Notes under the pieces: model-generated | What the model was told of the DNA's origin: nothing | The model's input: only the letters and a program-made list of their open reading frames with translations | Database searches by the model: none | In this document: one piece after another, positions 1 through 64,000 of the stretch | How positions within the stretch are numbered: position 1 is the first letter of the stretch | How the letters are laid out: each line of letters starts with the position of its first letter | Translations under genes and position numbers: made by a program | NCBI RefSeq assembly: GCF_030433685.1 | Contig: NZ_JAROCF010000001.1 | Location: 372,001-436,000, forward strand | Source: Leifsonia williamsii | Lineage (GTDB): Bacteria; Actinomycetota; Actinomycetes; Actinomycetales; Microbacteriaceae | Direction of reading: 5' to 3' | Length of the DNA stretch: 64,000 nt

Positions 1-385
1 TGAACCGATCCAACTTCGAGACGGAGGCCTCACGGATCATCCAACCGCCGAGATTCGGCACGACGTACTTGTCCAGGACCGCCTCGTAACGACGCAGTGT
101 TCCGTTCGAGCGGGAGGTGTGGCTGAACTCGTCCCACCAGACGATCGCCAGGTCGGCGAGCCGGGTCTCCGGGTTGAGCTCGCCGTCGCCGAGCGGCTTG
201 ATGCGATCCCGCATCGCTTCTCGGAGAAGTGCTTCGGCCTTCTGTTTGGTGCGCCCGATGCGTTCGATCTGTCGTGTGCGACCATCGACGTCGCGATAGC
301 GGGCACGCGCGGCCCAGCGGCCTTGCGTAAGCATGCGCGTGGTGACGGTGCCCCACGTCTCGGAGACCAAAGGAGGACGGGACAT
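1..385 (-). CDS. Tyrosine recombinase/integrase, N-terminal part (runs off left edge)
   Basis: Reading the minus strand from an ATG at 385 gives about 128 codons with no stop before the window ends. The N-terminus (RARYRDVDGRTRQIERIGRT, then an Ala/Glu/Lys-rich helix) resembles the arm-type DNA-binding domain of phage and ICE integrases. It is followed by a SAM-like core-binding stretch (LADLAIVWWDEF, then LRRYEAVLDKYVVPNLGG). The catalytic domain with the R-H-R-Y residues lies outside the window, so activity cannot be judged. A good AGGAGG lies about 5 bases upstream of the ATG, and the preceding gene ends 2 bases before it, which suggests translational coupling. It probably inserts and excises the neighbouring element. 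Site and target are unknown. Confidence 0.8.
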   Translation of the reverse strand, partial: MSRPPLVSETWGTVTTRMLTQGRWAARARYRDVDGRTRQIERIGRTKQKAEALLREAMRDRIKPLGDGELNPETRLADLAIVWWDEFSHTSRSNGTLRRYEAVLDKYVVPNLGGWMIREASVSKLDRF

Positions 386-387
386 GA

Positions 388-783
388 TCAGCGACCCCCG
401 TTCTCGATACGCGAGCCAGTCGGCCCGACTCCGCCGTTGCGGAGCTCGGGTGTCAGCGCGGGAAACGGCGATCCGTCGAGGTCAGCGGAATCCCGCTCGG
501 GACTACGCGTGGCCCCCATGCTACGCGCGCGCTGCTGGGGTCGGCGAGGGTCGTTGAGGCGAACGAATGGAACGCACGCCGCCTCTGCCGTCAGCGCTGC
601 CAATCGTCCGATCGGCGTGAGCGGGTCGGCTGCGATCGCCCATCCATCCATCGCATAGCGGCTGACGGTCTCGACGCACTCCTTCTTCTCTTCCAGGCTC
701 GGGCTGAACGAGCCGACCACACCGATCAGCCCACTCTGCAGTTCCGGACGCATGTTTCTGGTGTCCATGACGATTACCCGCAT
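388..783 (-). CDS. Hypothetical protein coupled to the integrase
   Basis: This 131-residue protein has a clear start: an ATG at 783 preceded by AGGGGAG at good spacing. The longer reading frame back to 1089 runs through apparent non-coding DNA and was discarded. The N-terminal 80 residues (MRVIVMDTRNMRPELQSGL, then SRYAMDGWAIAADPLTPIGR) look like a small folded domain. The last 50 are Arg/Pro/Gly-rich and probably disordered. I see no helix-turn-helix, so I do not call it an excisionase, although its place just ahead of the integrase, with 2 bases between stop and start, would suit a directionality factor or regulator. Family not recognised. Confidence 0.55.
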   Translation of the reverse strand: MRVIVMDTRNMRPELQSGLIGVVGSFSPSLEEKKECVETVSRYAMDGWAIAADPLTPIGRLAALTAEAACVPFVRLNDPRRPQQRARSMGATRSPERDSADLDGSPFPALTPELRNGGVGPTGSRIENGGR

Positions 784-1302
784 GATGATCACTCCCCTGT
801 CTCTCGTTCTTGTTTGCCTTCCGGCGGAGAGATCGAGAGCGAGTGGGAGGTGACGCAGTGCCGGGACCGTGGAATACCGGAGGGAGCGAAGCGAGTGAGG
901 ATATGCCGCGAAAGCCCGGCACGGAGCACCGGAACGAGCTACGATCGGCCGGCGGAAAGACAAACAACACGGCTGACGCAGCGCCGCCCGCGGGCGGCTC
1001 CGCCCACAACAGCACCCGACGACATTGGTCTGCTGGGTCACATCGATGCCCGCGGTCACAGCGGCTGGTGAAGTCGATGGCGCTGCCACCGCAGCACGGT
1101 CGTGGTGGCTGTTGGTGACCTGTCCGGGTCCGTCATCGTTGATCGCTGACGCACGTTGTCGTTCCCGCCGGTCTGCCTGGCGCCCTTCGGGCTTATCTCG
1201 CGGCAGATCGGCGGGCTCCCGGGGCCTCAGTGGCGCAGCATCAGCTGCGCTGACGGGTCTACGTGCTCAGCCACGGAGGTCCTTCTCTGACGGCGAAGGG
1301 CA
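784..1302. other. Intergenic region without a convincing gene
   Basis: About 520 bases with overlapping open frames on both strands but no ribosome-binding site or recognisable protein. It contains AGGGAGCGAAGCGAG at 881-895, whose reverse complement recurs at 31121-31135 near the relaxase. The promoter of the integrase pair should lie in its left part. Confidence 0.5.
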
Positions 1303-2052
1303 TTACCGAAGCGACGGAGGACGAACTCGCACCGGCGCGAGCCAGGCTGCGACCGTGACCGCTGTGATCGATCCCGCGCACATGATGGCCGCAAGTACCA
1401 CGACCTGGAACCGGCCGGCCTCCAGCGGTGAGACGCCGCCGAAGATGGCTCCGACGAACGCACCGGGGAGCGTGACGAGACCTGTGGTCTTGGTCTGATC
1501 GACCGAGGGGATGAGCGCCGAGTACACCGCGGTGCGCGCCAACTGCTGCGTGGACTGACGGGGTGTGGCTCCGAGCGCGAGCCATCCCTCGACCTCGTCC
1601 CAGCGGTCGCCGGCCGCCTCGGTGAAGCGGCGGCCGCTGAGGGTGGCGATGCTCATCGCGTTACCGATGATGATGCCGCCGATCGCGAGCGCGTAGCGGG
1701 CGGAGAACGTGAGCGCTCCTGATGCGAACACGATGGTGAGGGTGACCACCACGCCCACAGCCATCGCGGTAACCATCATGAAGGCGTGGTCGCCCGACCA
1801 GCCCACCCGGTGCGTCGCGGTGGCTGCGGCCACACCGAACATCACCAGGAGCGCGAGCGCGACCCAAAGCGGGTTGGTGATCACGCCAGCGAGCACGAGG
1901 CTGATGATGGCGAGCTGGGCGGCGCCGCGCACGATGGCGAACAGCGGAGCCCACCGGTGAGGGACACGGTAACCAGCGAGCACGGCCGTCGCGATGAGCG
2001 CCAGGACGGATACTCCGAACAGGGTAGGGAGCAACTCGCGCAGGATCAGCAC
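1303..2052 (-). CDS. FetB-like ABC transporter permease (UPF0014 family), without its ATPase
   Basis: A 249-residue integral membrane protein of the FetB/UPF0014 family. Family members are the membrane subunit of the FetAB transporter, linked to iron export and oxidative stress. About six to seven hydrophobic segments are visible. The family-typical stretches GNAMSIATLS, the EGWLALGATPRQ loop and PSVDQTKTTGLVTLPGAFVG are all present, so the protein looks intact. FetB normally works with an ATP-binding subunit, FetA, encoded next to it; none is found on either side here. It may pair with an ATPase encoded elsewhere or be a left-over of a larger operon. The metal substrate cannot be decided from sequence. 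Confidence 0.8.
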   Translation of the reverse strand: MLILRELLPTLFGVSVLALIATAVLAGYRVPHRWAPLFAIVRGAAQLAIISLVLAGVITNPLWVALALLVMFGVAAATATHRVGWSGDHAFMMVTAMAVGVVVTLTIVFASGALTFSARYALAIGGIIIGNAMSIATLSGRRFTEAAGDRWDEVEGWLALGATPRQSTQQLARTAVYSALIPSVDQTKTTGLVTLPGAFVGAIFGGVSPLEAGRFQVVVLAAIMCAGSITAVTVAAWLAPVRVRPPSLR

Positions 2053-2099
2053 TGGCCGAGCCTACATCGGGCGGTCCACGGGTCTCGATGCATCCGTCG

Positions 2100-2771
2100 C
2101 TATGAGATCTTGGACGTGTCGGCGTGCCCGCTCTCTGTGCGGAGGCGGGCGTCGCGGCGCGTCCTGGCGCGGCGACGCAGCGCGCTGATCAGGACGGGAA
2201 GCACGGAGACTGCCACGACGACGATCATCAGCACGTCGATGTTGTTCGCGATGAACGGTATCCCGCCGAGCAGGATCCCGAGAAGGACCATGACCGCCAC
2301 CCAGGCGACGCCGCCGAGCGCATTCCAGATCAGGAACCTTCGGTACGGCATGGCGGCGATCCCGGCCGAGAGCGGCACATAGGTGCGGACGAACGGGACG
2401 AAGCGGCCGAGAACCAGCGAGGGTCCGCCGTACTTCGCAAAGAACGCCTCTGCGGCTTCGAGCCGCTCGGTCTTCAGGACGCGGGCATCCGGCTTGAAGA
2501 GCCGCCTCCCGAACCGCTTTCCGAGCCAGTAGCCGGCCTGGTCGCCCGCGAAGGCAGCGACCGCGGCCACGACAGCGACCTGCCAGACCTGGATGCCGAG
2601 CTGGGGCGCCAGAATAGCGGCAGTGATCAGAAGCGAGTCACCCGGCAGAAAGGGAAAGAGCAACCCCGACTCGATGAAGACGACGACAGCGATGCCGACG
2701 AGGACCCATGGACCGAAAGCGTGGAGCCAGGTCGACGCATCGAGGAGGGGAATGGAAGCGCGCGAGATCAT
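2100..2771 (-). CDS. DedA family membrane protein (VTT domain)
   Basis: A 223-residue protein with the DedA/VTT layout: an N-terminal hydrophobic segment, the re-entrant region with FIESGLLFPFLPGDSLL, a second half with YWLGKRFGRRLF and the amphipathic FVPFVRTYVPLSAG motif, then two C-terminal membrane helices and a basic tail. The acidic E in FIESG and the R/P in GRFVPFVRT, which are functionally important in the family, are present. DedA proteins are inner-membrane proteins, some acting as undecaprenyl-phosphate or phospholipid flippases. The gene follows PAP2 on the same strand (62-base gap), so both may act on membrane lipid or lipid carrier turnover. Confidence 0.85.
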   Translation of the reverse strand: MISRASIPLLDASTWLHAFGPWVLVGIAVVVFIESGLLFPFLPGDSLLITAAILAPQLGIQVWQVAVVAAVAAFAGDQAGYWLGKRFGRRLFKPDARVLKTERLEAAEAFFAKYGGPSLVLGRFVPFVRTYVPLSAGIAAMPYRRFLIWNALGGVAWVAVMVLLGILLGGIPFIANNIDVLMIVVVAVSVLPVLISALRRRARTRRDARLRTESGHADTSKIS

Positions 2772-2833
2772 TTCGATCCTTTCTGTCGGGTGGCGGCAGG
2801 ATCGTCGGGGCCGGCCTCAGAACGGAGGCCGCG

Positions 2834-3505
2834 TCACGACGAGATCGGAACCTGTCGCCGACGATTGACGAACACACGTGCGGCCACCAGGTTCCACAAC
2901 CCGGCGAACAGGATGGCGCCGGCGACGCCGTTGATAAAGGATCCGGCCACATCCGCGCCATAGTGCACTCCGACGTACAGCCGGGACCACGCGACCAGCA
3001 GCACCAAGATGGCACCGACGGCGATCACCACACCGCGCGACCCGGCGCTGCGGCAGACCATCGCCAGCGCAGCGGTGAGCGAGACGGCGAAGACGACATG
3101 CCCGCTCGGGAAGCTGAGCGTCGACGGGGCGACGGCTATTTGGTGCGCGAGAGCGGCTGTCGATCGCGGCTCGGCGACGATCGCCTTGACGGCCAGCGTC
3201 GTGATCCATCCGAAGCCGGTGACCAGGCACACCGCCACAGCGCTTCGCCAGCCTTTCACGAAGAGGACGACGACGAAGACGACCACGAGGATGCAGCCGA
3301 CAACGAACACGTGATCCAGCTGGTCCAGGAGCAGGGCCGTGCGATCCAGGAGGGGGGAGTTCACCGCATTCACCGACGCGGCGAGACCGTCGAGCCGGAG
3401 CGCCGGGACCAGTTTCGCAGCGAAGCCGAGGAGGAAGGTCGCCGCGAACAGAACGATGGTCCACGCGACCCAATGACGGGGCGTGCGCAGCAGAGCCGGA
3501 TACAT
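2834..3505 (-). CDS. PAP2 family membrane phosphatase
   Basis: This 223-residue protein carries the three signature blocks of the PAP2 (phosphatidate phosphatase type 2/undecaprenyl pyrophosphate phosphatase) superfamily: KAIVAEPRS, PSGH and SRLYVGVHYGAD. These supply the phosphate-binding Lys/Arg and the catalytic His pair. Five to six membrane helices surround them. The start at 3505 is preferred because AGGAG precedes it; an upstream GTG at 3553 has no such site. The gene is divergent from the two-component system, which might regulate it. Likely substrates are a lipid phosphate or undecaprenyl diphosphate at the outer face of the membrane. Confidence 0.85.
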   Translation of the reverse strand: MYPALLRTPRHWVAWTIVLFAATFLLGFAAKLVPALRLDGLAASVNAVNSPLLDRTALLLDQLDHVFVVGCILVVVFVVVLFVKGWRSAVAVCLVTGFGWITTLAVKAIVAEPRSTAALAHQIAVAPSTLSFPSGHVVFAVSLTAALAMVCRSAGSRGVVIAVGAILVLLVAWSRLYVGVHYGADVAGSFINGVAGAILFAGLWNLVAARVFVNRRRQVPISS

Positions 3506-3624
3506 GTGAGCTCCTCTCGAAGGACGTGCCGAGCTAGTCAACCCACTCGCCACTAAGCAATCTCTAAGCCGCCGTCGGGTCGGGGACTTAGAGGCGTCAT
3601 CGGCTGTGGCGTTAGGTTGAAACC

Positions 3625-4290
3625 ATGGATGACGATCGCCTCCGCCTCCTCCTGGTCGAGGACGATACGCAGCTGGGCCCGCTCATCGAGGACATGCTCG
3701 CCGAGACCTACGACGTGCTCCGGGTGAGCGACGGACCATCCGGCCTGGAGCACGGCCTCACCGGTGTCTTCGACGCGATCATCCTCGACCGTCGCCTTCC
3801 CGGAATGGGCGGCGCGAACATCGTCCGGACGCTGCGCCAGCGGCGCATCGTGACCCCCATCCTGATGTTGACAGCCCTCGGCGCTCTGAACGATCGCGTC
3901 GAGGGGCTCGACGCTGGAGCGAACGACTACCTCGTCAAACCCTTCGAGTTCGACGAACTGCTAGCACGATTGCGCGCCCTGACGCGGACGTTCACCGGTG
4001 AAGGCCGCGAGCTGACCATCGGCGAATGGCGGCTGTTCCCGGACAGCCGCTGCATCTACTCCCCCTACGATGGCCGCATTCAACTGACCGAACGCGAAAG
4101 CTCGCTGCTGAAGCTCTTCGCCGAGAACCCGTTGCGCATCTTCAGCCGACCCCAGATCCTGAACGCGGTGTTCCAGGCAGACGAACAGCCTGGGACTGTG
4201 GACACCTACGTGCACTACCTGCGCCGAAAGACCGACCCCGAAATCATCACCACGGTGCGTGGCGAGGGCTACCGGCTGGGCCAGCCGTGA
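3625..4290 (+). CDS. OmpR/PhoB family response regulator
   Basis: A 221-residue two-domain regulator. The receiver domain has the acidic pocket at VEDD (residues 11-14), the phospho-acceptor Asp55 in AIILDRRLPG, Thr83 and Lys105 in DYLVKPF. The C-terminal winged helix includes LTERESSLLKLF and the recognition/wing region VDTYVHYLRRKTD then VRGEGYRL. It overlaps the kinase gene by 4 bases (GTGA), so the pair is co-translated. The gene points away from the PAP2/DedA genes across a short gap that probably holds both promoters. The signal is unknown; cell-envelope stress would fit the neighbours. Confidence 0.93.
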   Translation: MDDDRLRLLLVEDDTQLGPLIEDMLAETYDVLRVSDGPSGLEHGLTGVFDAIILDRRLPGMGGANIVRTLRQRRIVTPILMLTALGALNDRVEGLDAGANDYLVKPFEFDELLARLRALTRTFTGEGRELTIGEWRLFPDSRCIYSPYDGRIQLTERESSLLKLFAENPLRIFSRPQILNAVFQADEQPGTVDTYVHYLRRKTDPEIITTVRGEGYRLGQP

Positions 4291-5264
4291 ACGACGCCCG
4301 TCAGAGCGATTCACGTGAGGTCCGACGGGCGTCGAGGATCGTCGGACTGCAGCTCACCCTCGCCTCCGGAGCCCTGGCGGTGGCGGTCATCGGCATCGCC
4401 TTCTTCGTCATCCTGGACGAGCTCCGCCCCTCGGAGGTCAACGAGCCGCCCAAGCCCGGCGAGCACAAGATCTACATCGACACGACCGAAGCGATGGCGG
4501 CTCTGATCGTCGTCGGCGTCCTGGCCGTGATTGTCGCCGGCATGATGAGCCTGATCGTGACACGCAGGGCAGTGCGGCCACTCGGGCGCGCCCTCCAGCT
4601 CCAGCGCGACTTCGTGGCGGATGCCAGCCACGAGCTCCGCACACCACTCGCCGTCCTCGACCTGCGGTTGCAGACACTCCAGCGGAGCCTGCCTCCAGAC
4701 GACCCGTCCGCACCCACGGTCGCCAAGCTCCGCGCTGACGCCCATAACCTCATCGAGGTCGTCAACGACCTGCTGCTCGCTGCGGGGACCAGCCCAGCCG
4801 CGGACGCACCACCGTCATCGTTCACGGAGGCTGTCGAACGCGCCGTCGAGGCGCTGCAGGTCCTTGCGGCCGAGGCAGGGGTGGAACTCGTGCTCCAACG
4901 GCAGGCGCTCCTGGCGACCCGCGTCCCGGCATCAAGTATCCAGCGCTGCGCGACGGCCCTGATCGACAACGCCCTCGCCCACTCACCGGCCGGTACGAAG
5001 GTGACCGTGACGGTGGCTCGCGACGGTCACGACGCGCTCCTTCGTCTCGCCGATCAGGGTACCGGCATCGCCGGCATCGACCCGTCCCGGATCTTCGACC
5101 GATTCGCCCGCGCCCAGCCGAACAACCCGCGACACGAGCGCTCCAGCTACGGCATAGGACTTGCCCTGGTGCGCGAGATCGCGACCGGGCACGGTGGCGA
5201 CGTCCGGGTAGCCTCCACGGGAGTGAGCGGCACGGTGGTCGAGCTGCGCATCCCGACCGCCTGA
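4287..5264 (+). CDS. Sensor histidine kinase
   Basis: 325 residues from a GTG that overlaps the regulator's stop codon. Two membrane helices (about 20-44 and 70-91) enclose only about 25 residues of extracytoplasmic loop, so it is a small-sensor kinase. A short HAMP-like linker leads to the phospho-acceptor His115 in DASHELRTPLAVL, then a HATPase domain with N-box DNALAHSP, G1 box ADQGTGIAG, the IFDRFARA F-box and G2 box SYGIGLALV. All catalytic features are present. It should phosphorylate the OmpR-type regulator just upstream. The short loop suggests intramembrane sensing or help from a partner membrane protein. Confidence 0.92.
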   Translation: MNDARQSDSREVRRASRIVGLQLTLASGALAVAVIGIAFFVILDELRPSEVNEPPKPGEHKIYIDTTEAMAALIVVGVLAVIVAGMMSLIVTRRAVRPLGRALQLQRDFVADASHELRTPLAVLDLRLQTLQRSLPPDDPSAPTVAKLRADAHNLIEVVNDLLLAAGTSPAADAPPSSFTEAVERAVEALQVLAAEAGVELVLQRQALLATRVPASSIQRCATALIDNALAHSPAGTKVTVTVARDGHDALLRLADQGTGIAGIDPSRIFDRFARAQPNNPRHERSSYGIGLALVREIATGHGGDVRVASTGVSGTVVELRIPTA

Positions 5265-5378
5265 ATCTCAAGGCCGCCCAACCGCCGCAGATCGATAGCA
5301 GGAGCGGCTGGTGGCCCTGGGACGGCGGGCGATCTCAATGGGTACAACTCGACTCGACATCCGGGTAAGGAGGAAGGT

Positions 5379-6095
5379 ATGACACCTGCGCTCGGCGACT
5401 TCCCCACCTGGCTCAACCTCATCGCCTGGGCCTCACTGTCCCTCGGGATCGCCTGTGCGCTCGGCGTGACCGTCGACGTGATCCGGCGTCCTCAGAAGAT
5501 GGCCGTCATGAACGTCGTCTGGCCGGTGTCCATGCTCTTCGGAGGCGCGCTCTGGTTGGGGGGCTACCTGCGCTGGGGACGAACACCCGCGGCGAACCCT
5601 GGCGACGCGCAGACGCCCATGGCCGTGGCCGTCGGCACCGGCGCCAACCACTGTGGCGCCGGTTGCGCCCTTGGAGACCTCATCGCCGAATGGGTGGCCT
5701 TCCTGTTCCCGGCCGTCGCCGTCGCCTTCGGCTGGGGCTGGCTCTTCCAGGACAAGATGTTCGCCGTCTGGATCCTCGACTTCATCCTCGCCTTCGGACT
5801 CGGCATCGTCTTCCAGTACTTCGCCATCGCTCCCATGCGCGGGCTCGGGCTCCGCAAGGGTCTGACCGAAGCGCTCAAAGCCGACGCCGCCTCCATCACC
5901 TCCTGGCAGGTCGGGATGTACGGCGCGATGGCGCTCGTCCAACTCCTCTTGTTTCCCGCCCTCTTCGGCGGCCGTGCGCCGGTGAACTCCCCCGAATTCT
6001 GGTTCGCCATGCAGTGGGCCATGCTGCTCGGATTCGCCACCGCCTACCCCGTCAACTGGCTGCTCATCCGGGCCGGAATCAAGGAGCGCATGTGA
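5379..6095 (+). CDS. DUF4396 domain membrane protein
   Basis: A 238-residue polytopic membrane protein with about six hydrophobic segments. The block NHCGAGCALGDLIAEW and the C-terminal WQVGMYGAMALVQLL then AYPVNWLLIRAGIKE match the DUF4396 family as I remember it. The function of the family is not known. The paired Cys in GAGCALGD and the nearby His suggest a metal- or sulfur-related role, which is inference. It has a strong ribosome-binding site (GTAAGGAGGA) and lies about 115 bases after the kinase. It ends tail-to-tail with the CoA-disulfide reductase gene. Confidence 0.8.
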   Translation: MTPALGDFPTWLNLIAWASLSLGIACALGVTVDVIRRPQKMAVMNVVWPVSMLFGGALWLGGYLRWGRTPAANPGDAQTPMAVAVGTGANHCGAGCALGDLIAEWVAFLFPAVAVAFGWGWLFQDKMFAVWILDFILAFGLGIVFQYFAIAPMRGLGLRKGLTEALKADAASITSWQVGMYGAMALVQLLLFPALFGGRAPVNSPEFWFAMQWAMLLGFATAYPVNWLLIRAGIKERM

Positions 6096-6131
6096 CGACG
6101 AAGGCCGCCGGCTCACCTCACGCACCCGCGA

Positions 6132-7784
6132 TCACACCGCAGCCAATCGGCGGGCCGACTCGGCGGACGCTGCCACCCAGGTGCGGTAGCCGCCGTCGAG
6201 GTTGACGACGTCGAAGCCGTGCTGGGCGAGGATGCGGGCAGCGGTGTGCCCGCGCTGCCCCACCTGGCAGTGCACCACGACCGGTCCGGCCGGCAACTCG
6301 CTGAGTCGGTCGCGCAGCTCGTCGACCGGGATGTGCAGCGCTCCCGGAATCGCGCCCGCCGCGTACTCTCCCCCGGTGCGGACGTCTACCAGGGTCGCAC
6401 CGGCCGCGACCGCGGAGTCGAGCTCGTGCCACTGGATCGCCCGGGTGGCGCCGGTGCGGAGGTTGTCGGCCACGTAGCCCAGCTGGTTCACCGGGTCCTT
6501 GGCCGAGCCGAACTGCGGCGCGTACGCGAGCTCGAGGCGGGCGAGACCGGATGCGGTGATGCCGCCCGCCATCGCCACCGCGATCACGTCGATCCGCTTG
6601 TCCACGCCCTCCCCGCCCACGATCTGCGCGCCGAGGATCCGGTCGGTGGCCGGGTCGACCAGCAGCTTCATCGACATGGGCTGCGCCCCCGGGTAGTACG
6701 TCGCGTGCGAGGTCGGGTGGGTGTGGATGACGCGGTGTTCGCGTCCGGCCGACAGCAGCTGTCGCTCGCTCCAGCCGACCTTCGCGGCGACGGTGTCGAA
6801 GACCTTCACGATGGCGGTGCCGAGCGCGGGGGTGTTGCGCTCCTCGTGGCCCGCGATCACGTCGGCGACCGAGCGGCCGTGCCGGTTGGCCAGGCCGGCC
6901 ATCGTGACCAGGGCCGCGTCGCCGGACAGTGCGTCGATCTTCTCGACGCCGTCGCCGACCGCGAAGATGTGCGGGTCGCTGGTGCGGTTCTGCGCGTCGA
7001 CCGCGATCCCGCCGGTCGGGCCGAGCCGCAGGCCGGCGGTGCGCGCGAGGTCCACGCTCGGCGTCACGCCGGACGCGTCGACGATGAAATCGGGACGCAG
7101 CGCACTGCCGTCGGCGAGCACGACGACGCCGCCCTCCACCGCGTCGATCGTGACGGCGGTGCGCACGTCGACGCCGTGGCTGCTCAGTTGGGCCTCCAAC
7201 GGCGCCACCATCTCGGCGTCCAGCGGGCTGAGGAGGTGCGGGCCGCGCTGGATCAGCGTGACGTGGATGCCGCGGCGCACGAGGTTCTCGACGGCCTCCA
7301 GGCCGATGAAGCCGCCGCCGACGACCAGCGCCGACGGGTTGTCGGCCGCCGCCGCGACCAGCGCGCCGATCGCGTCGACGTCCTCCACCGTGCGCAGCGT
7401 GTGCGTGGGGATGCCGGGGTGCCCCGCCGCCTCCCGCGCGGACGCGCCGACCGCGAGGATCAGCTCGTCGTAGCCCTCGGTCGACGTCTCGCCGCTCGCG
7501 GCGTCGAGCACCGTGACCGTGCGCCGCGCGGCGTCGACGGCCAGCACCTCGTGCCCGGTGCGGACGTCGAGCCGGAACCGGGACGCCAGTGATTGCGGCG
7601 TCTGCAGCAGCAGCGACGACCGGTCGCGGATGACCCTGCCGACGTAGTACGGGAGGCCGCAGTTCGCGTAGGAGACGTAGGGGCCGCGCTCGAAGACGAC
7701 GATCTCGCGCGTCTCATCCAGCCGGCGCAGCCGGGTGGCGGCCGACATGCCTCCGGCGACGCCGCCGACGATGATCGTTCTCAT
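6132..7784 (-). CDS. CoA-disulfide reductase with C-terminal rhodanese domain
   Basis: A 550-residue flavoprotein. The N-terminus GGVAGGMSAATRLRR binds FAD. The redox Cys lies in SYANCGLPYYVG, the position of the single active cysteine in CoA-disulfide reductases. A second Rossmann motif, VVGGGFIGLEAVENL, binds NAD(P)H, and FAVGD closes the FAD domain. From about residue 450 a rhodanese domain ends in the active loop VVHCQVGQRGHTA. This CoADR-Rhd fusion is known to handle CoA persulfides and polysulfides, reducing or moving sulfane sulfur. It lies divergently from a CstR-like regulator, with ATACCC/GGGTAT boxes between, which supports induction by persulfide stress. Confidence 0.92.
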   Translation of the reverse strand: MRTIIVGGVAGGMSAATRLRRLDETREIVVFERGPYVSYANCGLPYYVGRVIRDRSSLLLQTPQSLASRFRLDVRTGHEVLAVDAARRTVTVLDAASGETSTEGYDELILAVGASAREAAGHPGIPTHTLRTVEDVDAIGALVAAAADNPSALVVGGGFIGLEAVENLVRRGIHVTLIQRGPHLLSPLDAEMVAPLEAQLSSHGVDVRTAVTIDAVEGGVVVLADGSALRPDFIVDASGVTPSVDLARTAGLRLGPTGGIAVDAQNRTSDPHIFAVGDGVEKIDALSGDAALVTMAGLANRHGRSVADVIAGHEERNTPALGTAIVKVFDTVAAKVGWSERQLLSAGREHRVIHTHPTSHATYYPGAQPMSMKLLVDPATDRILGAQIVGGEGVDKRIDVIAVAMAGGITASGLARLELAYAPQFGSAKDPVNQLGYVADNLRTGATRAIQWHELDSAVAAGATLVDVRTGGEYAAGAIPGALHIPVDELRDRLSELPAGPVVVHCQVGQRGHTAARILAQHGFDVVNLDGGYRTWVAASAESARRLAAV

Positions 7785-7814
7785 TCTGCGAGCTCCTCCC
7801 GAGAGTCGTTTGTT

Positions 7815-7852
7815 ATACCCTCCCGGGTATCGTACTATACGGGGGAGGGTAT
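7815..7852. promoter_or_regulatory. Two CsoR/CstR-type operator boxes between divergent genes
   Basis: Two inverted repeats of the form ATAC-rich/GTAT sit in the 110-base divergent gap: ATACCCTCCCGGGTAT at 7815-7830 and ATACGGGGGAGGGTAT at 7837-7852. They match the pseudo-palindromic operators bound by CsoR/RcnR/CstR family repressors. They are placed to control both the CoA-disulfide reductase and the Cys-rich protein/CstR/DsrE genes. The binding protein is inferred to be the CstR-like protein encoded at 8181. Confidence 0.75.
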
Positions 7853-7894
7853 ATTTTGCACCGACCCGAAGCCGCTCATCGAGAGGACGAATCC

Positions 7895-8077
7895 ATGTGT
7901 TATCCCGTCACCTGCAAGGTCTGTGGCAAGACGACTTGGAGCGGTTGCGGGCAGCATGTCTCCGACGTGCGCCGCGCTGTGCCCGCAAACCAGTGGTGCA
8001 ACGGCACCCACACCGACGCCGAGAGGGCGGCCGTCTCCGGCCGCGGGTTCTTGGGACGCCTCTTCGGCCGAGGCTGA
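7895..8077 (+). CDS. Small Cys-rich protein
   Basis: 60 residues starting MCYPVTCKVCGKTTWSGCG, with five Cys in the first 18 residues and a sixth in NQWCNG. The CxxC arrangement suggests a zinc-binding or redox/persulfide-carrying mini-protein. I know near-identical small proteins in other Actinobacteria, usually unnamed and near metal- or sulfur-responsive regulators. The C-terminus is basic and Gly-rich (GFLGRLFGRG). The start at 7895 is preferred over an upstream ATG at 7856 because the conserved sequence begins there. It is the first gene after the operator boxes, so probably co-regulated with the reductase. Confidence 0.7.
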   Translation: MCYPVTCKVCGKTTWSGCGQHVSDVRRAVPANQWCNGTHTDAERAAVSGRGFLGRLFGRG

Positions 8078-8147
8078 GCGCGAAGGAGCGTCCTAGAGCA
8101 TTCGGTCATCGACTTCGGCCCCCGCCGCCCAAGCCTGAGCAGTCGCT

Positions 8148-8163
8148 ATACCCTGGTGGGTAC
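8148..8163. promoter_or_regulatory. CsoR/CstR-type operator box upstream of the CstR-like gene
   Basis: ATACCCTGGTGGGTAC is a third copy of the operator type found at 7815-7852. It lies 17 bases before the start of the CstR-like repressor gene, as expected for autoregulation. Confidence 0.65.
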
Positions 8164-8174
8164 GCAGAGAGTAG

Positions 8175-8453
<279 letters not shown>

Positions 8454-8457
8454 GACC

Positions 8458-8808
8458 GTGACGGAATCCAGCACTGGCGTCGTCGTCCACCTCGACGAAG
8501 GCGAGCCGGCCAAACACGCGTCGGTGCTGAGAAATCTCGGCAACCTGCTCGATACTCTGGGCCCGCAGACTCGGGTCGAGCTCGTCGTCCACGGAGCCGG
8601 GATCGACCTCCTCCTCGAGGGCAGCCCGCACAGCGAGGACGTCCGCGGGTTGCAGGATCGCGGCCTGACGGTCGACGCCTGCGGCAACACCCTTAGCAGT
8701 GCAAACATCGCCCGGGAGCGGCTCCTGCCCGGCGCAGTGGTCGTGCCAAGTGGAGTCGCCCACCTGGTCATACGCCAGCGCGAGGGCTGGGCGTACGTGC
8801 GCCCGTAA
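8458..8808 (+). CDS. DsrE/DsrF-like family protein
   Basis: 116 residues from a GTG four bases after the repressor stop. The alternating hydrophobic strands (VVVHLDEG, RVELVVHGAGIDLLL) and the single conserved Cys in LTVDACGNTL fit the DsrE-like fold, whose members carry or transfer sulfane sulfur. The C-terminal GVAHLVIRQREGWAYVRP is typical of the small stand-alone versions. It is probably co-transcribed with the CstR-like gene and may receive persulfide from the rhodanese domain of the reductase. Sulfur trafficking is inferred from family and context. Confidence 0.75.
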   Translation: MTESSTGVVVHLDEGEPAKHASVLRNLGNLLDTLGPQTRVELVVHGAGIDLLLEGSPHSEDVRGLQDRGLTVDACGNTLSSANIARERLLPGAVVVPSGVAHLVIRQREGWAYVRP

Positions 8809-8889
8809 AAACCCGCACGAACCGTGCCCCCGGTCCGGTCCGCCGAGAAGCGTGACCGTACCTCCGGGATCTGCTTTTTACGTGCGCAG

Positions 8890-9798
8890 TCAGCGCTGCG
8901 CCTGCGCTTCAGCCCCAGCCGTGACCACGGCGGAGGAGAGCCCCGCGGCGGCGGGCGAGTCCCGGCCGGTGAACGGCGACGGCTCGACACCAGGGTGGCG
9001 ACGGGATTGCACGATGAAGAGCACAACACCGATCACGACCGCGACGAACGAGGCCCACACATTGGCCGGTATGCCGAGGAACCCGTCGGAGGTCGGGTCA
9101 ATCCGGATCGCCTCCAGCCAGCTGCGCCCCAACCCGTACCAGATGAGATAAAGCGCGAGAACCTTGCCCCATTGCAGCTGGAAGCGGCGCTCGAGGAACA
9201 AGATGAGCGCCACCCCGACCAGGTTCCAGATGATCTCGTAAAGGAACAGCGGGTGGAAGAGCGTGCCCGCCGGCAGCCCCGGCGGGAACTTCGCGTTCGT
9301 TGCCTCGATCTGCAGCCCCCACGGCAGGGTGGTGGGCAGTCCGAAGAGTTCGTGGTTGAAATAGTTGCCGAAACGACCGAGCGATTGAGCGATGAGGAGA
9401 GCGGGCGCGAGTGCGTCGGCGAACGCCCAGAACCGCAGTCCGGTCCGGCGGCACGCGATCAGGATGCCGAGAGCGCCGCCGAGAAGCGAACCGTAGAGGG
9501 CGTTTCCGCCATCCCAGATCGCGAGAACGTTCCACAGATTCGCGCCGGGGAAGAAATAGTCGCCGACGTGAGTGAAGACGTGGTAGAACCGAGCGCCGAT
9601 GATGCCAAGCGGCACCGCCCAGAGGGCGACATTCAGCACCACCCCTCGCCGCACTCCCCGCCGGTCGAGCCGATGCCCGGTGATGAGCACCGCGGCGACG
9701 ATACCGGCGAGGATGCACAGTGCGTAGGTGTGGATGGTCACGGGCCCGAGCTGGAACTGAGCCCACTCCGGCGGCGGGCTGGGGATGCTGGTCTTCAT
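8890..9798 (-). CDS. lgt: Prolipoprotein diacylglyceryl transferase (accessory copy)
   Basis: A 302-residue membrane enzyme that moves diacylglycerol from phosphatidylglycerol to the lipobox Cys of prolipoproteins. Visible signatures: an N-terminal PLGIIGARFYHVF block, the core motif GRFGNYFNHELFG with invariant Arg/Asn/Glu, and HPLFLYEIIWNLVG. About seven membrane helices and a basic C-terminal tail are present. The length is normal for Actinobacteria. Actinobacterial chromosomes usually carry lgt next to trp genes. This one stands inside the metal-resistance island, which also encodes lipoproteins at 28579 and 30059, so it is probably a second, transferred copy. Confidence 0.9.
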   Translation of the reverse strand: MKTSIPSPPPEWAQFQLGPVTIHTYALCILAGIVAAVLITGHRLDRRGVRRGVVLNVALWAVPLGIIGARFYHVFTHVGDYFFPGANLWNVLAIWDGGNALYGSLLGGALGILIACRRTGLRFWAFADALAPALLIAQSLGRFGNYFNHELFGLPTTLPWGLQIEATNAKFPPGLPAGTLFHPLFLYEIIWNLVGVALILFLERRFQLQWGKVLALYLIWYGLGRSWLEAIRIDPTSDGFLGIPANVWASFVAVVIGVVLFIVQSRRHPGVEPSPFTGRDSPAAAGLSSAVVTAGAEAQAQR

Positions 9799-9974
9799 CG
9801 GCAGACTCCTCTCGGCGGACTCCGCAAGCGCGGCTCTGGAAGCCTAACCGCGACGGTCACCTCTTCCGTTCGATCCATTCCACTGTGTACAAGCCCTCAG
9901 TCACAGTCCCAGCTGCGGACCCATGATCCGGTGCCCCTGGCGACCATCCCATTCCGGTCGACGGTGGCACACTG

Positions 9975-10571
9975 TCAACCGGAGCAGTCGCGGGCACGAC
10001 GCAGCGCGTTGGCGATACGGATGGGCCGCTCGGCACGGCGCGCGGCGTTGGCCGGCGACGGGTGCGGTGCCGCGAAGACCGGCAGCACCACCGGCCCGTC
10101 GTGCAGGGTGAGATAGCGCATGCTGCCGGCGAGCGCCGCAGAGCCGAGGGCGACGATGCCGCGAAGCCGCGGAAGCGCACACAGCAACACATGCAGCGCG
10201 TCCCGCGCCTCGTCGATCTCCGCGATCCGGAGCGGCGACAGGCTACCCGTCGAAACCCACGGAACGATGTTCCACCGTAGGATGTCTCCGCGATCCACGC
10301 CTGCCGCCATCCGCGCCGCCCGGAATGCACGCGAGCTTGCGGATGCGTTGTCCTCAGAGCTGAAGCCCTTCGAGCCCGCCGCCACTGTGCTGGGCGCAGG
10401 GCGCTCCAGCAGGACCAGCACCCGGGCGTTCACCCCACCGTCATCGGGGTCGAACCACGGAACGAATCGTCGGGTGTCTGCTGACCGCCACGATTCCACC
10501 AGTCGGTTGAGCGGCGCCACGTGCGGATCCCGCACTCGTTGCGTCTTTGAACTGGTGAGTGCCGTGTCCAT
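9975..10571 (-). CDS. Uracil-DNA glycosylase family protein
   Basis: A 198-residue protein with a UDG-superfamily layout: a substrate-pocket strand VLVLLERPAP, the NIVPW block (in DILRWNIVPWV), ALGSAAL and the C-terminal HPSPAN motif that inserts into DNA. These fit a single-domain uracil-DNA glycosylase superfamily member of unassigned class. No Fe-S cysteine pattern is evident, so it is not a classical family 4 enzyme. The role would be base excision of damaged or deaminated bases. The ATG at 10571 was chosen because upstream sequence in frame overlaps the transporter gene only 21 bases away on the same strand. Confidence 0.75.
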   Translation of the reverse strand: MDTALTSSKTQRVRDPHVAPLNRLVESWRSADTRRFVPWFDPDDGGVNARVLVLLERPAPSTVAAGSKGFSSEDNASASSRAFRAARMAAGVDRGDILRWNIVPWVSTGSLSPLRIAEIDEARDALHVLLCALPRLRGIVALGSAALAGSMRYLTLHDGPVVLPVFAAPHPSPANAARRAERPIRIANALRRARDCSG

Positions 10572-10591
10572 GGGTCGAGGTGCGGCCTCCT

Positions 10592-11752
10592 TCACGCCAC
10601 CGGCATCGGCGGGGCAAGGAGAGTCCCCCGGATGACGCTGCCGTGGAAGGTGCGCACAGCGACTGTGATCCACGCCGTGACAAGTCCTGCGTACGCGATG
10701 ATCGCGAGCCCCTGGAGAACCACAGACCCGGTGTGGAGGGCGAGGCCGGTGATGCCGGTCACGCAGGTCCCGACCGGGAAGGTGAACGACCACCAGGTCA
10801 GCGAGAACGGCAGCTTCTCGCGCGCCGTCCGGAGTGTGATCCCACCCGCCAGCGCGGCCCACAGCAGTGCGAAGCCGAGGACCGGGACGCCGTAGACGAT
10901 GCCGAACAGCTCCAGGCCGCGAGCGAAGGTCCCGGAAAAGACGAGGTGGGCGTTTCCCCCGAGAAGATTCGCGGCAGTGATCGATTGCCCGAGCGGCCCG
11001 AGCACGATCCAGAGTGTCGGGACGGCCGCCGCCGCACCGACCTTGTGCCGGGCGAGGCGCCCCCAGATCAAGGTGATGACGATCACCGAAGCCACAAGGC
11101 TCAGGCCGAACATCGCATAGCACGCGAGCAGCATCGTCAGTCGGGGCTGGCCGGCGGGGACGTACGGCAGCAGCAGCGCACCCGTCGCCGCTGAGACCAT
11201 CGGCGGGACGACCGGCATCAGCCACCCGCCGAAAGCCGAGTCTTCGGCGATCTCGTGCCGCGTGAACGTGAGGTAGGGCACCGCGATCGCGCTGAACAGG
11301 CCGAGCACAGTTCCGATGGCCCACAGCACCGAGTCGACGGTCACGGCGGCCGGGAGGCCGATCACGTCTTTCCCCAGCAGCAGTGTTCCCGCGCCGACCG
11401 TCAGCATCGCCATCGGCGGGGCGCCATAGAAGTGCGCCATCACCGGGTTGAGGTGGTGAGAGAGCGCCGTCTGGCGGTGGCGGAGCCAATGAACCGCCGT
11501 AGCGCCCACAAGTGCCACCAGCAACAGGGCAGCGACTGCCCAGACGATGGTCGCCGGAATGCGCAGCACCGGCGCGATGATCGGGAGAGTCGCAGCCGCG
11601 TTCGCGACAATACCGGTTCCCATAACCGACGCGAACCAGTTCGGGGTGATGTTCGAGAACGCCTGCGCTGGGTGCACGAGGTCGCGAAGGAGCAACCGTC
11701 GCGATGCGACCGGCGCCGGCGCCGGCGCCGGCGAGAGGGTGACCGATTTCAT
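10592..11752 (-). CDS. TDT family transporter (TehA/SLAC1-like)
   Basis: A 386-residue protein with about ten membrane helices and the sequence features of the tellurite-resistance/dicarboxylate transporter (TDT) family: NWFASVMGTGIVAN near the N-terminus, HLNPVMAHFYGAPPMA in the middle, and LTWWSFTFPVGTC towards the end. Relatives include TehA, fungal sulfite exporter Ssu1 and plant SLAC1 anion channels. The substrate cannot be told from sequence; sulfite or another small anion would suit the sulfur genes nearby. It is divergent from the LysR-type gene at 11837, which very probably controls it. Confidence 0.85.
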   Translation of the reverse strand: MKSVTLSPAPAPAPVASRRLLLRDLVHPAQAFSNITPNWFASVMGTGIVANAAATLPIIAPVLRIPATIVWAVAALLLVALVGATAVHWLRHRQTALSHHLNPVMAHFYGAPPMAMLTVGAGTLLLGKDVIGLPAAVTVDSVLWAIGTVLGLFSAIAVPYLTFTRHEIAEDSAFGGWLMPVVPPMVSAATGALLLPYVPAGQPRLTMLLACYAMFGLSLVASVIVITLIWGRLARHKVGAAAAVPTLWIVLGPLGQSITAANLLGGNAHLVFSGTFARGLELFGIVYGVPVLGFALLWAALAGGITLRTAREKLPFSLTWWSFTFPVGTCVTGITGLALHTGSVVLQGLAIIAYAGLVTAWITVAVRTFHGSVIRGTLLAPPMPVA

Positions 11753-11797
11753 GCTTCCAGACTGTCGGTCATCGCGGTCGAGCGCGACGGGCCTACG

Positions 11798-11813
11798 CTT
11801 GTAACGTCACAAG
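11798..11813. promoter_or_regulatory. LysR-type operator in the divergent gap
   Basis: CTTGTAACGTCACAAG is a 16-base inverted repeat with one mismatched pair, lying between the transporter and the LysR-type regulator. It has the T-N11-A shape of LysR recognition sites and probably controls both genes. Confidence 0.6.
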
Positions 11814-11836
11814 GCGTTCTTGTATCGGGGGGTCGC

Positions 11837-12730
11837 ATGTCCATTCGGGTCGACATCGACACCCTTCGCCTGCTCACCGAGATCGGACGGTCCGGGAGCC
11901 TCTCCGGCGCCGCCCGCGAGAACGGCGTCTCGCAGCAGGCGGTGTCGGCGCGGATGGCCTCGCTGGAACGAGAGATCGGCATCACGCTCCTCCACCGGAC
12001 GCCGCAGGGGACCTCCTTGACCGAAGCCGGGGTGTTGGTGACGGAATGGGCCCTACCGCTGCTGGAAGCCGCCGACCGCTTCACATGGGCGGCCACCACG
12101 CTCCGGTCGACATCGTCCACGAGTCTGCGCATCGCTTCCAGCCTGACGATCGCCGAGCACCTCGCACCCGATTGGATCGTCGCACTCCGCACGGCCGATA
12201 CGGCTCTCCGGATCGAGCTGATCGCACTGAACAGCGCCACCGTTGCGGAGAGCGTCCGTGCCGGCAACGTGGACATCGGGTTCATCGAGACACCCGACAT
12301 CCCCGACGACCTCGCCTTCAAGAACTTCGCCACCGACGAGCTGATCGTCGTCGTGGGTGCGACGCACCCGTGGGCGAACCGACGATCCGGCGTCACAGTC
12401 GCTGAACTCGCCTCCACTCCCGTGCTCTCCCGCGAGCGCGGCTCCGGCACCCGCCTCGCCTTCGAGCGTGCCCTGACCGAAGCCGGGCACCCGCCGGTCG
12501 ACCCGGCCGCAGAGCTGTCGACAGCCGGCGCCATCCGCTCCACAGCCGCCGCCGGGCAGGCCCCCGCCGTTTTGAGCATCTTGGCGGTTCGCGAGCAGCT
12601 CGCCACCGGCGTCCTCCGCCGGGTGACTCTGCGCGCAATGCGGATCGTGCGGCCCCTGACCGCGATCTGGCGCGGCGACCGCGAGACCTCCGCGGTCCAG
12701 CGAGTTCTCGATGTCCTCGCGGGCCGCTGA
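11837..12730 (+). CDS. LysR family transcriptional regulator
   Basis: 297 residues. The N-terminal winged HTH reads LRLLTEIGRSGSLSGAARENG, then VSQQAVSARMASLEREIG. It is followed by a two-lobed periplasmic-binding-like effector domain (LRIASSLTIAEHLAPDWI, then DIGFIETPDIP). The ATG at 11837 follows a GGGG-rich ribosome-binding site; an open frame further upstream is not coding because it overlaps the divergent transporter. LysR regulators usually activate a divergent target and repress themselves, so the TDT transporter is the likely target. The co-inducer is unknown. Confidence 0.9.
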   Translation: MSIRVDIDTLRLLTEIGRSGSLSGAARENGVSQQAVSARMASLEREIGITLLHRTPQGTSLTEAGVLVTEWALPLLEAADRFTWAATTLRSTSSTSLRIASSLTIAEHLAPDWIVALRTADTALRIELIALNSATVAESVRAGNVDIGFIETPDIPDDLAFKNFATDELIVVVGATHPWANRRSGVTVAELASTPVLSRERGSGTRLAFERALTEAGHPPVDPAAELSTAGAIRSTAAAGQAPAVLSILAVREQLATGVLRRVTLRAMRIVRPLTAIWRGDRETSAVQRVLDVLAGR

Positions 12731-12794
12731 TCGACGCACACAGAACAAAACGGGGCGACGGGCCCGAGGAAGGCGGTCAGTTGTGCGCGGAACC

Positions 12795-13373
12795 TCACGC
12801 CGTGCCGGGAATCGGCTCCTGGTCCAGCTGCACAACCGACCACACGCCGTGCTCGAGCAGCAGTTCGCTCCAGGATCCCGTACGCACACGTGCGGTCCGA
12901 CTTGCCGGGTCGATGGCTTCAAGGAGCGGTCGAATGACCGCATCGTGGGTGACGACGCACACCGCCCCGTCGGACGCTCCCGCGAGCCGATCGAGCGCGC
13001 GCATGGCCCGCTCGAGGACACGGGAGAGGGGCTCCACGCCCGGAGCGGCGTCGATGCTACCGAACTCTGCGACGACCTCCTGTTTGACCTGGCCTGTCCA
13101 GTGTCCGTAGTCGCGGTCGTTGAACGCTGAGTCGGTCTCCACCGCGCAACCGCAGCGTTCAGCGATGATCCGCGCTGTTGTGACGGCGCGGTCGAGGGGG
13201 CTGGAGCGAACTTCCACGACTCCACGAGAGGCGAGCGCGTCGGCAACAGCACGCGCTTCGGCGATGCCGGTCTCGTCGAGGGGCGGGTTGGCGAGCCCGC
13301 GCAGTCGGCCTTCGGCGTTGAGGGCGGTCTGGCCGTGCCGGACGAGGAGGAGCGGGTGCGGGCCGTCGTTCAT
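12795..13373 (-). CDS. Histidine phosphatase family protein
   Basis: A 192-residue member of the phosphoglycerate mutase-like histidine phosphatase superfamily. The catalytic His lies in LLVRHGQTALNAEGRLRG, the second block is VRSSPLDRAVTTARII and the third is VVTHDAVIRPLL. It resembles the small acid-phosphatase/CobC-like branch rather than true glycolytic mutase; it lacks the ERNYG block of GpmA. It overlaps the second MutS-like gene by 4 bases, so it is the last gene of that operon. The substrate is unknown, and the tie to two MutS-like ATPases is unexplained. Confidence 0.85.
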   Translation of the reverse strand: MNDGPHPLLLVRHGQTALNAEGRLRGLANPPLDETGIAEARAVADALASRGVVEVRSSPLDRAVTTARIIAERCGCAVETDSAFNDRDYGHWTGQVKQEVVAEFGSIDAAPGVEPLSRVLERAMRALDRLAGASDGAVCVVTHDAVIRPLLEAIDPASRTARVRTGSWSELLLEHGVWSVVQLDQEPIPGTA

Positions 13374-14902
13374 CTCGCTCCCTGGGATGGGAGTGTCGGT
13401 TGCAGTTCGTCGGGGTCCAGTGTCGTCCCGAATATCCGTTCATACAGGTCGGCGCCGAAGCTGGTGGGCAGTGGGATGCCCCGTTGGATGCGGAAGTCCC
13501 GGTGTCCGTCGTCCTCTCGGCCGGCACGGAGGAAGACGGTGTCCGTTCGCTTCTCCTCGTGAGCACGGCTCGCGTACTCGTACAAGTGGGTGACGAAGGC
13601 GACGGAGACTCCGCTGTCCCGGAGCGCCCCGATGACGTTTCGGGCGATTTCTGAGCCTTCGCGTTCGTTGGTCGATGCGAAGGACTCGTTGAGCAGGGTG
13701 AGCCCGCCCGGTTGGGCTGCATCGACGGTGGCGCTCATGCGTGCCAGTTCCTCGTCGAGGCGACCGCTGGTTCGCGCGGCGTCTTCCTCGCGGGTGAAGT
13801 GGGTGTGGATGGTGGTGCGCAAGGCTGTGGAGAAGGACTCGGCCGGCACGAACAGGCCGCAGTGCGCTAGCAAGGTGGCCTGGCCAATGCTGCGGAGAAA
13901 GGTGGACTTGCCTCCTCTGTTCGCGCCGGTGATGACGGTCACGGTGGTGTGGTTCAGGTCCAGCGTGTTCCCGACGACCGGTGACCCGGACAACAGGACC
14001 AGCGCCGCGTCATAGAGACCGGTGCAGGTGAATCCCGGGGACGCGTGGAAGCTTGGCAATGCAACGGGCTCTTGGAAGGAATTCAGCGCATTGTGAAGGT
14101 TGCACGCGCCGACGAAGAAACCTGCCTCTGTCCGTAGGGCGTTCCAGAAGCCGGTGAGGTGATCGGCCGCCTGACCGAGCGCGTCCGCGACCGGGTCTAG
14201 TGCGCGGTCCTTGAGCTCGCTGAGCGCCTTGTATCCTGCTTCGTCACGGTCGGGAAGGGTGAAGGTGTGGTCGGGGCGTCGGAACCCCAGGCGCACCAGG
14301 AGCGGGGGTCGGGTCAGCGGTGGCCGAGTCAGGGTGATACCGGTGGCCTTGTTCGCGGTGCCGAGCGTGGCGGCTGCATCGACGCCGTGGGGGAAGGTCA
14401 ACTCAGTGAGCAGCACGGTGACTTGCTCGAGCCACTCGTCCGACACGTCCTGTTCGAGTGCAGCGAAGAAATCGGTGAACGCCTGCGACTGGAATGTCGC
14501 GGCGTTCGCGCGTGCGAGTTCGCGCAGTGCTTGGAGGTGCCGAACGTGGATGCGGAGCACCTCGATGGAGTGATGCACCACCCCGGCGGGCGTGAACAGT
14601 CCCCATCCGTATGCCTTCTTGACCTCGTCCAGGGCGTGCTTCGGCGCCTGATAGAGCTCCAGGATCGTCTCGGAATTCGCTAGGGCGTCCCGCACCGCCG
14701 CCTGTCGGTAGGCGATGGCGGCTGGGTCGTTGAGCGGTTGGTGCAGCATCGCCGTCGCGACGGTCTCGACGGTCGTATCGTCGCGGGCCATCGCCCGCAC
14801 GAGAGCGCCAAGCTCGAGGTCGACGAATCGGTCGCGCGCAAGCTCATCAGGTTGGTATTCGACCGTGGCGTCACGGTCGCGATACAGCAGTCGCGGCCTC
14901 AT
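13370..14902 (-). CDS. MutS-like ATPase (second of pair)
   Basis: 510 residues. The C-terminal third is a MutS domain V ATPase with Walker A GANRGGKST, then a long coupling helix and LTLLNESFASTNEREGSE. The N-terminal two-thirds is helical and corresponds to MutS core/lever domains. There is no mismatch-binding domain I with the Phe-x-Glu motif, so it is not a mismatch-repair MutS. In the Walker B position the usual Asp is replaced by Asn (LLNES) while the Glu is kept. It overlaps its neighbours by 4 bases on both sides. It probably forms a heterodimer with the paralogue at 14899; the role is unknown. Confidence 0.8.
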   Translation of the reverse strand: MRPRLLYRDRDATVEYQPDELARDRFVDLELGALVRAMARDDTTVETVATAMLHQPLNDPAAIAYRQAAVRDALANSETILELYQAPKHALDEVKKAYGWGLFTPAGVVHHSIEVLRIHVRHLQALRELARANAATFQSQAFTDFFAALEQDVSDEWLEQVTVLLTELTFPHGVDAAATLGTANKATGITLTRPPLTRPPLLVRLGFRRPDHTFTLPDRDEAGYKALSELKDRALDPVADALGQAADHLTGFWNALRTEAGFFVGACNLHNALNSFQEPVALPSFHASPGFTCTGLYDAALVLLSGSPVVGNTLDLNHTTVTVITGANRGGKSTFLRSIGQATLLAHCGLFVPAESFSTALRTTIHTHFTREEDAARTSGRLDEELARMSATVDAAQPGGLTLLNESFASTNEREGSEIARNVIGALRDSGVSVAFVTHLYEYASRAHEEKRTDTVFLRAGREDDGHRDFRIQRGIPLPTSFGADLYERIFGTTLDPDELQPTLPSQGAR

Positions 14903-16431
14903 GAGAGGACCCGTTCTCGGATGCGCTGTGGCGATAATCCGTACTTCTCGGCGATCGCGGTGGCGTGCGCGAGTCCATCCGGTGGCCGGCGGACAATGCG
15001 GAATGTGCGGCGCATGGGGTCGTCCGCAGCGACCTCGGCCACGACGCTGACCACTGACGGCGTCATCACCGCCAGCTCGTCCAGGAAAGTGACCGTGACC
15101 CCAATTGCGCCGGCGTCGAGCAGCGCGTGGAGGACGCGTTCGTTCAGGGAGAGCGCGTCCTGGGCGGTGGTCGAGCTGAAGAGCTCGTTCGCGATGACGA
15201 TGGAGTTTGAGGTAACGCGCTCGAGGATGTCCCGTACGCGGATGAGGTCGTCTTCGAGGCGGCCTCGCAGCAGAGCGAGGTCCTCCTGACGCTCAAAATG
15301 CGTCAGTAGAAGATCGAAGCGAGCCAGCCGTGCGGTGCGTGCGGCGACCGGGAACCCGAGCGCGGCCATCCAGTGCAGCTGACCGAACACGCGGGCGAAG
15401 GTCGACTTGCCACCCTGGTTGGCCCCGGTGACGACAAGGAACTGCTCGCCCGGCGCGAGACGGATGTCGTTCGGGACGATGGACGCGCGGGTTTTCGGTT
15501 GGGCGGCGAGTTGCAGGTCGTAGCCGTCGACGACCTGCACGCTTCGGTCCGTGGTGAGTTCGGGCAAACAGGTAGGTAGTGTCTCTCCGGCCGCCGCCTT
15601 CAGGTGATCCAAGACGGAAAGGTACAGGTGCAGTCCGCGTTCATATCGCGCGACAGTCGTGGCTAGGAATGCGGCATGCTCGCCGGCGAAGCGTTCGAGC
15701 GCTTGGAATGCGGAGGGGAAGACTTCCGCAACGAGGTCGAGGACGCCCGCTTCGACGCGGTTCATCTCGACAGCGTCGACGAACCGTGTGCGATGCGAAC
15801 CCGCGTCCGTCTCTTTGAAGCGGGCGAAGGCGCCGGCGACAGCAGCACTCTGATCCGTGCCGCTTGCGTCTGCCAGAACGGTGACGCTTCCGCCCTGAAT
15901 GTGGAAGTCGTACTTGACCGCGTCCAGTTGTGCAGCGACCGAGCGGGCATCCATGCTCAGGCGTGTGAATGGCTCAGAGCGAACATACTCGGCGAGTACT
16001 TGTGCGGCGGCTTGCAACGCTTCCGAGCGGAGCGGGCACCTGGTCAGAGCATCGGCGGCGGTGCCTACGACGCCGGCGTATTGACGGGCGGCATCCAGTA
16101 GAACCCGCTGGGCCTGTCGCGGATACCGCAATCGCCGGGCCAGGCCGAGGGATTCCCGCACCGCCGCGATGCCTGCGACGAACGTGCGGCAGGCAGCAAT
16201 CACGTTTGGAGTGTCGAGATCGGCGAAAACGCCGTGGCGGTACTCGACCGTGGGAGCATCGGCCACGGTCCAGAACACCGCGGCCAGCTCCAGCGGGTCG
16301 TCGCCGAGCACGTCGGTGACGATCTGATCCAGGCCGAGATCAGGGAAGCATCCCGGCTGTTCTTCCGCCAGCTGCTTCGGCTGGCCGGGTGGGAACAGCA
16401 GACTGGTGGGCGTTACCTCGCGGTCGGTCAT
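14899..16431 (-). CDS. MutS-like ATPase (first of pair)
   Basis: This is the first gene of the three-gene operon, 510 residues, the same length as its downstream paralogue. The ATPase domain has Walker A GANQGGKST, FARVFGQLHWMAALG and a Walker B-like IVIANELFSSTTAQDA. Again Asn stands in place of the catalytic-site Asp and the Glu is retained. The helical N-terminal region contains no mismatch-recognition domain. A good AGAGGAG precedes the ATG. Such MutS-related proteins of about 500 residues occur in Bacteria without a known function. The twin arrangement suggests an obligate heterodimer, as in eukaryotic MSH pairs; that is inference. Confidence 0.8.
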   Translation of the reverse strand: MTDREVTPTSLLFPPGQPKQLAEEQPGCFPDLGLDQIVTDVLGDDPLELAAVFWTVADAPTVEYRHGVFADLDTPNVIAACRTFVAGIAAVRESLGLARRLRYPRQAQRVLLDAARQYAGVVGTAADALTRCPLRSEALQAAAQVLAEYVRSEPFTRLSMDARSVAAQLDAVKYDFHIQGGSVTVLADASGTDQSAAVAGAFARFKETDAGSHRTRFVDAVEMNRVEAGVLDLVAEVFPSAFQALERFAGEHAAFLATTVARYERGLHLYLSVLDHLKAAAGETLPTCLPELTTDRSVQVVDGYDLQLAAQPKTRASIVPNDIRLAPGEQFLVVTGANQGGKSTFARVFGQLHWMAALGFPVAARTARLARFDLLLTHFERQEDLALLRGRLEDDLIRVRDILERVTSNSIVIANELFSSTTAQDALSLNERVLHALLDAGAIGVTVTFLDELAVMTPSVVSVVAEVAADDPMRRTFRIVRRPPDGLAHATAIAEKYGLSPQRIRERVLS

Positions 16432-16605
16432 CGGCGCTCCTCTACCCGGACGCGTGCAGCGTCACATTCAGGTAGAAGCCATCAGCGGGGACCCGCGGTT
16501 GCCGGTGAGCCTCATCACCGTGGTGCGTGCCGTAACCATAACACCGTCGCATCCGGACTTGTACCCGCGACGGCTTCTGGCATTATGGGAGCTGACGGTT
16601 CGCCG

Positions 16606-16700
16606 TCGCGGTGGTGGGGCTCGCCGCAACCAACCTCGGCTTCGCCGACAACGGTCCCTATCTCGTGAGACGCGCACGCCCGTGCGCCCGGAGATAGGAG
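16606..16700 (+). promoter_or_regulatory. Fluoride riboswitch (crcB motif) with SD-sequestering platform, copy 1
   Basis: The aptamer fits the crcB motif: a first stem GGTG...CGCC enclosing eight bases (GTGGGGCT), an AACC-containing joint, a short hairpin (TCGGC/GCCGA), then a 3' strand ending GGTCCCTATCTC. TGGGG in the first loop can pair with CCCTA of the 3' strand to form the pseudoknot. The same CCTATCTC can instead pair perfectly (8 bp) with GAGATAGG at 16691-16698, which covers the ribosome-binding site. Fluoride binding would thus free the site and turn translation on. It precedes uspA-gpmA-crcB-crcB. Confidence 0.85.
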
Positions 16701-16704
16701 CACG

Positions 16705-17223
16705 ATGACCGATCACAGGCCCGAACCGCCGCCGCGTGGGGTCATTCTCGTCGGAGTGGCGAAGGATCTCGCGGACGCCGTCCTGGTCGTCGCCTCGCGC
16801 CTGGCGGCGGACCTCGGCTGTGACCTGGTCTGCGCGACAGTGGACCCGAACCGCTACGCCGTCGACGAAGGGGCCGACGGCACGGTCCGCTCCGTTCCGA
16901 TCGACCCTGATCTGCCGGAGTTCGAGGAGGATGTCTTCGATCCTGCACTGACCCGCCGGATCGAGAAGCTGCTCGCCGGGACGCGGGTCTCCTGGAGCAA
17001 ACGCACTCTCGCCGGCGATCCCGCGCGTGCCCTCGGCCACCTTGCGGAGAAGCTCGATGCCCGGATGATCGTCGTGGGAACCCACGAGGCTGGGCTGCGC
17101 ACCAGCATGCGCGAGTTCTTCCGGTCCTCCGTCGCTGTTCATCTCGCTCACCGGCAACGCCGACCCGTCCTCGTCGTACCGCTCTCCCCGGTCGACGATG
17201 GCCGAGCCTTGCCGTGGGAGTGA
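16705..17223 (+). CDS. Universal stress protein (UspA family)
   Basis: A 172-residue single Usp domain. The N-terminal strand VILVGVAKDLADAV and the C-terminal nucleotide-binding block IVVGTHEAGLRTSMREFFRSSVA (G-x2-G-type, then SS) followed by PVLVVPL are typical of ATP-binding Usp proteins. It starts 5 bases after the riboswitch-controlled ribosome-binding site, so its translation should respond directly to fluoride. It overlaps the next gene. UspA-like genes are often found with fluoride exporters in Actinobacteria; how the protein helps is not known. Confidence 0.88.
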   Translation: MTDHRPEPPPRGVILVGVAKDLADAVLVVASRLAADLGCDLVCATVDPNRYAVDEGADGTVRSVPIDPDLPEFEEDVFDPALTRRIEKLLAGTRVSWSKRTLAGDPARALGHLAEKLDARMIVVGTHEAGLRTSMREFFRSSVAVHLAHRQRRPVLVVPLSPVDDGRALPWE

Positions 17224-17975
17224 GGGAACGGGTCGCCGAGGTCTACCTGCTCCGCCACGGTGAGAGCACGGCCAACGCGCGAGGACTATTCACCGGTGTC
17301 CTGAACCCGGGGCTGAGTGAACTCGGCCGGGAAGAAGCGCGACGCGCTGCAATGCTCCTGGCGCAAGCCGGCGTCCGTCCCACTCGGGTGTTCTGCTCAG
17401 CGCTGCGGCGAACAATCGAGACCGCGCAGGAAATGGGCGCGGTCATGGATTTGCCGCGGGCCGAAGTCGAATGGCGACTCGACGAACGCAACTACGGGGC
17501 CCTGACCGGACTCTCGAAGACGGAGGTCGCCCGACGTGCAGGCCAGGCACGCTACCGGGAGTGGCGACGCTCCTACGACGTCGCACCGCCGCCGATGTCG
17601 GAGGCCGAGATGGCCCGACTCCGTGGCAGGCCGCCGTTCAATCGGTTGCCGTCCCAGGCGCTCACAGCCACGGAATCTCTCGCCGATGTCGTACGCCGGA
17701 TCACACCGTTTCTCGACGATGTACTTCTCCCTGCGGCCGGCGCCGGCCGCCCGATCCTGGTGATCGCGCACGGTAACTCCCTGCGCGCGTTGCTGTTCGT
17801 GGTGCAGCAGTTGACGCGCGAGCAGGTCGAGCAGCTGAACATTCCAACCGGTCACCCGCTGCGCTGCCGGTTCGAGCTGAGTCACGGCCGCTTCCGGCTG
17901 CGGTCGGCAACCTACCTCGACCCCGAGGCGGCGGCCGACGCCGAGGATGTCCTTCGAAGCCAAGGGGGTACCTGA
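17214..17975 (+). CDS. gpmA: 2,3-bisphosphoglycerate-dependent phosphoglycerate mutase-like
   Basis: 253 residues from a GTG at 17214; a second in-frame GTG at 17220, overlapping the uspA stop as GTGA, is equally plausible. The catalytic His15 lies in YLLRHGESTANARG. The glycolytic-type block WRLDERNYGALTGLSKTEV and WRRSYDVAPPP follow, and ILVIAHGNSLRALL supplies the second His. The ERNYG and RRSYD blocks distinguish GpmA from general histidine phosphatases. It would interconvert 3- and 2-phosphoglycerate, the step before enolase, whose spare copy is encoded downstream. An accessory copy in a fluoride cassette fits a need for glycolysis under fluoride. Confidence 0.85.
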   Translation: MGVRERVAEVYLLRHGESTANARGLFTGVLNPGLSELGREEARRAAMLLAQAGVRPTRVFCSALRRTIETAQEMGAVMDLPRAEVEWRLDERNYGALTGLSKTEVARRAGQARYREWRRSYDVAPPPMSEAEMARLRGRPPFNRLPSQALTATESLADVVRRITPFLDDVLLPAAGAGRPILVIAHGNSLRALLFVVQQLTREQVEQLNIPTGHPLRCRFELSHGRFRLRSATYLDPEAAADAEDVLRSQGGT

Positions 17976-18497
17976 ATGGTGTCCCGTCGTGAAAGGAGCC
18001 GGCTCCTGAATACCGAGAGCCACACCATGCCCGTCGATCCCGACGTCGTCGCCGACGATGTCCCGGCGAGGCGGACACGCCCTGTCCACCTCCACTGGAG
18101 ATACATCGGCCTCGTGTTCGCCGGCGGCGCCATTGGCACCACGATCCGCTATCTCCTGTCGCTTTCAGTTCCGACCGTCGACGGGATACCCGTGATCACC
18201 TTCGCGATCAACGTGGTGGGTGCGTTCGCCCTGGGCTGGCTTCTCGCCGGTCTCTCCCGGGGGCCGGACCAAGGCATGAGACGAGTTGTGCGGCTCTTCG
18301 TCGGGACAGGGGTACTCGGCGGGTTCACGACCTACAGCTCCTTCGCTGTCGACACCGATGGACTCATCGTCGCCTCCAACATCGCGGGAAGCATCGCGTA
18401 CGCCGTCGCGACTCTCCTCGTCGGTGCGCTCGCCTCGCTCGCCGGCATCGCCCTCGGCACGGCCATCAACCGCCGCGCGAGCGGAGGGACCCGATGA
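17976..18497 (+). CDS. crcB: Fluoride channel/exporter CrcB (Fluc), subunit 1
   Basis: 173 residues, with four membrane helices preceded by an unusually long hydrophilic N-terminus of about 45 residues. Family motifs are present: GGAIGTTIRYLLS, TFAINVVGAFALGWLLAG, and GVLGGFTTYSSFAVD with the conserved Thr/Ser track and Phe. The start at 17976 is backed by AAGGGGG just upstream; a later ATG at 18027 has none. Fluc channels work as dual-topology dimers, and in Actinobacteria often as a heterodimer of two adjacent genes, as here. Passive fluoride export across the membrane. Confidence 0.92.
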   Translation: MVSRRERSRLLNTESHTMPVDPDVVADDVPARRTRPVHLHWRYIGLVFAGGAIGTTIRYLLSLSVPTVDGIPVITFAINVVGAFALGWLLAGLSRGPDQGMRRVVRLFVGTGVLGGFTTYSSFAVDTDGLIVASNIAGSIAYAVATLLVGALASLAGIALGTAINRRASGGTR

Positions 18498-18874
18498 CCG
18501 GCTTCCTGGTTGCCCTCGCAGTCGCCGCCGCCGGTGGAGTGGGCGCGGCCAGCCGACTTGTCGTCGACGGCATCGTGAAGTCACGAGTGACGATCCCGTT
18601 CCCACTCGGCACGACCATCATCAACATCTCGGGGTCGTTCCTGCTCGGGCTCGTAACCGGTCTCGCCACCTTGGCGCTGCTTGCACCGGAGTGGCGGGCC
18701 ATCATCGGAGTGGGACTGCTCGGCGGGTACACCACATTCAGCACCGCAAGCTTCGAGACCGTCCGCCTCGCGCAGGAGGGCCGATATCGTGCCGCGGCCG
18801 TCAACAGTGTCGGCATGCTCGCCGGCGCTCTGCTCGCCGCGGGGCTCGGCCTGTGGATCGGCTGGCTGGTATGA
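18494..18874 (+). CDS. crcB: Fluoride channel/exporter CrcB (Fluc), subunit 2
   Basis: 126 residues with four membrane helices and all CrcB motifs: GGVGAASRLVVDG, GTTIINISGSFLLGLVTG with the pore Asn, and GLLGGYTTFSTASFETVRL. It overlaps subunit 1 by 4 bases (ATGA), so the two are made together and probably assemble as an antiparallel heterodimer. Its opposite membrane orientation to subunit 1 would be expected from the family but is not proven here. Confidence 0.93.
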   Translation: MTGFLVALAVAAAGGVGAASRLVVDGIVKSRVTIPFPLGTTIINISGSFLLGLVTGLATLALLAPEWRAIIGVGLLGGYTTFSTASFETVRLAQEGRYRAAAVNSVGMLAGALLAAGLGLWIGWLV

Positions 18875-18944
18875 GAAAACCATCCGCACGGTGTTCCGTT
18901 TCCCCCGATTGTGTGCCACACTCCCAACCAGCGCTTCGGCGCTT

Positions 18945-19026
18945 CGGCGGTGGGGCTCGCCGACACCAACTTCGATGCCGACAACAGTCCCTATCTCACG
19001 CGATCACGCACGCCTGGAGATAGGAG
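18945..19026 (+). promoter_or_regulatory. Fluoride riboswitch (crcB motif) with SD-sequestering platform, copy 2
   Basis: A second copy of the aptamer at 16606. The first stem GGCG...CGCC encloses exactly GTGGGGCT, then come an ACACCAAC joint, a short hairpin ending CCGA, and the 3' strand CAGTCCCTATCTC. As in copy 1, TGGGG can pair with CCCTA (pseudoknot) while CCTATCTC can pair with GAGATAGG over the enolase ribosome-binding site (GATAGGAG, followed by ATG at 19032). Linker and loop bases differ between copies while paired elements are kept, which argues for function. Confidence 0.85.
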
Positions 19027-19031
19027 ACACC

Positions 19032-20408
19032 ATGCACGAGCACGGCTACACCGGCCACATCGACGCCGCCCACCAGGGCCACTACATCAGCCACCCCGAA
19101 ACGCACCCGGTCGCGATCGAGCGAGTCACCGCCCGCCAGATCCTCGACTCCCGCGGCTACCCCACGGTGTCGGTCACGCTCCACCTGCACGATGGCATGC
19201 AGGTCTCTGCCTCCGCGCCCGCCGGAGCATCAACGGGGGCGTATGAAGCCGTCGAGCTCCGCGACGACGGGCCCTCCTATTCCGGTCGAAGCGTTCACCG
19301 CGCCGTTGCCGGCGTCGAGACGGAGATCTCGCCCGTGCTGGCGGGCCGCCATTGGACGACGCTGCGTGAACTGGACGATGCCCTGCGAGCGCTCGATGGA
19401 ACCGAGAACCTTACTCGTCTCGGCGCCAACGCGGTGGTGGCCGTGTCCATCGCCGCAGCCCGCGCTTTCGCACACGCCTCGGAAGTTCCGCTGCATGTGT
19501 GGCTTGCTCGGGTCACCGACAGTGCGCAGAGACTCCCCGTCCCGCACTTCAACGTACTCAACGGCGGCGCTCACGCGGCCAACCCGCTGGAGTTCCAGGA
19601 GTTCATGATCGCCCCCGTCGGGGCCGCGGACGAGGCAGCCGCAGTGGAGGCCGGAGCAGAGATCTACCACGCCCTCGCCGCCCGGGTGAAGGCTCGATTC
19701 CACACCGCCGGCCTCGGCGACGAAGGCGGCTTCGCCCCCGACATTGCCAGCCCAGAAGAAGCGATGGAACTCCTGGTGCAAGCCATCCAGGACGCGGGGT
19801 ACACCCCCGGTCTGAACGACGTAGCAATCGCCATCGACCCTGCAGCGAACGGCTTCTACGAGCGGGAAGGAAAGTACAAGATCGCCGGAAAGCTCCTGGG
19901 TCGCGACCAGCTCGTCGACTACTACATCAAGCTCCTCGACGAGTACCCGCTGCGCTCCATCGAGGACGGCTTCGCCGAAGACGACCATGCCGGATGGAAG
20001 CTGCTCTACGACGCCGTCGGCGACCGCACACAACTCGTCGGCGACGACCTTTACGTGACCGACCCCCGGCGAATCTCCGACGGCGCCCGCAACCACTACT
20101 CCAACGCGGCACTGATCAAGCCCAACCAGATCGGCACTGTCAGCTCCACGCTGGACGCCATCGCAACCGCCCGTCGACTCGGCATGCAATCGATGGTCTC
20201 CCACCGCTCCGGCGAGACAACCGACGCCTTCATCGCCGACCTCGTCGTCGGAACAGGAACCGGGCAGATCAAATCCGGCGCCCCCGCCAGAGGAGAGCGC
20301 GTCGTCAAGTACAACCGACTGCTCGACATCGAGCTGGACAACAAGTCCCTCCCCTACGGTCTCGAGCTGGCTCCCACCCACGCACCCGAGGTGGCGTTGG
20401 AGCCCTGA
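19032..20408 (+). CDS. eno: Enolase (accessory, fluoride-riboswitch controlled)
   Basis: 458 residues: a normal enolase plus about 25 extra His-rich N-terminal residues (MHEHGYTGHIDAAHQGHY). Motifs: ARQILDSRGYPTVSV, SAPAGASTGAYEAVELRD, GLGDEGGFAPD, SIEDGFAEDD, LIKPNQIGT and SHRSGETTDAFIADL. The metal-binding Asp normally in ALDVAAS reads AIDPAANGFY here, a small deviation. It converts 2-phosphoglycerate to phosphoenolpyruvate. Enolase is the classic target of fluoride, so a riboswitch-driven spare copy should restore flux, either by dose or by lower sensitivity. A strong terminator follows. The main chromosomal eno should lie elsewhere. Confidence 0.92.
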   Translation: MHEHGYTGHIDAAHQGHYISHPETHPVAIERVTARQILDSRGYPTVSVTLHLHDGMQVSASAPAGASTGAYEAVELRDDGPSYSGRSVHRAVAGVETEISPVLAGRHWTTLRELDDALRALDGTENLTRLGANAVVAVSIAAARAFAHASEVPLHVWLARVTDSAQRLPVPHFNVLNGGAHAANPLEFQEFMIAPVGAADEAAAVEAGAEIYHALAARVKARFHTAGLGDEGGFAPDIASPEEAMELLVQAIQDAGYTPGLNDVAIAIDPAANGFYEREGKYKIAGKLLGRDQLVDYYIKLLDEYPLRSIEDGFAEDDHAGWKLLYDAVGDRTQLVGDDLYVTDPRRISDGARNHYSNAALIKPNQIGTVSSTLDAIATARRLGMQSMVSHRSGETTDAFIADLVVGTGTGQIKSGAPARGERVVKYNRLLDIELDNKSLPYGLELAPTHAPEVALEP

Positions 20409-20458
20409 GAACACTTCCGCCCACATCGGGTTATCCACGTGACCCGGCGCGGGAGTGA

Positions 20459-20494
20459 GAGGGGGAGCGCCTTCACACCGAGGCGCTCCCCCTC
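20459..20494 (+). terminator. Strong intrinsic terminator after enolase
   Basis: A perfect 13-bp stem (GAGGGGGAGCGCC with its complement) closes a 10-base loop and is followed by GTTT. It ends the fluoride cassette transcript just before the MFS gene. Confidence 0.85.
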
Positions 20495-20515
20495 GTTTGG
20501 ACTGAAGGAGAGCCG

Positions 20516-21750
20516 GTGACATCGCCGCATAACGCTCGCAAGGACGAGGACGCGAAGTGGCTCACGCTGGGAGTCGCCTCCATCGGTGCGGCCAGCTTCT
20601 TCTCGGATGCCGGCCATGAAATCGCGACGAGCGTCATGCCCGCGTTCCTCACCTCCGTCCTCGGCGGCAGCGCAGCAACTCTCGGCCTCATCGAGGGCAT
20701 CAGCGACGCACTCACGGGCACCATGAAAGTGATCGGCGGCCCGCTCGCCAACGACCCTGCACGGCGGCGCAAGCTCGCCACCGGTGGGTACATCGTCACC
20801 GCTGCAGCCACCGCCGCGATCGGGTTCGCCACAGCGGTCTGGCAGGTGGGGGTGCTTCGAGCCCTCGCCTGGGCAGCTCCGGGGGGGTGCGATCACCCGC
20901 CCGGGATGCGCTCCTCGGCTCCCTTGCCAGACCGCATACGTTCGGACGGGCGTTCGGTCTTGAACGCGCGGGCGACAACCTCGGCGCCGTGGTAGGGCCG
21001 CTCCTGGCGGCTGTGCTCGTCGCGTGGCTCGGTCTTCGACCGGCGATCTGGTTCGCATTCGTCCCTGGGATGCTCGCTGCCATCGCCATCATCGTCGCCG
21101 CCCGTGAAGCGAGAGGACCCACGACTGGAGTGCGTCGCCCAATGCGCTTGGACGTTCGGGGGCTCCGCCGCGCCGGGATCGGAAGGCCGCTTCTGCCCGT
21201 GCTGCTCTTCGAGTGCGGCAATCTCGCAACCACGCTGTTGATCCTGCGGGCGACGGACCTGTTCACGACCCTCGGGTTCGCAAACGCTGCCTCGCTCGCG
21301 ATCCTGCTCTACGCGGGCCACAATGCCGTCGCCGCCCTGATCGCCCTTCTGGGAGGCTTCTGGCTCGACCGCGTCGGGCCGCGGCGCGTGTTCGCGTCGG
21401 GGGCGATCGCCTATGTCCTCGCGTACGGGCTCATCGCCCACGCTTCGATCCACTGGGGGTTCGCCGTCGCGGGCTTCCTGCTCGCAGGAGCGGGCATCGG
21501 CCTGGCCGAGACAGCTGAGTCCGCTCTCATCGCTCGGATACTCCCGGACGAACTCAGAGGCAGCGGATTCGGCGTCGTCGGAGGAATCCAGGCAGTGGGG
21601 AACATCGTCGGAACGGTTGTTGCGGGGGCGCTCTATGCGACAGTCTCTCCGGCCGCTGCGTTCACGTACGCGGGAGCATGGATGTTGCTGTCAGCTTGCA
21701 CGGCCGGCGTCTTCCGAGCGCGGGCACCGTCAGGGCAGAACCCGGGGTAG
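20516..21750 (+). pseudogene. MFS transporter split by a frameshift in a run of seven G
   Basis: The first frame (20516-20887) encodes an MFS N-terminus (GVASIGAASFFSDAGHE, then LIEGISDALTGTMK, then VGVLRALAWAAPG). The second frame, from 20887 to 21750, continues without a gap as VRSPARDALLGSLA and the remaining helices. The switch falls on seven G at 20881-20887. Removing two G or adding one restores a single protein of about 410 residues, with a continuous junction AWAAPGVRSPARDALL. This may be a true mutation, a slippage site, or a sequencing error. The family resembles MFS proteins encoded with metal genes. Position after the enolase terminator suggests it once belonged to the fluoride or copper cargo. 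Confidence 0.8.
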
Positions 21751-21886
21751 CCAATCACCGCATAAAGCGGCGAGACGCGCCACTGCACAGACACTGGTTC
21801 GTGCCAGCGATCATCGAAAAGAAGGTTCTCTCATGCAACCGCCCGTGCGCGGTGCCAATGGGGATGGCGCCTTCGCCACGCCGTTA

Positions 21887-22291
21887 TCACATAGCGGCGA
21901 GCAGTGCGGCACACGCCCGTTCGCAGCGCCGACATACCTCAGCACAGATTCGGCAGTGCTCGTGCATGTCGGCATGCTTCTCGCATTCATCCGCACAGGC
22001 GCCGCATACGGTGCGGCACGATTCAAGCGCCGCCCGCGTGACGTTGGCGTCATATTCGGTATGACGGGAGAGGACATTGCCGGTCGAAGCACAGATGTCT
22101 GCGCAGTCGAGATCCGTCCGGATGCACTTGATGAGCTCGGCGACCATCTCCTCGCTGAGGCATGCATCCGCGCAGGCCGTACAGGCCTGTGCGCACTCGA
22201 TGCATGCCTCGATACAGCCGCCCAGCTTGTCGCGGTCCACGCCTCCGAGATCCGCCGGATATGTCTCGAGCATTCGCGTTGCGGTCGACAT
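21887..22291 (-). CDS. Four-helix bundle copper storage protein (Csp-like, DUF326)
   Basis: 134 residues with 17 Cys, many in CxxxC and CxxC spacing along helices: GGCIEACIECAQACTACADAC, KCIRTDLDCADICAS, CRTVCGACADECEKH, and CRICAEVCRRCERAC. This is the pattern of the Csp family, whose four-helix bundles are lined with Cys and store many Cu(I) ions. No signal peptide is present, so it is the cytosolic Csp3-like type. It is divergent from copZ-copA with two CsoR boxes in between, so it is probably derepressed by copper together with the efflux genes. Confidence 0.9.
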   Translation of the reverse strand: MSTATRMLETYPADLGGVDRDKLGGCIEACIECAQACTACADACLSEEMVAELIKCIRTDLDCADICASTGNVLSRHTEYDANVTRAALESCRTVCGACADECEKHADMHEHCRICAEVCRRCERACAALLAAM

Positions 22292-22383
22292 GGTGACTGC
22301 CCTTCCTCTTCATTGATCCCGCCTGCCCATGCGACGGTACCCGCCACATCGCCGTTCTCCACCCGCAATCGCGACTTGCGGGA

Positions 22384-22400
22384 ATACCGCCCAGGGGTAT
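22384..22400. promoter_or_regulatory. CsoR operator box 1, csp/copZ divergent gap
   Basis: ATACCGCCCAGGGGTAT, a GC-rich inverted repeat of the CsoR type, lies between csp and copZ. With box 2 it is placed to control both directions. Confidence 0.7.
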
Positions 22401-22418
22401 CCTGTTGGTAAAGCGGTG

Positions 22419-22435
22419 ATACCCTCCCTGGGTAT
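22419..22435. promoter_or_regulatory. CsoR operator box 2, csp/copZ divergent gap
   Basis: ATACCCTCCCTGGGTAT, a closer match to the CsoR consensus (ATACCC and GGGTAT arms). It lies about 20 bases before copZ and 35 bases (centre to centre) from box 1. The likely repressor is the CsoR encoded at 27583. Confidence 0.75.
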
Positions 22436-22456
22436 GCACGATTCGATGGAGGAACG

Positions 22457-22666
22457 ATGGAAACAATCGACTACCAGGTGACAGGGATGACCTGCGAGCA
22501 CTGCGAGCGTGCAGTGTCCACCGAGGTCGGTCAGGTGACCGGCGTCGACAGCGTGAAGGTGTCCGCGAGCGACGGCATCTTGCACATCACTACCGGAACC
22601 GGAGTCGACGACGCGGCGGTGCTCGCCGCGGTCGATGAGGCGGGCTACGCCGCCGTCCGCAAGTAA
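22457..22666 (+). CDS. copZ: Copper chaperone CopZ (single HMA domain)
   Basis: 69 residues forming one heavy-metal-associated domain. The Cu(I) site is MTCEHC (Cys13, Cys16) in the first loop, and the ferredoxin-like pattern ends DEAGYAAVRK. It carries Cu(I) in the cytosol to the CopA ATPase encoded 37 bases downstream, and possibly to CsoR or Csp. AGGAACG precedes the ATG. It is the first gene of the copper operon, right after the CsoR boxes. Confidence 0.92.
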   Translation: METIDYQVTGMTCEHCERAVSTEVGQVTGVDSVKVSASDGILHITTGTGVDDAAVLAAVDEAGYAAVRK

Positions 22667-22703
22667 GACCGAGACCTCGTCTCACCACCGCAAGGAGCCC
22701 AAC

Positions 22704-25001
22704 GTGTCAGCATCTCCCACCACCGCCGCCGCCGGATCGACCCTTGAACTCGAGGTCGGCGGGATGACCTGCGCGTCGTGCGCCATGCGGATCGAGAAGA
22801 AGCTGAACCGGCTCGACGGCGTAACGGCGACGGTGAACTATGCCACTGAAAAAGCTCGCGTGACGATTCCGGCCGGCATGGACGTCACGGCGGTCATCGA
22901 GGAGGTCGAAAAGACCGGATACACCGCAGCGCTGCCGGCCGCCAAGCCGGACGCAGCTGGGAAAGACGACGACCCGGAGCTCACCGGACTGCGCAACCGC
23001 CTGATCGGAAGCGTGGCGCTGTCGGTTCCGGTCATCGCGCTGGCGATGATCCCCGCTCTGCAGTTCACCTACTGGCAGTGGCTCTCACTCACCCTCGCTG
23101 CACCCGTCGTGGTCTGGGGCGCGTGGCCGTTCCACAAGGCCGCCTTCATCAACGCCCGCCACGGGGCGGCGACCATGGACACACTCGTCTCGATCGGCAC
23201 CCTCGCGGCGTTCGCGTGGTCGCTGTATGCGCTGTTCTTCGGCACCGCCGGGATGCCGGGAATGACCCACGGGTTCAGCTTCACGGTCGCTGCCTCCGAC
23301 GGCGCCGGAAACATCTACCTTGAGGTCGCATCCGGGGTGACCACGTTCGTCCTCGCCGGGCGCTACTTCGAGAAGCGATCCAAGAGGCAGGCTGGCGCCG
23401 CGTTGCGAGCCCTGCTGGAGTTGGGCGCGAGGGACGTCGCGATCCTGCGGGACGGTCAAGAGACTCGCATCCCGATCGAGAAGCTGCACGTTGGTGACGA
23501 ATTCATCATCCGGCCCGGCGAGAAGATCGCCACGGATGGTGTCGTCGTCGACGGTGCGAGCGCGATCGACATGTCGCTGCTGACCGGCGAATCGGTGCCG
23601 ATCGAGGTCACCGTCGGGGATACGGTCTCCGGTGCGACCGTCAACGCCGGCGGCCGCCTGCTCGTCCGGGCCACCCGGGTGGGCAGCGACACCCAGCTGG
23701 CTCAGATGGCCAAGCTGGTCGAGGATGCCCAGTCAGGCAAGGCCGAGGTGCAGCGCCTCGCCGATCGAATCTCCGGAATCTTCGTGCCCATTGTGCTCGG
23801 CATTGCCGTGATCACTCTGGCCGCGTGGCTGATCACCGGCCATCCGGTCGCTGCAGCGTTCACCGCCGCGGTGGCCGTGCTGATCATCGCCTGCCCATGC
23901 GCACTCGGCCTGGCCACCCCGACAGCGTTGCTGGTCGGGACGGGTCGCGGCGCGCAGCTCGGCATCCTGATCAAAGGACCGGAGGTGCTGGAGTCCACCC
24001 GCACCGTCGACACCATCGTGCTGGACAAGACCGGAACCGTCACCACCGGAAAAATGACACTGATAGACGTCGTGACGGCTCCGGGGGTCGACGAGACCGA
24101 GCTCCTGCGCGTTGCGGGCGCCGTCGAAGCAGCATCGGAGCACCCCATCGCCCGCGCCGTCGCCGCCGCAGCGACGGATCAGAGCGGCGCGCTTCCCGTC
24201 CCGGAGTCCTTCGTGAACATCGAGGGCCGCGGAGTGCAAGGCGTCGTTGATGGCCACCTCGCGCTGGTGGGCCGCGCCACCCTTCTCGAGGACTGGTCGA
24301 TCACACTCGACCACGCCCTCACCGCCGCCAAGAACGCTGCGGAAGCGGCCGGCCGAACGGTCGTCAGTGTGGCCTGGGACGGCGAAGCCCGCGGCCTGCT
24401 TGTAGTCGCTGACGCCATCAAACCGACCAGCCATGAGGCGGTTGCTACCTTCAAGCAGATCGGGCTCACTCCGATCCTTATCACCGGCGACAACGCCATC
24501 GTCGCCCGAGAGGTCGCCGAGGCCGTCGGTATCGAAACGGTGATCGCCGACGTGCTCCCCAAAGACAAGGCAGAGACCATCCGCCGGCTTCAGGCCGAAG
24601 GCAAGACCGTGGCGATGGTGGGTGACGGCGTGAACGATGCGGCAGCCCTCGCAACCGCCGATCTGGGTCTCGCGATGGGGACGGGCACCGACGTCGCTAT
24701 CGAAGCGGCCGACGTCACGCTGGTCCGCGGCGACCTGCGGGCCGCCGCTGATGCGGTTCGCCTGGCCCGTCGAACGCTGGGCACGATCAAGACCAACCTG
24801 TTCTGGGCATTCGCCTACAACGTCGCCGCGATTCCCCTGGCCGCCCTGGGCCTGCTCAACCCGATGATTGCCGGAGCCGCGATGGCGTTCTCCAGCGTCT
24901 TCGTCGTCAGCAACAGCCTCCGCCTCCGCAGCTTCCGCCCCCGCGGCACAGCCACCACTCCGACCACCAACACCCCCACCCGCGTCCTCGAGACCGCCTG
25001 A
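22704..25001 (+). CDS. copA: Cu(+)-exporting P-type ATPase CopA
   Basis: 765 residues from a GTG preceded by AAGGAG; the open frame 23 codons longer overlaps copZ and is less likely. One N-terminal HMA domain has GGMTCASC. Eight membrane helices follow the P1B plan, with CPC in IIACPCALGLATP (helix 6), the actuator TGES, the phosphorylated Asp in DKTGTVTTGK, HP in SEHPIA, and the hinge GDGVNDAAAL. The last helices carry YNVAAIPLAA and MAFSSVFVVSNSLRL, the Cu(I) sites of the P1B-1 class. It pumps Cu(I) out of the cytoplasm. Confidence 0.95.
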   Translation: MSASPTTAAAGSTLELEVGGMTCASCAMRIEKKLNRLDGVTATVNYATEKARVTIPAGMDVTAVIEEVEKTGYTAALPAAKPDAAGKDDDPELTGLRNRLIGSVALSVPVIALAMIPALQFTYWQWLSLTLAAPVVVWGAWPFHKAAFINARHGAATMDTLVSIGTLAAFAWSLYALFFGTAGMPGMTHGFSFTVAASDGAGNIYLEVASGVTTFVLAGRYFEKRSKRQAGAALRALLELGARDVAILRDGQETRIPIEKLHVGDEFIIRPGEKIATDGVVVDGASAIDMSLLTGESVPIEVTVGDTVSGATVNAGGRLLVRATRVGSDTQLAQMAKLVEDAQSGKAEVQRLADRISGIFVPIVLGIAVITLAAWLITGHPVAAAFTAAVAVLIIACPCALGLATPTALLVGTGRGAQLGILIKGPEVLESTRTVDTIVLDKTGTVTTGKMTLIDVVTAPGVDETELLRVAGAVEAASEHPIARAVAAAATDQSGALPVPESFVNIEGRGVQGVVDGHLALVGRATLLEDWSITLDHALTAAKNAAEAAGRTVVSVAWDGEARGLLVVADAIKPTSHEAVATFKQIGLTPILITGDNAIVAREVAEAVGIETVIADVLPKDKAETIRRLQAEGKTVAMVGDGVNDAAALATADLGLAMGTGTDVAIEAADVTLVRGDLRAAADAVRLARRTLGTIKTNLFWAFAYNVAAIPLAALGLLNPMIAGAAMAFSSVFVVSNSLRLRSFRPRGTATTPTTNTPTRVLETA

Positions 25002-25022
25002 CCACCCATGAAAGGGAACACC

Positions 25023-25280
25023 ATGAGCGACAGCTGCTACAGCACCACCAGCAACCTCCACGACGACGCCGCCATGCCCGCCGGGGCCACCAACCTCCTC
25101 GGCGGCGCCGGCGCAGACGACCTCACTGAGTGCGTCGTGATGAAGGGCAGCACCGTCAGCAAGGCGAAAGCAGAAGCAGCCGGCCTCTACCGTGACTACA
25201 ACGGTGAGCGGTACTGGTTCTGCTGCGCTGGCTGCGCACCCCGTTTCGACGCTGATCCCGCACGCTACGTCGCCGCGTAA
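25023..25280 (+). CDS. YHS domain protein
   Basis: 85 residues. The C-terminal half is a YHS-type metal-binding domain: DYNGERYWFCCAGCAPRFDADPARYVA, with adjacent Cys pairs instead of a single Cys. YHS domains are common as fused or free partners of heavy-metal ATPases. The ATG at 25023 follows AAAGGGA at good spacing; another ATG at 25008 lies ahead of that site. It lies between copA and copB, so is probably a small copper-binding helper for one of them. Confidence 0.85.
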   Translation: MSDSCYSTTSNLHDDAAMPAGATNLLGGAGADDLTECVVMKGSTVSKAKAEAAGLYRDYNGERYWFCCAGCAPRFDADPARYVAA

Positions 25281-25338
25281 CCGTCACCGCCCGGTACAGG
25301 CGGACTCCAGCACATCACCCAAGTGAAGGGCTAACACC

Positions 25339-27564
25339 ATGACCGATCACAACGGGCACGACCACCACGCCGGCCACGTCATTCCAACCGGAACCGAATC
25401 TGTTCACCAGCAGCACGCCGGAGACTTGAGTGACAGTGGACACGACGCGAGCCAGCATGCTGGACACGACATGACCCGGCACTCCGGACATGACATGGCC
25501 GGACACGGCGGACACGGTGGGATGGGCGGCCACGCCGGACACGGTGACCACGTCGGCCAGTTCCGGCGGCTGTTCTGGATCATGCTGATCATCGCCATTC
25601 CCGTTGTCGGGTTCTCTCCGATGTTCGCCATGATCCTGGGATACCCGCTGCCGGACGCGGTCTGGGTGGCATGGATCTCACCAGTCCTCGGCACGGTCAT
25701 GTACGTGTGGGGCGGCCGTCCCTTCCTCACCGGCGCGGTAAGCGAACTGCGAGCCCTCAAGCCAGGGATGATGCTTCTGATCGCGCTGGCGATCACGGTC
25801 GCGTTTCTGGCCTCCTGGGGCGCCAGCCTGGGCATCCTGGATCACGAACTCGACTTCTGGTGGGAGCTCGCACTCCTGATCGTGATCATGCTGCTCGGGC
25901 ACTGGATCGAGATGCGGTCCCTGGCGCAAACCACCTCCGCCCTCGACTCGCTCGCCGCCCTGCTACCCGATGAGGCGGAGCGTGTGGAGGGCGACATCAC
26001 CGTGCAGGTCGCCCCCTCTGACCTTCAGGTCGGCGATATGGTCGTGGTCCGCCCCGGCGGGCGGATCCCGGCGGACGGGCGGATCGTCTCCGGGTCGGCG
26101 AGCATGGACGAGTCGATGATCACCGGCGAATCCCGCACTGTCCGCCGTGACGTCGGCGACGCCGTCGTCGCCGGCACCGTCGCCACTGACTCCGGTCTGC
26201 GTGTCGAGATCACAGCTGTCGGCGACGATACCGCCCTCGCCGGTATTCAGCGCCTGGTGAGCGACGCGCAGAACTCCTCCTCTCGGGCCCAGCGGATCGC
26301 TGACACCGCAGCCGCCTGGCTGTTCTGGTTCGCCCTCGGCGCCGCCGTTATCACCGCGTTGGTGTGGACGATGATCGGGCTCCCCGATGAGGCCGTCGTA
26401 CGGACCATCACCGTTCTGGTGATCGCCTGCCCGCACGCGCTCGGCCTGGCCATCCCGCTGGTGGTCTCCATCGCCACCGAACGCGCCGCGCGCGGTGGTG
26501 TCCTGGTGAAGGACCGCCTTGCCCTGGAGAGCATGCGGACCGTCGACACGGTGCTCTTCGACAAGACTGGCACCCTGACCAAAGGCGAACCCACAGTCAC
26601 CGCCATCGAGACCATCGATGGCACCAGCTCCGATCAGCTCCTGGCTCTGGCAGCAGCTTCCGAAGCCGACTCCGAGCATCCTCTTGCCCGGGCGATCGTC
26701 AACGCCGCCGCGGCGCGCAACCTGCAGGTGAGCGGGGCGAGCGGTTTCGAGTCGTCGCCGGCTGTTGGCGTGTCGGCCACAGTCGACGGCCACCATATCC
26801 AGGTCGGCGGCCCCAACCTGCTGAACGAGGCGGGCGTTGAGGAACTTCGTGTCGCCGACGCCTGGCGGGAGGATGGCGCGATCATTCTGCACGTTCTCAT
26901 CGACGGGCACGTGGCAGGCGCGCTGAAGCTCGCCGACGAGATCCGCCAGGAGTCCCGGCAGGCCGTCGACGCGCTGCACGCGCAGAACGTGCAGGTCGTG
27001 ATGATCACCGGCGACGCCGACACCGTCGCCAACTCGGTCGCGACCAACCTCGGCATCGACCGGTACTTCGCCGGAGTCCGACCAGAGGACAAGTCCGCCA
27101 AGGTCAAAGAACTCCAGGCGGAAGGCCGCAGGGTGGCGATGGTCGGCGATGGCGTGAACGACGCCCCCGCCCTCGCCCAAGCCGACGTCGGCATCGCCAT
27201 CGGCGCCGGTACGGATGTCGCCATCGCCTCTGCAGGAGTCATCCTCGCCAGCGACGACCCCCGCTCCGTGCTCTCGGTCATCGAGCTCTCCCGGGCCAGC
27301 TACCGCAAAATGAAGCAGAACCTGTGGTGGGCGGCCGGTTACAACCTGATCTCCGTGCCACTCGCCGCCGGCGTCCTCGCACCCATCGGCTTCGTCCTGC
27401 CCATGTCCGTCGGCGCCATCCTGATGTCCCTGTCCACCATCGTCGTCGCGCTCAACGCCCAACTGCTGCGCCGCCTCGACCTGCGACCCGAGACCAGCGC
27501 GCGAACCGCCCTCGAACGATCCCGTACTCTGCCTGAGACCAAGCAACCCGCCTCCCGCATCTAA
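25339..27564 (+). CDS. copB: P1B-3-type copper ATPase CopB
   Basis: 741 residues. Instead of an HMA domain the N-terminus is a long His/Gly/Met-rich tail ([21 protein letters not shown] and similar). The intramembrane motif is CPH ([14 protein letters not shown]), the mark of the CopB class, which exports Cu(II) or Cu(I) with a different site than Cop[21 protein letters not shown] and [10 protein letters not shown] are intact. It complements CopA; carrying both is usual in high-copper resistance islands. Confidence 0.94.
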
Positions 27565-27582
27565 CCCTCCTTGGAGCGCTCC

Positions 27583-27900
27583 ATGAACGACACCGCAACT
27601 GCCACACAACACGAACACGAACACGGCTACATCACCGACAAAGCCAGCTACATGCGCCGCCTCAGCCGCATCGAGGGACAAGCCCGCGGAATCGCGCGGA
27701 TGGTCGATGAAGAGCAGTACTGCATCGACATCCTCACCCAGATCTCGGCGCTGACCTCCGCCCTCAAGAGCGTCGCCGTCGGCCTGGTCGACGACCACCT
27801 CAAGCACTGTGTCGCCGACGCTGTCCTACTCGGCGGCGAGGAAGGACAGGAGAAGATCAAGGAGGCCAGCGACGCCATCGCCCGGCTCGTTCGCTCCTAG
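27583..27900 (+). CDS. csoR: Copper-sensing repressor CsoR
   Basis: 105 residues of the CsoR family with the full copper ligand set: Cys47, His72 and Cys76 (spacing +25, +4 as in the mycobacterial protein). The His-rich N-terminal HEHEHGY precedes the first helix (YMRRLSRIEGQARGI). ATG 27583 is used; an ATG 12 bases earlier would put the Shine-Dalgarno inside the gene. Its targets are probably the ATACCC/GGGTAT boxes at 22384-22435, released when Cu(I) binds. Confidence 0.92.
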   Translation: MNDTATATQHEHEHGYITDKASYMRRLSRIEGQARGIARMVDEEQYCIDILTQISALTSALKSVAVGLVDDHLKHCVADAVLLGGEEGQEKIKEASDAIARLVRS

Positions 27901-28011
27901 GAGCGCCACCCGTACACGGCCGTCTCGTGCGTCCTCGTACTCCCAGAAGATCATCGCCCTTGAGCCTGTACCCTGAACCCTGAATCCGGTCGAAACGTCG
28001 TAGGAGGTGTC

Positions 28012-28488
28012 GTGGTCAGCAACAGCATCCGCTTGCCACGGCTCAGCGGGATGCAGCGCATCGTCGTGCTGCTGCTCGCCGTGACCGGCATCGTCGTCGG
28101 TCTCCTCGCCATGCACACGCTCACCACGGTCGCCGGAGACCACACCACCCACCACGCCACCGCCGCAGCGACTCACGACCACGCCGCGGTGGCTTCCACC
28201 GCAACGGCGGCAGTACATCCTGCCGCCATTGCCGACAACGCCATGACGGGCATGCCCGGCCCAACGAGCGACTGTAACGGCACCTGCGACTCCGGCCACA
28301 ACATGGCGAACATGGTCTGCCTGCTCGCACTACTCGTGCTCACGCTAGTCGTTACCCTGCGGGTGATCTTCACCCGATGGGGCAACGACCTGCACCGGCT
28401 CGTCGCCGCGCTGACCGCCGCCCTCCCCGCCGTACTGGCGCCTCCCTCACCACCCTCTCTTCACATCCTCTCCATCAGCCGAACCTGA
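28012..28488 (+). CDS. DUF6153-type small membrane protein
   Basis: 158 residues from a GTG with a strong AGGAGGTG site. One membrane helix near the N-terminus is followed by a His/Ala/Thr-rich exported stretch (HTTHHATAAATHDHAA), a CNGTCDSGHNM motif, and a second helix (VCLLALLVLTLVVTLRVIF). This layout fits the DUF6153 family found in actinobacterial copper loci. The His and Cys suggest metal binding outside the membrane. Function not established. Confidence 0.75.
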   Translation: MVSNSIRLPRLSGMQRIVVLLLAVTGIVVGLLAMHTLTTVAGDHTTHHATAAATHDHAAVASTATAAVHPAAIADNAMTGMPGPTSDCNGTCDSGHNMANMVCLLALLVLTLVVTLRVIFTRWGNDLHRLVAALTAALPAVLAPPSPPSLHILSISRT

Positions 28489-28578
28489 TTCGACCGTCCC
28501 CGGCCCTGCTCCGGGCACCGAGGCCTGCCCACCGGCCGGTCTGACGAATCAGTTTTCGAGCAAGAGAGAAGTACGCAC

Positions 28579-29166
28579 ATGAAGATCAAGACGATGGCGC
28601 TCGCCTCCAGCGCCGCCCTGGCCACCGCCCTCATCCTGGCTGGCTGCTCCAGCCCCACCACCGGCGGTCACTCCGGAATGGACATGGGCGGATCCTCCGC
28701 CACCAGCACCGCCACGAGCGAGCACAACGACGCCGACGTATCGTTCACCCAGAACATGGTCATGCACCACCAGCAGGCCATCGAAATGTCCGACATGGTC
28801 CTTGCCAAGACCGGCGTCGACGCAAAGGTCACCGAGCTGGCGCAGAAGATCAAGGCCGCGCAGCAGCCGGAGATCGACACGATGAACGGCTGGCTGAACA
28901 GCTGGAACGTGTCCATGGGCATGTCCCACGACATGGGCGGCATGATGTCCGAATCCGACATGAGGGACCTCAAGGACGCCTCCGGTGCGGACGCAAGCAA
29001 GTTGTTCCTCACTCAGATGATTCAGCATCACCAGGGCGCCATCGAGATGGCGAACGAGGAAGTCAAGACGGGGAAGAACACGGATGCCGTGGCCCTGGCG
29101 AAGAAGATTGTCACAGATCAGACCGCCGAGATCGCCACGATGAAGGACCTGCTCAGCAGCCTGTAG
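28579..29166 (+). CDS. DUF305 lipoprotein
   Basis: 195 residues. A signal peptide ending LILAGCSS makes it a lipoprotein. After a Met/Gly/Ser linker comes a DUF305 domain: two similar halves bearing FTQNMVMHHQQAIEMSDMV and MIQHHQGAIEMANEEV. The paired HH and Met residues (also MGMSHDMGGMM) suggest extracytoplasmic copper binding, as is commonly proposed for this family in metal islands. It should be processed by Lgt, a copy of which is encoded at 8890. Confidence 0.88.
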   Translation: MKIKTMALASSAALATALILAGCSSPTTGGHSGMDMGGSSATSTATSEHNDADVSFTQNMVMHHQQAIEMSDMVLAKTGVDAKVTELAQKIKAAQQPEIDTMNGWLNSWNVSMGMSHDMGGMMSESDMRDLKDASGADASKLFLTQMIQHHQGAIEMANEEVKTGKNTDAVALAKKIVTDQTAEIATMKDLLSSL

Positions 29167-29264
29167 TCCGTCCCACCGACGGGCGGGTGTCGCCGCATCC
29201 CCCAATCCCCCCTGCAGCGGCGGCACCCGTCCTTTTCCTCCCCTCGCCTCCCGTCGGAAGAGCC

Positions 29265-30062
29265 ATGACCTCCCCAACCCCTTCGTACTCACGCAGACGC
29301 GATCTTCGATCGCAGCGCCGCAACGTGGCGCCGAAATCCGCGCGCCGGAAGAACCGACCCTGGCAGACCATCATCGCCACCGCGGCCGCCACTCTGCTCG
29401 CCGCACCCTTTGCCCTCCCCGCCTTCGCCGACTCTGCCGAACCGGACGCTATCGACGTGATCCGCGTGCTCGAGCAAGCCCAGACCGTCAGCATCAACGC
29501 GGACGCGACCGGCGTGGCGATCACGCGCGAGGGCTACACAGTCACCACGCCACCACCACCCCCACCACTCGTGCCCGCCCCTCAAGCGCTGACCGGCGGC
29601 TACGCTTCCACGGCCGATACGTTCACCAACAACCCGGCCTCCCCGGTCCAGTGGCCCTTCACTCAGGGCGTGCCCATCAGCGACGGGTTCGGATACCGCA
29701 GCGCACCCTGCGCCGGCTGCTCCTCCAAGCACCAGGGCATCGACATGAACCCAGGCCGCGGCACCCCCATCCAAATCATCGCGGACGGTGTGGTCTCAGA
29801 AATCGGCAACCCCAGCGGCGAACTCGGCGTCTACGCGATCATCGACCATGTCATCGACGGGGAAAGGATCAGCAGCCTCTACGCTCACATGCTCGCCGGT
29901 TCCCTTCGCGTGAATGTCGGAGACCAAGTCCGAGTCACCGACATCGTCGGACAGGTTGGCAGCACCGGCATGAGCACCGGCGCCCACCTCCACTTCGGAA
30001 TCATGCGCGATCGCGCCTTCATCGACCCGTACCCCTACATGAAAGAGAAGGTCGGCTCGTGA
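29265..30062 (+). CDS. M23 family metallopeptidase (exported)
   Basis: 265 residues from an ATG with GGAAGAG upstream; a GTG 26 codons earlier is less likely because the intervening sequence is Pro-rich and non-conserved. Basic N-terminus, one membrane/signal segment (TIIATAAATLLAAPFALPAFA), a Pro-rich linker (TPPPPPPL), then an M23 LytM domain with HQGIDMNPGRGTPI and the HLHFGI zinc site. It would cut peptidoglycan cross-links outside the cell. It shares a 4-base overlap with the next lipoprotein gene. Why peptidoglycan enzymes ride in copper islands is unknown. Confidence 0.88.
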   Translation: MTSPTPSYSRRRDLRSQRRNVAPKSARRKNRPWQTIIATAAATLLAAPFALPAFADSAEPDAIDVIRVLEQAQTVSINADATGVAITREGYTVTTPPPPPPLVPAPQALTGGYASTADTFTNNPASPVQWPFTQGVPISDGFGYRSAPCAGCSSKHQGIDMNPGRGTPIQIIADGVVSEIGNPSGELGVYAIIDHVIDGERISSLYAHMLAGSLRVNVGDQVRVTDIVGQVGSTGMSTGAHLHFGIMRDRAFIDPYPYMKEKVGS

Positions 30063-30937
30063 GCGCCCCCATCCGCTTTGCCCTGACTGCAGGTCTAATC
30101 GTTACCGGGCTGCTGCTCACCGGGTGCACTCTCCCGACCGGCGAACCATCCCAGCGGACCGTCGATCCAGTCGCCGCGCTCGCCCATGTCCACGACCTCG
30201 CCATCGACGACAAGCAACGCGTTCTTGTCGCAACACACGACGGCATCTACCGCCTCCCCGAGATCGCCGGCGGAACGGAGCTGACTGGGCCGCTCGGCGG
30301 AGCACGCTTCGATGCCATGTCATTCACCACCGTCGGCGACACCACGTTCGCCTCAGGGCACCCCGGCAGTGATTCCCCGGCAGCTTTCCAAGCGCCCAAT
30401 GTTGGACTGATGCGCGTCTCCGGCGACGCCGATGAGTGGACCAACACATCACTCGGCGGACGTACCGACTTCCACGCACTCACCTCCGCCCGGTTCGATA
30501 CGACGGTTCAGCTCTACGGCGTCGACGCAGCCTCCGGTGCGCTCCTGCACAGCCAGGACAGCGGCGACACCTGGTCCGTTGGCGCAACTCTGGAAGCAAC
30601 CGACCTCGCCGCCTACCCCGGGAAGGCTGACACCATCTACGCCGCCACCCGAGCCGGAGTCGCCATCAGCACCGACGGCGGCCGCACATTCAAAACGGAC
30701 ACCAGCGCCCCCATCCTCAACCAGCTCGCCATTGCTGGCAAAGGCACCGTCTACGGCATCGGGCCAGACGGATACCTCTGGAAGCACGCCGGAGCCGCGT
30801 GGACCCGCGGCGAGGTCCTGCCGGGGACAGCCCAAGCGCTCACCGCTACCGACGACCGCGTCATTCTCGCCACAGACCGCGGGATTTTTGCGACCGCGGA
30901 CATGGGAGTGCAGTGGACGCCACTCTGGACGCCCTGA
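30059..30937 (+). CDS. Lipoprotein with sialidase-like beta-propeller (F510_1955 family)
   Basis: 292 residues from a GTG overlapping the previous stop. The lipobox is LLLTGCTLP. The rest shows repeats of SxDxGxTW type (SQDSGDTWSVG, STDGGRTFK, TADMGVQW), the Asp-box of sialidase/photosystem-stability-like propellers. It opens with HVHDLAIDDKQRVLVATHDGIYR, typical of the F510_1955 glycosylhydrolase-like proteins seen in copper loci. Enzymatic activity is not certain; Asp-boxes are structural. Last gene of the copper cluster. Confidence 0.82.
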   Translation: MSAPIRFALTAGLIVTGLLLTGCTLPTGEPSQRTVDPVAALAHVHDLAIDDKQRVLVATHDGIYRLPEIAGGTELTGPLGGARFDAMSFTTVGDTTFASGHPGSDSPAAFQAPNVGLMRVSGDADEWTNTSLGGRTDFHALTSARFDTTVQLYGVDAASGALLHSQDSGDTWSVGATLEATDLAAYPGKADTIYAATRAGVAISTDGGRTFKTDTSAPILNQLAIAGKGTVYGIGPDGYLWKHAGAAWTRGEVLPGTAQALTATDDRVILATDRGIFATADMGVQWTPLWTP

Positions 30938-31233
30938 CACCTCGAGTACACCGCACTCACTCCTGGCGCATACGCAACTGAGGAACGGCCTTCACGAGGA
31001 CAAGCGGCCTGGGCGGGACACCCTCGGCGTGCTGCCCCCTTGGGCTTCTTTCCGATCCGGCAGCCGATCATAGCGACCTCCGACGGCTCCGTTCCCTCCG
31101 CTCGCTATTTGCAGACTGCGCTCGCTTCGCTCCCTGCGCTTAGCAACCGCTTCCTCAGGGCACTGCGCCGCCTCCGCTCGCTCTTGATCCCTGTGCCGGA
31201 ACGGCAAGAAGAGCGATCAGGGAGGTCGGGGTC
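30938..31233. other. Intergenic region between copper cluster and antirestriction gene
   Basis: No gene seen. It contains CTCGCTTCGCTCCCT at 31121-31135, the reverse complement of a sequence at 881-895 near the integrase, and many CGCTCG-type short repeats. The antirestriction gene's ribosome-binding site (GGGAGG) lies at its right end. Confidence 0.5.
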
Positions 31234-32100
31234 ATGGGCGGCAAGAGCACCACAAGGAGCGCAGAAGATCGACGGACCGAGGCGGAGGCACTGCAGGCGT
31301 CGATCGTGAAGCAAGTCCAGCAACTTAGCGACAGCGGCCAGTGGCGCGCGTTCCTAGAGTTCGCCCGCTCCTTCCACACCTACAGCCTCAACAACGTCCT
31401 GCTGATCTTGTCGCAGAACCCGCAGGCGACCAATGTCGCCGGATTTCGTCAGTGGCAGGCCAAGGGACGACAAGTTCGCCGGGGCGAGAAATCGATCAAG
31501 ATTTTCGGATACCGGGAGAAGAGATTCGCTCATGATGACGACCAGAAGAAGGCGACGGAGGACGACGAACGCGTAGTCCGGTACTTCCCCACACTGTCCG
31601 TTTTCGACATCACACAGACCGACCCGATCGAGGGAGCCCAGCCGCTCCCCGAGGACCCGGCCCAACGGCTGATCGGGGACGACGACCACGGCCTCATCGC
31701 CCCCCTGACCCGCTATCTAACGGGCCACGGATGGGGCATCCAACGCGAGCCGCTCACCATCGCGAGCGGGTACACCGACCCTGAGCGGCGTCGCGTCGTC
31801 CTCGCCAAAGACCTTGCCCCCGAACAGTCGGCTAAGACTCTCATTCACGAGACCGCGCACATCGAGCTGCGCCACATCGACGACATCGACGACTACCGCA
31901 CGCACCGCGGACAGATGGAGGTCGAAGCCGAATCAGTCGCATACATCGTCGGCGGCATGAACGGGTTCGACACCAGCGCCTACAGCATCGGATACATCAC
32001 GGGCTGGGCGGATGAAGACACCAACGCGATCCGCGCGACTGCCGTGCGCGTGCTCGGAACAGCGCACACCATCGCAGAAGCCATCGAGCACCACGCATAA
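31234..32100 (+). CDS. ArdC-like antirestriction protein with zinc-protease motif
   Basis: 288 residues. The N-terminal half resembles the ArdC single-strand DNA-binding domain (FHTYSLNNVLLILSQNP, then GFRQWQAKGRQVRRGEKSIKIFGY). The C-terminal half has the metallopeptidase helix KTLIHETAHIELRH (HExxH) plus a downstream E (VEAESVAYIV), as in ImmA/IrrE-like enzymes. Such proteins protect incoming plasmid DNA during conjugation. The place just before the relaxase fits a leading-region role. A terminator follows at once. Confidence 0.85.
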   Translation: MGGKSTTRSAEDRRTEAEALQASIVKQVQQLSDSGQWRAFLEFARSFHTYSLNNVLLILSQNPQATNVAGFRQWQAKGRQVRRGEKSIKIFGYREKRFAHDDDQKKATEDDERVVRYFPTLSVFDITQTDPIEGAQPLPEDPAQRLIGDDDHGLIAPLTRYLTGHGWGIQREPLTIASGYTDPERRRVVLAKDLAPEQSAKTLIHETAHIELRHIDDIDDYRTHRGQMEVEAESVAYIVGGMNGFDTSAYSIGYITGWADEDTNAIRATAVRVLGTAHTIAEAIEHHA

Positions 32101-32110
32101 GTCCCGCTCA

Positions 32111-32142
32111 GGAAACCCCGGTCCAAATGGTCCGGGGTTTCC
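32111..32142 (+). terminator. Intrinsic terminator after antirestriction gene
   Basis: GGAAACCCCGG and its exact complement form an 11-bp stem around a 10-base loop, 10 bases after the stop codon. The 3' arm ends in GGTTTCC rather than a long T-run. Confidence 0.75.
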
Positions 32143-32363
32143 TCATGCTCAAACGCGTCAACTCAGGATGCGAGCGCTTCTGGATAGGCGACAGACGAAG
32201 CAGGAAGCACCAAGTCGAAGTAGAGATAAAAGCGACACGGACGAGACCGACAAAGTAGCGAACGAAGTGAGGACGACGCCGAGAGAAGGGAGACAGAGCC
32301 GAACAGCAAAAGAGAGTGAATGCACGCAGGCACTTTTTGTGGAATGCGAGTATCGTGGGCGGC
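32143..32363. other. Non-coding region upstream of relaxase, candidate oriT location
   Basis: About 220 bases with lower GC (GTAGAGATAAAAGCG, AAAAGAGAGTG, CACTTTTTG) than the surrounding genes and short repeats (AGTAGCGAACGAAGTGAGGA). In MobF elements the origin of transfer usually lies next to the relaxase gene, so this is the best candidate. No specific nic site is recognised. Confidence 0.35.
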
Positions 32364-35093
32364 ATGCGCGGGGGTGTGGCGCGGTGGAAACGAGGGGTTG
32401 CCTCACAGGGGGTGAGGCAAGCGATCGCTTACGCGTTCGGCGGTGTCTGCGACTCGCACCTGACGGCGAAGACCGCGGAAGGGGTGCTCGCGGCGGCGGA
32501 TTACGCGGGTGCGGTGATGACCCGGTACGTCGTGGAGGACGGGTCCATCCGCGATGATCTGCTCACCCGGAAGCAGCTGCGCACCTGGGTCGATGGCAGC
32601 GACCCACTCACCGGTGAGCATCGCGGGTTCGAGATGTCCTCCCCCAATGCGGATCTGGTGTTGGACGCGACGATCAACGCGCCGAAGTCGTTCAGCATTG
32701 CGGCGATGCTGGATCCGGAGTTGAACGCTGCGTACGAGGACCTCCAGGACCGACTGAGGGACCGGATCATCCACCTCTGGCAGGAGGAGCTAAACGCTCG
32801 GCGTGGGAAGGGCGGCTGCATCAGGGAAGACCTCGCTCGGGTCGAGGTGGTCGAGCTCAAGCATGAACGCTCCCGCTCGCTGGATCCGCATAAGCACCGG
32901 CACCTGTGGTTGAACGTGAAAGTCCAAGGCCTCGACGGGAGGTGGTCGAACGTGGACACTCGGGTTGCGTTGCGGTTCCAGAACGTCATCAATGCCGAAG
33001 GCGACCTCGCCGCCCGCACCGACCCCGCCTGGGCCACCGCTCTGGCAGCGAAAGGCTTCACCCTTAACGAGAGTGGGGAAATCGCCCAGTTGCAGCACCT
33101 GGTGCGACCGTTGTCGAAGCGGTCCGCGCAGATCGAAGCCAACAAGATCGCCCGCACCGCCTGGTGGAAGCAGCAGCACCCCGGACAGGAACCCTCCCAC
33201 GACGTGTTGAACCAGATCGACCGGTGGGCGTGGGCAGCCAACCGACCCAACAAGCCCGGCGATCTGAACGAAGACGACTGGGCCGCGCTCGTCCGCGAAG
33301 AACTCGCTGCCGTTGACCCCGCGCTCCTTTCGGCGCGCCCTCGTATCGAGGCGGCTTGGGCATCGATCGAGGATCTCGACATCGAGCTCCTCGCCGCCAA
33401 AGCCATCGTCGATGCTGACGCTCGAGCAACCGGCACCGGTGGCCGATTCAGCCTGATGGACGTCCGCGCCGGCGCACTCCGCGCCCTCGCGGCGACCGGC
33501 GTCATCGCCGAACTCACAGAACTCGCGACCATAGCCGAGCAGGTCATCGCCGCCGCACGAGCACACACCGTCACGCTGCTCGACCAGCCCGATGTTCCTT
33601 CACACATCAAGTCCAGAATGGCCACCTCCACCGCTGCACTGAAGGCCACGATCGCCAACCGAATCGAAGCACTCTCCGCGCCCGGCACCGCGGCCCCCGT
33701 CGAGGAAATCACCGCTATCGCTCACGTGCTCGACCCCGAGCGACTCCTGGACAACGATCAAACCGATGGCGCATCGGCTATTGCCGGGACCGCATCCGTC
33801 GTCGCCATCACCGGGGGGGCTGGCACGGGCAAGACGTCCATGCTCAAAGTCGCCAGCGCTACCTTGCGCCGCCACGGGCGAAACATGATCATCGTCGCCC
33901 CCACCAAGAAGGCCTCCACCGTCGCCGGACGCGAAACCCACAGCGCCGCCTCCAGCCTCCACCAGCTCCTTCATGACTACGGCTGGCGATGGAACACCGG
34001 CATCGCCGGTAACACGGAATGGAAATTGCTCCAGCCCGGCGACACCGACCCCACGACCGGGCAGTACTACCGAGGCCCACGAACCCGGATCCGCCCTGGT
34101 GATCGGATCGTTGTCGACGAGGCCGGCATGCTCGACCTCGAAGCCGCTAACGCGCTCATCGACGTCATCCACCGTACGGGCGCGACCGTCGCAGTCGTCG
34201 GCGACGACTACCAGGCCCTCCCCGTTGGGCACTCCGGCGCGATGGCTCTCTTCCGCCGGTCCGCCTTTGAGAAGATCGAACTCACCGAGATCCACCGGTT
34301 CCGCGACCCAGAATGGGCCGACCTGTCCGCGCGTATACGCGACTCACGTGGTCTCGCGGAGTCTCGCGCGATCGCAGAAGAGATCGAACAGGCGGGGCAT
34401 CTCATGCTCGTCACGAGCGAAGCTGAAGCATACCAAACGATGGTTGCCGCATGGCTCGAGTCATCGCGCAAGGCGCAGACGATCGCGCTAGTGACGGGTA
34501 CGCACGCAGAAGCTCAACGGGTCAACGAAGCGATTCAGGCACGGAGAATCGAGTCTGGGGCTTTGGACACACGAACATTCGCAGTGGGCCAGTCGGGGCA
34601 GCCTGTGTTGGTTGGCGATGTGGTTCAGACCCGCAGGAACGACAATGCGTCCGGAGTAGAGAATCGCCAGAACTGGATCATTAGGAGCATCACGGACGAG
34701 CACCTCACACTGGCGTGCACTTCCGACTCAAGCTCGCTGCGGCGGATCACACGCGAATACGCAAGCGCCAATCTTCACCTCGGCTACGCCAGCACTGTCT
34801 ACGGCGTCCAAGGCGAAACCACGGATCGTGCCATTGTTGGTCCCGGCGTCGACGCCGCCGGCCTCTACGTCGGGCTTACTCGCGGACGGTCGCGAAACGA
34901 TGCCGTCGTTATCGCCTCGTCGGTCGAGGCCGCAAAGACGGAACTGGCTGCCACGATGCAGCGACAGCTAAGAGAAGAAACCATCGAGAAGTCTCGACTC
35001 GCCGCTCGGGAGGAACTGGCCCGTGCCGCGAGGAACGGCGCCGCACGACCATTGGCGACCGTCGACGCACCGTCGCCCACATTGTCTCGATGA
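32364..35093 (+). CDS. MobF-family relaxase-helicase (TrwC/TraA-like)
   Basis: 909 residues from ATG 32364; a GTG 48 bases upstream is also possible and neither has a clear ribosome-binding site. The N-terminal relaxase domain shows the three-His metal site in KHERSRSLDPHKHRHLWLNV (about residues 167-180). The C-terminal half is a RecD-like helicase with Walker A GGAGTGKTSM, DEAGMLDLE, GDDYQALPVG and a late YASTVYGVQGET motif. It would nick oriT and unwind the strand for conjugative transfer. No coupling protein or secretion genes are visible, so transfer would rely on a helper. Confidence 0.9.
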   Translation: MRGGVARWKRGVASQGVRQAIAYAFGGVCDSHLTAKTAEGVLAAADYAGAVMTRYVVEDGSIRDDLLTRKQLRTWVDGSDPLTGEHRGFEMSSPNADLVLDATINAPKSFSIAAMLDPELNAAYEDLQDRLRDRIIHLWQEELNARRGKGGCIREDLARVEVVELKHERSRSLDPHKHRHLWLNVKVQGLDGRWSNVDTRVALRFQNVINAEGDLAARTDPAWATALAAKGFTLNESGEIAQLQHLVRPLSKRSAQIEANKIARTAWWKQQHPGQEPSHDVLNQIDRWAWAANRPNKPGDLNEDDWAALVREELAAVDPALLSARPRIEAAWASIEDLDIELLAAKAIVDADARATGTGGRFSLMDVRAGALRALAATGVIAELTELATIAEQVIAAARAHTVTLLDQPDVPSHIKSRMATSTAALKATIANRIEALSAPGTAAPVEEITAIAHVLDPERLLDNDQTDGASAIAGTASVVAITGGAGTGKTSMLKVASATLRRHGRNMIIVAPTKKASTVAGRETHSAASSLHQLLHDYGWRWNTGIAGNTEWKLLQPGDTDPTTGQYYRGPRTRIRPGDRIVVDEAGMLDLEAANALIDVIHRTGATVAVVGDDYQALPVGHSGAMALFRRSAFEKIELTEIHRFRDPEWADLSARIRDSRGLAESRAIAEEIEQAGHLMLVTSEAEAYQTMVAAWLESSRKAQTIALVTGTHAEAQRVNEAIQARRIESGALDTRTFAVGQSGQPVLVGDVVQTRRNDNASGVENRQNWIIRSITDEHLTLACTSDSSSLRRITREYASANLHLGYASTVYGVQGETTDRAIVGPGVDAAGLYVGLTRGRSRNDAVVIASSVEAAKTELAATMQRQLREETIEKSRLAAREELARAARNGAARPLATVDAPSPTLSR

Positions 35094-35109
35094 TCCGACA
35101 GCCCGGCCG

Positions 35110-35508
35110 TTACTCGGCCAGCCCCGTCGCGATGATCTCCCGCCCGAGACGGCTTCTGCCGTCGAGCGCTCGGTCCCGTTCCCGATAATTGAGGAGCGCC
35201 ACCCCAAGAACGTCGGCCCGTTCTTGCGCGACTGGGCGCACACCGCCGCGCAAGAAGATGAGCGGCTGACGCCCATCTGTAGCTGCCAACGCCGCAGCCT
35301 TCTCCACAGCATCGACGTCGAGGTTTCCACGGCTGTTATCAACCCAGCCCAGGTAGCGAGAGCTATAGAGATCGCATGAGTTTCGTGCGGCCCCAGCGGC
35401 CACGACCGAGTCAGCTGCGCCGAGATAGATCATCCACTCTCTGCACAACTCAACTGCTTCTTCGCCCGACACTCCAGAGGGCCTCGGTCGGGGTGGTTCG
35501 CGCTCCAC
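35110..35508 (-). CDS. Small Mrr-like (restriction endonuclease-fold) protein, hypothetical
   Basis: 132 residues, convergent with the relaxase. The C-terminal part (LDVDAVEKAAALAATDGRQP, then LIFLRGGVRPVAQERADVLGVALLNY) resembles the second half of the Mrr-cat fold, where a strand and helix end in a LGV-A/E-LL-Y segment. No clear D-(D/E)xK catalytic triad is visible, so it may be an inactive or DNA-binding relative. I recall similar proteins next to relaxases in actinobacterial plasmids. Codon use looks coding. Function unknown. Confidence 0.6.
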   Translation of the reverse strand: MEREPPRPRPSGVSGEEAVELCREWMIYLGAADSVVAAGAARNSCDLYSSRYLGWVDNSRGNLDVDAVEKAAALAATDGRQPLIFLRGGVRPVAQERADVLGVALLNYRERDRALDGRSRLGREIIATGLAE

Positions 35509-35639
35509 CCCTCCAGTGTGCCTGACACCCCCGGCCTCAACTCAAGTTCTGTTCGTCAAAGTGTGAAGTTGCCCCGCGACTTGCGCTCGCGCTCGCGCTC
35601 TTCGCGTCGTCTTATATCGACGAGGTGAGCGTTTCGTAG

Positions 35640-38198
35640 ATGACACGCACGGGCACGAACAGATGGAGTGCTCGCTTGGAGATGCGATGGCCCAAACACT
35701 GTCGGCGGCCCACGCTAACGTTCAGCAACCAAACGAAAGTGACTGGAGTGGCAAACCACAACGACAGCGGCCCCGATAGACGGATCATTTCCGCCGACGA
35801 AAAAGGTTTGGAGTTCGCTATCCAGAGCATGGCGTCATCCCTGGCAAGCCTTCGCGCCGGTGAGACGCTTGCTGACCTGGTAGCGCGTGGACCAGACGTA
35901 ATACGCGAACAAGTCGAAGCTATTGCAAAGGCCGTCCGTAAGGCGGACGCATTCGATGTCATCGAACTGATGCGGCTCCGCGAGACCCCGATCGTGCTCG
36001 AGGGCTACCGCGAGAGTCTTTCAGATCAGCGACCCGCGGCTGTCGAGCTCGTCGCATTGATTCTGCTGGCGCGAGGAATGCGCGTGCCGCCAGGCGTCGA
36101 TCCGCGCGCAGCGCACCCGGCAAGAGCGATACCCGACATCCATGACAGGACGGGGACATTGCTCAGCCTGGGGCAGTTCATGCTCTTGTCGGACGGGCAG
36201 GCCGAGAAGTTTGGCCCTTTGACGAGCCTGGCCGCCACTTACGTGGGCCACGAGCTCAATGTGAAGTTCAAGCAGTACGCGCACATCCACGACGGACTGA
36301 ACCATGCTCTGTTCAGCAGCGAGCACCTCGGCGCGCTTCTGGTGGAATCCCTCGGCTTTGCGTACGAGGACTTTCTGCTAGTTCGCGAGGCAATCCGAAC
36401 TGTTTATCTGGATCGCTTCTTCGCGGCCCGAGACACGCTTGGAGAAGTTTCTGGGGAGTGGGAGGCGAGCGGTCGACGCGACCAGGCGCCGGAACGGGTC
36501 GAGCAGGGGAGGGCGGCGGCGGACGATCTGATGTTCTTCCCTGGAGAGCGGGCGAGTTTCACTGCAGCCGAGATCGCCGATGCCTCTGCAGTCCCCTTGG
36601 GCCGTGTCGAGCGGGTTTTGGAACGCTTCAGCGTCGCGTTAGGCGGGGAGGGCGATCCGGTCGCTGCGGTCGCGTCGTTCCTCGCCGGAGATAATCCTTT
36701 CCGGAGTGCGTCCCTAATCACCGACGGTGCCGGCAACTACATCACAATGAACGTCCCGATTGGGACTGATTGTCTCCGTCAGGTGGTCGAGGCGGGGCTC
36801 AAGGGCCACGCGGCACGATGGCGGCGGTATGAGAAGCACCGGATGATCGTAAGTGAGCAGTCGTCCATCAGGTATATGACCGAACTGCTCGGCACGGATC
36901 CGGCGCACGTGAACCTCAAGTACTTCCGACCCAACCCCGGGGTGAGTCGTGGCGAATTGTCGTCGGCCGCAACGAACATCACGTCAATCGCCGAGCAGAC
37001 GGAGGCCGACGCCCTGTTCCTCGTCGAAGATGTCGCGATCTGCGTCGAAGTCAAAGGGCGGAGCGTCTCACATCAGGCTCGAGGGGGCCATGTCCAGCGA
37101 CTGACGGGTGACCTTAGAGCCACGGTGGGCGACGCTACGAACCAGGCCCTGCGGCTCGAGGGGCTAATCCGCACCAACGGCGGGCTCTGGCTTGAGAACC
37201 AAACGTGGCTCGACTTGTCGGCGGTCCGGGAGGTGAGATCGGTTGCGGTTTGCCTCGACGATATGGGGCCGCTGGGGACCGCGCTGGACGAGTTGGTCCG
37301 CGGCAATGTCATCAAGTCCGATCGGTTCCCGTGGATCGTCTCTCTCCATGACCTCGCGATCATCTCGGAGGTGCTCGATCGGCCGGCAGAATTCCTGCTC
37401 TACCTTCGACGCCGCACCGAGTCTGAAGTCTCGCTGAACTATTGGGCCATCGATGAACTGGACCTGTTCATGCTCTTCCTATCGGGGCAACTATACGTGG
37501 AGCCTGATCCGGATCGCATCAGCGAGGAGTTCCTGGGCGTGCGCCGCCCAACCAACGGCGATCGGCAAAGATATCGCAGCAACGCCGTTCCGACGCGGGT
37601 GATGACGCACACCGATCCACTTGACGCATGGATCTACTTCAACGAAGGGTCAGTACGTGAGCCATCACCCAAACCCAAGTTCGAATCCCACCGCAGCGTG
37701 CTTGAACTCGTCGATTTTCTGCAGGACGGTAACAAGCCGGGGTGGTTCCGCTTCTCGGCAGATCTACTAAATCTCGCCGGGGAATCGCAAAAAGGACTCG
37801 CGCGAGGGATCAACGATCTGATCGCCGCGACCAAAGCTGATAGCCGGCCCCACCACTACTTCGTCGGGCTGGCTGGCGCCTGGGGCTACCCAACTCTCTT
37901 CATCGGTACCATGCCCACGAAAATGTCCCCTAGCGATGCCAGCCGTTCCTTAGCGACATACGGAACGGCTAAGAAGCATCAGATCAAATCCGATCGAGCG
38001 TTGATGGTCCTGTTCGATCAGCGCGGAAACATCCGATCCGTTCGCTACGACAACGCTCCGCCCGGCGAACATCGCGAGCTTGATGCGCTCGGAGAGACTA
38101 TCGGGCTTGTGCCAGTCGAGGTCATGGGGCGTCCCGTGCCACCGTCTGCCCGGAGGGCGACGAAACGGTTGAATCCCAGAAACAAGAAGCACCGGTAG
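35640..38198 (+). CDS. Large protein with PD-(D/E)XK nuclease-like motif, possible defence gene
   Basis: 852 residues; the start is uncertain (ATG 35640, or GTGs near 35739-35748). I do not recognise the full-length family. Near residues 454-475 there is EADALFLVEDVAICVEVKG, a D-x(n)-ExK arrangement on two hydrophobic strands, as in NERD/PD-(D/E)XK nucleases. The region before it is helical and Glu/Arg-rich; the C-terminal part ends with a basic tail (RRATKRLNPRNKKHR). Its GC is slightly lower than that of its neighbours and it stands alone between a relaxase module and small unknown genes, a usual place for phage-defence cargo. That role is inference. Confidence 0.6.
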   Translation: MTRTGTNRWSARLEMRWPKHCRRPTLTFSNQTKVTGVANHNDSGPDRRIISADEKGLEFAIQSMASSLASLRAGETLADLVARGPDVIREQVEAIAKAVRKADAFDVIELMRLRETPIVLEGYRESLSDQRPAAVELVALILLARGMRVPPGVDPRAAHPARAIPDIHDRTGTLLSLGQFMLLSDGQAEKFGPLTSLAATYVGHELNVKFKQYAHIHDGLNHALFSSEHLGALLVESLGFAYEDFLLVREAIRTVYLDRFFAARDTLGEVSGEWEASGRRDQAPERVEQGRAAADDLMFFPGERASFTAAEIADASAVPLGRVERVLERFSVALGGEGDPVAAVASFLAGDNPFRSASLITDGAGNYITMNVPIGTDCLRQVVEAGLKGHAARWRRYEKHRMIVSEQSSIRYMTELLGTDPAHVNLKYFRPNPGVSRGELSSAATNITSIAEQTEADALFLVEDVAICVEVKGRSVSHQARGGHVQRLTGDLRATVGDATNQALRLEGLIRTNGGLWLENQTWLDLSAVREVRSVAVCLDDMGPLGTALDELVRGNVIKSDRFPWIVSLHDLAIISEVLDRPAEFLLYLRRRTESEVSLNYWAIDELDLFMLFLSGQLYVEPDPDRISEEFLGVRRPTNGDRQRYRSNAVPTRVMTHTDPLDAWIYFNEGSVREPSPKPKFESHRSVLELVDFLQDGNKPGWFRFSADLLNLAGESQKGLARGINDLIAATKADSRPHHYFVGLAGAWGYPTLFIGTMPTKMSPSDASRSLATYGTAKKHQIKSDRALMVLFDQRGNIRSVRYDNAPPGEHRELDALGETIGLVPVEVMGRPVPPSARRATKRLNPRNKKHR

Positions 38199-38298
38199 AA
38201 GCCGATCCCGCGAGCGGACGACACTATGGTCACTAGCTGCATCGTGGGAGTCGCTGTAAGGGATCCGCTTGGGGACGTTTAGACAAGAGAATGTATCC

Positions 38299-38571
38299 AT
38301 GACACCTCCGCCCGCGCACGTCTCTTGGATCGGGTTCACCAAGGATCAGCACGAGCTCCTCGAGTCGCTGCACTTCATCGGTAACAACGGGTGGGATCGA
38401 AACGGGCAAACCGACGAGATGATGCCTAGGCTGCTAGAACGCGCCGCCGCCGAGGGCCTCTCGCTCGCGCGCATCAAGGAAGCCATGTCGGCGGTTGGTC
38501 ACTCACAGGCGGAGCTGCACCAACTCGAGCGGTGGGAATCCAGACGCACTACCGGAAGGTTCGGGCGCTGA
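38299..38571 (+). CDS. Hypothetical small protein
   Basis: 90 residues from ATG 38299 (AAGAGA upstream). The sequence is mostly helical: FTKDQHELLESLHFIGNNGWD, then MMPRLLERAAAEGLSLARIKEAMSAVG. No family recognised. It lies 100 bases after the nuclease-like gene on the same strand and could be its partner, such as an immunity or regulatory protein; there is no direct evidence. Confidence 0.5.
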   Translation: MTPPPAHVSWIGFTKDQHELLESLHFIGNNGWDRNGQTDEMMPRLLERAAAEGLSLARIKEAMSAVGHSQAELHQLERWESRRTTGRFGR

Positions 38572-38663
38572 AAGAGACGCGGGCAACGCGACATAGACGT
38601 CCGACGTCGGGCACCCGTACGGGGACTGCCGAGGATTCGTCACCTACTCATACGATCGATCCT

Positions 38664-39281
38664 ATGAAGACTCACAGCCTCGCCACCGCAGCGGCTTTCA
38701 CCACCGTGACGCTCGCGTTGTCAGGGTGTGCGGTGAACGGGCCGGTCGCGGTCTCGTCTCACGTTGCGAGCCCCTCCGCAACGCCTACCCCCACACCGAC
38801 GCCCGCGCCGCAGGCCGCTCTCGGCAGTCGAGCGAACCCGTTCCCCGTCGGCACCCCGGGCAAATACGACCCGGCCTCGGTCTGGACGTTCACCGGTCAG
38901 GCCACGAACCCGGACGCCACCGCTGAGGTAATCGCGGGTAACCAGTTCAACCAGTCGCCGCTGGCCGGCCAGACCTACGTGAAGACGAAGTTCACCATCT
39001 CCTTGGCGAACACCCCCGAGGTGGCTAACGGTGCGGACCCGGGTAGCAGCTTCCGTATCGCCTACGTCGGCAACGACGGAAACACCTACCAGGATCAGGG
39101 ATGCACGCCTGCTTCACCGGAGGTGAACTACGGAAGCCTCGGCACGATGTACGGCGGCGCGACAGCGACGGGGGTCGTCTGCGTAATGGTGCCCGCCACC
39201 GCGATTCCGGGCGGCACCTGGAGCATCAACTCTCAGGTCAAGCAGGCGGTCGCATTCTTCGCAGGTGCGCCAGCCTCTTGA
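38664..39281 (+). CDS. Exported lipoprotein of unknown function
   Basis: 205 residues from ATG 38664; the longer open frame from 38532 overlaps the previous gene and lacks conserved sequence. The signal peptide ends LALSGCAV (lipobox). A Thr/Pro-rich linker (TPTPTPTPAP) leads to a beta-rich domain (WTFTGQATNPDATAEVIAGN, YVKTKFTISLAN, FRIAYVGNDGNTYQDQGC) like the DUF4352-type immunoglobulin-fold domains of Gram-positive lipoproteins. Surface-exposed; no enzyme motif. Confidence 0.75.
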   Translation: MKTHSLATAAAFTTVTLALSGCAVNGPVAVSSHVASPSATPTPTPTPAPQAALGSRANPFPVGTPGKYDPASVWTFTGQATNPDATAEVIAGNQFNQSPLAGQTYVKTKFTISLANTPEVANGADPGSSFRIAYVGNDGNTYQDQGCTPASPEVNYGSLGTMYGGATATGVVCVMVPATAIPGGTWSINSQVKQAVAFFAGAPAS

Positions 39282-39488
39282 CCATGCGCGGGAACGAGGA
39301 CACTCGGTTGTTCCAGCCGATAGCGCCGAGCCACCGTCGCGGAGTCGTTTAAGACATCGACGAGCTGGCTCGCCGGCTGTCACCATTCTCAAAGCGGTGA
39401 GTAAACGGTGAGTTTGGCCAATAACCATTGAGCGGGTAGTCTGGGCGCCAGCCTTACTTCCCAGTGTTTTACTGGGATTCCGGGCCGT

Positions 39489-39562
39489 GCGAGTGTAGTT
39501 CAATGGTAGAACCTCAGCTTCCCAAGCTGATAGCGCGGGTTCGATTCCCGTCACTCGCTCCA
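39489..39562 (+). tRNA. tRNA-Gly (anticodon CCC), CCA encoded
   Basis: A complete cloverleaf: acceptor GCGAGTG/CACTCGC, D arm GTTC...GAAC, anticodon stem TCAGC/GCTGA around the loop TTCCCAA, T arm GCGGG TTCGATT CCCGT, discriminator T and an encoded CCA. It reads to the right, with its 3' end facing the MFS/guanine deaminase locus rather than the mobile region on its left. Confidence 0.95.
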
Positions 39563-39622
39563 CTTCTGGCTTCCCCGGGCTCGTCGAGCCCTTCCCTCCC
39601 TTACGTCTGGCGTAGGCGGGCG

Positions 39623-40960
39623 TCAGGCACCATCCGCAGAACCCGGTGCGGCCGCGACGGTGGTGGTCTGCGCCGACCTCTTCGCGACCGACCTCTCGGG
39701 CAGGAGCAACGCCGCGACGCACCCGATCACCACGACGACCGGGAGCAGCCAGAGTGCGGCCTGGAAGTCGGCGATGGTCGGCGATTCGGGCAGGAACGCG
39801 GAGGGGATGCTGGTGAGCAGGCCGCCGATGATGAAGCACACTCCGTTGACGATCGCGGAGGCGCTGCCGATGAGAGCGCCTTCGACGGCCTCGCCGGCGA
39901 CGGTGAAGCCGAGCATGTGACCGCCGGCGAAGAATCCGATGGCGAACATGAAGGCGAGGGCGGCGCCGTTGGCGACGTTCGGAAGGTAGATCACCAGGGC
40001 GATCGCCGCCGCCTGCAGAAGCAGGGCGTAGAACGCCGGCCACTTGCGGCTGTGCCAGCGGTCGGACACCACGTTGACCAGCGGTGCGCCGACGGCGAGT
40101 CCGAGCCAGGCGAGCGCGGTGAGGACGGTGGCGAAGTTCGCGTCGGCGCCGTGTGCCTCCATGATCCGGGGGCCCCACAGCGTCCCGACGGCGAGCATCG
40201 CTCCGAACGATGCACCCGCGAGGATCGACGACAGGACGACACGGTAGTTGGCGAAGGAGTGGCCGAGGTCGCGGAAGATCTCGCCGAAGACGTTGTCCCG
40301 CCGCTCCGTCGGAACGGGGACAGCCGGATCGGGCGCAGGGTTGCGCACGAAGGCGATGAACAGGACCACCAGGAGCACACCGAAGCAGCCGAACGCGACC
40401 AGCAGCTGCTGCCACGTCAGCGCGGACAGCGACGCCTGAATGAGCGGTTGACCGATCGCGGAGCCGAGGGATGCGACGGTCTGCACCAGTCCGAACATGA
40501 GTCCGTACCTGGCCGCGTCGAACCATTTGCCGCCGACGTAGCCCGCCCCCACGAATCCGAACGAGGAGCCGATCGCCAGGACGGCCTGTGCGAGGACGAG
40601 CGTGGCGAAGTTGGTGGTCCCGGCGTAGAGGAACGCGCCGATCGTGACCAGTGCTACGGCGATGGCCATGAGCGGTCGGGTGCCGAAGCGGTCGAGGAGA
40701 GCGCCGGAGAAGAACTGCACGACGGCGAACACCCACGTATAGGTCGACGCCGCCAGGCCGACCTGGGCGATGGTGAGGTTCGCGGTCTTCTGGATGTCAG
40801 GAGACACGACCGCGTATCCGGTCTGGATGGCGAACAGCCAGACGACGAAGATCGTGGCGAGCACCCAGATCAGCCAGGCCTCGGGGCCCCCGATGGTGCG
40901 GTGTCCTTCGAACCAGCGATGTGAGCCGTGGTAGTAGGCCGCGTGTCCGCTCGATGACAT
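39623..40960 (-). CDS. MFS transporter, paralogue 1 of the guanine deaminase locus
   Basis: 445 residues, twelve membrane helices. The N-terminal part (WLIWVLATIFVVWLFAIQTGYAVVSPDIQKTANLT) and the inter-helix GALLDRFGTRPLM motif are MFS signatures. It is closely similar along its whole length to the MFS at 42477 (for example AGYVGGKWFDAARYGLMFGL against AGYVGGTWFQAARYGLMFGL). It lies 23 bases after guanine deaminase on the same strand, with GGGGAGGGG before the ATG, so it is probably its co-transcribed importer, perhaps for purines or related nitrogen compounds. Confidence 0.85.
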   Translation of the reverse strand: MSSSGHAAYYHGSHRWFEGHRTIGGPEAWLIWVLATIFVVWLFAIQTGYAVVSPDIQKTANLTIAQVGLAASTYTWVFAVVQFFSGALLDRFGTRPLMAIAVALVTIGAFLYAGTTNFATLVLAQAVLAIGSSFGFVGAGYVGGKWFDAARYGLMFGLVQTVASLGSAIGQPLIQASLSALTWQQLLVAFGCFGVLLVVLFIAFVRNPAPDPAVPVPTERRDNVFGEIFRDLGHSFANYRVVLSSILAGASFGAMLAVGTLWGPRIMEAHGADANFATVLTALAWLGLAVGAPLVNVVSDRWHSRKWPAFYALLLQAAAIALVIYLPNVANGAALAFMFAIGFFAGGHMLGFTVAGEAVEGALIGSASAIVNGVCFIIGGLLTSIPSAFLPESPTIADFQAALWLLPVVVVIGCVAALLLPERSVAKRSAQTTTVAAAPGSADGA

Positions 40961-40983
40961 GGTGTCCCCTCCCCTGAGCGCGT

Positions 40984-42333
40984 TCAGGCCGCGTGGCCGT
41001 CGCGCGAGTATGCGAGTTCGCCGCCGACGTAGGTGGCGGCGACGGTGCGGTCGTCGCCCATCGTGGCGAGCACGAACAGTTGCTCCTCCAGTGATCCGAC
41101 CTGGGCGCTGCGGAATGCGAGCAGGTCGGTGGCCTGCGGATCGAGGACGATCACGTCCCCCTCTTTGCCGACCTCCAGCGACCCGACCTTGTCCTCGATG
41201 CCGAGGGCCTGTGCGCCGCCGAGAGTGCCGAGGTAGAGCATCTTGATCGAGTCCAGCGGGTACTGGGTGAGCTGGGCGACCTTGTACGCCTCGTTCATGG
41301 TGGAGAGGATCGAGAAGCTGGTTCCGGCGCCGATGTCGGTGCCGAGCCCGACAGTCATGTTGTGGTGCAGGTTCTTGGCCTGGTGGACGTGGAACAGCCC
41401 ACTGCCCAGGAACAGGTTCGACGTCGGGCAGTGGGCCACGGCGGAGTGCGTCTCCGCGACCCTGATCCGCTCGGCAAGGGTGAGGTGCACGCCGTGCGCG
41501 AGGACGGCTCCCGGACCGAGCAGGCCGGAGGTGTCGTACACGTCGAGGTAGCCCTTGCTCGTGGGGAAGAGGGAGCGCACCCAGGCGATCTCCCCGAGGT
41601 TCTCCGAAACGTGCGTGTGCATCAGCGCACCCGGCGTCTCCCGACGGAGCGTCGCGGCCACGTCGAGCTCTTCCTGCGTGCTGGTCGGCGCGAACCTCGG
41701 GGTGACGGCGTAGAGGTTGCGGCCGTTGCCGTGCCAGCGTTCGATGAGCGCCTTGGAGTCGTCGTACGCCGACTGCGGGGTGTCCAGCAGCGCCTCCGGG
41801 GCGTTGCGGTCCATGAGCACCTTGCCGGCTGCCATGCGGGTGCCGCGGCGCAGCGACTCCTGGAAGAAGGCGTCGACCGAGCCGGGGTAGACGGCGGCGA
41901 AGGCCAGGGCGGTGGTCGTGCCGTTGCGCAGCAGCTCGTCGAAGAACACCTTCGCGACGGCGGCGGCGTAGGCCGGGTCGGAGAAGCGCTGCTCGGCGAC
42001 GAACGTGTACTCGTTCAGCCAGTCGATCAGTTGCGCGCCGAACGCGCCGATGATCCCCGTCTGGACGTAGTGGACGTGGGAGTCGACGAACCCGGCGGTG
42101 ATGATCCGGTCGGGGTAGTGGTCGACGTGGAGGTCCGCCGTCAGCCGGTCGCTGAGCTCGCCGTACGGGCCGACGGCGGTGATGAGTCCGTTCTCGATGA
42201 TCACCAGCCCGTCGGCGATGTCGACGAGGACGTCGTCGTCGCCTTCGACGAACGGATCGCCCTTCACGGTGACGATGTGGCCGCGGACCGCGTGGGTGCC
42301 CGCCCCTCCGTGCTGCGCCTCGTAGAACACCAT
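40984..42333 (-). CDS. guaD: Guanine deaminase (amidohydrolase)
   Basis: 449 residues from an ATG with AGGGGGA just ahead; an upstream GTG lies in the tandem repeat and is less likely. Amidohydrolase metal ligands are present: the HxH in DSHVHYVQTG, LMHTHVSEN, LAHGVHLT, and the catalytic Asp in LGTDIGAGTSF. VLMDRNAPEALLDTPQSA and PTSNLFLGSGLF are typical of guanine deaminase. It turns guanine into xanthine and ammonia. Both flanking genes are MFS transporters. The tandem repeats upstream may be its operator. Confidence 0.85.
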   Translation of the reverse strand: MVFYEAQHGGAGTHAVRGHIVTVKGDPFVEGDDDVLVDIADGLVIIENGLITAVGPYGELSDRLTADLHVDHYPDRIITAGFVDSHVHYVQTGIIGAFGAQLIDWLNEYTFVAEQRFSDPAYAAAVAKVFFDELLRNGTTTALAFAAVYPGSVDAFFQESLRRGTRMAAGKVLMDRNAPEALLDTPQSAYDDSKALIERWHGNGRNLYAVTPRFAPTSTQEELDVAATLRRETPGALMHTHVSENLGEIAWVRSLFPTSKGYLDVYDTSGLLGPGAVLAHGVHLTLAERIRVAETHSAVAHCPTSNLFLGSGLFHVHQAKNLHHNMTVGLGTDIGAGTSFSILSTMNEAYKVAQLTQYPLDSIKMLYLGTLGGAQALGIEDKVGSLEVGKEGDVIVLDPQATDLLAFRSAQVGSLEEQLFVLATMGDDRTVAATYVGGELAYSRDGHAA

Positions 42334-42348
42334 CGGATCCCCCTGACC

Positions 42349-42428
42349 GAACACGCGTCATGTCGAACACACGTCATGTCGAACACACGTCATGTCGAAC
42401 ACGCGTCATGCCGAACATGCATCATCGC
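42349..42428. repeat. Five 16-bp tandem repeats upstream of guanine deaminase
   Basis: Five head-to-tail units of the form GAACACACGTCATGTC start at 42349, 42365, 42381, 42397 and 42413. The middle units are identical; the outer ones differ in up to five positions and the last is most diverged. They sit in the leader between the second MFS gene and guaD. They may be an operator array or a small-scale tandem duplication. Confidence 0.85.
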
Positions 42429-42476
42429 GAATGAGCGCAGATTAGCGCCGGCTGCGTGCGGGTGGCCAGTCCTGGA

Positions 42477-43748
42477 TCACGCGTGGGCCCGAGGACGTTC
42501 CCGCAGCAGCAGGGATGCCACCACCCCCACGGCGAGGACGGCCGGCATCAGCCACAGCACCGACCGGTAGTCGGCGAGCTCCGGGGTGTTCGGGAGGAAC
42601 GCGCTCGGGATGGACGTCAGCAGGCCGCTGACGATGAAGCAGCACCCGTTCACGATCGCGGACGCGCTGCCGATCAGACTCCCGTCGACGGACTCCCCGG
42701 CGACCGTGAATCCGAGCATCTGCGCACCGGAGAACAGGCCGACTGCGAACATCAGGACCAGCGCCGCTCCGGACACCTCTGTCGGCAGATAGATCACCAG
42801 CGCGATCGCGATCCCCTGAAGGGCCAGCGCGATCGCGGCAGGGCGCTTCCGACTCCCCCACCGGTTGGAGACGATGTTCGCCACGGGTGCGCCGATCGCC
42901 AGGCCCAGCCACGCGACGGCCGTGAGCACGGTCGCGAACGCGGTCGACATCCCCCGGGCTTCCATGATCCGCGGGCCCCACAGCGTGCCGACGGCGAGCA
43001 TGGTGCCGAAGGACGCCGCGGAGAGGGCCGCCGCGAGCACGACCTGCCGGTTCGAGAAGCATCGCCCCAGCTCGGTGAAGATCTGCGCCAAGACGTTCTT
43101 GCGCCGCGGACCGGGCACCGCGTCTCCGGCCGTCGTGGGGTCGCGCACGGGGTCGCGGACGAAGATGACGAAAAGCACGACCAGCAGCACGCCCACGCAG
43201 CCGAAAGCGACCAGCAGCTGCTGCCACGAGAGCGCTTGGAGGAACGCGAGGATCGCCGGCTGCCCGACCGCGGAACCCAGCGAGGCGAACGCCTGCACCA
43301 GCCCGAACATCAGTCCGTATCTCGCCGCCTGGAACCACGTGCCACCCACGTAGCCGGCACCGACGAACCCGAAGGATGCCCCGATCGCCAGCACGGCCTG
43401 TGCGAGCGCGAGCACGGCGAAGTCCGTCGTCCCCGCATAGAGGAACGCTCCGACGGTGACGAAGCCGACGGCGATCGCGAGCAGCGGCCGGCTGCCGAAC
43501 CGGTCAAGCAGGGCGCCGGAGAAGAACTGCACGACGGCGAACACCCACGTGTAGATCGACGCGGCCAGGCCGATCTGCTCCAGCGATAGCGCGGCGGACT
43601 TCTGGATCTCCGGCGACACGACGGCGTAGCCGGTCTGGATGGCGAACAACCACACCACGAAGATGGTCGCCAGCACCCACACCAGCCACGCTTCCGGTCC
43701 GCCCAACCGCGTCGTCGCCGGAACCGGCGCCCCGCTCACGTCCGTCAT
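42477..43748 (-). CDS. MFS transporter, paralogue 2 of the guanine deaminase locus
   Basis: 423 residues with twelve membrane helices, closely similar to the MFS at 39623 but with a shorter N-terminus (MTDVSGAPVPATTRLGGPEA). MFS motif GALLDRFGSRPLL is intact and the central loop is shortened. It lies upstream of the repeat array and guaD on the same strand. A duplication around guaD, or recruitment of two transporters with different substrates, would explain the arrangement. Confidence 0.85.
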   Translation of the reverse strand: MTDVSGAPVPATTRLGGPEAWLVWVLATIFVVWLFAIQTGYAVVSPEIQKSAALSLEQIGLAASIYTWVFAVVQFFSGALLDRFGSRPLLAIAVGFVTVGAFLYAGTTDFAVLALAQAVLAIGASFGFVGAGYVGGTWFQAARYGLMFGLVQAFASLGSAVGQPAILAFLQALSWQQLLVAFGCVGVLLVVLFVIFVRDPVRDPTTAGDAVPGPRRKNVLAQIFTELGRCFSNRQVVLAAALSAASFGTMLAVGTLWGPRIMEARGMSTAFATVLTAVAWLGLAIGAPVANIVSNRWGSRKRPAAIALALQGIAIALVIYLPTEVSGAALVLMFAVGLFSGAQMLGFTVAGESVDGSLIGSASAIVNGCCFIVSGLLTSIPSAFLPNTPELADYRSVLWLMPAVLAVGVVASLLLRERPRAHA

Positions 43749-43844
43749 CCGCGACCCTCCCCTCCCGTCCTGGTGGACAAGCTCGGTTCTACCGGAAGCG
43801 GTGCCCGGCGACTAGGTTCGGTCAGCAACGGGAGGAGCGAGCGC

Positions 43845-44819
43845 ATGCGCAACGGGCTCAGCTGGTCCTGGTCCCTCTTCCTTCTCGGCCTCGTGCTGGC
43901 CCTCCCCGCGGCCGTCGCCACACCGTTCGACCCGTCGATCGGCCTCGGGCTCGCGATCGGCGTCATCCCCGCCGCCGCCAACCGGCTCGCGCCTCGACGA
44001 GCCGGGCGCTGGGTCACCGTCCTCGTCGGCATCGTCGCCGCCGCCGCCATGACCTTCGGCGCATCCCTCACGCGCACGCCCGTCCTCGCCGTGGTCGCGA
44101 TCTTCGTGATCGGGCTCGTCGCCCCGCTCTGGGCCACGCGGAGCCGGGCCGGCGCGCTCGTCGTCTCACTCGCGCTCCCGCTCACCGGCATCGGGCTCAG
44201 CTTCAGCAGCGTCGGCACCACGGCCGTCCTGGGGCTGTTGATGATCGGCGGCTCCGTTTACGCCTGGCTGGTGTCGCTCGCGTGGCCGCAACGTCTTCCG
44301 CCGGTGCGTCAGCAAGCGCCCCCTCCAGGATCGCGCGCAGCGCTCAGCTACGGCGTCCTGCTGGGATGCGCCGGCGCGCTGGCGGCCACGACCGGCTACC
44401 TCCTGCATCTCGAGCACGTCGGATGGGTCACCGGCGCCTGCCTGCTCGTCATGCGGCCGACACGATCACTCCTGTTCCTCCGCACGATCGGCCGTGCCGT
44501 CTCGGTCACGCTGGGCGCCTTCGCCGCCGCGGCGTTCTCGGCCTGGGGGCCACCGGACCTCGTCCTAGCCATCGCGGTCGTCCTCGTCCTGGGAGCGGCG
44601 ACGGCGACACACGACAGCCGCTGGTACGTCACCCCCGGCTTCACCACCTTCATCGCCCTCTCTCTGATACTTCAAGGCAATGGCGAATCACCCGCTGGGC
44701 GATTCAACGAGCGCACACTCGAGACGCTCCTCGGCGTCGGGATCGCGCTGATCTTCGGATGGCTTGTACCCGCAGTGCTCTCGCGTGGTGAATCAGCGTC
44801 CGTTGGAGCAGAAAGGTAG
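43845..44819 (+). CDS. FUSC family membrane protein
   Basis: 324 residues from ATG 43845 with GGAGGAG upstream. About ten membrane helices in two halves; the second half has the FUSC-like block GYLLHLEHVGWVTGACLLVMRP, then RTIGRAVSVTLGAFAAAAF and RFNERTLETLLGVGIALIFGW. FUSC proteins include aromatic acid exporters. It starts divergent from the second MFS gene. The substrate cannot be told. Confidence 0.75.
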   Translation: MRNGLSWSWSLFLLGLVLALPAAVATPFDPSIGLGLAIGVIPAAANRLAPRRAGRWVTVLVGIVAAAAMTFGASLTRTPVLAVVAIFVIGLVAPLWATRSRAGALVVSLALPLTGIGLSFSSVGTTAVLGLLMIGGSVYAWLVSLAWPQRLPPVRQQAPPPGSRAALSYGVLLGCAGALAATTGYLLHLEHVGWVTGACLLVMRPTRSLLFLRTIGRAVSVTLGAFAAAAFSAWGPPDLVLAIAVVLVLGAATATHDSRWYVTPGFTTFIALSLILQGNGESPAGRFNERTLETLLGVGIALIFGWLVPAVLSRGESASVGAER

Positions 44820-44832
44820 CACGCCCTGTTAC

Positions 44833-44876
44833 GCCCAAGTAGCGTGAGAATGCCCAACTAGCCTAGGACGTGACAC
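44833..44876 (+). repeat. 44-bp direct repeat, left copy
   Basis: Two imperfect sub-units beginning GCCCAAGTAGC and GCCCAACTAGC, ending GACGTGACAC. It matches the copy at 49383-49426 at 36 of 44 positions (counted by eye). Together they enclose the KAP/PIN segment. Confidence 0.7.
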
Positions 44877-44906
44877 CACTTCCCTCGTCTGGTTCGCAGG
44901 CTTCTT

Positions 44907-44949
44907 GTGACTTCTTGAGCTATCTGGGCTTTTCTCGTTCTAGCTGGGC
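44907..44949 (-). repeat. Inverted, more diverged copy of the 44-bp repeat
   Basis: The reverse complement reads GCCCAGCTAGAACGAGAAAA followed by GCCCAGATAGCTC and AAGTCAC, with the same two-sub-unit layout as the copies at 44833 and 49383. It faces the left copy across 30 bases. Confidence 0.6.
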
Positions 44950-45484
44950 GTGGGCGAGGAAGTACTGACCACGTACATCAGCCGCGAGTCGGTCGCCGAT
45001 CTCCGAGGGTGACGGGGAGGCTCAACTGACGCGGCGGCCACCGAACTGCGCAATCTCCTCAGCGCATCCTCGAGCTGCTCGAGCCCTTCCGCACCCAGAT
45101 GATCCGCGATTTGCTCGCGGAGACGGTCGAACGCTTCGGCGCCGATGCGATGCATCTCCATCCCCGCGGCGTGACAACGAGTCGCTTCCGCCGGGCATCG
45201 GAAGGGTCGGCCCGCCGCTCGACGTAACCGAGCTCTTCCAGCGATGCGATCGCCTTCGCCGCCGCTTGCTTGGAGACACGGAGGGCGCGGCCGAGGTCCG
45301 ACGCCGTGCCAGCACCAGCGTCGACAGCCCGGAGGGCGAACTCGTGATTCGCGGTGGCTCCGACATGTCCGGCCTCCTTCAGCTGGGCCACGACCACATC
45401 GACCCTCTCGCTGAATCCATCGAGGAGCAGTAGCGCGAGCTCTGCCCCGCGACTGGTGGGAAGGTGCGGTGCGTCAGCGGACAT
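44940..45484 (-). pseudogene. MarR family regulator, frameshifted
   Basis: From ATG 45484 the frame encodes a winged-helix regulator (RGAELALLLLDGFSERVDVV, LGRALRVSKQAAAKAIASLEELGYVERRADPSDARRKRLVVTPRG in pieces). It then leaves frame at four C at 45162-45165 (GGGG on the coding strand). The true C-terminus continues in another frame as MEMHRIGAEAFDRLREQIAD down to 44940. One missing base explains the break. The 3' end runs into the inverted repeat copy, so the gene may also be truncated. Confidence 0.75.
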
Positions 45485-46035
45485 CTCCAACAGCGAGACG
45501 TTCGTCGACTTCCTCTGCGCCAACGAGCACACCTACCGCGCACGAATCTACGACCGCGTACGCGCAGCAGGATGCCCCGAGTGCATTCGTAACGCCAACG
45601 CCGCGTCCAAAAGGAACCTCGTCGCCACACACCCAACCGTCGCCGCCGAATGGCACCCCACCGCCAACGGCGACCTGCGCCCCGAGCACTTCGCCCACGG
45701 CTCAAAACGAAGAGGTCTTCTGGCTGTGCCCGAAGGGCCACGACTACGAGCAGCGCATCGACCGACGTGCCGCCGGCTACCAGTGCTCCGTCTGCTCACG
45801 ACGACGCCTCGTCAGCGGTACGAACGATGTCGCCACCGAACACCCCAAGCTCATCAAGGAGTGGCACCCATACCTCAACTACCCGAAGAAGCCGAGCGAG
45901 ATATTCCCTGGCACGGAGAAGCACTACTGGAAGTGCAAGGCAGCTGGCCAGAAGACCTACCAGTCGATCCCGCACAGGCTGAAGTCCAAGGGATGCACGG
46001 AGTGCCGGCCGGTAGACCGGCTACTCGCACGCTGA
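45485..46035 (+). pseudogene. Zinc-ribbon (DUF4379-like) gene remnant
   Basis: Two frames carry pieces of one protein with repeated zinc-ribbon/treble-clef units. The first is FVDFLCANEHTYRARIYDRV with GCPECIRNANAASK and HPTVAAEWHPTANGDLRP. After four A at 45704-45707 the second frame reads NEEVFWLCPKGHDYEQRIDR, YQCSVCS, HPKLIKEWHPYLN and GCTECRP. The HP-x-EWH and CxxC patterns are typical of DUF4379 repeats. One extra A breaks the frame, and there is no start codon in a sensible place, so it is a truncated remnant. It abuts the MarR remnant head-on, suggesting a deletion junction. Confidence 0.7.
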
Positions 46036-46053
46036 GGGCCGACGACGCGGGAC

Positions 46054-48114
46054 TCATCCCCAGTCAGCGGAGGTTGCCTCATCCCAGTGTCGCAGGACGT
46101 ACGAACCCACTTGGCTTAGAGACACATCGACGATGTCGACGGACGCAGGATCAGCATCCCAAGCTGCCGGATAGGGTCCAGGATCCGCCTTTCGCAGCAT
46201 CGACACCATCGACTGGTCATTCGACAGCAGAGCTGCGACCCGAACGCGGTCCAGCGTCGGGTTCGGTCGCCGTGAAGTGATGCTCCACGTCACATTCGCT
46301 CCGGCAATCTCGTCAGCAGACCATCTTTCCGACGCGAGCGCGTCTGCTTCGATGCGTAGCAATCTTTCCGGGTTGAGCCTGCGGAGACGATCGAACCATT
46401 CGTCAACACCTCTGTCCGACAGAGGAGACACCGCACTCTGGAGCTCGCGCGCCGCTCGCTCCTCCAATAGTGAGCGCTGGGCTTCGATCCAATCCACATA
46501 GTGGCGCGACCCCGAGGGGTGAGCCTCATCGAGCAAGACCCCGACGTCGAGCGGGTTCAATGCCTGGGCTCTCGCGAAATCCAGCCCGTCCAGAAATGTC
46601 TGGCTCCCAAGTCTCAGTACCTCCTCAGCGAACGAAAGTAACTGGGTCTCGCCCCTAACGCCGAAAGGACCTGTCCTGTAGCTGAGCTCCGGCGCATCTG
46701 CCAACTCGGAGAGGAAAGGGTAGAGAGCTTCGACGGAAACCGCAGTTTCCCAGCGCCGACGCATAGTGTTCATCGTCGCCTCTGGCGCCGCTGAGAAAAG
46801 CGCCCGCAGTTCACCAGCCGCTCTACTAGCCTCCTCGGCCAGGTCTAGCCGGGCCAACAGTCCATTGACTACAACGTCCGAAACTTCTCCCGGCGGAAGG
46901 GCGTACGCGAAGTATCGGTCAAAGAACGCGGGATCTCCGATTCGTTGTCTCGTTCCACTGGAGTAGGTGCGTGCCGACGGCGCCTCCTTCCGATCAGCCG
47001 CAAAGTTCGGAAACAGGTAGTCGAGAATCTCCAAAACGTCTTCGCGCTGGTACGTGGCTCCGACGACAGACTCGATCGTTTCTACCACCTGGCGGGCTAG
47101 CACCTTGTTGCCGTCGTTCAGAGTTCGCAACCGGAAGCCGGCGGAGACACCTGCAAACACATCGGGGTGGTTTGCCACCAACTGCCAGACGCCCGGATAA
47201 GAAACGCGAAGAAGACAGATTAGGCACCAGTCGAGGAAATTCACTTCGCCATGCAGCCGTTGCGGCAGCGCCATAACGCTGTCTAGGAACCGTGCGGCGA
47301 TCCGCGGAGTGGGCAGCATCTGCCAGCCGAATGACTCCATTCGCCAAACGAATTCCTCCTGCGCATCTTCGTCGGCGGCGTACATCGGGTGGGTAGCGAG
47401 TCCAAAGTCAACGAGCGGCACGAGCACCTCGTTGCTCCACTGCGAGTGACTCATTCGTGGAACATAGACCTTGCGTTCGACGATCTTCTCGAGATACTGC
47501 CTCGCTCGCTCTCGACTACCGGCAATGGGCGTCCTGGCGAGCAGCTCTAACAACGCCTCTTCGTCGTAGGCAAGAACATATACGAGACCCGGGACATCCC
47601 CGATCAAGCGGATGAGCTTGAAGAACAGCAGAAGCTCTTCAGGAGTCAGCCGATCGAGGTCGTCCACAAGCACATACGCCGGCCCGGCATTCTTCGAGAA
47701 GCTCTTCCTCAATTCCTCGCGGATTGAGCTGGGAGAGTCGAGTCCACGAAGCGCGGACGCCGCCTTCATGGCCGTTCCGCTCACATCGAACCCCAGCCCT
47801 TTCATAGAGGGACCGAGATAGTCGAGCGCGGTCGCCATGCGCTTGCGCGCGCGCCTATCTTGTATCCGCTCCAAAAGGAAGGCCGCGAAGCCCCGGTACA
47901 AGCTCAGCTCGTCAGAGAAAAGCCATGGATTGAACTCACGGGTATGCCCACCAAGGTCGCCACGCACGCGATCGAGGATCCATGTCTTGCCGCTTCCCCA
48001 AGAGCCCACGATGGCAACAAAGCGGGCGCGATCATGTGTCGCGGCGTTACCCAGTACTTGCTTGACTAACTCACCAAGTAGCGCGCCGCGGTTGAAACGA
48101 TCCTCTTCCTCCAC
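46054..48114 (-). CDS. KAP-family P-loop NTPase
   Basis: 686 residues if the GTG at 48114 is the start; this is uncertain because the AAAGGAG site lies unusually far upstream. Walker A is GSWGSGKTWILDRV near residue 40, then REFNPWLFSDE (the KAP-type W-F motif), and Walker B VLVDDLDRLTPEELLLFFKL. The region YLEKIVERKVYVP fits KAP NTPases too, but I see no inserted membrane helices, unlike many KAP proteins. The C-terminal 350 residues are helical and unknown. KAP proteins occur in plasmids and phage-exclusion genes such as PifA. Downstream of the PIN gene on the same strand. Confidence 0.8.
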   Translation of the reverse strand: MEEEDRFNRGALLGELVKQVLGNAATHDRARFVAIVGSWGSGKTWILDRVRGDLGGHTREFNPWLFSDELSLYRGFAAFLLERIQDRRARKRMATALDYLGPSMKGLGFDVSGTAMKAASALRGLDSPSSIREELRKSFSKNAGPAYVLVDDLDRLTPEELLLFFKLIRLIGDVPGLVYVLAYDEEALLELLARTPIAGSRERARQYLEKIVERKVYVPRMSHSQWSNEVLVPLVDFGLATHPMYAADEDAQEEFVWRMESFGWQMLPTPRIAARFLDSVMALPQRLHGEVNFLDWCLICLLRVSYPGVWQLVANHPDVFAGVSAGFRLRTLNDGNKVLARQVVETIESVVGATYQREDVLEILDYLFPNFAADRKEAPSARTYSSGTRQRIGDPAFFDRYFAYALPPGEVSDVVVNGLLARLDLAEEASRAAGELRALFSAAPEATMNTMRRRWETAVSVEALYPFLSELADAPELSYRTGPFGVRGETQLLSFAEEVLRLGSQTFLDGLDFARAQALNPLDVGVLLDEAHPSGSRHYVDWIEAQRSLLEERAARELQSAVSPLSDRGVDEWFDRLRRLNPERLLRIEADALASERWSADEIAGANVTWSITSRRPNPTLDRVRVAALLSNDQSMVSMLRKADPGPYPAAWDADPASVDIVDVSLSQVGSYVLRHWDEATSADWG

Positions 48115-48300
48115 ACCGCTAATACTGCACGCTCCTTTCCCGTAGAACGCGACCGTTACACACTCCTGAAGAGATCGGCGGCTGAGCCATGCCACGATTC
48201 GCACGTACGAGCTGAAGCACCGATCGGTTCTTCCCGAGCTCCGCACCGTTCACGAACGCTGGGCGCGAGCGCGGCCAACCGACCTCTCGAGCTCCGGCCA

Positions 48301-49215
48301 TCATGCCGCCGACGAATCGCCTTCCGGTGGCACGATAGCGCGAACGCCCAAGTGTCGTGTCCTGAAGACCATGTGAAGGTCGTAGCTGACCAACGTGACA
48401 CTCTTGGCAAACGGCCGAACAGACAATGCGGTGTCGATGATCTCTGAGTCGTTCTTAGGCAGAGGTCGATGATGGAGCGACTCGAACATCAAGACCGCAT
48501 AGAGGGCGGAAGACGGACCTGACTCGCCTCGCGAGAACGGGCGCACCTCCACCCGCTGGAAGTCACTCACAAAAGTGCGTCGAAGCCATCCCAATGCGAG
48601 CGTGGCGAGCCACTTGCGATCGTGCGACTCGCCGTCTATCTCCATCTTGCCATTGGCATGCTTTAACGTGTCCAGTTCCTCGATCACTACCGCCGGAATA
48701 GCGATAGCGATGGACTGACCTCGGCGAGTATCCGTGAGGGCAGACCAGTCAAGGTCCGGCATCGCGCCCTTACTCCGCATCAACACGTTTGTGTCCACAA
48801 CCGCCGCATGCAGTCGCTCTGGAAACGAGGAGTCCAGGCTCGGTACGTTCCAAATGGCGACCTCACGCTTGAGCATCTCCTCAGCGATTTGGAGTTCGCC
48901 GATTCGCTCGTTCAGCTCCAAGGCAATCAGGTCAGTGAGCGTCGCTCCATAGGCGACCGGGTCCATGACCTGAATGGTCCAAGACCGTTGTGACGTTAGG
49001 AGTCGGCGAACCTCGGACGCCGGAAAAGCGTTGGCGAGTAGTCGCTCCTGCGAAGCGGCCCACCCAAGGTAGTCGTTGAAAAGCGCTATCGCGGCGCTAC
49101 CTCTACCCAGAACGTTGCCTGCCTCGCGAGATGCATCCGCCAAGAGCTTGATGGCAGCATTCGGGTCCACCCCCTCGTTGATGCGCACTTGCTCATCGAG
49201 CCGGGAAATGGTCAT
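48301..49215 (-). CDS. PIN-domain protein
   Basis: 304 residues from ATG 49215 with AGGAG upstream. The N-terminal 135 residues are helical and unknown. From about residue 138 a PIN (PIN-like) domain appears with the first acidic residue in AVVDTNVLMRSKG, the second in VVIEELDTLK, then NDSEIIDTAL and VTLVSYDLHM. These four acidic positions form the nuclease site, so it is likely an active RNase. It precedes the KAP NTPase on the same strand by 186 bases. The pair might be a nuclease/NTPase defence module. Confidence 0.8.
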   Translation of the reverse strand: MTISRLDEQVRINEGVDPNAAIKLLADASREAGNVLGRGSAAIALFNDYLGWAASQERLLANAFPASEVRRLLTSQRSWTIQVMDPVAYGATLTDLIALELNERIGELQIAEEMLKREVAIWNVPSLDSSFPERLHAAVVDTNVLMRSKGAMPDLDWSALTDTRRGQSIAIAIPAVVIEELDTLKHANGKMEIDGESHDRKWLATLALGWLRRTFVSDFQRVEVRPFSRGESGPSSALYAVLMFESLHHRPLPKNDSEIIDTALSVRPFAKSVTLVSYDLHMVFRTRHLGVRAIVPPEGDSSAA

Positions 49216-49382
49216 GTCTGATGCTCCTATGGATTCCGACACACAGCAACACCCGCTGCCGCCCCGCGAAAACGAGTCACGGCCAGCTGCCATGGGCAGT
49301 TCCAGAGCCAGCCGTCAGCCCAGACCGGACGTCAGTGATTGCCTCCGATGCCCTGCTTTTCTCATGGCGCCACTCCCGCAAA

Positions 49383-49426
49383 GCCCAACTAGCTTGAGAA
49401 AGCCCAAGTAGCGCGAGACGTGACAC
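49383..49426 (+). repeat. 44-bp direct repeat, right copy
   Basis: Sub-units GCCCAACTAGC and GCCCAAGTAGC followed by GACGTGACAC, in the same orientation as 44833-44876, with the two sub-units swapped in their central base. It marks the right end of the KAP/PIN segment, just before the cell wall protein gene. Confidence 0.7.
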
Positions 49427-49454
49427 GTCTCGCCTTCGTCACGCCCGCAGCGAC

Positions 49455-51500
49455 TCACCACGCGCACGCACTCAGTGACGCCGCAGACGCCGTGAGCACC
49501 GCAGGGCCGCCGACGAGTTCGACCGTCGTGACGCCCAGGCGGCGGAAGTCGGCCAGCACGCCGCGCGGCACGCAGCTCGAGGGTGCCAGGTAGAGCGGCG
49601 AGGCGGTCTTGCCGGCGAGCGTCGTCGCCGACAGGGCGTCCGGGAAGCCGAAGCCGGTGGCCAGCAGCGCAGTGGTCGCGTGGCTGTAGGCGTCCTTGTT
49701 GACGGCGAGGGCCGTTCCATAGCGGTCGGCGCCGGCGAGGCGGGTGACGGTGTAGCCCTTCTGGGTCAGGGAGGCCGCGAGGCCGGCCGACACGGCGCTC
49801 GGGCCGCCGACCAGGCGGACGTTCTTCGCCTTGAGGGACGCGAGGAGGGACGCGGTCGCCGGGTCGACGCTCGGCGCGTTCCCGTCCACCAGGAGGATCG
49901 GGGCGCCCTTCGCTCCGGCGGCGCCGCCCGCGCTCAACGCATCGGGGAAGGTGTTGCCGGAGGCCAGGTACACCGTGCTCGCGGTGGTGAAGGCGCCCGA
50001 AGCGACCGCTCGCGACGTGGCGAAGCGGTCGTCTCCCGCCGCTCGCGACACGGTCGCTCCGGGGACCGCGGCGCGCAGCTGCGTGAGCACCGAGTCTCCG
50101 ATCGGGAACGGGCCGCCCACGACGACGATCGTGGAGGGGTGGAGGCGCTTCACCTCGGCGACCACATCGCCGGGCACCTCGTACGGCGTAGTGAGCAGCA
50201 GCGGGCCTCCCCGCTTGGTGGCGGCCGGTCCCGCGGCGAGCGCGTCCGGGTAGTTGACGCCCGAGGCGATGTAGACGACGGGCGCGGCACCGGGGAACTC
50301 GGCCCGGGACACGGCGACGGAGGTCGCGTACCGGTCGCCGCCGGCGACGCGTGAGACGCCGAGGAGGCGCAGGGCGGCGATGCTGGTGTTGCCCGAGAGC
50401 GCACCCGAGACGTAGGCGGTACCGGACGTGGTGTCGACCGCGACGTCGGCGGGCGTCGGGAGCGGGCTGCTCGCGACGACGGCCTTCGAGCCGGTGCTGA
50501 TGGCGACCAGCTCGTTCACGGTGCCGCCCTCGAACGGCTGGGAGACGGCGGCGTAGAGGATCCCGGCGGCGGGATCGGTCTCGAGCGAGGCGGCCTGCGC
50601 GGGGAGGCCGATGGTCGTGCTGACAGACGCGGCGCCGCGCGCCACGACCGCGACGCCCGAGCCGCCCGGCGTGCGCTGGGAGACGTAGACGGTGCCGGTC
50701 GTGGCATCCGTGGTGAGCGTGTTCGGCATCCCGCTCAGCGGCACCGTGCGGACCAGGGCGTTCGATGCGGCGTTGATGACGTACAACGACGACCCCGAGA
50801 GTCCGGCAGCCGCCGCATAGACGAACCCGCCTCCCGCGTCGACGGCCACCGAGGCCACCCGCTTCGAGGCATCGGGAAGCACGACCGCGGTCGGCGTGAC
50901 GGCTGTGCCGCCGATGGCGGCGGCGACCTGTGCGGCGCTGACGGTCAGGACCTCCGGAACCTGGGCCCCGTTCTTCGAGGACGCCCCGGCGACGTAGACG
51001 GCCCCGGTGGCGGTGTCCACACCGATCCCGCTGTCGCCGCTCGCGCCGGTCACCTGGAAGGCGCCGAGCGGGACGGTCGCGACGTGCGCCCTGGTCGCCG
51101 TGGCGAAGACCCAGAGGGCGGAGGTGCCCGCGGCGAGATCGCTGACCGTTAGGTAGACGTATCCACGGCCGGCGTCGATGGAGACCCCGTTCGGCAGGCT
51201 CGGCACCGTGACGGTGCTCTTCACGGTGTTCGTCGCCGTGTCCACCACGGCGAGGCTGCTGTGGTTCCGCCCCGCTTCGAGGGCGTAGAGCGTGTGCTTC
51301 GCCGCATCCACCGCCATGTTCGGCACCGTCGCGAAGGCGTCTCCGCCGTTCGGGGCGGTGACCGAGCCGACAGCGGCGAGCGTCGGCGTTGCAGCCGTGC
51401 CGGCGGTCGCCGGCGACGCCAGCAGCGCTGTCACCACCACGGCCGCAGACGTCGCCAGCGCGGCGGCGGCGCGCCTGATCCTCGAGTTAACTGCGTGCAT
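49455..51500 (-). CDS. Cell wall-binding repeat 2 protein with beta-propeller domain
   Basis: 681 residues. Signal peptide (RRAAAALATSAAVVVTALLA, cleavage near ATAGTA). Residues from about 40 to 390 form repeated strands of the YncE/NHL type (VAVDAGGGFVYAAA, GVAVVARG, TLYALEAG). The last 290 residues are three cell wall-binding repeats (CWB2): RVAGGDRYATSVAVSRAEF, RAAGDDRFATSRAVASGAF and RLAGADRYGTALAVNKDAY, each ending in VVVGGP or LVGGP. It would be attached non-covalently to the wall through secondary polymers. Role unknown; propeller suggests protein or sugar binding. Confidence 0.9.
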   Translation of the reverse strand: MHAVNSRIRRAAAALATSAAVVVTALLASPATAGTAATPTLAAVGSVTAPNGGDAFATVPNMAVDAAKHTLYALEAGRNHSSLAVVDTATNTVKSTVTVPSLPNGVSIDAGRGYVYLTVSDLAAGTSALWVFATATRAHVATVPLGAFQVTGASGDSGIGVDTATGAVYVAGASSKNGAQVPEVLTVSAAQVAAAIGGTAVTPTAVVLPDASKRVASVAVDAGGGFVYAAAAGLSGSSLYVINAASNALVRTVPLSGMPNTLTTDATTGTVYVSQRTPGGSGVAVVARGAASVSTTIGLPAQAASLETDPAAGILYAAVSQPFEGGTVNELVAISTGSKAVVASSPLPTPADVAVDTTSGTAYVSGALSGNTSIAALRLLGVSRVAGGDRYATSVAVSRAEFPGAAPVVYIASGVNYPDALAAGPAATKRGGPLLLTTPYEVPGDVVAEVKRLHPSTIVVVGGPFPIGDSVLTQLRAAVPGATVSRAAGDDRFATSRAVASGAFTTASTVYLASGNTFPDALSAGGAAGAKGAPILLVDGNAPSVDPATASLLASLKAKNVRLVGGPSAVSAGLAASLTQKGYTVTRLAGADRYGTALAVNKDAYSHATTALLATGFGFPDALSATTLAGKTASPLYLAPSSCVPRGVLADFRRLGVTTVELVGGPAVLTASAASLSACAW

Positions 51501-51587
51501 CGAAGTCCCCCCATGTCCCCGCCCGGTGCGAGCCCAGGGCGATTATGGCAGCGGGCACGGCGCGAAATCGGAACGTGCGAGCTTTAT

Positions 51588-51621
51588 CAGAATGCGTCTG
51601 GTTTCAGAATGCGTTTGGTAT
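51588..51621 (+). repeat. Two 17-bp direct repeats upstream of the DHFR-like gene
   Basis: CAGAATGCGTCTGGTTT is followed directly by CAGAATGCGTTTGGTAT (14 of 17 positions equal), and then by a more distant TGGAATGGGCGTGG. They lie in the gap between the cell wall protein and the DHFR-like gene and could be regulator binding sites. Confidence 0.6.
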
Positions 51622-51726
51622 TGGAATGGGCGTGGGGAGGGCGGTCAGCGCCCATCTCCCCGCACCCCTCTCCCCCGCAGTATCCTTCCCCCACCCATGG
51701 TGGGGACGGACCGCGGAGGGGGCGGC

Positions 51727-52308
51727 ATGGCGGAGCTCATGGTGGACTACATCACCTCGCTCGACGGGTTCGGGTCGGCGGAGGGATGGCCGGGCCTGTG
51801 GGGCATGGGCGGCCCCGAGTACTACGAGCTGCTGCGAGTCGACGCCGAGCGCGACTACATCGTGCTGCTCGGGACGCGGACGTACCGGCTGTTCGCCGAG
51901 TTCGCGCGCACCGGCGCCGAGGACATGGCGGAGCTGACCGCACGCCCCAAGATCGTGTTCTCCCGCTCGCTGGACGAGCCGCTGGAGTGGGCGAACACGC
52001 GACTGGTCGCCGCGGATGCGGTGGAGGCGGTGCGCGAGCTGAAGCGCGGCGAGAGCGACCTCCGGACCATCGGCAGCCCCAGCCTGTGCCGTTCGCTGCT
52101 GCAGGCCGGGCTGGTGGACCGGTTCCGGGTGGTCGTCTTCCCCGTCGTCAACGGGGCGACCGGTGCCGACCGCCTGTACGACGGGTGGCCGGATGTCGTC
52201 ATGGAGTCGACCTCCATCCGGGTGCTGGACGGGCGGCTCGTGCTCTACGAGGCGGTCCCGGTCGTGGTGGACGGGCCCCCGGACGGCGGGGGCGCCGGCA
52301 CCGCATGA
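51727..52308 (+). CDS. Dihydrofolate reductase-like (RibD C-terminal) family protein
   Basis: 193 residues from ATG 51727 with GGAGGG upstream. The fold pattern of the DHFR/RibD-C family is visible: MVDYITSLDGFGSA at the N-terminus, VLLGTRTYRLFAEF, PKIVFSRSL, DLRTIGSPSLCRSLLQAGLVD and FPVVNG. It probably binds NADPH; family members in Actinobacteria mostly have unknown substrates, so it should not be read as a folate enzyme. It overlaps the GNAT gene by 4 bases. Confidence 0.85.
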   Translation: MAELMVDYITSLDGFGSAEGWPGLWGMGGPEYYELLRVDAERDYIVLLGTRTYRLFAEFARTGAEDMAELTARPKIVFSRSLDEPLEWANTRLVAADAVEAVRELKRGESDLRTIGSPSLCRSLLQAGLVDRFRVVVFPVVNGATGADRLYDGWPDVVMESTSIRVLDGRLVLYEAVPVVVDGPPDGGGAGTA

Positions 52309-52805
52309 CCCTGCGCCTGGAGCCCTGGCAGGAGGGCGACCTCCCCCTCCTGCAGGCCGCCAACACCGTCGACATGACCCGCCACCTCGGCGGCCCCGAG
52401 AGCGCTGAACGGCTCGCCGTGCGGCATGCCCGCTACCTGCGCGGGTGGGAGACCGGGGAGTGCCGCATGTACCGGATCACCGACGGCACGGGCGTGGTCG
52501 GGTCGATCGGGTGGTGGTCGACCGAGTGGCGGGAGGCGGAGGTGCACGAGACCGGGTGGTTCATCCTCCCCGGGGCGCAGGGGCGGGGGCTGGCGGCAGC
52601 GGCCGTCCCGCTGATCGTGGACGACCTCCAGGAGCACGGATGGCTGCCCCTGCTCGTGGCGTTCCCGAACGTCGACAACCGCGCCTCCAACCGGGTGTGC
52701 GAGCGGGCGGGATTCACGCTCGCCGGGGTCGACGACTTCCCGTACCGGGGCGTGACGCTGCACTGCAACGTGTGGACGCTGCGGCTGCCGGAGCACGAGG
52801 GCTAG
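52305..52805 (+). CDS. GNAT family N-acetyltransferase
   Basis: 166 residues. The acetyl-CoA-binding segment is GAQGRGLAAAAVPLIVDDL, and the C-terminal FPNVDNRASNRVCERAGFTLAG is the typical RimJ-like ending. The sequence before it (VVGSIGWWSTEWREAEVHETGWFI) forms the central strands. It starts in the ATGA overlap with the DHFR-like gene, so the two are co-translated. The acetylated substrate is unknown. Confidence 0.88.
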   Translation: MTLRLEPWQEGDLPLLQAANTVDMTRHLGGPESAERLAVRHARYLRGWETGECRMYRITDGTGVVGSIGWWSTEWREAEVHETGWFILPGAQGRGLAAAAVPLIVDDLQEHGWLPLLVAFPNVDNRASNRVCERAGFTLAGVDDFPYRGVTLHCNVWTLRLPEHEG

Positions 52806-53089
52806 GCCGGCTTGGTCGCCTTGCCGTCGAGCCACAGCGTGTCCGACTCGTCGCGGTGGACGCTGTCGGCGCCGACGAACTTCGCGTCGATCGTCGGACC
52901 CTTCGTGATGACGTGCACCATCGCCATGCCGTGGCCGCGGCCCAGGTCGTAGTCGTCCTTCAGCCAGGCGAGGATGTCGCCGACCTTCGTGTCCGGCCCG
53001 AAGCCCCTCGACTGCGCCTCGGTGAGCAGCTCGCGCGGCGTCCGGCCGGTCTTGTCCTCGATGGTGTCCAGGTACGCCTGAAAAGACAT
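52802..53089 (-). CDS. DUF4287 domain protein
   Basis: 95 residues: FQAYLDTIEDKTGRTPREL, then GDILAWLKDDYDLGRGHGMAMVHVI. This is the DUF4287 signature (Y-x3-IE-x-KTG and W-L-K-x2-Y-x-L-G-x-GH-x-MA). The C-terminal 35 residues extend it. Small cytosolic helical protein with no known function. Its stop overlaps the end of the GNAT gene tail-to-tail. Confidence 0.85.
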   Translation of the reverse strand: MSFQAYLDTIEDKTGRTPRELLTEAQSRGFGPDTKVGDILAWLKDDYDLGRGHGMAMVHVITKGPTIDAKFVGADSVHRDESDTLWLDGKATKPA

Positions 53090-53145
53090 GGTCCAGGTCT
53101 ACCATGACGGCCACATCCCCCGTCCACCCCCAGAAGGAGCCCACC

Positions 53146-53967
53146 ATGGCCGTGCTCACCGACACCTTCACCCTCTCCAACGGCGTCACGATCCCGAAGA
53201 TCGGGTTCGGCACCTGGCAGATCCCCGACGGGCCCGAGACGTACGACTCGGTGCGCACCGCGCTCGACGCCGGGTACCGGCACATCGACACCGCCCGTGC
53301 GTACGGCAACGAGGAGAGCGTCGGGCGCGCGGTCCGCGACAGCGGTGTGCCGCGCGACGAGATCTTCATCACGACCAAGTGCCCGGCCGAGGTGAAGGAC
53401 GCGGAGGGAGCGCGCCACGCGTTCGAGCGCTCCACCGCGCTGCTCGACCTCGGGCCGGTCGACCTCTACCTCATCCACGCGCCCTGGCCGTGGAGCAAGC
53501 AGGGGAGCGACCACCGCGCCGGCAACATCGAGGTCTGGAAGGTGTTCGAGGAGCTGTACGAGGCCGGCCGGGCGCGCGCGATCGGGGTCAGCAACTTCGA
53601 GCCGGACGACCTGGAGTCGCTCACCGCGGCCACCGACGTCATGCCGCACGCCAACCAGATCCGCTGGTTCGTCGGCAACACCCAGCCGGAGACGACGGCC
53701 TGGTGCCGGGAGCACGACGTGCTGGTCGAGGGCTACTCGCCGCTCGCCACCGGCCGGCTGCTCGACAACGGCGACATCGCGGCCATCGCCGAAAAGTACG
53801 GCAAGTCCGTCGCGCAGGTGAGCATCCGCTACCTGCTGCAGAAGGACATCCTCCCGCTCCCGAAGTCGACCACGCCGAGCCGGATCGTCGAGAACGCCGA
53901 CGTCGACTTCGAGCTGTCGCCGGAGGACGTGGCGGCGCTCGACGCGCTCGACGCGGGCGACCGCTAG
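53146..53967 (+). CDS. Aldo/keto reductase
   Basis: 273 residues from ATG 53146, which follows AAGGAG; an in-frame ATG 42 bases earlier lacks it. The catalytic tetrad is visible: Asp and Tyr in DTARAYGNE, Lys in TTKCP and His in LIHAPWPW. The NADPH-binding C-terminus has PLPKSTTPSRIVENADVDFEL. Length matches short AKR5-type enzymes (2,5-diketo-gluconate reductase-like). The carbonyl substrate cannot be told from sequence. Confidence 0.93.
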   Translation: MAVLTDTFTLSNGVTIPKIGFGTWQIPDGPETYDSVRTALDAGYRHIDTARAYGNEESVGRAVRDSGVPRDEIFITTKCPAEVKDAEGARHAFERSTALLDLGPVDLYLIHAPWPWSKQGSDHRAGNIEVWKVFEELYEAGRARAIGVSNFEPDDLESLTAATDVMPHANQIRWFVGNTQPETTAWCREHDVLVEGYSPLATGRLLDNGDIAAIAEKYGKSVAQVSIRYLLQKDILPLPKSTTPSRIVENADVDFELSPEDVAALDALDAGDR

Positions 53968-53992
53968 GGGGTCGGGTGCGGCGGCCGCCGCG

Positions 53993-54322
53993 TCAGCTGA
54001 TCCGGAGGCTGGCGATGCGGTCGCCGCGCAGGCCGAAGACCAACGGGCCGGTGCCGTTGTAGCCGTCACCGGAGACCGTCATGGTGACGACGACAGTGTC
54101 GGCGTCGGGCCCCGGCTCGATGCCGACCACGTCGAAGTGCGAGTTGACGCCGATGTTGTCGGTGCGGTCCCAGTCGCGTACGCCGTCGTGGCCGTGGAAC
54201 TCGCGGCCCCAGTCGTTCAGGTAGGCGTCGTCGGTGAACACGTCGACGAAGGCCTCGGAATCGCCGCGGTTCGTGGCGTCGACGAAGCGCTGGACGGGCG
54301 GAGGGAGCTGGATGTCGGGCAT
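53993..54322 (-). CDS. NTF2-like/SnoaL-like protein
   Basis: 109 residues with the cone-shaped NTF2-like pattern: VQRFVDATNRGDSEAFVDVF, then DDAYLNDWGREFHGHDGVRDW. It ends in a beta strand pair. Members are enzymes or binding proteins with varied substrates. Single-copy, convergent with the aldo/keto reductase. Function not deducible. Confidence 0.82.
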   Translation of the reverse strand: MPDIQLPPPVQRFVDATNRGDSEAFVDVFTDDAYLNDWGREFHGHDGVRDWDRTDNIGVNSHFDVVGIEPGPDADTVVVTMTVSGDGYNGTGPLVFGLRGDRIASLRIS

Positions 54323-54391
54323 GCGTTCAGTCTGCCGCTCGGTGAGGGGCGGTGGGAGGGAGTGCTGATCCCCGGGTGGGTCGGTCCCCCG

Positions 54392-55537
54392 CTACGCCGG
54401 CGCCTCGGTGCCGGCGTCGGGTGAGGCCACGGTCAGCCGGAAGCGCGGCGGCGCCTTCTCGTCGTGCAGGGCGAGGCGCGCGAGCACGTCGCCCACCGCC
54501 GGCCCGAACTTGAAGCCGTGTCCCGAGAAGCCGGTCGCGACGACGACGGGGCCGACGCGGTCGAGCACGAAGTCCTCCTGCTCGGTGTTGTCGTAGAGGC
54601 AGCTGATCCCCTCGGGGCTGGTGGAGTCGACCCCCGGCACCCAGCGAGCCACGTACTCCTGGAGACGGTGGAGGCGGGCGACGTCGATCGCGCGGTCGCG
54701 GTCGTTGGGGTCCACGACCGGGCCGACGCCGTGGAAGCCGACCTTGACGCCCTCGCCGGGGGTGAGGAGGCCGTACGCGCTCGGCAGGGAGTCGTCGGTG
54801 GGATGGTGCACGAAGCTCGGCCAGGCCGCCTCTCCGTCGGGCTCGCCCGGCACCAGCGGGAAATGCGCCGGCTGCTCCTCGGTGACGGCGACGGTCGGCA
54901 GGGCGGCGCCGTGAGCGGCGAGCCAGGGACCGATCAGCGCGGGGGTCCACGAGCCGGCCGCGACGACGAGGCGGTCCGCCGTGTGCTCACCGTCGGCGGT
55001 GGTCACGGTCACGGCGTCGTCGGTCGGTGCGATCGACGTGACGCGTGTCTCGAACCGGAGCTCCGCTCCCGCCGCCTGGGCCTGGTCGAGCAGCGCGTCG
55101 ACGGCGTGATCGGCGCGCAGCCGCCCGCCGCCCGGGCTGAACAGCACGTGGTCCTCGAAGCGCAGGCCGGGCCAGCGGCTCGTCGCCTCGGCGGCGGTGA
55201 GCCATTCGTACGCGAGGCCGGCGGCCTCCTGCGCCTCGGCGATCGCGCGCAGCACGCCGAGGTCGCCGTGGTCGACCGCACCGGTCGCATCGAGCAGTCG
55301 CCGGCCGCTGCGCCGCTCGAGCTCGCGCCACCCGGCCAGGGCGGCGACGGACAGCTCGACGTAGTCGGCCTCGGCGTACCCGTGCCGGAAGATGCGCGTC
55401 GCGCCGTGCGACGAGCCGCGATCGTGCCCGCGCTCGAACGCCTCCAGCAGCAGCACCTCGGCGCCCTGGCGCGCGAGCGACCACGCGGCGGCGGCCCCGA
55501 CGACGCCGGCGCCGATGACGATGGCGGTGGTGGGCAT
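54392..55537 (-). CDS. FAD-dependent N-methyl amino acid oxidase (sarcosine oxidase/SolA-like)
   Basis: 381 residues from ATG 55537; the in-frame extension to 55711 lacks conservation. The dinucleotide motif IVIGAGVVGAAAAWSLARQG opens the protein, followed by HGATRIFRHGYAEADYVEL and the DAO-type VAAGSWTP. The C-terminus CLYDNTEQEDFVLD and TGFSGHGFKFGPAVGD is the signature of monomeric sarcosine oxidase and N-methyltryptophan oxidase, whose FAD is covalently bound to the Cys in the first block; that Cys is present. Reaction: oxidative demethylation producing formaldehyde and hydrogen peroxide. Confidence 0.88.
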   Translation of the reverse strand: MPTTAIVIGAGVVGAAAAWSLARQGAEVLLLEAFERGHDRGSSHGATRIFRHGYAEADYVELSVAALAGWRELERRSGRRLLDATGAVDHGDLGVLRAIAEAQEAAGLAYEWLTAAEATSRWPGLRFEDHVLFSPGGGRLRADHAVDALLDQAQAAGAELRFETRVTSIAPTDDAVTVTTADGEHTADRLVVAAGSWTPALIGPWLAAHGAALPTVAVTEEQPAHFPLVPGEPDGEAAWPSFVHHPTDDSLPSAYGLLTPGEGVKVGFHGVGPVVDPNDRDRAIDVARLHRLQEYVARWVPGVDSTSPEGISCLYDNTEQEDFVLDRVGPVVVATGFSGHGFKFGPAVGDVLARLALHDEKAPPRFRLTVASPDAGTEAPA

Positions 55538-55653
55538 GCTCGACACCTTAGCCGCACGGGCGGCGACCCAGCCGCCCTGACCCTCGCAAGCGGGCTGCCG
55601 GGGCATTCGGGCATCCCGGCAGACTGGAGGCCACCCGAACCTGTGAGGAATCA

Positions 55654-56283
55654 ATGCGCGCCCGAATTCTGCTGACCGCCCTGCTGACGGCCGGCGTGCT
55701 GGCCGCGGCACCGCTCGCCGCCCCGCCGCCCGCCACGGCTGCCGCTACCGAAGTGGTGATCACGACCTCCGTCGACGCGGGAAAAGGCAAGGTCACCGTC
55801 CCCAAGGTGGTCGGCCTCGACGGCAAGCGCGCCAGCAAGAAGCTGAAGGCGGCCGGGCTCAAATGGAAGTGGTCGAAGGTCGTCATCGTCAAGGGCAACT
55901 GGACCGTGACGAAGTCCTCGCCGAAGGCGGGCAGCGCGGTCAAGGCCGGGACGACGGTGAAGCTGACGGTCAAGAAGAAGACGGGCAAGGGCGGATCGAC
56001 GTCGACACCGGTTCCGACGGTGACGGAGACGCCCGCTGCCATCGACGTTCCGTCGACGCCCGCACCGCCCGCGCCCGCTGATCCTGCGCCACAAGCTCCC
56101 GCACCCGTCGCACCAGCGCCTGCTCCCGCTCCCCCAGCGCCCGCCCCCGCTCCTCCGGCTCCGGATGTGAGCTACGCGAACTGCACGGAGGTGAGGGCGG
56201 CGGGCAAGGCGCCCCTCTATGCCGGACAGCCAGGCTACGCACCCAAGCTCGACCGGGACGGCGACGGCGTGGCGTGCGAGTGA
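55654..56283 (+). CDS. Secreted PASTA-like/Excalibur protein
   Basis: 209 residues. Signal peptide (LLTALLTAGVLAAAPLA), a PASTA-like domain (VPKVVGLDGKRASKKLKAAG, then SSPKAGSAVKAGTTVKLTVKK), a long Pro/Ala linker (APAPAPPAPAP), and a C-terminal Excalibur calcium-binding domain: YANCTEVRAAGKAPLYAGQP and DRDGDGVACE. The combination suggests a secreted wall-associated protein. Enzymatic function is absent. Confidence 0.88.
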   Translation: MRARILLTALLTAGVLAAAPLAAPPPATAAATEVVITTSVDAGKGKVTVPKVVGLDGKRASKKLKAAGLKWKWSKVVIVKGNWTVTKSSPKAGSAVKAGTTVKLTVKKKTGKGGSTSTPVPTVTETPAAIDVPSTPAPPAPADPAPQAPAPVAPAPAPAPPAPAPAPPAPDVSYANCTEVRAAGKAPLYAGQPGYAPKLDRDGDGVACE

Positions 56284-56293
56284 CCGCAGAGGA

Positions 56294-56746
56294 CTACGGC
56301 GCAGGCGGCCGCTGGAAGTAGGTGGGCGCGACACCCGCCGTAACGCCCACCGCGACGGCGACGGCGATGCCCATCAGCACCGTCGCGCCGCTCACGAATG
56401 CGATCGCCACGATCGCGCCGAGGGCGCCGATGACGAACGGTGCGATCTGCTGCGTGCGGCGGGCGAGCGTGCGCGGCGCCGCTCGCCAGGCGGCGTCGGC
56501 GTCGGCTCCGCGGAGGCCCGCGAACCGGCTGAGGGCGGACATCGCGACGACGGCCACCAGCAAAGCCCAGGACCAGCGGAGGCCGAACGGGTCCTGCAGG
56601 CCGAGGGCGACACCGAGTGCGAAGGCCGCGATCACGGCGACCGGCACGGCAAGGCCGACCCAGCCCCACGGCCCGAACAGCGGCGCAGCCGGCGGCCGGG
56701 GGCCCCGCCCGAGGGTCGCCCCCGCGACCTCGCGATTCTGCAGCAT
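56294..56746 (-). CDS. Small membrane protein, unknown
   Basis: 150 residues with four hydrophobic segments: VGLAVPVAVIAAFALGVALGL, SWALLVAVVAMSAL, and the pair FVIGALGAIVAIAF and VLMGIAVAVAVGV. The hydrophilic loop between pairs is rich in Ala/Arg. No family recognised. It lies 10 bases after VanZ on the same strand and is probably co-transcribed. Confidence 0.65.
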   Translation of the reverse strand: MLQNREVAGATLGRGPRPPAAPLFGPWGWVGLAVPVAVIAAFALGVALGLQDPFGLRWSWALLVAVVAMSALSRFAGLRGADADAAWRAAPRTLARRTQQIAPFVIGALGAIVAIAFVSGATVLMGIAVAVAVGVTAGVAPTYFQRPPAP

Positions 56747-56755
56747 GCCGCGACC

Positions 56756-57349
56756 CTATCGGGTGGGCGCCGACCCCGTCACTCCTTCCCGCAGCGGGTG
56801 CGGGCCTCCTGGCGCCCCGTAGTGGAACGGCGAGATCACGGCGAGCGCCGCCGCGAGCAGGGCGGCGACGGTGGCCATGGCGCACCAGTGGACGACCACC
56901 GCGCCGGTCCGCTCGCGCAGCGCGCGCCGGAGCGCCGCCAACAGCAGGAGTCCGGCGAGCGCTCCGGCCGTGTTGAGAATCACATCGGTGATGTCCGAGC
57001 TGCCGACGGCCAGGACGTACTGGGTCGCCTCCAGCGCGAGGCTCGTGAGCACGGCCGCCCCCGCGACGCGGAGCCAGGACCACCGCGGCGCGACCAGTCC
57101 GGCGTACACGCCGAAGGGCACGAACAGGGCGACGTTCGCGAGCATCTCGAACCCCGTGCTGACGCCGTAGCCGTCGCCCGCCACGAAGGGGACGAGCTTC
57201 ACGGCCCGCTGCTCGCCCGTGCCGAGGTACGGCACGCCCAGCTTCCACAGCACCGCCCAGACGAGCAGCGCGAGGTAGACCGCGAACAGCGCGACGGGGA
57301 GGCTGCGCGGGCTCTCGCGGACGACGGGCAGGGACCGGGTGACGCTCAT
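56756..57349 (-). CDS. VanZ family membrane protein
   Basis: 197 residues with about five membrane helices and VanZ-type motifs: FEMLANVALFVPFGVYAGLV and ALEATQYVLAVGSSDITDVILNTAGALAG, in which the D-x2-D-x3-N pattern is conserved. VanZ proteins give low-level teicoplanin resistance in some contexts; most chromosomal members have no known role. Confidence 0.88.
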   Translation of the reverse strand: MSVTRSLPVVRESPRSLPVALFAVYLALLVWAVLWKLGVPYLGTGEQRAVKLVPFVAGDGYGVSTGFEMLANVALFVPFGVYAGLVAPRWSWLRVAGAAVLTSLALEATQYVLAVGSSDITDVILNTAGALAGLLLLAALRRALRERTGAVVVHWCAMATVAALLAAALAVISPFHYGAPGGPHPLREGVTGSAPTR

Positions 57350-57427
57350 GCTCCGACGATAGGAAACGGTCCGCCGCGGCGGATCGGTCTCGCGGCCCCT
57401 TCGCGTCCTCCTGGAGGATGACCGCGC

Positions 57428-58180
57428 TCAGCGGTCGAGCAGCCGCGTCTCCCCGTGGGCCTTCAGGAACTTCTTCGCGTAGCCGGGGACTGTGCCGCCC
57501 AGCACCTCCCAGCGGGCGGTGTTGATCCACTCCTCGGTTCCGGTCGCGGCGGCGGCCTGCATGGCGAGGTCGCCGATGCGGACGACGTCGGGCGGGCTGC
57601 CCTCGATGACGACCGTCACCCACTGGTCCGCGTCGGGGAGGATGCGCGTCTTCACCAGCCAGACCCGGGCGCGGAGGCGCTCCTCCTGCAGCCGCTTCAG
57701 GAACTCCGCCCGCCACGGCACCAGCTCGCCGTCGGCCAGCACCTCCAGCTCGGCCGGCTGCTGCAGCTGCGTCGGGAAGGCCTGCGCCCAGTCGAGCAGC
57801 GCGGCGCGGTCCTGCGGCCAGATCGTGATGGGGTCCTCCCAGAACGGGTCGATGCCGATGGGGAGGGCGGGGTTGCTGTGCCGCAGGAGGTCCGGCATGC
57901 CGATCGCGAGCGTCGTCCCGGCCGGGTCGCTCCAGACGACCGGGATGAAGTCGGTGTTCGTCACGGCGATCAGGTACGTGGTGCCGTCGGGCGCGACCAT
58001 GCCCGCGAAGGAGGTGGGATCGGCGGGGTCCACCTGCACGAGCACGCGCGACGTGGCCAGGTGGTAGCGGGAGCGGCGCATGCGCTCACGCTCCTCGGCG
58101 GAGCGGGCCAGGCGGCCCTCCGCGGAGAACGGGTCGAGGGCGGGCTCCAGGATGACCTCCGTTATCGGGACGCCGCCCAA
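57428..58180 (-). CDS. Hypothetical protein (SseB-like?)
   Basis: 250 residues, cytosolic, no membrane segments. Segments such as VQVDPADPTSFAGMVAPDGT, AVTNTDFIPVVW and RVWLVKTRILPDADQWVTVV alternate strands and loops, faintly like the SseB N- and C-terminal domains of Actinobacteria. I do not regard that as certain. The stop lies 78 bases from the VanZ gene and the start 1 base from the CGNR gene's stop, so it is probably co-transcribed with the latter. Confidence 0.6.
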   Translation of the reverse strand: MGGVPITEVILEPALDPFSAEGRLARSAEERERMRRSRYHLATSRVLVQVDPADPTSFAGMVAPDGTTYLIAVTNTDFIPVVWSDPAGTTLAIGMPDLLRHSNPALPIGIDPFWEDPITIWPQDRAALLDWAQAFPTQLQQPAELEVLADGELVPWRAEFLKRLQEERLRARVWLVKTRILPDADQWVTVVIEGSPPDVVRIGDLAMQAAAATGTEEWINTARWEVLGGTVPGYAKKFLKAHGETRLLDR

Positions 58181-58181
58181 C

Positions 58182-58697
58182 CTACGCCGCGCCGCCCGAC
58201 CGGCGGGCGTGCGCCTTCTGCATCTTCACGGCGTTGCCGCAGCCGGCCATCGTGCACCAGCGGCCGGACCGGTTCTTGGAGTAGTCGTAGTACGCCCAGC
58301 GGCAGGAGTCGCGGTCGCAGACCTTGAGCCGCGGCCAGGTGCCCTCCTCGGTGGAGGCGCGCACGGCCTCCACCACGCGGGCCAGCGCCCGGCGCACCGG
58401 ACGCCCGCTCGCGGGGAGCAGCCCGAACCCGTCCGCCGCGGCGAACGACACGCGCACCGGGAGCTCGGCGAGCGCGTCGTCGAGGCGCGCGATCGCCGCG
58501 GTGTCGGCGTCGTGGCCGGCGTGGGTGGCCAGCACGCTGCGCAGGCCCTCGCGGATGGTCAGGGCGAGGGCGAGGTCGTCGGAGGTGGGGGCGTCGTCGC
58601 CGGCGCCGTCGAGCAGGTCCCGGGCGCGCAGCCAGGCGCCGAGGTCGCCGGGGGTGACCCATCCCTCCTCGTCCACCTGGTACTCCACTGTGTTCAC
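58182..58697 (-). CDS. CGNR zinc finger (ABATE domain) regulator
   Basis: 171 residues. An N-terminal ABATE-like helical domain (DLGAWLRARDLLDG, LALALTIREGLRSVLATHAG) is followed by the CGNR zinc finger: KVCDRDSCRWAYYDYSKNRS, then RWCTMAGCGNAVKMQKAHAR. The four Cys and the CGN signature are intact. Such proteins are stress- or sugar-responsive transcription regulators in Actinobacteria. It heads the minus-strand group with the hypothetical gene just downstream. Confidence 0.9.
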   Translation of the reverse strand: MNTVEYQVDEEGWVTPGDLGAWLRARDLLDGAGDDAPTSDDLALALTIREGLRSVLATHAGHDADTAAIARLDDALAELPVRVSFAAADGFGLLPASGRPVRRALARVVEAVRASTEEGTWPRLKVCDRDSCRWAYYDYSKNRSGRWCTMAGCGNAVKMQKAHARRSGGAA

Positions 58698-58914
58698 GAA
58701 GTCGTGGGGAGCGGCTCGTGGGAGTGTCGCCGTGGGCGTTCTGGGGGCTGCATCGGTAGCGCGTTGCTCCCTCCGCGTGCCCTGTTTTGGTGGGGAGAGG
58801 TCCCCATAGAGCGGATTCCAGACGGCTGTTATCGTTTGTGTCGCCCGCCGTCGAGCCCCTCGTCCGGGGCGTCTGGCGGAGCATCTTCACCAGAGCGACC
58901 CCAGGGGGAACCAC

Positions 58915-60174
58915 TTGAGCGATCCGAACACGCCTGCGCGCGACCAGAACGACGCGCAGGACGCACAGCAGCCCGCGGCGGAGCAGCCCGCCGCACCCGA
59001 GCAGCCGGCAGCACCCGAGCAGCCCGCCGCACCCGAGCAGCCGGCCCAGCAGTACGACACCGCGCAGCAGCAGCCTTACCAGGGCCAGCAGCCGGGCCAG
59101 CCGTACCAGGGCCAGCAGCAGCCCGGCCAGCCGTACGGCGCCACCCCGGGCCAGCCCTACGGCGCCCAGCCCGGCCAGCCCAACCCGTACGCCCCCGCGC
59201 CGGGCGCGAAGCGTCGCGTCAAGCCCTGGGTGTGGTGGGTGATCGGCGGCGCGGCGGCGTTCGTCGTCCTGGTGGTCGTCGGCATCATCCTGCTGTTCAC
59301 GGTCATCCTCGGCGGCAACGGCGCCAAGTCGGTCGCGCAGGACTACCTGAACGACATCGCCAAGGGCAACGCGACCGCGGCCAACAAGCTCGCCCGCGTC
59401 GACACGGACGAGGACGCCAACCGGCTCCTCACCGACGACGTCCTGGGCGAAGCCGAGCACATCACCAAGCCGGTCGTCAGCCGCACGCTCACCAGCCGCA
59501 GCAGCGACCTCACGCAGGCCACCGTCACGTACAAGCTCAACGGCAAGTCGTACCGCGGCACCATCGAGCTCGACAAGGACGACAAGGGCTGGTACGTCAG
59601 CCGCGGCCTGAGCTACCAGCTGCCGTTCGTCTCCTCCTCCATCCCGGGGTACTCGGTGCCGGGCGCGTCGTCGTCGATCACCTCCCGCGACAACGACCTC
59701 GTCGCCTACCCGGGCGTCTACTCCATCACGGCGCCGAACAAGTACTACGAGATCAAGGGCGAGCCCACCCTGACGGTCGCCGCCGACTCCTACCAGCTGA
59801 AGAGCCTGGAGCTGACCCCGTCGCAGGCGTACCTGACCGAGGTGCAGAAGCAGGTCGACGACCACTACGCCGCGTGCGCCAAGCAGACGAACTTCTACGA
59901 CGTCGAGGACTGCGGCATCGAGCTCAGCTACCCGGCGAACCTGTCGACCTCCAAGTCGACGGTCGCGGTGAAGGTGGACGAGTCGCCGAAGGTGACCGTG
60001 GGCGGCAAGGACTCGCTGTACGAGTTCGAGATCGGCGCCGGCAAGTTCAGCGCGACCATGACGGGCACCGACTACAGCGGAAACCCCGGTACCGAGAGCC
60101 TGACCGGTGAGGCCGGGTACATCAGCGCCGACATCAAGATCGCCGACGACAAGGTCGAGGTCACGTTCAACTGA
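58915..60174 (+). CDS. Membrane-anchored protein with Gln/Pro-rich N-terminus (DUF4878-like)
   Basis: 419 residues starting with a TTG that follows AGGGGG at good spacing. Residues 1-95 are low-complexity repeats (AAPEQP three times, then QPGQPYQGQQ and QPYGA-type units). One membrane helix (WVWWVIGGAAAFVVLVVVGIILLF) follows. The exported part contains a first small domain (AKSVAQDYLNDIAKGNATAA, like DUF4878) and a C-terminal beta-rich domain with two Cys. Conserved topology suggests a surface or divisome-linked protein. Function unknown. A terminator follows. Confidence 0.8.
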   Translation: MSDPNTPARDQNDAQDAQQPAAEQPAAPEQPAAPEQPAAPEQPAQQYDTAQQQPYQGQQPGQPYQGQQQPGQPYGATPGQPYGAQPGQPNPYAPAPGAKRRVKPWVWWVIGGAAAFVVLVVVGIILLFTVILGGNGAKSVAQDYLNDIAKGNATAANKLARVDTDEDANRLLTDDVLGEAEHITKPVVSRTLTSRSSDLTQATVTYKLNGKSYRGTIELDKDDKGWYVSRGLSYQLPFVSSSIPGYSVPGASSSITSRDNDLVAYPGVYSITAPNKYYEIKGEPTLTVAADSYQLKSLELTPSQAYLTEVQKQVDDHYAACAKQTNFYDVEDCGIELSYPANLSTSKSTVAVKVDESPKVTVGGKDSLYEFEIGAGKFSATMTGTDYSGNPGTESLTGEAGYISADIKIADDKVEVTFN

Positions 60175-60207
60175 CCCTGACCCTCACCGCCGGAACCGGT
60201 TGTCACG

Positions 60208-60241
60208 ACACGCCGTCTCGCCCCCGGGCGAGGCGGCGTGT
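60208..60241. terminator. Terminator between convergent genes
   Basis: ACACGCCG-T-CTCGCCC and its complement form a stem of about 16 bp (one G-U pair) around a 2-base spacer, centred in the gap between the convergent genes, so it can serve both strands. Confidence 0.75.
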
Positions 60242-60245
60242 TGCG

Positions 60246-60614
60246 TCATCTCGATGGGAGCGGGGCGCCGGCGCGCAGGATCGACTGCAGCTTCTTGCCG
60301 CGCGCGAGCTCGTCGACGAGCTTGTCGAGCCAGCGGATGCGCTGCATGAGCGGGTCCTCGATCTGCTCGACGCGCACGCCGCAGACGACGCCGGTGATGA
60401 GGGAGGCGTTCGGATTCAGCCTCGGCGCCGCGGCGAAGAAGCCCTCGAAGTCGGTGCCCGCGTCGATGACGGCGTCGAGACCCGCCTGGTCGTAGCCGGT
60501 GAGCCAGCGGATGATCTCGTCCACCTCCTCCTTGCTGCGCCCCTTGCGCTCGGCCTTGGCCACGTACAGCGGGTAGACGCTCGCGAAGGGCATGTGGAAG
60601 ATGCGCTCGGACAT
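60246..60614 (-). CDS. DUF2200 domain protein
   Basis: 122 residues: [20 protein letters not shown], then [14 protein letters not shown] and [17 protein letters not shown]. This is the DUF2200 family pattern, a small helical cytosolic protein of unknown function. ATG 60614 is used; the longer frame runs through the membrane-protein gene and is not coding. The C-terminal [13 protein letters not shown] is basic. Confidence 0.88.
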
Positions 60615-60630
60615 GCCGACAGGGTAGCGC

Positions 60631-61569
60631 TCAGGCCTGCGCGGGCGGGAGGCCGTCGTCCGGCGCGGACGGCGTGGAGGCGTGCGGCGCGTCCCGCCAG
60701 ATCCGCGGCCCCCACAGCCGGAACGTCGCGTACTGCACGATCGCGACGACGCCCAGCAAGTAGCCGTCGCGGTCGAGCTCGTGCAGCCAGCCGGGAGGTC
60801 CCGGCACGATCCGCACGGCCTCCAGCAGCAGGATGACGATGGCGACGAGCCCCGCCCCCTTGCCGCCATGGAAGTGCAGCCCCATGAACGGGATCGCCGC
60901 GACGAGGCACACCAGCGCGAGCGCCGTGCCGAGCATCGCCGCGCCTCCGGACAGCGCGCGGGCGCGGGTGAGTGCAGCCCCCTCCGGCGCCGTGAGGCCG
61001 GCGTGCACGCGCGCCACGCCGACGACCACCAGGCCGAGGAACAGGCCGAGAACCACGAGGATCGTGAAGACGCCGAGCGGGGCCACGATCCACACGAGGC
61101 CGCCGAGGAACAGGACGTCGAAGACCGCTTCGAGCCAGGCGTCGCCGGCCTGGGGGATCAGGGTCACGGCGAGCACGATCACGATCAGGGCATGCGCCGC
61201 GATCAGCAGCAACCACTGCCACCAGCGCAGGAGCCAGGTGCCCTGCGTCTGCCTGCCGCGGCGCTTGCGCGGGCGGCGGCGCGGCCGCGGGCCCTTCCCC
61301 TGGTCGCCCTGCAGCGGCAGCACGAACAACGCCTGACCGGTGCCGACCAGTCCGCAGACGAGCAGCAGGAACCCGATGGAGTCGTCGGCCGGCGAGACGG
61401 CGGGGTCGACGGCGGCCAGCCACAGGGCGATCGCGATCCAGCCGAGCACGGTCACGACGCCGAAGCCCCACCAGCGCAGCCGGTCGTCGGCGAGCAGGCT
61501 CCGCAGCGGGCGGGTGGAGGCCGCGAGCAGCTGGGGGAGGCTGCGCGGGTCGGTGCGATCTGCCGTCAC
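60631..61569 (-). CDS. Polytopic membrane protein, unknown
   Basis: 312 residues from a GTG at 61569. About eight hydrophobic segments, a basic cytoplasmic loop ([13 protein letters not shown]) in the middle and Arg-rich ends. Upstream codons in frame cover the MarR promoter and are unlikely to be translated. No family recognised. Divergent from the MarR gene, so might share its operator. Confidence 0.65.
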
Positions 61570-61609
61570 GACAACACACGATATGCCGTCGTCGGATCGT
61601 CGCCGGGCA

Positions 61610-61644
61610 TTGACAGTTAGATTTCTAACTATTAGAGTTCTAAC
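61610..61644 (+). promoter_or_regulatory. MarR promoter with double operator, apparently leaderless
   Basis: TTGACA at 61610 and TAGAGT at 61633 are spaced by 17 bases, a good sigma-70-type promoter. Two inverted repeats overlap it: GTTAGATTTCTAAC at 61616-61629 and TTAGAGTTCTAA at 61632-61643. The expected transcription start is within a few bases of the ATG at 61646, with no ribosome-binding site, so the messenger should be leaderless and the regulator autorepressed. Confidence 0.75.
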
Positions 61645-61645
61645 C

Positions 61646-62071
61646 ATGACATCGAGGACCGAGCGCCTGACCGAGCTGATCCGCGCCGTCGCCTTCGCCG
61701 GGCGGGACGCCGCCGAGGCCTGGGTGCGCACCAGCGGACTGACCCGGCAGCAGGCATTCACCCTCGGCTACCTCGAGCAGAACCGCGATCGCGACGTGAT
61801 CGCCCGCGAGCTCGCGGAGATGTCAGGCACCACGCCGGCCAGCGTCACCAGCCTCCTGCAGGGGCTGGAGGAGCGAGGCTACATCACGCGCGCATCGTCA
61901 CCCGGCGACGCGCGCGTGAAGATCGTCCGCGTCACCGACGAGGGCGCGCGCGTCGTCTCCGGGTTCGACGACGCCATGTCCGCGGAGCAGCAGAAACTGT
62001 TCTCCGCACTCGACGCCACCGAGCAGGATCAGTTGATCGCCCTGCTCGAACGGGTCGTCGCCGCCGGCTGA
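61646..62071 (+). CDS. MarR family transcriptional regulator
   Basis: 141 residues. The winged helix is QQAFTLGYLEQNRDRDVIAREL, then MSGTTPASVTSLLQGLEERGYI and the wing RASSPGDARVKIVRVTDEG. Start ATG 61646 is fixed by the promoter; frames reaching back to 61340 are not real. It is followed after 58 bases by a MATE exporter on the same strand, its likely target, so it probably senses a toxic compound. Confidence 0.92.
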   Translation: MTSRTERLTELIRAVAFAGRDAAEAWVRTSGLTRQQAFTLGYLEQNRDRDVIARELAEMSGTTPASVTSLLQGLEERGYITRASSPGDARVKIVRVTDEGARVVSGFDDAMSAEQQKLFSALDATEQDQLIALLERVVAAG

Positions 62072-62129
62072 GCCCGGCCTCCCCCTCCATCGTCTTCTCA
62101 AAGCCGTTCACCGGAACGGAGGTGCCGTC

Positions 62130-63599
62130 ATGTCTTCATCCAACCGCCACTACCTCGCCTCGGCGCCCATCTGGCGCTCGCTGGTGCACCTGTGCGTGCC
62201 CATGATCGCCGGCTTCTCGGTCGGCAGCGTCTACAACGTCATCAACGCCGGCTTCGTCGGCTCGCTGCACTCCACTCCCCTGCTCGCCGCACTCACCTTC
62301 TCGCTGCCCGTCTTCGCCCTGCTCATGGCGATCGGCGGCGTGTTCGGCGTCGGCGGCGGCACGTACATCTCGCGGCTGCTCGGATCGCAGGAGCAGCCGG
62401 GGGCGGATGCCGCCGCCGGCTCCGCACGCATCCGCCAGATCTCCGCCTTCACGCTGTGGGGCTCGCTCGCCGCCGGCGCGGTGATCGGCGCGCTGGGCGT
62501 CGTGTTCGCGACGCCGCTGGCCATGCTCGTCGGGGCGACGGGAGCCTCCCTCGCGCCGACCGCGCTCTACATCGGCGCGATGTGCGCCTTCACGCCGGTC
62601 TACGTCGCCGCGTTCGCGCTGGAGCAGCTCGTGCGCGCGGAGGGGGCGGCCGTCGCCTCGATGACGGGCCTGATCGCCTCCACCATCGCGAACCTCCTGT
62701 TCGACGTGCTGTTCATCCTGCTGCTGGGCTGGGGCGTGCTGGGCGCCGGTCTCGCTCTCGGCCTGTCGAACCTGGTCACGGTCGGCTATTACGTGTGGTG
62801 GCTCTCGCGCCGGAGCACGGTCATGTCGCTCGCGCCGCGGTTCTTCCGCGCCGATCGGGAGATGCTGAAGACTGTGTTCGGCGTCGGCGCCTCCGAGCTC
62901 CTGTTGTCGTCGTTCCTGATCGTGACGACCCTGCTGATGAACTGGCTCGCCATCGCCTACGGTGACGCGCTGCTGGCCGCAATGGGTGTGGCCCTGCGGA
63001 TCTCGCAGCTGCCGGAGATGATCGCGATGGGCGTCTTCATGGGCGCGATCCCGCTCTTCGCCTACGCCTACGGCGCCCGCAACCACGCTCGGCTGCGCTC
63101 GGCGATCGTCGGGAGCGCGGTCGCCATCGCCGGGATCGTGGCCGTGTTCTCGACGGCCGTGTTCCTCTTCCGCGACCAGGTGTTCGGGCTGTTCAGCGCC
63201 GACCCGTCGCTGATCGCGGACGGCACGCTCATTCTCACGGCCATGCTCGTCTCGACGCTGTTCAACGGCTTCACCGGGCTGATGATCGCGGTCTTCCAGG
63301 CCACCGAGCAGATGCGCAACGCCACGATCATGTCCGTCGCGCAGGGCGTGTTGTTCATCCCCGTCGTGCTCGCGATGAACACACTGCTCGGGATGAGCGG
63401 GCTGATCTGGGCGATGACCGTGACGGAGGTGCTGGTGTTCGCGCTCGGGGCGGCGCTGTTCCTGGCGTCGCGGCGGGCGCTGACGGCGGCGCCGTCGGCG
63501 GCGGCGGTCGAGGCGGCCGAGGCGGCGCTGGCGGAAGAGGGTCCGGAGGAAGGTGCGGAGGAAGGTGCGGAAGCCTCCCCCGCTGCCGCCGCCCGCTGA
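62130..63599 (+). CDS. MATE family efflux transporter
   Basis: 489 residues, twelve helices in two homologous bundles. N-lobe: HLCVPMIAGFSVGSVYNVIN, ALLMAIGGVFGVGGGTYISRLLG; C-lobe: GASELLLSSFLIVTTLLMNW, RISQLPEMIAMGVFMGAIPLFAYAYGARN. The C-terminus is an Ala/Glu-rich tail (AEEGPEEGAEEGAEASP). It exports cations or drugs by Na+ or H+ exchange. Ribosome-binding site CGGAGG. Likely regulated by the MarR just upstream. Confidence 0.92.
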   Translation: MSSSNRHYLASAPIWRSLVHLCVPMIAGFSVGSVYNVINAGFVGSLHSTPLLAALTFSLPVFALLMAIGGVFGVGGGTYISRLLGSQEQPGADAAAGSARIRQISAFTLWGSLAAGAVIGALGVVFATPLAMLVGATGASLAPTALYIGAMCAFTPVYVAAFALEQLVRAEGAAVASMTGLIASTIANLLFDVLFILLLGWGVLGAGLALGLSNLVTVGYYVWWLSRRSTVMSLAPRFFRADREMLKTVFGVGASELLLSSFLIVTTLLMNWLAIAYGDALLAAMGVALRISQLPEMIAMGVFMGAIPLFAYAYGARNHARLRSAIVGSAVAIAGIVAVFSTAVFLFRDQVFGLFSADPSLIADGTLILTAMLVSTLFNGFTGLMIAVFQATEQMRNATIMSVAQGVLFIPVVLAMNTLLGMSGLIWAMTVTEVLVFALGAALFLASRRALTAAPSAAAVEAAEAALAEEGPEEGAEEGAEASPAAAAR

Positions 63600-63606
63600 C
63601 CCGGCG

Positions 63607-64000
63607 TCAGCCGCGCGCGGGCGGCGCGATGTGCGCCACGGCCTCCAGGTACACCTCGCGGTCGAAGTCGCGGAACAGGACGGACTGCGTCACGAAGCCC
63701 TGGATGATGCCCATGTAGAGCGTCGCGTCGGCCTGCGCGCGGGTCTCGGCCTCTGCGCGCGGCAGGCCCACGCCCTCCACGTACCAGTCGGCGAGGTAGT
63801 CGCGGAAGAAGCCGCGGATGCGCGAGCCCACGCGTTCGGCCATGTCGCCCAGGCGCGGATTGATCGGCACCTGGCCCCAGATCTGCATGAGCAGCGGGAG
63901 GTTGTCGCCCAGTTGCGCACTGAGGCCGTCGACCAGCAGCCGCACCAGGGCGGCGGGCTCGAGCATCGGCTCCGCCCGACGCGCCGCGGCCACGTCGAGG
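63607..64000 (-). CDS. TetR family regulator, C-terminal part (runs off right edge)
   Basis: The minus-strand frame is open to the window end, so the DNA-binding N-terminus is outside. The visible 131 residues form the helical ligand-binding domain: ALVRLLVDGLSAQLGDNLPL, PRLGDMAERVGSRIRGFFRDYL, and ATLYMGIIQGFVTQSVLF. This pattern fits TetR/AcrR regulators. It converges on the MATE gene with a gap of 7 bases. Target unknown. Confidence 0.75.
   Translation of the reverse strand, partial: LDVAAARRAEPMLEPAALVRLLVDGLSAQLGDNLPLLMQIWGQVPINPRLGDMAERVGSRIRGFFRDYLADWYVEGVGLPRAEAETRAQADATLYMGIIQGFVTQSVLFRDFDREVYLEAVAHIAPPARG

Follow-up and report, generated by a model that had tools for sequence, protein, structure and literature searches.

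The window analysed here, viz. the whole stretch of 64,000 nucleotides from Leifsonia williamsii, carries on its plus strand genes for a universal stress protein (Usp; 16705..17223, matched by Pfam Usp and by no NCBIfam model), a 2,3-BPG-dependent phosphoglycerate mutase of the gpmA type (17214..17975), two CrcB (Fluc) subunits, a (17976..18497) and b (18494..18874), and an enolase (19032..20408; TIGR01060, 495 bits). The mutase passes the cut-off of the subfamily model TIGR01258 (196 bits, cut-off 81.7) and is below cut-off for every listed equivalog model, and both CrcB proteins are above the cut-off of Pfam CRCB (80.3 and 84 bits, respectively), that of TIGR00494 being passed by the second only and not by the first. 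These Pfam and NCBIfam matches bear out the gene set given in the first-pass annotation of this DNA, and both peculiarities it had pointed out in the enolase, a His-rich N-terminal extension and the motif AIDPAAN, are present. When enolases encoded near crcB were compared, AIDPAAN-like motifs recurred among other cassette enolases and an N-terminal extension was seen in some, Asp-Pro-Ala being common to all 22 readable enolases of cassette loci. Altered metal handling, at which these features had been taken to hint, stays conjectural. The plus-strand unit is closed by a perfect 13-bp hairpin (20459-20471 with 20482-20494), which had been described as a strong terminator; the hairpin exists, but its strength is put in doubt by the 10-nt loop, the short and weak T stretch and its absence from the list produced by a terminator scan. 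A promoter scan of 16400-20560 detected no promoter. Divergently, on the minus strand, lie genes for two MutS domain V proteins (14899..16431, an ATPase, and 13370..14902; both Pfam MutS_V) and a histidine phosphatase family protein (12795..13373; Pfam His_Phos_1).

Elsewhere the host genome encodes a second enolase (C1:3257908-3259137, 48% identical to the cassette enolase), a second gpmA (C1:3479113-3479835, 42% identical to the cassette mutase) and a second crcB pair (C1:816408-817162), and the genes of the window are therefore extra copies. The cassette eno and gpm could have been the housekeeping copies had the host no other enolase or gpmA, an objection foreseen in the first-pass annotation; since the genome has another of each, this is rejected.

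Three leader RNAs accompany these genes. A canonical fluoride riboswitch (Rfam RF01734; 16466..16528, minus strand, 47.5 bits against a gathering score of 34) precedes the divergent mutS-like operon, whose first gene is that at 14899..16431, and at E<=0.001 this match (16528-16466) is the sole one in the host genome; it is absent from the first-pass annotation. The two plus-strand leaders are of a different form. Leader 1 (16593..16704, before usp) consists of a 5' hairpin, an aptamer-like core (16608..16661) and a hairpin sequestering the Shine-Dalgarno region, and leader 2 (18929..19031) stands before eno, with its core at 18944..18994. In core 1, as read from the sequence, P1 is formed by 16608-16613 and 16622-16627 around the loop 16614-16621 (G6 = 16614), followed by AACC (16632-16635), P2 (16636-16640/16644-16648), C38 (16649), the pseudoknot strand (16654-16658) and U48 (16659); in core 2, G6 is 18950, C38 is 18982, the pseudoknot strand is 18987-18991 and U48 is 18992. 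The two leaders, which can be aligned with each other, share 80% and 85% of columns in two alignments, and a 22-base core pattern (<=3 mismatches allowed) occurs 2 times in the window, where 0.02 occurrences would be expected. Their scores with model R1 (139.3 and 126.7 bits) are not independent, as R1 was built from these two leaders, and the same applies to the R2 scores of the cores (76.9 and 68 bits), both of which are among the 24 cores from which R2 was built. RF01734 has no match on either plus-strand leader, not even when this stretch is searched at E<=10. Hence, of the statement that two fluoride-riboswitch-like leaders frame these genes, the part that stands is that the leaders are real, alike and riboswitch-like in architecture, whereas the claim that they are fluoride riboswitches as catalogued by Rfam is rejected. 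Their MFE folding z-scores (-0.13 and -2.35) are by themselves no proof of structure, and comparative evidence was thus needed.

The variant shares with RF01734 the P1 stem with its 8-nt loop, AACC, P2, a 5-nt joint, the loop-tail pseudoknot, A40 and U48, and in short variant forms (locus L081) the segment order is that of RF01734 with near-equal lengths. It differs in that G6:C38 replaces A6:U38 and CAAC replaces UGAU (positions 38-41), in that the joint before AACC is longer in many cases, and in that the pseudoknot is nearly always GGGGC:GUCCC. In the fluoride riboswitch the tertiary pair A6:U38 is reported to be reversed Watson-Crick (PMC11586693), and A40:U48 is described as the linchpin (PMC8752731). 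Wherever tested, the variant falls below the Rfam gathering score of 34 bits. RF01734 was tried on 10 loci. In 4 of them it aligned end to end (model 1-64) with 15.6-22.9 bits, and in the three of these alignments that were inspected the mismatch lay at A6 and UGAU; in the other 6 it did not match the variant's position at E<=10. It also gave 22.9-27.3 bits at 4 variant places, one of them a place among the former four, and the highest score seen for any variant, 27.3 bits, is not at gathering.

Position 6:38 is G:C in all 37 variant cores aligned. With an open pattern that allowed A/G or C/U at positions 6, 38, 39 and 41, 49 of 50 matches had G6 (48 with C38, 1 with U38) and one had A6 (with U38). 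Among the 128 listed RF01734 places, 58 were read, anchored on model positions (L270, whose match is local, was omitted from the 59), and 54 of them had A6 (51 with U38, 3 with C38) and 4 had G6, all four of the latter with CAAC. The letters are thus bimodal, A6/U38 or G6/C38 accounting for 104 of 108 readings (one place being read twice). A40 and U48 occur in all 64 R2 matches that were classed as variants and extend into the tail, a result to be read with the qualification that R2 was built from such sequences and that the invariance of A40, C41 and U48 is in part built into the patterns and models.

Pairing across the family is consistent with this architecture. For an alignment of 37 of the 39 distinct cores (the two with a very long P2 being excluded), the covariation score is 0.252 as compared to 0.137+-0.011 for shuffled versions, none of 500 of which reach it, although shuffle tests, here and below, overstate support because the variant sequences are related; slid versions of the same alignment score at most 0.111. 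In these cores 91.3% of the cells for P1, P2 and the loop-tail pseudoknot are paired, P2 being paired in 76.5% in this alignment, in which some rows are shifted, and in 96.7% in 24 well-aligned rows. Positions 13 and 42 pair in 190 of 191 cores (UA 82, CG 77, UG 31) against a shuffle mean of 157 and maximum of 169. P1 is less regular: its outermost pair is formed in just 144 of the 191 cores, and its fifth pair is a C-A mismatch in 15 of them and unpaired in 10 of the 37.

The tail of the core also takes part in a second hairpin, which in leader 1 pairs CCTATCTC (16657-16664) with GAGATAGG (16691-16698) in the Shine-Dalgarno region, in both MFE and centroid folds, its 5' arm beginning within the pseudoknot strand; in leader 2, from folds and sequence, 18990-18997 pairs with 19017-19024. 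A 7-nt downstream arm fully complementary to the tail is present in 144 of 182 leaders (shuffle mean 13.6, maximum 20), the counts for offsets 0, 1 and 2 being 28, 144 and 113, and for an arm begun one base earlier 24. At any of the three offsets the hairpin is found in 149 of the 182 leaders, with a start codon 3-20 nt further on in 143 of these 149, as compared to 44% for places chosen at random in those leaders; by the rule used it is absent in 33. As the end of the pseudoknot strand and U48 form the start of the hairpin's 5' arm, the two folds are mutually exclusive, and the usual position of the hairpin just before the start codon predicts that fluoride turns translation on.

With model R1 the variant form was found in 39 of 299 genomes of the family after removal of one chance match (L056). 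Of 57 R1 matches 6 were discarded: four judged by eye to be chance (L055, L056, L018:2334 and window:50088) and two canonical ones (window 16429-16546, minus strand, and L014). From the 81 R2 matches 16 were discarded (14 chance-like, 2 canonical), leaving the variant in 23 of 29 genomes of one set and 6 of 12 of another. A scan of Actinomycetes with the variant pattern gave at least 120 stretches, and viral contigs gave 0 matches. Among the matches listed with enough sequence, 106 of 116 precede cassette-type genes as against 4 of 115 on the divergent side, by a gene list that includes Usp and DUF190, which are not fluoride-specific; crcB or eno alone follows in 100 of 116 of those listed, as against 1 of 115. 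The other 10 of the 116 precede no listed gene, but NarK-like transporters in mycobacteria, a GTPase and a formate-hydrogenlyase-type subunit (names from frame reading), or a PAP2 phosphatase and an MFS transporter (by tblastn), among others. The contexts known for RF01734, viz. crcB, eno, gpm, usp and mutS, are found for the variant as well, and canonical leaders are followed by the same genes (crcB pairs, usp-crcB-crcB, gpm-eno, mutS). At three places (the window, L011 and L146) both leader forms occur within one cluster.

Judged from sequence, the window very probably holds a fluoride-resistance cassette under one canonical and two variant fluoride riboswitches, the variant being unrecognised by Rfam. 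The variant leaders are best read as an unlisted subtype of the fluoride riboswitch, widespread in actinobacteria, that would bind fluoride. It is this RNA which is new and not the gene content of the cassette. Binding of Mg-fluoride would lock the pseudoknot and linchpin, and the locked pseudoknot would free the ribosome-binding site and so turn translation on. The canonical leader would control the minus-strand mutS-like operon, and the variants usp-gpm-crcB-crcB and eno; the exporters would lower cytoplasmic fluoride, and the extra mutase and enolase may compensate for the inhibited housekeeping enzymes.

The resemblance to fluoride riboswitches could in principle be convergent, the leaders being unrelated protein-binding or attenuation elements, as the lack of an RF01734 match on those of the window might suggest; this is highly improbable in view of the shared segment order and near-equal lengths of the short forms, the retention of A40 and U48 and the coupled change at 6:38. 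The variants could also be plain members of the known class missed by the Rfam threshold, with no distinct subtype, a reading whose ligand and mechanism equal those proposed above and which does not exclude the subtype. The sub-threshold RF01734 alignments and the intermediates A6/C38 (3 of 54) and G6/U38 (1 of 49) are in its favour, but the bimodality of the 6:38 letters and the failure of RF01734 to match either window leader or, in 6 of the 10 loci, the variant leave it a minority reading, though one of real weight.

A further alternative is that the variant has the fold of the fluoride aptamer but senses another ligand, a small anion or metal-anion complex that accompanies fluoride stress. 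The changes at positions 6, 38, 39 and 41 affect the loop and tail close to the ligand, and such changes alter specificity in other riboswitch families; some contexts, e.g. those with NarK-like transporters in mycobacteria, are also without crcB. However, the gene sets equal those of canonical leaders, both forms share a cluster at the three places named, and, as fluoride is reported to be held by three Mg ions in the riboswitch (PMC11586693), base changes need not alter specificity, so that this alternative is decidedly unlikely. Slightly less improbable, yet still unlikely, is a sensor class in its own right: the G6:C38/CAAC form would then combine the scaffold of the fluoride aptamer with a separate ligand or affinity window, and Actinomycetes would employ it beside the canonical switch to let the parts of a cassette respond to different signals or doses.

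For the subtype as preferred here, the natural swap of A6:U38 to G6:C38 would provide a direct test of which bases matter around the Mg-fluoride site, and the variant may yield fluoride switches that act on translation and fit hosts of high GC content. According to a 2024 review, riboswitches regulate only some 15% of the Fluc (CrcB) exporters, and other, unknown regulatory mechanisms exist (PMC11139923). At the 30 best-scoring crcB loci from 98 Actinomycete genomes, the variant lies upstream in 6 and the canonical form in 0 by pattern, and this gap may therefore, to the extent that so small a sample indicates, partly be RNA control missed by the catalogue. A recent large functional survey began from Rfam RF01734 sequences (PMC13273304) and the variant form was thus probably not sampled in it.

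The combination of exporters with spare glycolytic enzymes is a cassette type already known from other bacteria and is not new. The first-pass proposal that the cassette keeps glycolysis running under fluoride gains from the mutase and enolase being extra copies, but the same has been published for Enterobacter cloacae FRM. In that strain the operon ppaC-uspA-eno-gpmA-crcB-orf5249, under an RF01734 riboswitch, is reported to be fluoride-induced and required for high resistance, the rationale given being added copies of inhibited enzymes (PMC5533749). Of the features of that operon, the window has crcB with eno, gpm and usp, and the genome a second eno and gpm; control of the window genes by fluoride is a prediction. 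The FRM gene set, on a genomic island, is nearly identical (PMC5533749), and differs from that of the window, which has two crcB, no ppa between crcB and eno, and an adjoining mutS-like operon; one RF01734 leader is reported for it, as against one canonical and two variant leaders here. Two plasmid cassettes, of Micrococcus luteus pSGAir0127 and Clavibacter michiganensis pVQ143, have the order usp-gpm-crcB-crcB-ppa-eno and differ from the window cassette in carrying the inorganic pyrophosphatase gene, and before their eno model R1 gave no credible second leader. Their DNA is about 68-70% identical to that of the window over the aligned parts, the gene order is otherwise shared with it, and in both a variant leader precedes usp, as in the window.

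The two leaders on the plus strand (leader 1, 16593-16704, before usp; leader 2, 18929-19031, before eno), which the first-pass annotation regarded as fluoride-riboswitch-like, are real and mutually alike (80-85% in two alignments), but neither of them is matched by the Rfam fluoride riboswitch model RF01734 at E ≤ 10. A 22-base pattern derived from these leaders occurs twice in the window, versus 0.02 occurrences expected. The single Rfam fluoride riboswitch in the window is located at 16528-16466 on the minus strand, before mutS-like genes, and it is the only such match in the whole host genome (3.89 Mb, 2 contigs) at E ≤ 0.001. Both plus-strand leaders carry G6:C38 and CAAC at positions 38-41 (aptamer numbering) in place of the canonical A6:U38 and UGAU, and this form is referred to here as the variant. 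No description of it was found in the open-access literature searched; it may possibly have been described in the founding fluoride-riboswitch paper or in a survey of variant riboswitches.

In the solved structure of the canonical aptamer, A6:U38 is a reversed Watson-Crick pair and A40:U48 a Hoogsteen pair (PMC11586693), the latter being the linchpin that is locked by fluoride (PMC8752731). Compared with the canonical aptamer, the variant retains positions 40 and 48 and alters 6 and 38 jointly. The Levitt pair of tRNA, likewise reversed Watson-Crick, shows the same alternation of G:C with A:U, which makes an exchange of A6:U38 for G6:C38 structurally reasonable. Short variants are covered end to end by RF01734 in the expected register at 4 of 10 loci (15.6-22.9 bits), and the three alignments inspected break down at the A6 and UGAU positions. 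A second set of four RF01734 places on variants, one of which coincides with one of these loci, scores 22.9-27.3 bits. When the 58 of 128 listed RF01734 places that were given a locus were read (one local match omitted), 54 showed A6 (with U38 in 51 and C38 in 3) and 4 showed G6, all with CAAC; a few weak A6 rows among them are probably due to chance. An open pattern, viz. the variant pattern left free at positions 6, 38, 39 and 41, matched 50 places in 46 of 394 class genomes, two of them in the window, and these read as G6 in 49 cases (C38 in 48, U38 in 1) and A6 in one (U38); its reversed control gave 1 match in the rows read.

In 37 distinct variant cores (the aptamer-like part), standard pairs occupy 91.3% of the cells, the covariation score is 0.252 compared with 0.137±0.011 after shuffling and no more than 0.111 after sliding, and 8 pairs are changed on both sides versus 5.4 in shuffled alignments, a value of 8 being reached in 6 of 500 shuffles. 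Helix P2 is paired in only 76.5% of this alignment because some rows are shifted, and in 96.7% of the 24 well-aligned rows. For a larger set of 191 cores, the pattern itself required G6, A40, C41, U48 and either C or U at position 38, which is C in 190 of them. Here, P1 pair 6 is GC in 166, AU in 18 and CG in 2 cores; the P2 closing pair is GC in 118 or UA in 61 of the 182 cores where P2 was found; and pair 13-42 of the pseudoknot (P1 loop with tail) is UA in 82, CG in 77, UG in 31 and unpaired in 1. P1 pair 1 is formed in 144 cores, and P1 pair 5 is C-A in 15. A model search demanding no letters gave 81 matches, 65 of which are variants on reading, and A40, C41 and U48 are present in all 64 variant matches reaching the tail, the model itself being built from such sequences.

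A model of the two window leaders matched 40 of 299 family genomes, host included (39 after dropping G032, a chance match by eye). The remaining five genomes of the host's genus in this sample lacked a leader match. With the core model, matches were seen in 29 of 297 genomes of the order sample and 12 of 296 of the phylum sample, 23 and 6 of these, respectively, being variants on reading. The variant DNA pattern matched at least 120 stretches in a named genome collection, the matches listed including many from Streptomyces, others from Nocardioides, Brevibacterium, Curtobacterium, Mycobacterium, Kribbella, Jiangella, Actinomycetospora and further taxa, and one from a Trueperaceae MAG; it had 0 matches in viral contigs.

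The 120 stretches listed contain 125 pattern matches, 116 of them with at least 700 nt downstream. Among these listed matches, a gene of the cassette type (encoding CrcB, Eno, Gpm, Usp, a MutS-like protein, PPase or DUF190) lies no more than 2 kb downstream on the same strand in 106/116 versus 4/115 on the divergent side, and CrcB or Eno in 100/116 versus 1/115. The 10 of these 116 lacking such a gene include, by frame reading, mycobacterial NarK-like transporters, a GTPase and a formate-hydrogenlyase-type subunit. At two Mycobacterium loci (L139 and L194, minus strand) the variant precedes a frame read as a NarK-like MFS transporter, not crcB, and L194 has an additional variant leader in opposite orientation before another frame. 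In Mycobacterium sp. SM1 (L149, minus strand) the variant precedes a frame read as a membrane subunit of the formate-hydrogenlyase type. The crcB motif has been reported in this context, having been tied in 2010 to mutS and formate hydrogenlyase genes (PMC2864571). The same gene sets, viz. crcB pairs, usp-crcB-crcB, gpm-eno and mutS, follow canonical leaders (55 places compared, 50 of them RF01734 places, with 14 lacking a match to the reference proteins). Further, variant and canonical leaders share a cluster in the window, in Microbacterium sp. STN6 and on a Rhodococcus plasmid (L011), where crcB is preceded by a canonical leader and eno and mutS by the variant. This swapping before the same genes is the main argument that variant and canonical leaders may share a ligand. 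At the STN6 loci (L059/L146), the variant leader occurs four times within about 5 kb, together with a single canonical leader (34.1 bits).

By sequence and folds, each window leader can form a hairpin on the plus strand (16657-16664 with 16691-16698 in leader 1; 18990-18997 with 19017-19024 in leader 2), with a 5' arm that consists of the last two C of the pseudoknot, U48 and the next bases, and a 3' arm at the Shine-Dalgarno region. A fully complementary 7-nt tail partner at this offset is present within 140 nt in 144 of 182 distinct leaders (shuffle mean 13.6, maximum 20), and the hairpin in 149 when three offsets are counted (shuffle mean 29.8, maximum 33), although these counts are not independent events because the leaders are mutually related. 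Many of the arm pairs covary, and a start codon follows 3-20 nt past the arm in 143 of the 149, versus 44% of positions picked at random in these leaders. At the sequence level, the complementarity of the arms and their overlap with the pseudoknot are thus shown. The pseudoknot with its linchpin and the Shine-Dalgarno hairpin are mutually exclusive, so that the leaders would act as translational on-switches, presumably responding to fluoride.

The gene list of the cassette (16705-20408, plus strand), viz. Usp, a gpmA-type phosphoglycerate mutase, two CrcB proteins and enolase, is confirmed by gene calls and family profiles. The mutase scores above the TIGR01258 subfamily cut-off and below every equivalog cut-off listed, and hence its activity is putative. 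As a second enolase (48% identical), a second gpmA (42%) and a second crcB pair are present elsewhere in the host genome, the window genes are extra copies. The loci compared contain 31 distinct enolase frames. Of these, 22 reach and show the Asp-Pro-Ala motif (A[LIM]DPA[AS][NST]), whose Asp we take to be a metal ligand, and 8 fall short of it; the second enolase of the host has GLDVAST here, and the best PDB relative ALDAAAT. The His-rich N-terminus recurs in the cassette enolases of several Micrococcales but is absent from others, e.g. L091. On the Clavibacter phaseoli plasmid pCP (L010) the cassette enolase is found only as a shorter frame, partly annotated as a hypothetical protein. Enolase-like stretches also occur in 683 Escherichia plasmid records, with 26% query coverage among the matches listed except for one chromosome-size record. 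Just past the cassette, an MFS transporter is split into two overlapping plus-strand frames (20516-20995 and 20887-21750), reflecting either a broken gene or a sequence error; a stretch of it shares 52% identity with the MFS gene in the Rhodococcus cassette. The adjoining region (21887-27564) encodes a DUF326 protein, a YHS-domain protein and two P-type ATPases, one of which has an HMA domain, a gene content suggestive of metal resistance.

Of the loci compared, Leifsonia aquatica H1aii (L208) has the named cassette closest to that of the window (Usp 71% and Eno 83% identical), and the order usp-gpm-crcB-crcB-ppa-eno is found on Micrococcus and Clavibacter plasmids. In Enterobacter cloacae FRM, fluoride is reported to induce a ppaC-uspA-eno-gpmA-crcB-orf5249 operon that has an RF01734 riboswitch and is required for high resistance, the authors' rationale being that it supplies extra copies of inhibited enzymes (PMC5533749). 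The proposal that the window cassette pairs exporters with spare glycolytic enzymes is therefore plausible but not new, as it is already in print for this other bacterium.
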